NCBI GenBank assembly: GCA_021806865.1
Contig: JAKAPU010000026.1
Span: 1 to 21,343, forward strand
DNA: 21,343 nucleotides
Reading direction: 5' to 3'
From: an archaeon
Lineage (GTDB): Archaea > Thermoproteota > Nitrososphaeria > Nitrososphaerales > CADDZS01
Every line of letters starts with the position of its first letter. Position 1 is the first letter of the stretch. A program made the position numbers and the translations under genes. Shown here in pieces: positions 1 to 21,343 of this stretch. The notes under the pieces are model-generated. The model did no database searches. It was not told where the DNA came from and worked only from the letters and a program-made list of their open reading frames with translations.

Positions 1-6
1 TCCGAT

Positions 7-171
7 CTAGTTCTCAACATCGAATGAGACCACCACCCCTTTCTGCTTCTTATCAGGAATCATAATTGGTAGCGGATTTAGTTTACCGACGAGTCTATAG
101 TAGACCGGCATCATCTGACGATGTGTTACTAAATTGACTGATTCATTGAGTAACTTCAAAGGGGACTTCAT
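7..171 (-). pseudogene. N-terminal fragment of a polysaccharide deacetylase, ended by TAG
   Basis: An ATG at 171 opens a 54-codon frame whose last residues are GVVVSFDVEN, followed at once by TAG (7-9). A hydrophobic strand running into FDVE is the first beta strand and metal-binding Asp region of NodB/CE4 polysaccharide deacetylases, so the catalytic domain should begin exactly where the frame closes. The preceding residues (VYYRLVGKLNPLPIMIPDK) read like a normal N-terminal lead-in. An in-frame TGA lies directly before the ATG, which fixes the upstream limit. The rest of the gene would lie outside the window. A nonsense mutation or a one-base indel at the TAG are both possible. The family call rests on one short motif. 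Confidence 0.45.
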
Positions 172-625
172 TCAGGAGTGCCACAGTTTTGGAATCTGCA
201 ATAACACATTACAACAAGTAATTAAGAGTTCATTTGGTTCGTTCCAAAGATCTAAAACCTCGTTGCTCAGTGTCATACTCTCAATCCGCGATGAAATCAG
301 CGTATAAAAATTGCAGATTTTGTATTTGAAGTGAGAAATTGGCTTGCAGACTATCAGGACTCTGAAGTTCTTCTCTGTCTGAGCGACCAGGCCATCCAAC
401 GAATTCCTAATGCTGTATCGAGAGAGTCCATTGTTTCTACGTAGGAATTGCTACAAGCGTACGCAAAATATGCTCACGGGAAGACCCCATCACCAATCAA
501 GCATATGTTCTCATTCTGGCTTATATCAGACATCCAGCACTAGATGATTGCCCAGTGCGCTGCTTCCCTTGGACCCGAATGAATTTCTCTGCAAAAGCTG
601 ATCGATATTTTATTGCGTTCCGTTT
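172..625. other. 454-base spacer, no supported gene
   Basis: No frame here has a credible start with protein-like composition. On the plus strand one frame from about 295 to 435 reads like protein (IADFVFEVRNWLADYQDSEV and on) and resumes after TAG as ELLQAYAKYAHGKTPSPIKH up to about 530. It has several stops and no recognisable family, so at most it is an old gene remnant. No strong hairpin plus T-run follows the gene ending at 626. Confidence 0.4.
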
Positions 626-2983
626 CTACGCACCCACATGATAGACTGACACAGTTGGAGCTGCCGTGAAAGCTCCAAAGTTGATGTGCATGCCGACGTT
701 GAGCTTTTGCATTTCTAAAGATGTGAGACCAGATACGATTGTGTTACCAAAGTCGTCTAGAATGGAAATAGAGACGCCTGTCCCTCCAGAGCAAGTGACT
801 AATATGTCGGCATTTGCCCTATAATCTGTGCTCGCGCTTGGGCTCCTCGAAGAAGGGTTAATTGTTCCTGTAAAACCGATTGCATTATCTACATAGCAAA
901 ACGGATTGGAATTATCTGTAATTGAAGCAGGAATCTTTCCGTATTGAAATCCAATAGTCTTTACGAATATCGGTGTATGACCGATAAACTGGATACTGGG
1001 AGGCGGTTGTAAAACGCCGTTTAGTTGAGTTTGTTCTGGGCCGATTAGAGTCAATCCTCCAGAGCCAAATATTATGTTGTAAGTCAGCCCAGTTGATGTA
1101 TTTGAAAACCATTCTATGTTTGCAAGAGTAAGGCAACCAGCATTTTGTCTAATGAGTGTGGCAAGATTGTCAGCGGTATCAATCTGCTCTATAGTGGATT
1201 CTCCGCCGCAATATATACCCGTACAGTATCCGCCCGTAGAATCGATTACACCCCCGCGCCAGTGAAAGCCCTCAAGCCATTGCCAGACGAGGTATCCACC
1301 CGAGCTTGGACCGTGGTAGAATATGTTCACACTGCTCCAAACACATGGTTGAGAGGGTCCAGCTGGTCCGCCGACATTTATACAATCTACTGCTGTAGTA
1401 GCGCCACTCGCACTGCAAATGAAAAGCACTCTATTCATGAAAGTTGAGAGCCAAGTAAAATTACAAAGTACGTAATCTCCGCTAGCATAAGAGGTTTCTT
1501 TGATACCAGTGCTGTTCGACACCCTTATGCAAATATCTTCTAAATGTATCCGACCAGCGAAAGTACCCTGCTGAAAGTTGTTGTCGGCCCCGCTTGGTGC
1601 TGCAAGGTAATTAGTAATACAGTTTGTAGAACTGAATATAGTGGTATTCTGGCCCGCGCCTCTCAATGTATAGTCAATGTTGTTATTCGTTGGATTTGGA
1701 ATCGTGAGCAGCCCAGTTGCCGAATATGTTCCTGCACTGACTTCTATCACACCACCTATTGTCTGTGCCAAATAATCCATTGCCTCTTGGAATCCGGCTG
1801 TTGTTGTGCCGGGGGTATTTGTTCCATAATCACCGTAGCTGTCTGGGCCGTTGGGCGAGATTGAGATGAACGGTCTGACTCCTACACTTCTAGCTATTCC
1901 GTTAGTAGCTTGTCTGACTATATTCAAGTCTGAGCGATACCAAAGATAGCCGTTTGGTGGAAGTGGACTCGGATCACTCGTCAGTGAAGGAAGCCCGACT
2001 CCGTTCGCGCCGAATGAAGGATCCGCCCCATTCTGAGAAGACTGTTGAGCTGATGAAGGAATGGATAATCGACCGAGCGTGAAAGCAGCCACCAAACCGG
2101 CACCAACTCCTCCAGCCAGCTTCACGAAACCTCTTCTGCTGGCGTCTGGCTCGAGTAGATTCAATGGCAACCCGTTCTTCTTCGCAAATATGTCTCTGTG
2201 CTCGGTCGAGCAGAACACATACTTCTTCTTGCCAATCATCATCCCCTTGTCCACTGTTATGTTGTGCTTCGTTGAGATTCCTTGTAGAGGATCTGATGGG
2301 AGAATCAATCCACAGAGAGGATCAACTCTCGAAGATTTGAAATTCTCCATATGCTTTTGCGAGCAGAAGACAAGACTATCGTAGGTAAACTTTGAGTTTC
2401 TGACAACGGTTCCACAGTAGCAACTCTTGTTTTCGAGCGATCGCCTAATCCCATCTGCAGAGAAGGACATCACAGGTATCATGCCACTCGTCTGCAAACT
2501 GTATAATCGGGAAGCTGTCCAAAGACCATACGCAATCAACCAGTCAAGAGCGTAATTAAAATAAAATCCAAACTTGAAATTCGGAAAGCTGAAACTTCCC
2601 ACACTCTGGAAGAGCCCAAACATCTTGTATCTTTGGCGTCGAGCAAAGCGATAGAGCTTCGTGTACGGATGACTAACTTCAAATCGAAAAGCTCGATAAC
2701 CCCACATCGAAAGAATAATCGGATGCGTTGCCCAGAAGGAAAACTTGAAGGAAAAAGTCGATTCCCTGTGCGGGAAAGGAAATGGAAAGTACTTGACCTG
2801 ATAATCGCACCTCTTGCAAGTATAATCATAAGATGGCTTTCCATCGGTGAGCTCTACGAATACTCCGTGCATTCTCTGGCCACATTTGGAACAGAATCTG
2901 GATTTGCCAGCGATCAAATTTCCAACAACTGCAAACACCAGCAAGGGAAGCAATACAGCTGATATTATTTCAAACGCGCTCAA
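626..2983 (-). CDS. Zinc-finger / Tat-signal / parallel beta-helix surface protein
   Basis: A 785-residue mosaic. Residues 5-25 are a membrane helix. C31/C34 and C56/C59 form a zinc ribbon. C188, C190, C207/H211 and C258/H262 look like treble-clef (TRASH/YHS-type) zinc knuckles (FCSQKH, FCSTEH). Residues 282-305 are a twin-arginine signal (SRRGFVK then a Gly/Ala-rich hydrophobic stretch), oddly placed in the middle. After a Gly/Ser/Pro linker, residues about 395-690 are a pectate-lyase-3-type beta-helix (GGVIEVSAGTY, LRGAGQNTTIF), and the last 75 residues look like a beta-sandwich. The likely role is an anchored surface protein that binds or cleaves glycan; no catalytic residues could be assigned. 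It starts at TTG; no in-frame ATG was seen nearby. It lies 39 bases downstream of tatA on the same strand, so a dedicated Tat export pair is likely. Confidence 0.8.
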   Translation of the reverse strand: MSAFEIISAVLLPLLVFAVVGNLIAGKSRFCSKCGQRMHGVFVELTDGKPSYDYTCKRCDYQVKYFPFPFPHRESTFSFKFSFWATHPIILSMWGYRAFRFEVSHPYTKLYRFARRQRYKMFGLFQSVGSFSFPNFKFGFYFNYALDWLIAYGLWTASRLYSLQTSGMIPVMSFSADGIRRSLENKSCYCGTVVRNSKFTYDSLVFCSQKHMENFKSSRVDPLCGLILPSDPLQGISTKHNITVDKGMMIGKKKYVFCSTEHRDIFAKKNGLPLNLLEPDASRRGFVKLAGGVGAGLVAAFTLGRLSIPSSAQQSSQNGADPSFGANGVGLPSLTSDPSPLPPNGYLWYRSDLNIVRQATNGIARSVGVRPFISISPNGPDSYGDYGTNTPGTTTAGFQEAMDYLAQTIGGVIEVSAGTYSATGLLTIPNPTNNNIDYTLRGAGQNTTIFSSTNCITNYLAAPSGADNNFQQGTFAGRIHLEDICIRVSNSTGIKETSYASGDYVLCNFTWLSTFMNRVLFICSASGATTAVDCINVGGPAGPSQPCVWSSVNIFYHGPSSGGYLVWQWLEGFHWRGGVIDSTGGYCTGIYCGGESTIEQIDTADNLATLIRQNAGCLTLANIEWFSNTSTGLTYNIIFGSGGLTLIGPEQTQLNGVLQPPPSIQFIGHTPIFVKTIGFQYGKIPASITDNSNPFCYVDNAIGFTGTINPSSRSPSASTDYRANADILVTCSGGTGVSISILDDFGNTIVSGLTSLEMQKLNVGMHINFGAFTAAPTVSVYHVGA

Positions 2984-3022
2984 ATTTTGTCACAATTCCC
3001 AAAGATAGCCTCTCGCCAATTG

Positions 3023-3223
3023 TCATGGTGAGTTTTTGTCGTGGCTTTTGAGAAGGAGAGTATCGTTGACTTGCTGTGTAGGTACAACGCCCCTTGCTCC
3101 GTTTTCATACTCTCTCTTAGACTGCCCGATTGCTCTTGCAAGTTGAGGAATCCTTGAGGTGCCAAATAGGACAATCGCCATTGCTATGATCAGGAGCCAG
3201 ACTACAGGATCATCGAATGCCAC
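3023..3223 (-). CDS. tatA: Twin-arginine translocase subunit TatA
   Basis: The 66-residue product has the TatA layout: one short membrane helix (about residues 7-20), the FG hinge (20-21), then the amphipathic helix with SRIPQLARAIG (23-33), and a polar tail. TatA forms the variable pore that lets folded proteins cross the membrane once TatC has bound the RR signal. The start is GTG at 3223; a TATA-like element sits about 35 bases upstream. It is the first gene of a pair with the beta-helix protein, which carries an RR signal. No tatC is in the window, so this is probably an extra, cargo-linked TatA that uses a TatC encoded elsewhere. Confidence 0.88.
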   Translation of the reverse strand: MAFDDPVVWLLIIAMAIVLFGTSRIPQLARAIGQSKREYENGARGVVPTQQVNDTLLLKSHDKNSP

Positions 3224-3255
3224 GGGTCTCTCTCGGCTAGTAAGTTCAAACCTCC

Positions 3256-3265
3256 CATTTAAGCG
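3256..3265 (-). promoter_or_regulatory. Putative TATA box for the tatA–beta-helix operon
   Basis: Minus-strand CTTAAATG lies about 37 bases before the GTG of tatA. An archaeal start site about 25 bases downstream would give a leader of roughly 10 bases. The call is based on position and A/T content only. Confidence 0.3.
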
Positions 3266-3424
3266 ATTAGTAAGTAAAATCTGTAGTGAACATCCGTGCT
3301 GACAAATCAGATTCTTGTAAGGAGCTTCGTGATGAATGGAGGCATTGATCGCTCTGAATCGTCAGGCGGAGACCCCTAGTAGAGCACCCCGTTGCAGAGA
3401 TTCAAAACCAAACCGGAAAAGTAG

Positions 3425-3688
3425 TTAATTCGAATCTGGATCATCTTCTGCTTTCTTACACCAAATCTTTCTGCATTTATTTTTGGGATTTTTCTTTTCG
3501 ACACAGTGTGTGTTTTGGTTAAGCGGACGATCTGAAGGAGCAGTCTCAAGAAAAGTTAGGGCGGCCCTTGCAGGACCATAATTGAATCTCTTAGTGTAGT
3601 GCCCATTAGACGTCCATTGGCTCTAATGCTGCAATGACCTAATTGTCTTGTAAAATGCTACATCGCTACCCTTTGAGAAGTAACGCAT
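3425..3688 (-). pseudogene. Small Cys-containing protein gene interrupted by an in-frame TAG
   Basis: An ATG at 3688 opens MRYFSKGSDVAFYKTIRSLQH, then TAG, and the same frame continues for 65 codons to TAA (3425-3427). The second part reads like real protein: FNYGPARAALTFLETAPSD, then a basic Cys-containing stretch (THCVEKKN, CRKIWCKK) and an acidic tail (AEDDPDSN). Together this is 88 codons with one internal stop. I do not recognise a family. The three cysteines in about 16 residues could hint at metal binding. It sits alone in a long spacer upstream of tatA. It could also be chance open frame; an intact homologue would settle it. Confidence 0.35.
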
Positions 3689-4128
3689 AAGAAAATGAGA
3701 AGTTTGTCATCGGAGTGTTATCGCAAATCTTCAGGAGCTTTTTTTCACGCTTCTACAAGAATATGATTCGATAAACGGTCGGAATTGGGCCTGATCGGTC
3801 AGTCTCTCCTCGAGACATTGAATTAGTCCCATTTTCCCGATGATGTGTTCGAAAATTATCTAATATTGGACAAAAAATTGTATTTCAGTTCGACCGGCTC
3901 AGAAGACTTGCAAATTGATCTGCCATAAGCCAGGTGGTGATTGGCTGAAACCAAGGCCACGTATCAGACTCATTAATCTTATCCGGAGATCTCACGGGTT
4001 GAGGTTAAGTTAATCGTAATCTCCAATAACCAAGGATTTGAGAATATGACGGATTCTTGAGATCGGCCGAGGACGAGTAAAGCGGCAAGAGTCTTTCAAA
4101 GATGCTGAAAAGCGAGGAAGCCATAGGT
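3689..4128. other. Spacer without a recognisable gene
   Basis: About 440 A/T-rich bases between the small interrupted frame and the end of the acyltransferase gene. Only short open frames with many stops were seen on either strand. One run of seven T follows AGGAGC at about 3740-3746, without a convincing stem before it. Confidence 0.4.
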
Positions 4129-5229
4129 TCAGATCTTCTTGCGTTCTTGTGCAGGAAAATATTGTAGGTATCCGTGTCGCATAGCTATATCCACTATTCT
4201 CTCTGAATGTCTGATTAGAAGGCGATCAAGAGGCGGAGATACCGGAGAGTGCCACTTCAAAGCTGGAAACGTGCAGAGTTCTGCGCCGAAACTGCGTTTG
4301 AACCGAGCAAGTCCTGGAAGCCTTCTATCTATGCCTGTCAAATCGAAAACCGCATGTCCTTGTTTCTTCGCGTTTTCAATCATATAGCGCCAAATGAATG
4401 TGTATCCATTATACCTTGCATATTCTCTCAGAGACCCACCAGTCCAGCTGTAGACCATATTTGGATCGATTAGAAATGCAGTCGTCGCTATTGGTTTCTC
4501 GTCATAAATCGCGAACAACAACTTAATTTGATTTGAATCCTTGAACGTTCGGAAAACATCCTCATAGAAGCTTAATGGAAAGGGGGAAAAGCCAGATCGC
4601 AGATAAGTCTCTTTTATGATCCTGTAGTAATCGCCCACTTCGGATTCATCTTTGGCTTCGCGAATTTTGACACCGAGTTGATTTGATTTCCTCAAGTTCC
4701 GTCTGACATCAGGTATGAAACGAGATTCAATTGTTTCCATAGATTGTTTCAAGTCCAGCAACAATGTCTCTCTCCAAGAAATCTCACTCCTAGTAGAGCG
4801 AATTTGCTGGCAAATCTGTTGATCCTTATCCATAGAAGGTGATAAAACAACTCTTGCTCGGCCGAAGGGCATTGCAATATGAAACGCCTCCAAGAGTAGA
4901 AACCTGAACACACCAGGCCTATCAAGCGAACAAACTGGGCCTCCATATGGATTTTCAATGTCACCTACTGGTGAACTGATTTCTTTGTACCAAAAAGGTC
5001 TTGGAACATTTTGCACCGAAGGATGTGAATAGTAACCAAATTTAAATGGGAACACGCCGACTATTTTCCCTTCCTCTCGCGCAACCAAATCTACAACTCT
5101 TGAGTTGAAGGTGCGTCTGTGTATGTCGCACCATTCCCGAGAATGGTAAATTGTACCTGTTGGGCATGAGTAGACGAACTCGTTCCATTCTTGGAGATCT
5201 GACTCGGTCGCTCTTCTGACACTCAGCAA
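4129..5229 (-). CDS. FemAB/GNAT-type acyltransferase (BioF2-like)
   Basis: The 366-residue product matches FemAB-like acetyltransferases, which have two GNAT lobes: a first lobe over about residues 1-150 (YHSREWCDIHRR, DLVAREEGKIVGVFPF) and a second over about 170-330. The second lobe has the FIPDVRRNLRKSNQLGVKIR helix-strand entry, KLLFAIYDEKPIATTAFLI, and the closing LARFKRSFGAEL motif typical of the family. These enzymes transfer an acyl or aminoacyl group to a sugar or cell-wall precursor; archaea lack peptidoglycan, so a polysaccharide or lipid-linked sugar is the likely acceptor. The start is TTG at 5229, the only common start before an in-frame stop. An ATG at 5261 lies in a different frame and would join it if one base were restored. 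It is divergent from the sulfotransferase. Confidence 0.75.
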   Translation of the reverse strand: MLSVRRATESDLQEWNEFVYSCPTGTIYHSREWCDIHRRTFNSRVVDLVAREEGKIVGVFPFKFGYYSHPSVQNVPRPFWYKEISSPVGDIENPYGGPVCSLDRPGVFRFLLLEAFHIAMPFGRARVVLSPSMDKDQQICQQIRSTRSEISWRETLLLDLKQSMETIESRFIPDVRRNLRKSNQLGVKIREAKDESEVGDYYRIIKETYLRSGFSPFPLSFYEDVFRTFKDSNQIKLLFAIYDEKPIATTAFLIDPNMVYSWTGGSLREYARYNGYTFIWRYMIENAKKQGHAVFDLTGIDRRLPGLARFKRSFGAELCTFPALKWHSPVSPPLDRLLIRHSERIVDIAMRHGYLQYFPAQERKKI

Positions 5230-5428
5230 TCTTTCCCACTTTCCTTGTCGAACCGCGTCATCACAGCGTCTTGTCTCGCGTTTTCATGTCTGATATCTCA
5301 ATGGTATTTCTGAGTTTTAACTTTGGGAAATTACTTGTTTACTTCTTATCAGAATGAAGTGATCAGGGTTTCCCTAACAACTAGGCCGAATCCGTTCCAC
5401 TTGTTCTCAACATCAATCCTTGCCAAAA

Positions 5429-5438
5429 GACAACTTTA
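5429..5438 (+). promoter_or_regulatory. Putative TATA box for the sulfotransferase
   Basis: AACTTTAAGG lies 31-40 bases before the ATG at 5469. A start about 25 bases further on would fall near 5460, giving a near-leaderless message. No Shine-Dalgarno sequence is seen, which fits this reading. Confidence 0.3.
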
Positions 5439-5468
5439 AGGCAATCACAACGAAGGCTAGTGCTTACC

Positions 5469-6347
5469 ATGGACTACAAGGGAGGCAACGTAGTCTTTAT
5501 CGTAGGTTCTGGCAGAAGCGGAACGACATGGCTCCAACGGTTGCTAGCCTCACATCCGAAAGTTAGAACTGGTCAGGAATCGAATCTGTTCAGTCAGTAT
5601 ATCGGGCCTCAATTGCGCAACTGGCACGCAGAGGAAAGAACTCTCGCTTGGAACCGCGGCGGAATTGGGATGCAATGTTATTTTGAAACTGACCAGTTTA
5701 TTTCAATCTTAAAGGAACATATGCTGAAGCTGATGCAACCAATGATAGGCCAGTTAAGGGAAGGCGAAATTTTCGTAGAAAAATCGCCAGACCACTCCTA
5801 TTGGATGAGTGAAATTTCTGAACTGCTGCCTGACGCACGCTTCATTCATATTCTCCGTGATGGGAGAGATGTCGCCGCTTCATTTATTGCTGCAAGCAAA
5901 TCTCACGGCACTGCTTGGGCTCCAAAGAGCGGAAGGTGGGCTGCCATGTGGTGGGTTCAAGCTGTACGGGCTGTTCAAGACGGAAAGAAAAAAATTCCAC
6001 GAGACAAGTTCGCTGAAGTTAGATACGAACAACTAAGAGCGACTCCTAACAACGAACTCCGTCGGCTGAGCGATTTCATGGGCCTAGATTGGAAAGACGA
6101 GGATATTGAGCGGGCAGTGAAAAGTAACGAGCCGAATACTTTTCGTGAGACTGGCGCAGCAATCCCGCTTGCTGGTAATTTTGGAAAGATATCAGGTCCT
6201 GTGGTCAAAGAGCCTGAAGGATTCGTCAGGCGAGCAAAGGCCGGGTCTTGGAAACAAGATCTCAGTACCGTTCAAAAGGTCCAGGTTTGGATTTATGCAC
6301 GGAAGACAATGAGGGAAGTAGGCTATTCTTGGACTTGGCCTTTTTGA
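5469..6347 (+). CDS. PAPS-dependent sulfotransferase
   Basis: This enzyme moves a sulfuryl group from PAPS to a hydroxyl, probably on a glycan. It has the complete family pattern (numbered from the ATG at 5469): the 5'-phosphosulfate loop GSGRSGTTWL near residues 13-22, VEKSPDH at about 103-109 with the candidate base His109, and the 3'-phosphate motif ILRDGRDVAASF at about 128-139. The length (about 292 residues) is normal for the Sulfotransfer_3-type family. A GTG three codons upstream (5460) is an alternative start. No membrane helix is seen, so it is cytosolic and would act before export. The APS kinase at 10711 would supply its co-substrate. The spacer to the next gene holds no supported gene. 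Confidence 0.88.
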   Translation: MDYKGGNVVFIVGSGRSGTTWLQRLLASHPKVRTGQESNLFSQYIGPQLRNWHAEERTLAWNRGGIGMQCYFETDQFISILKEHMLKLMQPMIGQLREGEIFVEKSPDHSYWMSEISELLPDARFIHILRDGRDVAASFIAASKSHGTAWAPKSGRWAAMWWVQAVRAVQDGKKKIPRDKFAEVRYEQLRATPNNELRRLSDFMGLDWKDEDIERAVKSNEPNTFRETGAAIPLAGNFGKISGPVVKEPEGFVRRAKAGSWKQDLSTVQKVQVWIYARKTMREVGYSWTWPF

Positions 6348-6635
6348 AAGTGACATTGAATTCTGGCGCTGGCCATTTTGCACTGATTGGCCAGATAAAG
6401 CGAGGTTATTCGATTGATCAAAGCAGGCCAGGAATTGACACAAATTCTCCATCGTTGGCTACGATCAGAGTTTTCATAGAGGAATGAGTGCGAATAAATG
6501 TTATAGGCGGATGTGTCGAACCAATTAATCTACTTGAAAATGGTAACTTGATCATGTGCATCATGCTCGAAATTGAGAGTATTCCAAGCTCAGCTAAGGA
6601 CTCCGTTTTGGATCTCCAGCGATGCGATTGCTAAC

Positions 6636-7568
6636 ATGACATCCATGCTTCGACGCCCTTGGCATATACTGAAATCTGCAAAAAATCCAGCGGTCGCTCG
6701 CGTTGCAGTAGGACTCAGGAAACTCTCTTACGGCGAGATTACTTATGTCAAAACAAATGAACTCGTCAGCGATACGCTTGAGTGGATCAAGTCTTTTCCT
6801 CAACGATTTGATATGGTTGTAGGTATCCCGAGAGCTGGATTGATTCCCGCCTCGATCATATCGACTCAACTAGGGGTGCCACTTACGATGCCCGACCTCT
6901 TCCCCCGTGCTTTCATCAGTAACAAGACCTATGACACTCTCCCTAATGAGGTGTTGGTAGTGGACGACGCATCAGGTCGTGCTGAAGGTGGTACGATGGA
7001 TACGATACTCAAGATGCTTACAACAAAATCTCCGAAAACGAAATTTTGGAAGGCAAGTACATACGTCATGGAATCATGCGCTAATTTCTTCGACCTCTAC
7101 CACCGAGTCATAAGGGACAAAGGTCGTTTTGTCTGTGAGTGGAATTTGCAGCACGACAAGTATTTCGGAATATTGGGTGCCGACATGGATGGTGTACTCT
7201 GCGAAGACTGTTCAGAAGAAGACGACAAGGACGAAGCGAAATATGTTAATCACCTAGTGAATGCTAGGCCCTACTTCATACCCGACTACGAAATAGATTA
7301 TATCGTAACGGGTCGACTGGAGAAATACAGGGCGGAGACTGAAGCGTGGCTAGCAAGGCACAGAATCAAATACGGGAAGTTGATCATGTGGAATCTTCAA
7401 GACAAATCCCAGAGGACTAATCCTGCTCAGTACAAGGCTAAAGAGTTACTACTCAGCAAACCAGGTATGTTCATCGAAAGCCGACACTTGGAGGCCGGCG
7501 TAATAAGTCGGAAGGTCGGGATTCACGTGTTCTGTTTTGAGCACATGAATTTCGTTGGAAAATGCTAG
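6636..7568 (+). CDS. Phosphoribosyltransferase–HAD phosphatase fusion
   Basis: Two domains. Residues about 35-145 are a type I phosphoribosyltransferase fold, with VVGIPRAGL near 61-69 and the PRPP loop VLVVDDASGRAEGGTM near 106-121. Residues about 175-300 are HAD-like, with GADMDGVLCED (nucleophile Asp183, Asp185), VTGR (Thr225) and a fourth motif FIESRHLEA in which Glu281 stands where Asp is usual. Such fusions occur in polysaccharide and nucleotide-sugar clusters; the substrate is unknown. I chose ATG 6636 (another ATG is at 6645), because the 21 residues before it, from a TTG at 6573, look unrelated to the fold. The stop is TAG. A short hairpin follows the stop. Confidence 0.75.
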   Translation: MTSMLRRPWHILKSAKNPAVARVAVGLRKLSYGEITYVKTNELVSDTLEWIKSFPQRFDMVVGIPRAGLIPASIISTQLGVPLTMPDLFPRAFISNKTYDTLPNEVLVVDDASGRAEGGTMDTILKMLTTKSPKTKFWKASTYVMESCANFFDLYHRVIRDKGRFVCEWNLQHDKYFGILGADMDGVLCEDCSEEDDKDEAKYVNHLVNARPYFIPDYEIDYIVTGRLEKYRAETEAWLARHRIKYGKLIMWNLQDKSQRTNPAQYKAKELLLSKPGMFIESRHLEAGVISRKVGIHVFCFEHMNFVGKC

Positions 7569-7571
7569 AAG

Positions 7572-7589
7572 AATCAAATCTGTTTGATT
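7572..7589 (+). terminator. Hairpin just after the phosphoribosyltransferase–HAD gene
   Basis: AATCAAA TCTG TTTGATT forms a perfect 7-bp stem with a 4-base loop, starting 4 bases after the stop codon. There is no long T-run after it, so termination is an inference. It lies between convergent genes and could act on either transcript. Confidence 0.35.
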
Positions 7590-7702
7590 TCGATGGCAAA
7601 ACATGCGCGGGCTCGTCAATTGTTCGACATCGAGAGCCATCCGCGAATTCAGTGAGCCGAAAGAAGTTTTTGTGAGAAACCACTTTGGAATTTCTTGATG
7701 GA

Positions 7703-9304
7703 CTAGTCTTCGGCTACTTTGACAGTAGAAGCCATTTCATCCAAGTCAACCACGAAAGCACAAGTCTTTCCGTGTTCGAAACTAGCAATAATCGGAACGC
7801 CATCGATGCGACTAGACCCGTTACGAACAACTATTTTGTTTTCATTGGACCGAGCATCAAGACTAATGCTCTTGTGTTTGGGACATCTTATGCGCTCCCA
7901 CCAATCTCCAAGTGAAAAGAGACTGGTTACCCAAACCGCAGATGCCGAGTGCTGCACCAAGTTCCTTATGAATCTTTCAAAATACATTCGAATTTCCGCG
8001 ACTCCAAGACGTTGGTGATGTGTCAATAATACGACATGCGAGCCTCTGTTAAGGGCGGCTCTCAGGATTAGCATGAGTCGCAGATAATCAGTGACTCTCA
8101 ATGGATCACCTTCAACATAGCCGCATTCGACCAGATGTTCGCAACCTGAGGGATGGAAGGGGTCTCGGAATGACCTCGAAATTCCAATTGCTTGCGAAAC
8201 TTGTGGAACAACAGGCATGTGGTGCCACCAAGGATACTGATCCGGACTCTGATAACCGGAAGTAGCAGCAGAAGATGCCGAAATGCCAGCCTCCTCGATT
8301 GCATTGGCGGTGTAGGGATCAGACCCATTGTATGGTGAAGCATAGCTTTTGGGTTCAAAGTTCAGAATCGATTTAACGAGCTCTTGATTTCTTGTGCAAT
8401 TGTCTCGTTGCTCTGAAAGTGAAGTCTTGGGATTGGATCTCTCCCAAGGATACCGAAACTGATTCGGGGTTGCTCCCTCAAGCCAATTATTGTCTGCACA
8501 GGCCGAGAATTCGTTGTAATAGTGAAGATACATGTGATTTGCCAATTCTATCGCAGTCCGATTGTCAGTAATTGAAGGGTACTCCAGTTGGTAATGAAAA
8601 CTGAAACTACTGTTCAATTTCCGTATGAAAAGATCTATTTCGCTTTCCTCATACGGGTAATTGTAGTGCTTAACGTACTGTAGCCATTCTGATTGGCACA
8701 AGCCCAGTCTTCCTGAAATTGCCAGCGTAGATGGAATGTGGTATCTTCTCATCAAAGCTATCGAGTGTTCCAAACCATGCTTGTTTCTCTTGGCTGTTTG
8801 TCTCGAAGCTGGTATGCACCAATCAGCGTCTCCACGCCATACAAAGGCAGTTTGAGAACTATACTTCCACTTACCGAGTACCGCTCCTTTGAGCGGCGAT
8901 TTTGTAGGATCAAAAATGCTCCTCACTTTCAAATCGCGTCTAATCCGGTTACTATGGTTCAGGTTATCGTTCGTAAGAGTGAAAGTGATTCGTTTCTGCC
9001 GATCCGTTAGCTTCCGCGGGATGATAGTCAAAGGCTTCTGCAATAATTCGCTGGACTCCAAAGCGAAGGCCTCAAGTTCAAGGTAATCCAGAGCAAAGAA
9101 ATTTCTGTCGAATGATATGTTGAGCTTATTGCCCCTAATTCGTGTCGCGCCAAGATTGTGGATATAAACCTCGATGTTTACTGGAACTCCAACTGGTCTG
9201 TCGCCAAGGTCGAGATACTCCACGTTGCAACTAAGCCCTGGAGAAATTTTTGCCTTCAGTGAAGGCCCTCGCAAGACCAGTGCAATTGGTAGGCTTCTAT
9301 TCAT
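7703..9304 (-). CDS. NodB-like polysaccharide deacetylase with N-terminal beta-sandwich
   Basis: The 533-residue product has two parts. Residues about 20-130 are a beta-sandwich of CARDB/NEW3 type (VGVPVNIEVYIHNLGATRIRG). From about 150 a NodB-like barrel begins: FVWRGDADW (Asp159/Asp161), the HxxxH pair His257/His261 (NHMYLH), SYASPYNG at 320-327 in place of the RxPYG loop, and VVLLTHH near 424-430. The Asp-His-His metal site therefore appears intact. A 60-70-residue insertion lies between motifs 1 and 2. No signal peptide is seen despite the extracytoplasmic look of the sandwich. The likely job is N- or O-deacetylation of a cell-surface glycan. It starts at ATG 9304, 210 bases after the FkbM gene on the same strand, and may be co-transcribed with it. 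Confidence 0.65.
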   Translation of the reverse strand: MNRSLPIALVLRGPSLKAKISPGLSCNVEYLDLGDRPVGVPVNIEVYIHNLGATRIRGNKLNISFDRNFFALDYLELEAFALESSELLQKPLTIIPRKLTDRQKRITFTLTNDNLNHSNRIRRDLKVRSIFDPTKSPLKGAVLGKWKYSSQTAFVWRGDADWCIPASRQTAKRNKHGLEHSIALMRRYHIPSTLAISGRLGLCQSEWLQYVKHYNYPYEESEIDLFIRKLNSSFSFHYQLEYPSITDNRTAIELANHMYLHYYNEFSACADNNWLEGATPNQFRYPWERSNPKTSLSEQRDNCTRNQELVKSILNFEPKSYASPYNGSDPYTANAIEEAGISASSAATSGYQSPDQYPWWHHMPVVPQVSQAIGISRSFRDPFHPSGCEHLVECGYVEGDPLRVTDYLRLMLILRAALNRGSHVVLLTHHQRLGVAEIRMYFERFIRNLVQHSASAVWVTSLFSLGDWWERIRCPKHKSISLDARSNENKIVVRNGSSRIDGVPIIASFEHGKTCAFVVDLDEMASTVKVAED

Positions 9305-9514
9305 TGAACATCAAATCTTCAAAAGAGATAACTGATTATTAGCCAAACTTGCTCATTCATCAGAAGATTGCGTACCAAAAACAATTAACAAGCATTCTTG
9401 CCCCGCACAATAAATTTTTGTCCTCCACACGAGCTCAATCCACGACTCGTTACATCGTTGAGTTCCAAAAATCGAGAATAATACTTGCTCACCAATCACA
9501 TTTTCAATACTTCT

Positions 9515-10450
9515 TTACAATGTCGCAAAGATCCTTCCATGTCGCCTGTAGCTACGGTTTCGTACAAAATAGCTTGTTACTTTTATTATACGATATCCGG
9601 CTTTGATAAGTCGCGTGCGAATTTCTTCAAGATCATCGTAATACTTAATCGCAAGAAATGAGAACATCGATAACGCGGAGTCGCTTGAGTTCAAGATCAA
9701 GCCTAATTCGCATCCCACGCAATCAACTTTAAGGATTGCATCGTTCAAAGAGAATTCTGCAACAAGATCCTCCAGAGAAGATCGATGAACCTCTGAAGCT
9801 TGATCCGAGGCATTCCGCCAATTCGCGTTATGTAGCACTTTCGGCTGATCCAGATCTCGAGAGAGGTCGCCCACTGCCTCGTTCAGAAGCAAAACCTTCG
9901 ACGTCAAACCGTTGAATTGGATATTTTTCTTAGCAAGCAAAAACAAAGACGGGTCCGGCTCCAAAGCTATTACTCGTTTGGCACCACGCATCGCAAAATA
10001 AATCGCAGAATCTCCCAAATTTGCGCCGATATCAACAACATCCTTGCCTTCGAAATTCACTATGCCATAGCATTCTCTCCTGAAAACTACATCGACAGTA
10101 CTCCTTACCCACGGTTCCATATCTGGATAGCAGTAAAGCTTCGCAACACGGCCTTTGAATTGGAAATTCAAGACGTCTAATTGATTTTCTTCTGTCTCTT
10201 CACAATCAATCAATTTCAATCGGAGACGATGCCGTAATTGCATGAATTGTACTTCGTTTCTGACTTCGAAGCTTTTGCCGCTGATCTTAGCCGTAAACGG
10301 CCTTTTGATTCCCAGCTGCCAAAGCACGTAGCTCTTCCATCCGATCAGATTTTGTCTGAGAACTGTAATGAAAGCAGAACGTTGCTTCACTTCATTTAAT
10401 CCAGTCCAGATATACCCAAAGTCCCACCTTAGCCGATCAACTGGACGCAA
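9515..10450 (-). CDS. FkbM family methyltransferase
   Basis: An S-adenosylmethionine-dependent O-methyltransferase of the FkbM type (311 residues). The SAM-binding core is clear: VVDIGANLGDSAIYFA (about 138-153), then RVIALEPDP with the acidic residue that holds the ribose, and the conserved ILKVDCVGCE strand that in most members reads lKiDvEGaE. Residues 1-110 are an alpha/beta region often seen before the core. FkbM enzymes methylate sugar hydroxyls in glycan clusters. The start is TTG at 10450. A better placed ATG at 10482 (MDKRLAKNALI) is out of frame by one base and sits where a TATA box at 10501-10509 would start transcription, so the N-terminus may be mis-called or frameshifted. Confidence 0.82.
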   Translation of the reverse strand: MRPVDRLRWDFGYIWTGLNEVKQRSAFITVLRQNLIGWKSYVLWQLGIKRPFTAKISGKSFEVRNEVQFMQLRHRLRLKLIDCEETEENQLDVLNFQFKGRVAKLYCYPDMEPWVRSTVDVVFRRECYGIVNFEGKDVVDIGANLGDSAIYFAMRGAKRVIALEPDPSLFLLAKKNIQFNGLTSKVLLLNEAVGDLSRDLDQPKVLHNANWRNASDQASEVHRSSLEDLVAEFSLNDAILKVDCVGCELGLILNSSDSALSMFSFLAIKYYDDLEEIRTRLIKAGYRIIKVTSYFVRNRSYRRHGRIFATL

Positions 10451-10500
10451 ATGAGAGCATTTTTGGCTAATCGTTTATCCATGTAAATCTTCTAAAAATG

Positions 10501-10509
10501 GCTTTATAC
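10501..10509 (-). promoter_or_regulatory. Putative TATA box for the FkbM–deacetylase unit
   Basis: Minus-strand GTATAAAGC lies about 24 bases before an ATG at 10482, which is the spacing of a leaderless archaeal transcript. The annotated TTG is 32 bases further in and in another frame. Confidence 0.35.
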
Positions 10510-10710
10510 AGGAAAGCCATGAATTTTGGCCCAAACACGGTTAGAATAGCGCATAGTTGATTTTTTTAGCTGTGACTTGTAAAAAAAGAGAAAACTCTGG
10601 GTACACATCCAAATGCAAAGCTTAGGTTGCTTGACAACATGTTAACAATCACCAACCCTAACAATAATGGAAGGTAGAGAGACCTGCGACCGAAAGGCTT
10701 CACACTCTGG

Positions 10711-11220
10711 ATGACCGGATTACCAGTATCTGGTAAATCCACACTCGCCAAACTTCTCAAGCAGGAATTCGAGAAGCAACAAAGATTTTGCGAAGTCCTA
10801 GACGGGGATGAGGTGAGAAAAGGTCTCTCCGCCGATCTGGGACTTTCGAAGAACGACAGAGAAGAGCACGCGAGGCGCGTTTCTTATCTTGCAAAGGTTC
10901 TATCAAGAAATGGAGTGATCGCTATCGTCGCACTGATTTCTCCATACAGTTTGTCGAGAGAAAATGCAAAGCAGGTTATAGGAAGAGACAGTTTTGTGGA
11001 AGTGTACATCAAAGCCTCGCTTGCAGCATGCGAAAAGCGGGATCCGAAAGGACTCTACGCGAAAGCTCGCCGTGGAGAGATCAGCAACATGACCGGGATA
11101 CAGGACCCGTATGAAGAACCTTCGCGCCCGGCCATTGTAGTCGATACGGAGATGAGTGATCCTCCAAATTGTGTGAAAAATATAATGGAAGAACTACAAA
11201 GGAGGAATATGGCTAGCTAG
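10711..11220 (+). CDS. cysC: Adenylylsulfate (APS) kinase
   Basis: Phosphorylates adenosine 5'-phosphosulfate to PAPS in the cytosol. All family marks are present: P-loop GLPVSGKST (3-11), LDGDEVRKGL (30-39), DLGLSKNDREEHARR, the ISPY motif (76-79), and the lid/substrate stretch CEKRDPKGLYAKARRGEI, then TGIQDPYEEP. The P-loop differs from the usual GLSGAGKST but keeps Gly-x4-Gly-Lys-Ser. The ATG cuts into the first beta strand: in-frame codons before it read RPKGFTLW, which belong to the fold. Only a CTG at 10684 could start them. An ATG at 10667 (MEGRET) is one base out of frame. The true start therefore lies upstream. The partner is the sulfotransferase at 5469; no sulfate adenylyltransferase is in the window. 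Confidence 0.9.
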   Translation: MTGLPVSGKSTLAKLLKQEFEKQQRFCEVLDGDEVRKGLSADLGLSKNDREEHARRVSYLAKVLSRNGVIAIVALISPYSLSRENAKQVIGRDSFVEVYIKASLAACEKRDPKGLYAKARRGEISNMTGIQDPYEEPSRPAIVVDTEMSDPPNCVKNIMEELQRRNMAS

Positions 11221-11624
11221 TAGCCGGAGGACATCAACGCCCTAACCCCCCACAACAGATAATGGGCTATATTCAAAACGGCACAATCCAGCAGCAGATT
11301 CCCGAGGCGTACAACTGGGCCGGAGCGTTTGCAAGCGTGATCGCCCAGGTTTCATGAGCTCTACGAAGCTGCTCGGTCCATGCTGCCCTAACACACGTCG
11401 TGAGGAGTGCAAGCTCTCGGCCACTGATTTTTCCAAAAGCGGGCCTGGGAGCAAACAGACCACCTGCAAAACATTCTCCATAATTGGACAAAAATCCTCT
11501 CACAGAATAAATTCCAGTGCTGCCTAACAGAACACATATCGGGAAGCGATGTAGTTTCTGGCCCAAAAACCGCTGAGCTTATCTAGGGATCTGGATCACT
11601 AATCTGTACCTGGACATCCACTCC
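11221..11624. other. About 400 bases of probable degraded coding DNA
   Basis: Short protein-like runs are broken by stops on the plus strand, for example TIQQQIPEAYNWAGAFASVI ending at TGA (11356-11358) and then ELYEAARSML ending at TAA. On the minus strand a 97-codon frame (11273-11566) is open but resembles no family known to me. The next plus-strand frame opens right after TGA at 11574. This fits the decayed state of the next two genes, but no parent gene can be named. Confidence 0.35.
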
Positions 11625-12194
11625 TTGGCCTTCTCCTGGAACTCAAAGTTCGACCGCATTCTGATGAGTTGGAGGTACCGCGGGGTGTTCCTTTCTGATC
11701 TCTTCTTTTTTTCTCGCATGCACCTCGCGAGGTTCGCGGAGTATTCATTCACTAAATCGCGTATCTGGCTAAAGAGGACAAGCCAAGCATCCCGAAACTT
11801 TCTGAGCGAATTTCCGACAGACCAGAATTACACTACCTACGGAGGACAGGCGCAGTGGACAGCAAATATTTCCTCTTACTGGATGGGAGTGTCAATGGTT
11901 TACCTTGCTGTCTCGTTCGCGGTTGCGCCTGTCTCTCCAGCCCTTTCCACCGCCCTAAGAGTTGCAATCGTGCTGTTCCTCCTGCACTCGGTTAGCGCTC
12001 CATTCGGCTCCGGTATCTCGGCGAAGCGATTTCTGGCAGTGGCAGTATCCAAACTCTCTTACAGCTGCTGGAAACTCTACACCGTTACAAATTTCATCCT
12101 GCAAAATGTCCTAGCTTTTCTCGGGGCCCAATCCCTCAACCTTTCACTTCTGGTGAAGAGCAAGAGGGGCCTGACGACGCAAAAGGACTATTAA
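11625..12194 (+). CDS. Unrecognised membrane protein, probably a gene remnant
   Basis: A 189-residue frame with a basic first half (YSFTKSRIWLKRTSQASRN) and two or three hydrophobic stretches after about residue 85 (MGVSMVYLAVSFAVAPV, LRVAIVLFLLHSVSA, and a weaker one near 150-170), ending in SKRGLTTQKDY. The only start is TTG, and the same frame stays open with protein-like sequence back to 11577 (YLGIWITNLYLDIHSL), so the visible start is unlikely to be real. Its place just before a sugar epimerase suggests the C-terminal half of a glycosyltransferase or other glycan membrane enzyme, but I see no diagnostic motif. It may be broken like its neighbour. Confidence 0.35.
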   Translation: MAFSWNSKFDRILMSWRYRGVFLSDLFFFSRMHLARFAEYSFTKSRIWLKRTSQASRNFLSEFPTDQNYTTYGGQAQWTANISSYWMGVSMVYLAVSFAVAPVSPALSTALRVAIVLFLLHSVSAPFGSGISAKRFLAVAVSKLSYSCWKLYTVTNFILQNVLAFLGAQSLNLSLLVKSKRGLTTQKDY

Positions 12195-12225
12195 CGCATA
12201 CTACGGTCATAGTCTGAAGCAGGGA

Positions 12226-13228
12226 ATGGCAGGTTCTTCCAGGCGAGCGCTGGTCACTGGCGGAGCCGGATTCATCGGCAGTCACATCGTGGACTCGCTT
12301 GTCCTTGAAGGATACGAGGTAGGGTTCTGGACGATCTCTCCGGCGGAAGTCTCTCAAACCTTGAGGCAAGCAGCCAGTCAAAAAGGTTCACCTTTATGGT
12401 TCTGGTGCGTCTTAGGGAGATATCAACGACCCGGACGCAGTAAGGAAGGCGCTGCAGGATATCGAGACCGTATTTCACTCGGCGGCGATGGTCAGCGTTC
12501 CTCGATGTACCAAAGAGCCAGAGTTGGCAAAGCGCATCAATGTTGAAGGAACTCGCAATCTCCTCCGCATCGCCGCGGATTCGAAAGTTGAGCGATTTGT
12601 CTTCGCCTCTTCCGCCGCCGTCTATGGTAATTCTCAAGATCTTCCATTGAAGGCAGATTCCCAGACTGGACCAATCTCCGTGTACGGAGAAAGCAAGCTA
12701 GAGGCGGAGAAGCTGTGCCTAGAGATGCACAGGCAGACGGGACTCGGAACTACTGTGCTCAGGTACTTCAACGTGTACGGGCCTCGATCTCTGGGAGGGG
12801 AGTACGGCTCCGTCATCAACAAGTTCATGCAGAGACTCGAAAAAATGAAGTCGCCAATCATCAACGGGGATGGAAGCGCAACCAGAGACTTCATTTACGC
12901 GAAGGATGTAGCGCGAGCAAACGTTCTTGCTGCGTCAAACAGGGTTTCCAGCGGCAAGGTATACAACGTAGCCTCCGGGAAAAGGACGACGATAAGCGAG
13001 GTTGCGGATCTAGAAATGAGGTTGATCCTGGGCAAGAATCTTGTTCTCCCGCTGGAATACCGGCCGGCCTCAAAGGAGGACATACTGCACAGTTACGCTG
13101 ATGTCACAGCAATCAGAGAAGAGCTGGGATTTGAGGCCAGGTACTCACTCGAGGAAGGACTGACCGAGTACTTCAAGACGATGTTTCCTTCGCTTCCACT
13201 GAGCTGGCAAAGTGCGGAATGCGGCTGA
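12226..13228 (+). pseudogene. NAD-dependent sugar epimerase (GalE-like), frameshifted
   Basis: It begins with a textbook Rossmann start, RRALVTGGAGFIGSHIVDSL, in one frame. After GYEV the reading continues in a second frame as VLDDLSGGSLSNLEASSQ, and from about 12380 in a third, which holds a TAG (12413-12415) and then GDINDPDAVRKAL, VFHSAAMVSV, FASSAAVYG, the catalytic YGESK motif, RYFNVYGPR and NGDGSATRDFIY to the end. Both frame changes are of the kind made by one missing base; the second lies at a run of five A. An intact protein would be about 330 residues and convert UDP-sugars (for example UDP-Glc/UDP-Gal). It lies 31 bases after the membrane fragment, as in a glycan operon. Assembly error is possible for the indels, less so for the TAG. 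Confidence 0.8.
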
Positions 13229-13295
13229 TCGTTCTTGTACAGGTTACCAAACTAATTCGCAGAGCGCCATAATTTGACCTTCTAGTGAGGCCAGG

Positions 13296-13766
13296 ATGTG
13301 TGATTTAATGAAAAGAATCTTACTTCCAAAAATAAGTATAGCGTACATTCCCCGCACGTCCAACAGGAAGGATCCTGAGAAAAAGGAGGAGCTCAGAGAT
13401 CGGATAAGGGCAGCTATTGTTTCATCTGGAAATGACTTTGAGGAGCTGAAACAAAATTGCCTCAAAGAAGATTACTTGTCGCTCGATGTCACTTACAGGC
13501 TATACAACGACCCGAAGGTGGAAGGAAGATCTCGAAAGGACCTCGACAACCTACTGAAGATCTTGCTCGACGTCTTGCCGGAGAAGCTCTCGATCCAGGA
13601 CAACAAGGGAAGGAAAGGACTTGGAATCATCTCGGACGACAAGGACACAAAGATATTCGAGATCTGCTGCCGCAAGAAGCTCGTAGAAGTGGAATCGGAG
13701 GAAGGCATGGACCTCGAAATCTACGCACTGGACGAGGCCGAGGCACGGCTTGCTCCGAAGGTTTAG
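13296..13766 (+). CDS. RusA-like endodeoxyribonuclease (Holliday junction resolvase family)
   Basis: The 156-residue product has a basic N-terminal half and the RusA signature: KDLDNLLKILLD at 81-92 (Asp82, Asp84, Asp92) followed by ISDD at 112-115 (Asp114/Asp115). In E. coli RusA the matching DxDN and DD acidic residues bind the metal that cleaves four-way DNA junctions. The C-terminal tail (EVESEEGMDLEIYALDEAEA) is unusually acidic. The start is ATG 13296; a second ATG at 13308 is possible. Its stop overlaps that of the aldehyde dehydrogenase by four bases. RusA is best known from phages, so a chromosomal archaeal copy may be a prophage relic or a domesticated repair enzyme. The family call rests on the acidic motif spacing. 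Confidence 0.6.
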   Translation: MCDLMKRILLPKISIAYIPRTSNRKDPEKKEELRDRIRAAIVSSGNDFEELKQNCLKEDYLSLDVTYRLYNDPKVEGRSRKDLDNLLKILLDVLPEKLSIQDNKGRKGLGIISDDKDTKIFEICCRKKLVEVESEEGMDLEIYALDEAEARLAPKV

Positions 13767-15274
13767 GCCTTGTAAGGGAACAGGTAAGGCAGGTTCGGCT
13801 TTTCGTTCCAGTCGATGTAGCACGTTTTCAGCTGGGTGTAGTGTTCAAGCCCGTATCTCGAGCCCTCCGCGCCTACGCCGGTCTGCCTAAATCCCGTGTG
13901 TGCTCCTTGCAGTTGTTCAGGTCCGACCTGATTCACGTACGTCTCCCCGAACTTGATCTTGTGCATTCCCTTCATTATCCTGTTAGAGTCTTTTGTAAAC
14001 AGGTAGGAAGCAAGCCCATAGTCAGAATCGTTCGCGTACTCTATCGCCTTGTCGAAGTTATCCACCTCGAGTATCGGGACTACCGGCCCGAATATCTCCT
14101 CCTGAACAAGTTTTGAGCCTTGGTCCACATTTTCGATTATCGTCGGAGAGAAGAACCAACCTTTCCGAGGCACCCTAGGCTCGTCTCCTCCGAGTATTAT
14201 CTTGTCGCCCTCTTCTCTTGCTTGTTCTACAAATTTCCTAGTGGTCTCTCTTTCTCCGTAGCTAACCATCGGTCCCAAATCGGTGCTAGGATTCGTTGGA
14301 TTTCCAATCCTCAGCGCCTTGACTGATCTTGCAAATGCAGAGACGAACTTGGCCTTGATCTTTTCATCGACGTACATCCTTTCGGAGCAGATGCACGTCT
14401 GACCGCAGTTCCAAAATCTCGCCCAGACAGCGCACTTCAACGCCCACTCCAGGTCGGCGTCGTGCCAGACTATGAACGGAGCCTTCCCGCCTAACTCGAG
14501 AATCAGTTTTGCCACGTGGTTTGATGATCGTGCCATTATCTTTTGGCCGGCGGAAGTGCTGCCAGTCATCGTGATGAGAGCGGTCTTTTTGTTTGCGACC
14601 AGTTCGTCTCCGACATCTGATCCGGAGCCGGTCACCACGTTCAACACGCCCTTTGGGATTCCTGCCTGTTCCGCGAGTTTCACCATCTCGATTGTGCTTA
14701 AAGGAGTATTGCTGGAAGGCTTTGTGACCACGGCGTTACCTGTGATCAGGGCAGGAGCAAGTTTCCTTGCGACAGTTGCGGATGGAAAGTTCCACGGGGT
14801 GATCGAACCGACCACGCCCAGCGGTAGTTTCAGAATCATGATCGTCTGCTTTGGAAAATCGCTCGGCAGCACATCTCCCTCGATCCTCCTGGCAAATTCT
14901 GCATAATACTCGAAATTTCCTACTGCGCCGTCTATCTCAAGCCTCGATTCGTAGAGCGGCTTTCCTTCCTCAGCAGTCAGTATTCTTGCCAGTCTATCTC
15001 TCTGGTCTCTCATCAGCTCTGCAATTTTGAGCAAGATCTTGGCTCGTTGCAGCGGAGCATAATCTTCCCACTTTTTCTGGGCTCTTTCGGCAGCGTCAAT
15101 GGCGCGTCTCACGTCCTCTCTCGTTGCTCTTGGAACTGTTGCAAATTTTAGCTCGGTTGTAGGATTCACGACATCAATCGTTTCACCGGATTTGGAATCT
15201 ACCCATTCCCCATCAATGAACATCGAGTAGTTTTTCGAGCTGTTCGCAGCTTTTCTGGAGGAAGAACTTAGCAT
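13763..15274 (-). CDS. NAD(P)-dependent aldehyde dehydrogenase (lactaldehyde/glyceraldehyde type)
   Basis: A full-length 503-residue ALDH that oxidises an aldehyde to a carboxylate. All key residues are visible: TPWNFP with Asn162, TKPSS with Lys185, the TGST turn at 237-240, ELGGKAP with general base Glu260, the nucleophile Cys294 in NCGQTCICSERM, and EEIFGPV with Glu393. The overall look (LELGGKAPFIV, EEIFGPVVPI) fits archaeal lactaldehyde, succinate-semialdehyde or glyceraldehyde dehydrogenases; substrate cannot be read from motifs. It starts at ATG 15274. Base composition is clearly more G/C-rich than the island to the left. It is convergent with the RusA-like gene with a four-base overlap of stops. 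An 11-bp inverted repeat about 95 bases upstream may regulate it. Confidence 0.93.
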   Translation of the reverse strand: MLSSSSRKAANSSKNYSMFIDGEWVDSKSGETIDVVNPTTELKFATVPRATREDVRRAIDAAERAQKKWEDYAPLQRAKILLKIAELMRDQRDRLARILTAEEGKPLYESRLEIDGAVGNFEYYAEFARRIEGDVLPSDFPKQTIMILKLPLGVVGSITPWNFPSATVARKLAPALITGNAVVTKPSSNTPLSTIEMVKLAEQAGIPKGVLNVVTGSGSDVGDELVANKKTALITMTGSTSAGQKIMARSSNHVAKLILELGGKAPFIVWHDADLEWALKCAVWARFWNCGQTCICSERMYVDEKIKAKFVSAFARSVKALRIGNPTNPSTDLGPMVSYGERETTRKFVEQAREEGDKIILGGDEPRVPRKGWFFSPTIIENVDQGSKLVQEEIFGPVVPILEVDNFDKAIEYANDSDYGLASYLFTKDSNRIMKGMHKIKFGETYVNQVGPEQLQGAHTGFRQTGVGAEGSRYGLEHYTQLKTCYIDWNEKPNLPYLFPYKA

Positions 15275-15311
15275 TTTGCAGAAACCTGTCCGTGTACAGA
15301 TTGTTCTGTAG

Positions 15312-15321
15312 ATGTATTAAC
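15312..15321 (-). promoter_or_regulatory. Putative TATA box for the aldehyde dehydrogenase
   Basis: Minus-strand GTTAATACAT lies about 42 bases before the ATG. A start site about 25 bases further gives a leader of about 16 bases. Confidence 0.35.
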
Positions 15322-15367
15322 GCTTCACTGAACCGCACATGCTTGATATCAACTCAAACAACAGTAC

Positions 15368-15392
15368 ACTAGACTGGAATGTCCAGTTTAGT
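15368..15392. promoter_or_regulatory. Inverted repeat, possible operator
   Basis: ACTAGACTGGA, a 3-base centre ATG, then TCCAGTTTAGT: 10 of 11 positions pair. It lies about 50 bases upstream of the dehydrogenase TATA element, between that gene and the divergent V4R gene. The length and dyad fit a dimeric regulator site; a short hairpin in RNA is the other option. The rest of the 15275-15695 spacer holds no supported gene. Confidence 0.4.
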
Positions 15393-15624
15393 CCATGAAT
15401 TACAATCAAGATGTGGAACAGTATCATTCTCTCAATTCAGAGAGAGAATAGCTCCTTCACACTGCATTTTTGAATACAAAGAATCGCGTAGAAGAAATCT
15501 AGACGTTTTCTACAAGGTGCTTGATCTTGCACTTCATTCTTGGCTTACTTTCACTGGGGAATTTTGTGGTGTTCACTTTGCTTCTGTATATTTCAACAAG
15601 AAGCTTAATCTGTACCATGGCTAC

Positions 15625-15632
15625 GATAAAAG
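15625..15632 (+). promoter_or_regulatory. Putative TATA box for the V4R gene
   Basis: GATAAAAG lies 64-71 bases before the GTG. A start about 25 bases on would leave a leader of about 40 bases, which contains AGGGGGA 7-8 bases before the GTG as a ribosome site. Confidence 0.35.
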
Positions 15633-15695
15633 TTAAGGCCGAGCGTTCAAGTCTTCGAGAGGAGATTCTCAAATGAATGAAGGGGGACCGTCTAC

Positions 15696-16202
15696 GTGGA
15701 ATCGCGAAGCAATCCCGGATGCATAATTGATCCATTCTTGAAACTCAGGGTGATGGTGATTGATGCAGAGTTTTACAAGTCGCTGAGCGATAAGATGTAT
15801 GATTCGTTCCAGAGCGGAGCATCTGTCATCCTATATGAAATGGGACTGGGATACGGGGAGTTGATGGGCCGGAGAATGAAAGAGATTGGGACTTCCAGGC
15901 TCCAGATCGTCAAAGATCTTATCGAGCTTGGAAAGACTCACGGGTACGGCGAATTCAGCACTCCTTTTCTCAAAATGATAATATCAGGAATCCGCGGTGA
16001 GCCGACTGTGAGACTCGAGAATAGTTTTTTTGCATCAGCCGTCGGAAGTACTGGAAAGACCGAATGCTATCTGATCGCTGGAATCATAGCTGGCGCAAAT
16101 CAGATACTTTTCAACAGAAAGTTCACATGTGCGGAGGAGAAGTGTCTCTCGAAGGGAGACCCATACTGCGAATTTAGACTAAAGCCTATTGAATCAGAAT
16201 AG
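15696..16202 (+). CDS. V4R-domain small-molecule-binding protein
   Basis: The 168-residue product has the V4R (4-vinyl reductase) layout: an N-terminal strand and helix (LKLRVMVIDAEFYKSLSDKM), ASVILYEMGLGYGE near 42-55, and the C-terminal Cys-containing hallmark CAEEKCLSKGDPYCEFRL at 145-162 (Cys145, Cys150, Cys158). V4R domains bind hydrophobic small molecules or metals and in archaea often stand near regulators. The start is GTG 15696, chosen because AGGGGGA stands 7-8 bases before it and residues 8-20 continue the domain; an ATG at 15753 with AGGGTG before it is an alternative. It is convergent with a winged-helix regulator and may be its sensor partner. Confidence 0.8.
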   Translation: MESRSNPGCIIDPFLKLRVMVIDAEFYKSLSDKMYDSFQSGASVILYEMGLGYGELMGRRMKEIGTSRLQIVKDLIELGKTHGYGEFSTPFLKMIISGIRGEPTVRLENSFFASAVGSTGKTECYLIAGIIAGANQILFNRKFTCAEEKCLSKGDPYCEFRLKPIESE

Positions 16203-16269
16203 AAAATTCGATTCCTATGCACGAAGACTTATTCGGGCGAAAAGAACAACGAGCCAAGATTCCAAGTGC

Positions 16270-16312
16270 TAGCTAACTGCTCTTCTATTAGAGGAAAGAT
16301 CATAGTTAGCTA
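16270..16312. terminator. Stem-loop between convergent V4R and regulator genes
   Basis: TAGCTAACT (16270-16278) is fully complementary to AGTTAGCTA (16304-16312), with a 25-base loop that itself holds CTCT/AGAG. The right arm is part of a perfect 12-base palindrome AGTTAGCTAACT (16304-16315), so TAGCTAACT also occurs twice as a direct repeat. It could be a bidirectional terminator or a paired protein site. No T-run is present. Confidence 0.4.
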
Positions 16313-16335
16313 ACTACTTGTTGACCATGTTGTGC

Positions 16336-16725
16336 TTAGTACCGGAATTGTTGTGCAACTACGACGTTCTGAACTTGCGCGTCGTTGAAGCTCAGGTCCT
16401 CTCTCAACGAGAGATATTTGTTGAGCAAGCCGAATCCCTTCTGCGTTAGATGAAACATTCTCTTCCCATCTACGACAGCCGAAGTGATGATTCCGTTGCC
16501 TTCCAAATTCGTAATGTACTCCTGCATTACACTCCAAGAAAGATTTGCCTTGTACATGATGTGCGTTGGTCTCTGAGCACCGCTGCCTACGGCCCTCACG
16601 ATTTCGCAGTATGTTTCCATTTTCGATCTTCTGTTCAGTTGTCCTTGCGTCTTCTCTCCCGGTATTAGATATGGTTCTGACAATTCGAATCCCAAATCCC
16701 TATTCTTTTCGAATGTATCGAACAT
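16336..16725 (-). CDS. ArnR1-like winged-helix transcription regulator
   Basis: The 129-residue product holds a single winged helix at about 31-107 of the archaeal ArnR1-like/HTH_45 type: NRRSKMETYCEIVRAV (helix 1), THIMYKANLSWSVMQEYITN (helices 2-3, including the characteristic THIMYKANLS), then the wing VVDGKRMFHLTQKGFGLL. Such proteins bind DNA as dimers and in Sulfolobus control archaellum genes; the target here is unknown. The C-terminal 20 residues are Gln/Val-rich. There is no membrane helix, unlike ArnR itself. It starts at ATG 16725. Two GGCC-TTTTGGAAA repeats lie 30-70 bases upstream and could be its own operator. The gene is downstream of the KaiC-like gene on the same strand. Confidence 0.8.
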   Translation of the reverse strand: MFDTFEKNRDLGFELSEPYLIPGEKTQGQLNRRSKMETYCEIVRAVGSGAQRPTHIMYKANLSWSVMQEYITNLEGNGIITSAVVDGKRMFHLTQKGFGLLNKYLSLREDLSFNDAQVQNVVVAQQFRY

Positions 16726-16753
16726 TGTAACATGCTCGATTTAGCCTTCTAGG

Positions 16754-16790
16754 GGCCTTTTGGAAAGGATTGATTGGCCACTTTTGGAAA
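16754..16790. repeat. Tandem TTTTGGAAA elements before the winged-helix gene
   Basis: GGCCTTTTGGAAA (16754-16766) and GGCCACTTTTGGAAA (16776-16790) share GGCC plus TTTTGGAAA, with the cores 24 bases apart (just over two helical turns). They sit just upstream of the ATG at 16725, where a regulator or activator would bind. Confidence 0.4.
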
Positions 16791-16869
16791 ACGGCAAGAT
16801 TTGTCGTGATCAGAAGGAAAAATCAATTTTCAGGCTATAGAGCACGAACCCATCCGAAAGGTCGACCAG

Positions 16870-17577
16870 TCAGCTTGAGAAGGCTAGAATGGAAAGCCCG
16901 TTTGGAGTGAAGGAAAGCGTGTGATACTTTTTGTCGTGGTCAGTTCCCCTGAGTTTCTTGATTATGAATCTGGTCCGTATTTCCATCTGCTGAGTAAGAT
17001 AGCTCTCAATCTGAAAAATTCCATCGGCAATGAATTCCTCTATCCCGTTAGTGTTGTCAGTCTCCGAGATCTGTTTACTCACTGTCATCAGCGTCGTTAC
17101 GCCTTCCCTCTTCAAAGTTTTGTACACCAGGTGCATCATCAATGCGTAATCGAACTTCTCGTCCGATCCGCTGAGAAACGCAGTCAGAGAATCGACAACG
17201 AGTCTCTTTGCCTTGAGCTGATCCAATGCATCCAGTATGACCTGAATGTTTGAGCTTAGACCTCCTCCTTCCAACGATTCCAGGTCAATCACTTTGAGCA
17301 TCTTCTTTGACTCAAGCTGGTCGAGATCCATTCCGAACCTCAGCATGTTTCGTTTCAAGCTCTTAACATCCTCTTCGAAGCTCGCAAAAACCGCTGGTTG
17401 GTTTAGCAACTTAGCGGAGTTGTACACAAAGTGTGTGGAGAATATGGTCTTGCCTGTGCCTATGCCGCCCTGGAGAAGAACAAAATCACTTTGCCTCAAT
17501 CCTCCCTGGATCAAAGGGTCCAAGCCAGGTATCCCTGTCGGTATCCGTTTTTCTTCGCTGATAGTGGCCAACGGCAC
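16870..17577 (-). CDS. KaiC-like RecA-superfamily ATPase (single domain)
   Basis: The 235-residue product is one KaiC/GvpD-type RecA domain: GIPGLDPLIQGGL (15-27), Walker A GGIGTGKT (37-44), the paired catalytic glutamates in FEED (Glu68/Glu69), and Walker B RLVVDS with Asp129. The end, KLRGTDHDKKYHTL, is typical of the family. These archaeal proteins are ATP-driven switches in signalling; they are not proof of a clock. It starts at GTG 17577 with GAGGA about 8 bases before it. It is a paralogue of the protein at 19719: same length class, same motifs, RGTDH ending. It is divergent from the UbiA gene. Confidence 0.87.
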   Translation of the reverse strand: MPLATISEEKRIPTGIPGLDPLIQGGLRQSDFVLLQGGIGTGKTIFSTHFVYNSAKLLNQPAVFASFEEDVKSLKRNMLRFGMDLDQLESKKMLKVIDLESLEGGGLSSNIQVILDALDQLKAKRLVVDSLTAFLSGSDEKFDYALMMHLVYKTLKREGVTTLMTVSKQISETDNTNGIEEFIADGIFQIESYLTQQMEIRTRFIIKKLRGTDHDKKYHTLSFTPNGLSILAFSS

Positions 17578-17671
17578 AGCTTTGTTCCTCTGCTGCTTAA
17601 AATGAGTTATCTCTGGAGTCTTCAGACAGCATGAGACGTTGAATCTCGCCTACTGATGCGAGCTCCATTTC

Positions 17672-17690
17672 TCTTTTATTAACTATAAAG
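17672..17690. promoter_or_regulatory. Shared A/T-rich divergent promoter core
   Basis: TCTTTTATTAACTATAAAG. On the plus strand CTATAAAG would start transcription about 35 bases before the UbiA ATG. On the minus strand TTTATAGTTAATAAAAG could serve the KaiC-like gene with a leader of about 70 bases. Confidence 0.4.
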
Positions 17691-17748
17691 CCTGAATGTT
17701 CCTGATCATGAGTAATAGTTGTTGCCCAGATTGGTAGACGCTTGATCC

Positions 17749-18615
17749 ATGAGTTTGCTTTCGACCCCGATAGTGAGAGAGCTTGTATACGGCGGACACA
17801 TGCTCTCCATAGGATGCGCCAGCATAGCGGCAGCTACATCCATGCTTCTGGGGCGATTGCCCACCCCCCCTCTGCTGGTGATGGCTTACTTGTTCTCCTT
17901 TGGGGCCTACATGATAAACAGAGCCTCGGAGATCGACCAAGATCAGATTTCAAACCCGGAGCGAACTAGACATCTTCAAGGCAGAAAGGCAGCACTTCCG
18001 CTGATCGCTGGAGGTGCCTTTGCGATCGGATACGTGTTGGCATTTTTTTCGAATTTGATTTTCCTCATAGCCCTGATAATCCCACTTATCATGGCGTTGC
18101 TTTACAGCGTCGGCTCAAAGAAATTCACCAAGATTATTGGTGCCAGACGTCTAAAGGATCGATTGCTAGTGAAGAATATTGCAATCTCGATAGGCTGGTC
18201 TCTGATTCCGCTGCTTGTCGGATTGTATTTTGAAGCGCTCAGTCTTCCAATCGTGACTTTTGCTATATTCATCTTCCTCAGGTTGATGTCAAACACCATA
18301 TTTTTCGACATAAGAGACGTGAAGGCAGACAGCCAGTACGGAATCAAAACAATGCCATCGGTTTATGGAGTGAGCGCATCCTACAAGCTGATGAACGTAA
18401 TCGATGCTATGGCGGCTACCTATTGCCTTATGGCGGTCGCGACAGGCTTACTTCCAATCTACTCTCTCATTGTACTTGTTTTTCCGCTATACTCCTATGC
18501 ATACAGGATTGCAGCCAAGCGCTCAGGTTCGTATGGTTACTATTCAGACGTTGTGGCTGACGCAGAGTATCTGTTCTGGGGCCCTGTAATGATGATCGGG
18601 AGTTTCCTAATCTAG
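17749..18615 (+). CDS. UbiA-family polyprenyltransferase
   Basis: An integral membrane enzyme (288 residues, about eight or nine helices) that joins a prenyl chain to an acceptor. The first Mg-binding motif is a variant of NxxxDxxxD: Asn57, Glu61, Asp65 in NRASEIDQD. The second is DIRDVKAD (Asp187, Arg189, Asp190, Asp194). A basic loop RRLKDRLLVKN lies between. Candidate products are an archaeal ether lipid (digeranylgeranylglyceryl phosphate), a menaquinone-type quinone, or a carotenoid elongation product. The gene 15 bases downstream makes its prenyl donor. The Glu in place of the first motif's Asp is unusual. It starts at ATG 17749 with a TATA box about 60 bases upstream. Confidence 0.85.
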   Translation: MSLLSTPIVRELVYGGHMLSIGCASIAAATSMLLGRLPTPPLLVMAYLFSFGAYMINRASEIDQDQISNPERTRHLQGRKAALPLIAGGAFAIGYVLAFFSNLIFLIALIIPLIMALLYSVGSKKFTKIIGARRLKDRLLVKNIAISIGWSLIPLLVGLYFEALSLPIVTFAIFIFLRLMSNTIFFDIRDVKADSQYGIKTMPSVYGVSASYKLMNVIDAMAATYCLMAVATGLLPIYSLIVLVFPLYSYAYRIAAKRSGSYGYYSDVVADAEYLFWGPVMMIGSFLI

Positions 18616-18629
18616 GTGGCATATCGAAA

Positions 18630-19628
18630 TTGCATGCTGAATCGGAGATTGACTCCGTTCTCTCGGAGTACAGAAGGATTCTTGAGAAAGCACTGAAGGA
18701 AGCTTACTCACAGGTGTATGTTCTGGAACGTGTTTCTCTGGAGAGCACGCTAGCAGGTGGGAAGAAACTCAGACCGATTCTAGCTCTCCTTTCCTGCGAA
18801 ACGATTTCCGGCAGCTACGGCAAGGCAATTCCGATCGCCATAGCTTACGAGCTTGCACACTCCGCTTCACTGGTGCAAGATGACATAATTGACGACTCTG
18901 ATTTAAGGCACGAGAAAGTCGCTCTGCACAAGAGGTTTGGCGTAACAAAGTCAATAATTGTTTCAGATCTCATGATTTTCGAAATGTTCACTCAACTCGG
19001 AACATATGGAGACTCGGACCTCCCGAAGGAAAGACTGGGAGATCTCTTGCGATTGGTTTCGAGATCAGCGAGGCTGACGGCTCAAGGTGAATTTCTGGAG
19101 ATCGGGCTGACCTCTAAAGACAGGATATCTGAGAGTGAGTACCTAGAAGTTGCAAAGCTCAAGACCGGTTCACTTCTCGCCGCAACTTCGGCCTCAGGAG
19201 GAATAGTTGCCGGAGCCCCCGAAGAAGTTGTCGATTCGCTATACCGATTCGGTTTGAATCTTGGTATTGCTTTCCAAATGAGGGACGATGTGCTCGATAT
19301 AGTCGGGGAGGCGCAAAAACTAGGGAAACCTGTGATGAAGGATGTACAAAACAACGCCTGTAACATTGTGCTTGTACACGCCAAATCGAACGCGAACGCT
19401 GAGCAAAAGAATGTCATAGATTCCATGGTTTACTCAAAGTGGTTTACTTCCGGAGACGTAAAGAAACTTCTCAAGGTTCTCAAAGATCTTGGTTCGATAG
19501 AATATGCGACAAAACTCATCTCCAAATATGCCGACGCGAGCAGAAAGTGCCTCGAAGTGCTCCCAAACAACCTTGCAAGAGACAAACTGTCAAAGCTCAC
19601 CCACGCCCTAGAAGAGAGAAAAGTGTGA
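18630..19628 (+). CDS. Trans-polyprenyl diphosphate synthase (GGPP or longer)
   Basis: Condenses isopentenyl diphosphate onto an allylic primer. GGKKLRP is at 43-49, the first Asp-rich motif QDDIIDDSDLRH has Asp84/Asp85/Asp88, a GEF(L) motif is near 153, KTGSL at 178-182, and the second motif QMRDDVLD has Asp219/Asp220/Asp223. The residue five before the first motif is Ala79, as in octaprenyl-type synthases; archaeal C20 enzymes usually have Tyr or Phe there. So the chain may exceed C20. The loop after the second motif (GKPVMKDVQNNACN) lacks the usual GKxT. The start is TTG, in an operon with UbiA; GGTGG lies 12-16 bases before it. Confidence 0.88.
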   Translation: MHAESEIDSVLSEYRRILEKALKEAYSQVYVLERVSLESTLAGGKKLRPILALLSCETISGSYGKAIPIAIAYELAHSASLVQDDIIDDSDLRHEKVALHKRFGVTKSIIVSDLMIFEMFTQLGTYGDSDLPKERLGDLLRLVSRSARLTAQGEFLEIGLTSKDRISESEYLEVAKLKTGSLLAATSASGGIVAGAPEEVVDSLYRFGLNLGIAFQMRDDVLDIVGEAQKLGKPVMKDVQNNACNIVLVHAKSNANAEQKNVIDSMVYSKWFTSGDVKKLLKVLKDLGSIEYATKLISKYADASRKCLEVLPNNLARDKLSKLTHALEERKV

Positions 19629-19670
19629 ACGAGTTACTTTGAAACCAAGTTTCCGAAAGAGCTCTGACTC

Positions 19671-19684
19671 GATAAAGATAAAAC
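19671..19684 (+). promoter_or_regulatory. Putative TATA box for the second KaiC-like gene
   Basis: GATAAAGATAAAAC lies about 35-48 bases before the ATG at 19719. The predicted leader is about 15 bases, so the gene may be transcribed apart from the synthase that ends at 19628. Confidence 0.35.
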
Positions 19685-19718
19685 AAGGCGCGAAATCGTA
19701 GGAGAAAAGTGGACAAAC

Positions 19719-20396
19719 ATGAGCCAAAAGACCTTGTTGAGGATTCCCACTGGAGTGAAAGGTCTCGACGAACTGATTGAGGGTGGCCTCGTACGCGGTC
19801 AGGTTCATCTTTTGGTTGGTGGTCCTGGAACTGGAAAGACCATACTCGCATCAAACTTCGTCTACAATGCAGTAAGCAAGCTCGGTGAAAAGGCAGTATA
19901 CGCAACCTTTGAAGAATCTTCTGATTACTTTAAGCGAAATCTTCTCGGACTGAAAATGGACTTTCAGGCACTGGAAAAAGCTGGCAAGGTGAAGATTCTC
20001 GATCTTGAAATGCTACGCGGTAAGGGACTGGAATCAAACATCGCGTATTTACTTGAAGTCGTAGATCAGACAAAAAGCACTATACTTGTGATAGATTCCC
20101 TGACAGCGCTCCTTCTTGCTTGCGAGAGTCAATTTGAACAAAGAACTTTCATGAAAATGATGTACAAGTCGCTGAAGGACAGAGACGTCACCACATTTAT
20201 GACTGTAAGCCTAACTCAAACTGGCAAGGTTGGACCGGAGGGATTTCTCTCCGACTCTGTGATGTTGCTCGAGAACTCGCTCGCCAATAACGAGTTCAAA
20301 ACAAGATTCCTAATCCAAAAGATGCGAGGCACGGATCACAGTCGCAGGTATCACTCTGTCGCGTTGGGTCCAGAACTTTCGATCATTAGGTATTAG
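19719..20396 (+). CDS. KaiC-like RecA-superfamily ATPase (second copy)
   Basis: A 225-residue single RecA domain: GVKGLDELIEGGL (12-24), Walker A GGPGTGKT (34-41), catalytic pair Glu65/Glu66 in TFEES, Walker B ILVIDS with Asp126, and KMRGTDHSRRYHSV near the end. All ATPase residues are intact. It differs from its paralogue at 16870 in the region after Walker B, where partner choice may lie. The stop is two bases before the ATG of a 7TM signalling protein, so the two are almost surely translated from one message and may act together, the ATPase as cytosolic partner of the membrane sensor. Confidence 0.88.
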   Translation: MSQKTLLRIPTGVKGLDELIEGGLVRGQVHLLVGGPGTGKTILASNFVYNAVSKLGEKAVYATFEESSDYFKRNLLGLKMDFQALEKAGKVKILDLEMLRGKGLESNIAYLLEVVDQTKSTILVIDSLTALLLACESQFEQRTFMKMMYKSLKDRDVTTFMTVSLTQTGKVGPEGFLSDSVMLLENSLANNEFKTRFLIQKMRGTDHSRRYHSVALGPELSIIRY

Positions 20397-20398
20397 TT

Positions 20399-21343
20399 AT
20401 GGCGGCGCCGGGCGCGGAGCTGGTAGCTCCGGTAATAGTTCTGATCGCAATAGTCTTGACGGGATTGTCAGGATATTATGTCTACCTTCAAAAGACGACG
20501 TTATACAGGGAAGTGAAAAACCTTCTAGTTTACGTTCACATACTATTCGAAGGAGTTCTAGTAGTTGAGTTCTTACGAAACTTCCTTTCCTCTTCTTTTT
20601 TCATGTTCGTCTACACTGATTTTGGTACTAGTTTCATCATTTGGGATGTTCTGTTACTCACAGCAGTGGCGACCATCGTATATCTTCGGCCAAAGCAAAC
20701 TGGTATACGAGGGCTGATCAAAGAAACGTTTGAAAAGAAATTTACGGCGATGCCTTTGACAGCATTCTTTTTCTTCACGATAGTTGCCGACGCCTATCTC
20801 TTCGCGTTTAATCCCTACACAATCGTCAAAGTGAAAAACCTGGCAGGCATTACGCTTCCTTCTTCAGCCTTTGACACTTCCTACTTGCTGGTTGTATTTG
20901 CAATACTCGTGCTTTTCGCAGTCTTCTCGTTGTCGCTTTTCTTGCTCGCCAGATCGAGAAGCAAGGATCATCAAGTTCGCAGGGCGCTCTTGATACTGCC
21001 TATTGTCTGGGTTTCAATTGGTGTTGATCTGGTTTATTTCAATGGCTTTCTCTTATCGCAGGGCATCGATGCAGTTGCGGTAGGTTACATGCTGGCTGCA
21101 CTTGCGTTTGGAATCACGGCCACAATTTTCAGGCGAGCATCGCTTCTATCCGGGTTTTTTGAGACTGTCGCCGTGACTCAGACAATTTCGCCGACTCATC
21201 CGTTTTCAAAGAAGCTGAATATTCCAGAAACGTCTCTGTTGGGAAGAATATTCTTGTTTGAGGTAGATCCTTCCTTCAACTACGAACAAGGTGTCAAAGA
21301 ATTTGCGATTGAAATGATGTCCGCAAATGCGGCCGTGTTTGCT
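20399..21343 (+). CDS. 7TM signalling protein with start of a DUF835/MEDS-like domain (cut by window end)
   Basis: An ATG at 20399 opens a frame with no stop to the window end (315 codons seen). About seven hydrophobic helices (roughly 8-30, 40-60, 76-96, 117-137, 161-183, 196-216, 224-244) resemble the 7TM sensor half of archaeal histidine kinases. The cytosolic part starts near 265, and FLFEVDPSFNYEQGVKEFAI near 285-304 is like the opening of DUF835 or MEDS sensory domains, which follow a RecA-like plan. The rest is outside. No kinase motif is visible yet. The role is probably membrane sensing, with the KaiC-like ATPase two bases upstream as partner. The domain name is an inference from one motif. 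Confidence 0.7.
   Translation, partial: MAAPGAELVAPVIVLIAIVLTGLSGYYVYLQKTTLYREVKNLLVYVHILFEGVLVVEFLRNFLSSSFFMFVYTDFGTSFIIWDVLLLTAVATIVYLRPKQTGIRGLIKETFEKKFTAMPLTAFFFFTIVADAYLFAFNPYTIVKVKNLAGITLPSSAFDTSYLLVVFAILVLFAVFSLSLFLLARSRSKDHQVRRALLILPIVWVSIGVDLVYFNGFLLSQGIDAVAVGYMLAALAFGITATIFRRASLLSGFFETVAVTQTISPTHPFSKKLNIPETSLLGRIFLFEVDPSFNYEQGVKEFAIEMMSANAAVFA

Follow-up and report, generated by a model that had tools for sequence, protein, structure and literature searches.

Gene content and layout of the locus

The window, by which we mean the whole stretch of archaeal DNA that was analysed (21,343 nucleotides, contig JAKAPU010000026.1), closes with seven genes that had been named in a preliminary description made from the letters alone. 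Open reading frames and Pfam profile matches placed all seven at the positions given there:

15696..16202, + strand: V4R-domain protein, 168 aa (PF02830 2e-13, 50.6 bits, cut-off 31)
16336..16725, - strand: HTH_45 winged-helix (wHTH) protein, 129 aa (PF14947 2.4e-18)
16870..17577, - strand: KaiC-a, single-domain KaiC-like ATPase (PF06745 2.4e-50)
17578..17748, no strand: divergent KaiC-a/UbiA intergenic region, 171 bp, with an AT-rich block at ~17670-17690
17749..18615, + strand: UbiA-family prenyltransferase, 288 aa (PF01040 2.2e-19, 70.2 bits)
18630..19628, + strand: PPS, trans-polyprenyl diphosphate synthase, TTG start (PF00348 7.7e-58)
19719..20396, + strand: KaiC-b, single-domain KaiC-like ATPase (PF06745 1.3e-45)
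20399..21343, + strand: 7TM protein with a C-terminal DUF835-like domain, gene truncated by the window end

The UbiA, PPS, KaiC-b and 7TM genes are co-oriented and separated by 14, 90 and 2 bp. The complete product of the truncated 7TM gene (P0168, 456 aa) comes from a 91.7-kb contig. The arrangement described earlier also held: KaiC paralogues lie on both sides of UbiA and PPS, KaiC-a and UbiA diverge from the 171-bp region, and KaiC-b directly precedes the 7TM gene, at a spacing of no more than 10 bp in 14 of the 17 loci (window counted) that have both. The V4R gene had been assigned to the same signalling set; its position is right, but it and the wHTH gene converge, it is part of no visible operon, and elsewhere it is inconstant.

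Conservation of the locus among relatives

In the 26 relatives' loci, PPS always shares a contig with UbiA and adjoins it in 24. Where the contig reaches far enough, KaiC-a was present in 23/23 loci and the 7TM gene in 21/22. As a control we used UbiA paralogues of the same genomes with equal flanks: KaiC or 7TM genes were found within ±1.5 kb of 26/26 locus UbiAs and of 0/33 paralogue loci, so the association exceeds chance. These 33 loci represent 32 distinct genes (L015 and L061 hold the same one) and cover 32 of the 54 non-locus UbiA matches, out of 65 UbiA matches in total. Across 300 genomes, the locus UbiA occurs in 24, the 7TM protein in 28 and both in 23 (Fisher p 1.5e-28, a statistic that ignores kinship). 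Scattering of the KaiC and 7TM genes away from UbiA and PPS was thus not seen in the relatives' loci, the 300 genomes or the ±1.5 kb control. Of the proposal that all these genes form one signalling-prenyl set, the part concerning KaiC and 7TM is supported, while V4R is an occasional neighbour (4/26 loci).

Merging near-copies (>85% UbiA identity) reduces the 26 loci to 22, and among the resulting 23 dereplicated loci, window included, the gene order is kept although UbiA identity goes down to 35% (median 51%). Two rearranged loci (L081, L025) hold an unchanged gene set. KaiC-b is absent from L020, L023, L080 and L090, and the twin KaiCs are therefore dispensable. Two genomes, G306 and G311, retain PPS, KaiC and 7TM genes without UbiA. 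The most distant member, L024 of genome G277, has PPS ~4.7 kb away from UbiA and a UbiA-adjoining KaiC that is only distantly related (91 bits); the 20 kb seen of this locus hold no 7TM gene, and the same genome has a second PPS-7TM-KaiC set (L130). P140-MoxR-VWA genes also recur next to the locus and may be mere shared background.

The prenyl-lipid enzymes

Both Asp-rich motifs that we take to be the hallmark of the UbiA prenyltransferase superfamily (the first with Asn) are conserved in 27/27 sequences as N/D-R-x2-E/D-x3-D and D-x-R-D-x3-D, the window UbiA having NRxxExxxD and DxRDxxxD. Its best named NCBIfam model, PRK13591, names no function and scores 69.5 bits, below the cut-off of 238. 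In the UbiA tree, which omits seven loci of the cluster that were near-copies or had open-ended frames, as well as L156 from the distant UbiAs described below, the locus UbiAs form their own clade (100/100), apart from the DGGGP synthase, heme-O synthase and MenA-type paralogues; the MenA rows and two others sit on long branches and are unsurely placed. The NCBIfam matches and the tree rule out a canonical archaeal-lipid, heme-O or menaquinone enzyme. In genome G172, the UbiAs of heme-O (two), archaeal-lipid type (one) and menaquinone type (one) are separate genes, which makes the locus UbiA an extra.

PRK13591-type UbiAs from other Thermoproteota share clade and best NCBIfam model with the locus UbiA. 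Of the nine distant UbiAs found there, seven are directly preceded by an HTH-type gene (FilR1-type in 6/6 scanned), and two sit in a mevalonate-pathway-like gene set. In contrast to the locus, none of the nine has a KaiC or 7TM neighbour, although for two of them the view was limited to 3.7 and 4.6 kb.

The window PPS has both Asp-rich motifs, DDIID (within ASLVQDDIID) and DDVLD. Chain length in these enzymes depends on the residue at position -5 of DDxxD, which is Ala in the locus PPS, whereas many paralogues have Trp, Phe or Glu there; the product is probably longer than C20. Additional PPS genes are present in 11/11 relatives' genomes. In the PPS tree, from which partial frames were omitted, the L024 enzyme is the one locus PPS that does not group with the main locus clade.

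The KaiC-like ATPases and the 7TM protein

Walker A, the catalytic EE pair and Walker B are intact in 15/15 rows of the KaiC alignment, including KaiC-a and KaiC-b. Each of the two carries a single PF06745 domain spanning 225-235 aa, with a score well beyond the Pfam cut-off. The locus shares the KaiC ATPase family with the cyanobacterial KaiABC clock, but it has two single-domain paralogues in place of the double KaiC domain, and nothing seen at the locus points to a clock.

The 7TM family has seven distinct hydrophobic segments at residues 8-244 in alignment-averaged hydropathy (eight peaks, two of them overlapping); P0168 alone gives 11 peaks, several overlapping. Residues 324-437 of P0168 match DUF835 weakly (18.8 bits, below the Pfam cut-off of 33.1), and 40 of 50 family members match it at E<=0.01. 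HisKA_7TM scores 12.2 bits, under its cut-off of 28.6, and reaches E<=0.01 in a single relative out of 50. A PDB search with the family returned a single weak match (E 0.15), and an hhalign profile comparison with the locus KaiCs gave no relation (probability 0.2%). A relation between KaiC and the 7TM protein is plausible, since both KaiCs keep their ATPase motifs and the 7TM protein weakly matches DUF835, a domain listed as inactivated KaiC in PMC5847659.

DNA-binding proteins, the intergenic region and V4R

Almost every locus seen carries an HTH gene of some kind. HTH_45 is frequent: a relative adjoins KaiC-a in L001 and L079, and in L020 and L080 one lies past the 7TM gene. Most relatives' loci have an AsnC-type HTH protein; the window has none. 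No conserved operator was found between KaiC-a and UbiA in an uninformative alignment of five relatives; the set is not purely intergenic, as its L083 row includes an AsnC-type reading frame. A sigma-70 type promoter scan, which is not suited to archaea, gave about as many matches as in shuffles.

V4R genes lie near the locus in only four of the 26 relatives' loci (L023, L078, L090, L024). In G001, the closest genome compared, the strongest V4R relative is on another contig (L134 8783-9391, 218.7 bits). These two results rule out V4R as a core part of the locus. In these genomes V4R genes do occur close to KaiC genes at a higher rate than expected, and in L024 a V4R protein gene follows PPS; its product matches DUF835 only very weakly (E 0.067) and has no evident 7TM region. 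In alignment with MopR, a phenol sensor with a V4R zinc site (PMC10715001), the window V4R matches three Cys residues and one Glu, which is the composition of that site. It differs from MopR in being stand-alone, without any other domain, and the match is only 15.9 bits (E 0.12).

A model for the locus and its alternatives

We tentatively propose, at slightly under an even chance, that Nitrososphaeria archaea conserve the locus as a unit of regulation and biosynthesis, in which a module of KaiC and inactive KaiC controls a dedicated prenyl-transfer branch. The dedicated PPS would supply a prenyl diphosphate whose chain probably exceeds C20, and the non-canonical UbiA would move the prenyl group onto an acceptor. 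The 7TM protein, which ends in a putative inactive KaiC-like (DUF835) domain, would sense membrane or lipid state and relay it to the active KaiC ATPases. These would act on the winged-helix regulator (HTH_45, plus an AsnC-type HTH protein in most relatives), which would in turn set how far both the divergent KaiC-a and the UbiA-PPS-KaiC-b-7TM operon are transcribed. Gene order, co-occurrence, intact ATPase and prenyl-enzyme motifs and the seven hydrophobic segments can be read from the sequences; the sensing, the protein contacts, the direction of signalling and the product we infer. In favour of the model we counted locus conservation, the 26/26 versus 0/33 contrast, UbiA/7TM co-occurrence, KaiC-b/7TM spacing, the ATPase motifs, the DUF835 matches and the extra UbiA and PPS. 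Against it we counted the absent 7TM-KaiC profile relation, the sub-cut-off DUF835 score, the loci without KaiC-b, the UbiA-less G306 and G311, the aberrant G277, the window's lack of an AsnC-type protein, the distant UbiAs (0/9 with KaiC) and the lack of a conserved operator in the alignment of five relatives.

The genes might instead be passengers, co-inherited in one lineage without functional coupling. The KaiC-bearing loci found all come from the class that was searched, KaiC is missing near the nine distant UbiAs of other Thermoproteota, and the recurrence of P140-MoxR-VWA beside the locus may reflect shared background. We nevertheless regard this as rather improbable: the order persists at UbiA identities of 35-82% amid differing flanking genes, the same-genome paralogues have no KaiC or 7TM gene within 1.5 kb, the rearranged L081 and L025 hold the same set, and intergenic gaps are short. 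Control could also act on the proteins themselves, with the KaiC ATPases binding or assembling UbiA and PPS at the membrane as a metabolon or scaffold; the wHTH and V4R genes would then be unrelated neighbours. The most constant set is indeed KaiC-a/UbiA/PPS/7TM, with UbiA and 7TM as the membrane proteins and with regulators that vary between HTH_45 and AsnC-type, and the KaiC homologue ArlH is a component of the archaellum motor (PMC13286277). Yet nearly all loci include some HTH gene, and we judge such assembly unlikely.

In a further alternative the lipid itself is the signal: PPS and UbiA would make a prenylated ligand or membrane cue for the 7TM or V4R protein, so that the enzymes serve signalling and not general lipid supply. 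This would fit the addition of UbiA and PPS to the canonical sets, the PPS-KaiC-7TM grouping that outlasts the loss of UbiA, the second PPS-7TM-KaiC set and the V4R gene after PPS in G277, and the zinc-site residues that the window V4R retains. Ordinary feedback control of the enzymes would, however, give the same picture, and V4R is near only 4/26 loci; we give this alternative a small chance. Its self-contained form, in which the product of PPS (and UbiA) would be read by the 7TM/inactive-KaiC receptor and relayed by the KaiC ATPases to DNA-binding proteins, seems quite unlikely.

Carotenoid production, with UbiA as a lycopene elongase as in haloarchaea, is highly improbable. PF04240, a carotenoid biosynthesis protein family, is present in 5 of 11 relatives' genomes, and its gene adjoins UbiA in L024 and lies ~6 kb from UbiA in G201 (L018). 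Despite this, we rejected the pathway on the phytoene/squalene synthase family PF00494, which matched in 0/11 of these probably incomplete genomes versus 7/14 control genomes. The window UbiA also scores only 17.5 bits, against a cut-off of 217, with PRK13105, which we take to be the lycopene elongase model.

To our knowledge, the outputs controlled by most archaeal KaiC-like ATPases are not known. The locus links two of them and a sensor-like membrane protein to a defined enzymatic branch, so that a lipid measurement could serve as readout of one KaiC system. It also marks a UbiA clade distinct from all usual ones. KaiC ATPases have been proposed as archaeal signalling hubs (Makarova, Galperin and Koonin 2017, as represented in the citing papers PMC5847659 and PMC13286277), and KaiC-like ATPases with inactivated KaiC (DUF835) occur there as at the locus, whereas the locus unit incorporates two prenyl-lipid enzymes. 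Our literature search, which covered the 2017 paper through its citing papers, found no description of prenyl-lipid enzymes in a KaiC unit. In this poorly known group of archaea, an unusual lipid-tail gene pair stays together with genes for KaiC-like proteins and a membrane sensor, which points to control of a prenyl lipid by the cell through archaeal KaiC signalling. If the lipid were itself the signal, the locus would hold an archaeal signalling lipid's maker, receptor, relay and regulator in a single gene set.

Gene layout and conservation of the neighborhood

All seven genes of the preliminary description, encoding a V4R protein, a winged-helix protein (wHTH), KaiC-a, UbiA, a polyprenyl synthase (PPS), KaiC-b, and a 7TM protein, were confirmed, positions included. 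UbiA, PPS, KaiC-b, and 7TM form a single run with gaps of 14, 90, and 2 bp. KaiC-a is divergent from UbiA with 171 bp between them and is followed on its own strand by wHTH; the V4R gene is convergent with the wHTH gene. In the protein database, the full-length 7TM protein (P0168) and UbiA (P0001) are found on a 91.7-kb contig.

Using the UbiA protein as a query, matches were found in 11 of 300 genomes from the class of genome G001 (E ≤ 1e-10) and in 24 of 300 from its order (E ≤ 1e-25), the two sets overlapping. From the fetched surroundings we annotated 26 relatives' loci, 22 of which were left after merging near-copies; the 23 dereplicated UbiA sequences, window included, share 51% identity at the median and no less than 35% (58% between the window and L001, a Nitrososphaerales archaeon MAG and the closest named record). 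The earlier proposal of a signaling set around UbiA and the synthase was partly borne out by this neighbor survey, in that PPS, KaiC-a, and 7TM stay with UbiA in nearly all loci. PPS directly adjoins UbiA in 24/26 loci and lies elsewhere on the contig in L024 and L081. KaiC-a is present in 23/23 loci whose contig covers its place (L082, L090, and L092, which begin too late, were left out), counting a distant KaiC of 91 bits in L024 and one scoring near both KaiC types in L025. The 7TM gene occurs in 21/26 loci, some kilobases off in L022, or in 21/22 with sufficient contig, L024 being the only miss (L016, L084, L085, and L086 stop before its position). KaiC-b is absent between PPS and 7TM in L020, L023, L080, and L090. 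An AsnC-type HTH protein, mostly of 360–390 aa, occupies the KaiC-a/UbiA gap or adjoins KaiC-a in most relatives, with none at that place in the window, L001, L078, and L079; HTH_45-type genes are frequent among the annotated loci. Genes that we label P140-MoxR-VWA recur in some of the 26 loci; L001 (12081–15722) carries genes for a MoxR-type ATPase (CbbQ_C) and for a 140-aa-type protein lacking any Pfam match, together with a 580-aa gene, and these recur next to the locus in several relatives.

Searched in the same way, a KaiC or 7TM gene lies within ±1.5 kb of the locus UbiA in 26/26 cases but near UbiA paralogues of the 11 genomes in 0/33 loci (32 distinct genes, out of 54 non-locus among 65 UbiA matches). 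As these genomes hold 4–16 KaiC-family matches each, chance adjacency is small. The neighborhood is real, specific, and conserved as a unit, and it adds a new variant to archaeal KaiC signaling; its mechanism is inferred. The literature searched turned up no description of a KaiC-UbiA/PPS gene set; the main KaiC-hub paper (mBio 2017) may mention such neighbors.

Sets without UbiA

In the order, 7TM matches were found in 28/300 genomes, 23 of them UbiA-positive, these counts coming from genomes that are probably incomplete. The best match is off-locus, on another contig, in G277, G326, and G339, and one UbiA genome without 7TM, G347, has a cut contig. Five genomes have 7TM without UbiA. G306 and G311 keep KaiC-a, AsnC, PPS, KaiC-b, and two 7TM genes, the latter bracketing the rest (L123 5278–12217, L124 2513–9476); G215 has 7TM-KaiC-b-PPS, then the contig end; G263 and G344 have 7TM with no KaiC in view. 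A second set in G277 (L130 6155–11556) comprises KaiC genes, 7TM, and PPS without UbiA, beside a 290-aa gene. These UbiA-less sets make PPS-KaiC-7TM the tightest kernel, to which UbiA is a near-constant partner. In the PPS tree, the locus clade (97/98) includes the G306 and G311 proteins, placed beside L081, which suggests that UbiA was lost in both genomes.

The prenyl-lipid enzymes

The N/D-R-x2-E/D-x3-D and D-x-R-D-x3-D motifs are kept in 27/27 UbiA sequences, so the enzyme looks catalytic. Among named models it matches PRK13591 best, a model of no stated function, with a score under the cut-off. By score, the four other UbiAs of G172 comprise two heme-O synthases over the cut-off and one archaeal-lipid and one menaquinone type, both under theirs. 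Apart from all these types, the locus UbiAs share one side of the tree (100/100) with distant Thermoproteota UbiAs, found in 9 of 398 phylum genomes (a tenth match is G001). No KaiC was in view near these nine, two of which lie on short contigs (<5 kb). In 7/9, UbiA is immediately preceded by a gene for an HTH-type protein, which is FilR1-type in all six of the seven that were scanned. In L152 (7187–16467) and L156 (1039–10458), the distant UbiA and HTH gene lie among GHMP kinase, AcnX, AA_kinase, and PPS genes and one that we take to be UbiD-like, a set that looks like an archaeal mevalonate-pathway cluster (Pfam assignment covers part of L152).

The locus PPS has both Asp-rich motifs, the first preceded by Ala at −5 and Gln at −1; in many paralogues position −5 is Trp, Phe, or Glu and position −1 is His. 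Ala at −5 also occurs in some paralogues joining the same larger PPS group (e.g. L104, L108, L118). In the light of work on chain length, these residues suggest a product longer than C20. The phytoene synthase family matched in 0/11 probably incomplete genomes.

Signaling proteins

The two paralogues KaiC-a and KaiC-b are distinct; each has a single domain and the full set of ATPase motifs. P0168 contains seven hydrophobic segments and gives a weak hit to DUF835 over residues 324–437; DUF835 is matched at E ≤ 0.01 in 40/50 of its relatives. PMC5847659 lists DUF835 as an inactivated KaiC. Direct profile comparison of the 7TM family with these KaiCs found no relation, so this reading of 7TM rests on the family name.

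The window V4R aligns with that of the phenol sensor MopR at three Cys and one Glu (E 0.12); in MopR-type sensors, zinc is bound by three Cys and one Glu (PMC10715001). In the 11 genomes, 5/22 V4R genes lie <6 kb from a strong KaiC gene versus 0.6 expected under random placement; few of these cases are independent, since two form one G201 pair, another comes from G202 (the UbiAs of G201 and G202 are near-copies), and one is the G176 locus itself. V4R-like matches also directly adjoin UbiA paralogues (G001:C112 13872–15254, G210:C22 4658–5303).

Left of the locus, the window carries genes that are perhaps a sulfation and surface-glycan set:
4132–5229, FemAB/GNAT
5460–6344, sulfotransferase
10711–11217, adenylylsulfate kinase
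13766–15274, aldehyde dehydrogenase

At 12226–13228, an NAD-dependent epimerase is split over two overlapping frames (profile start in 12226–12543, remainder in 12488–13225), which is a frameshift or sequencing error.
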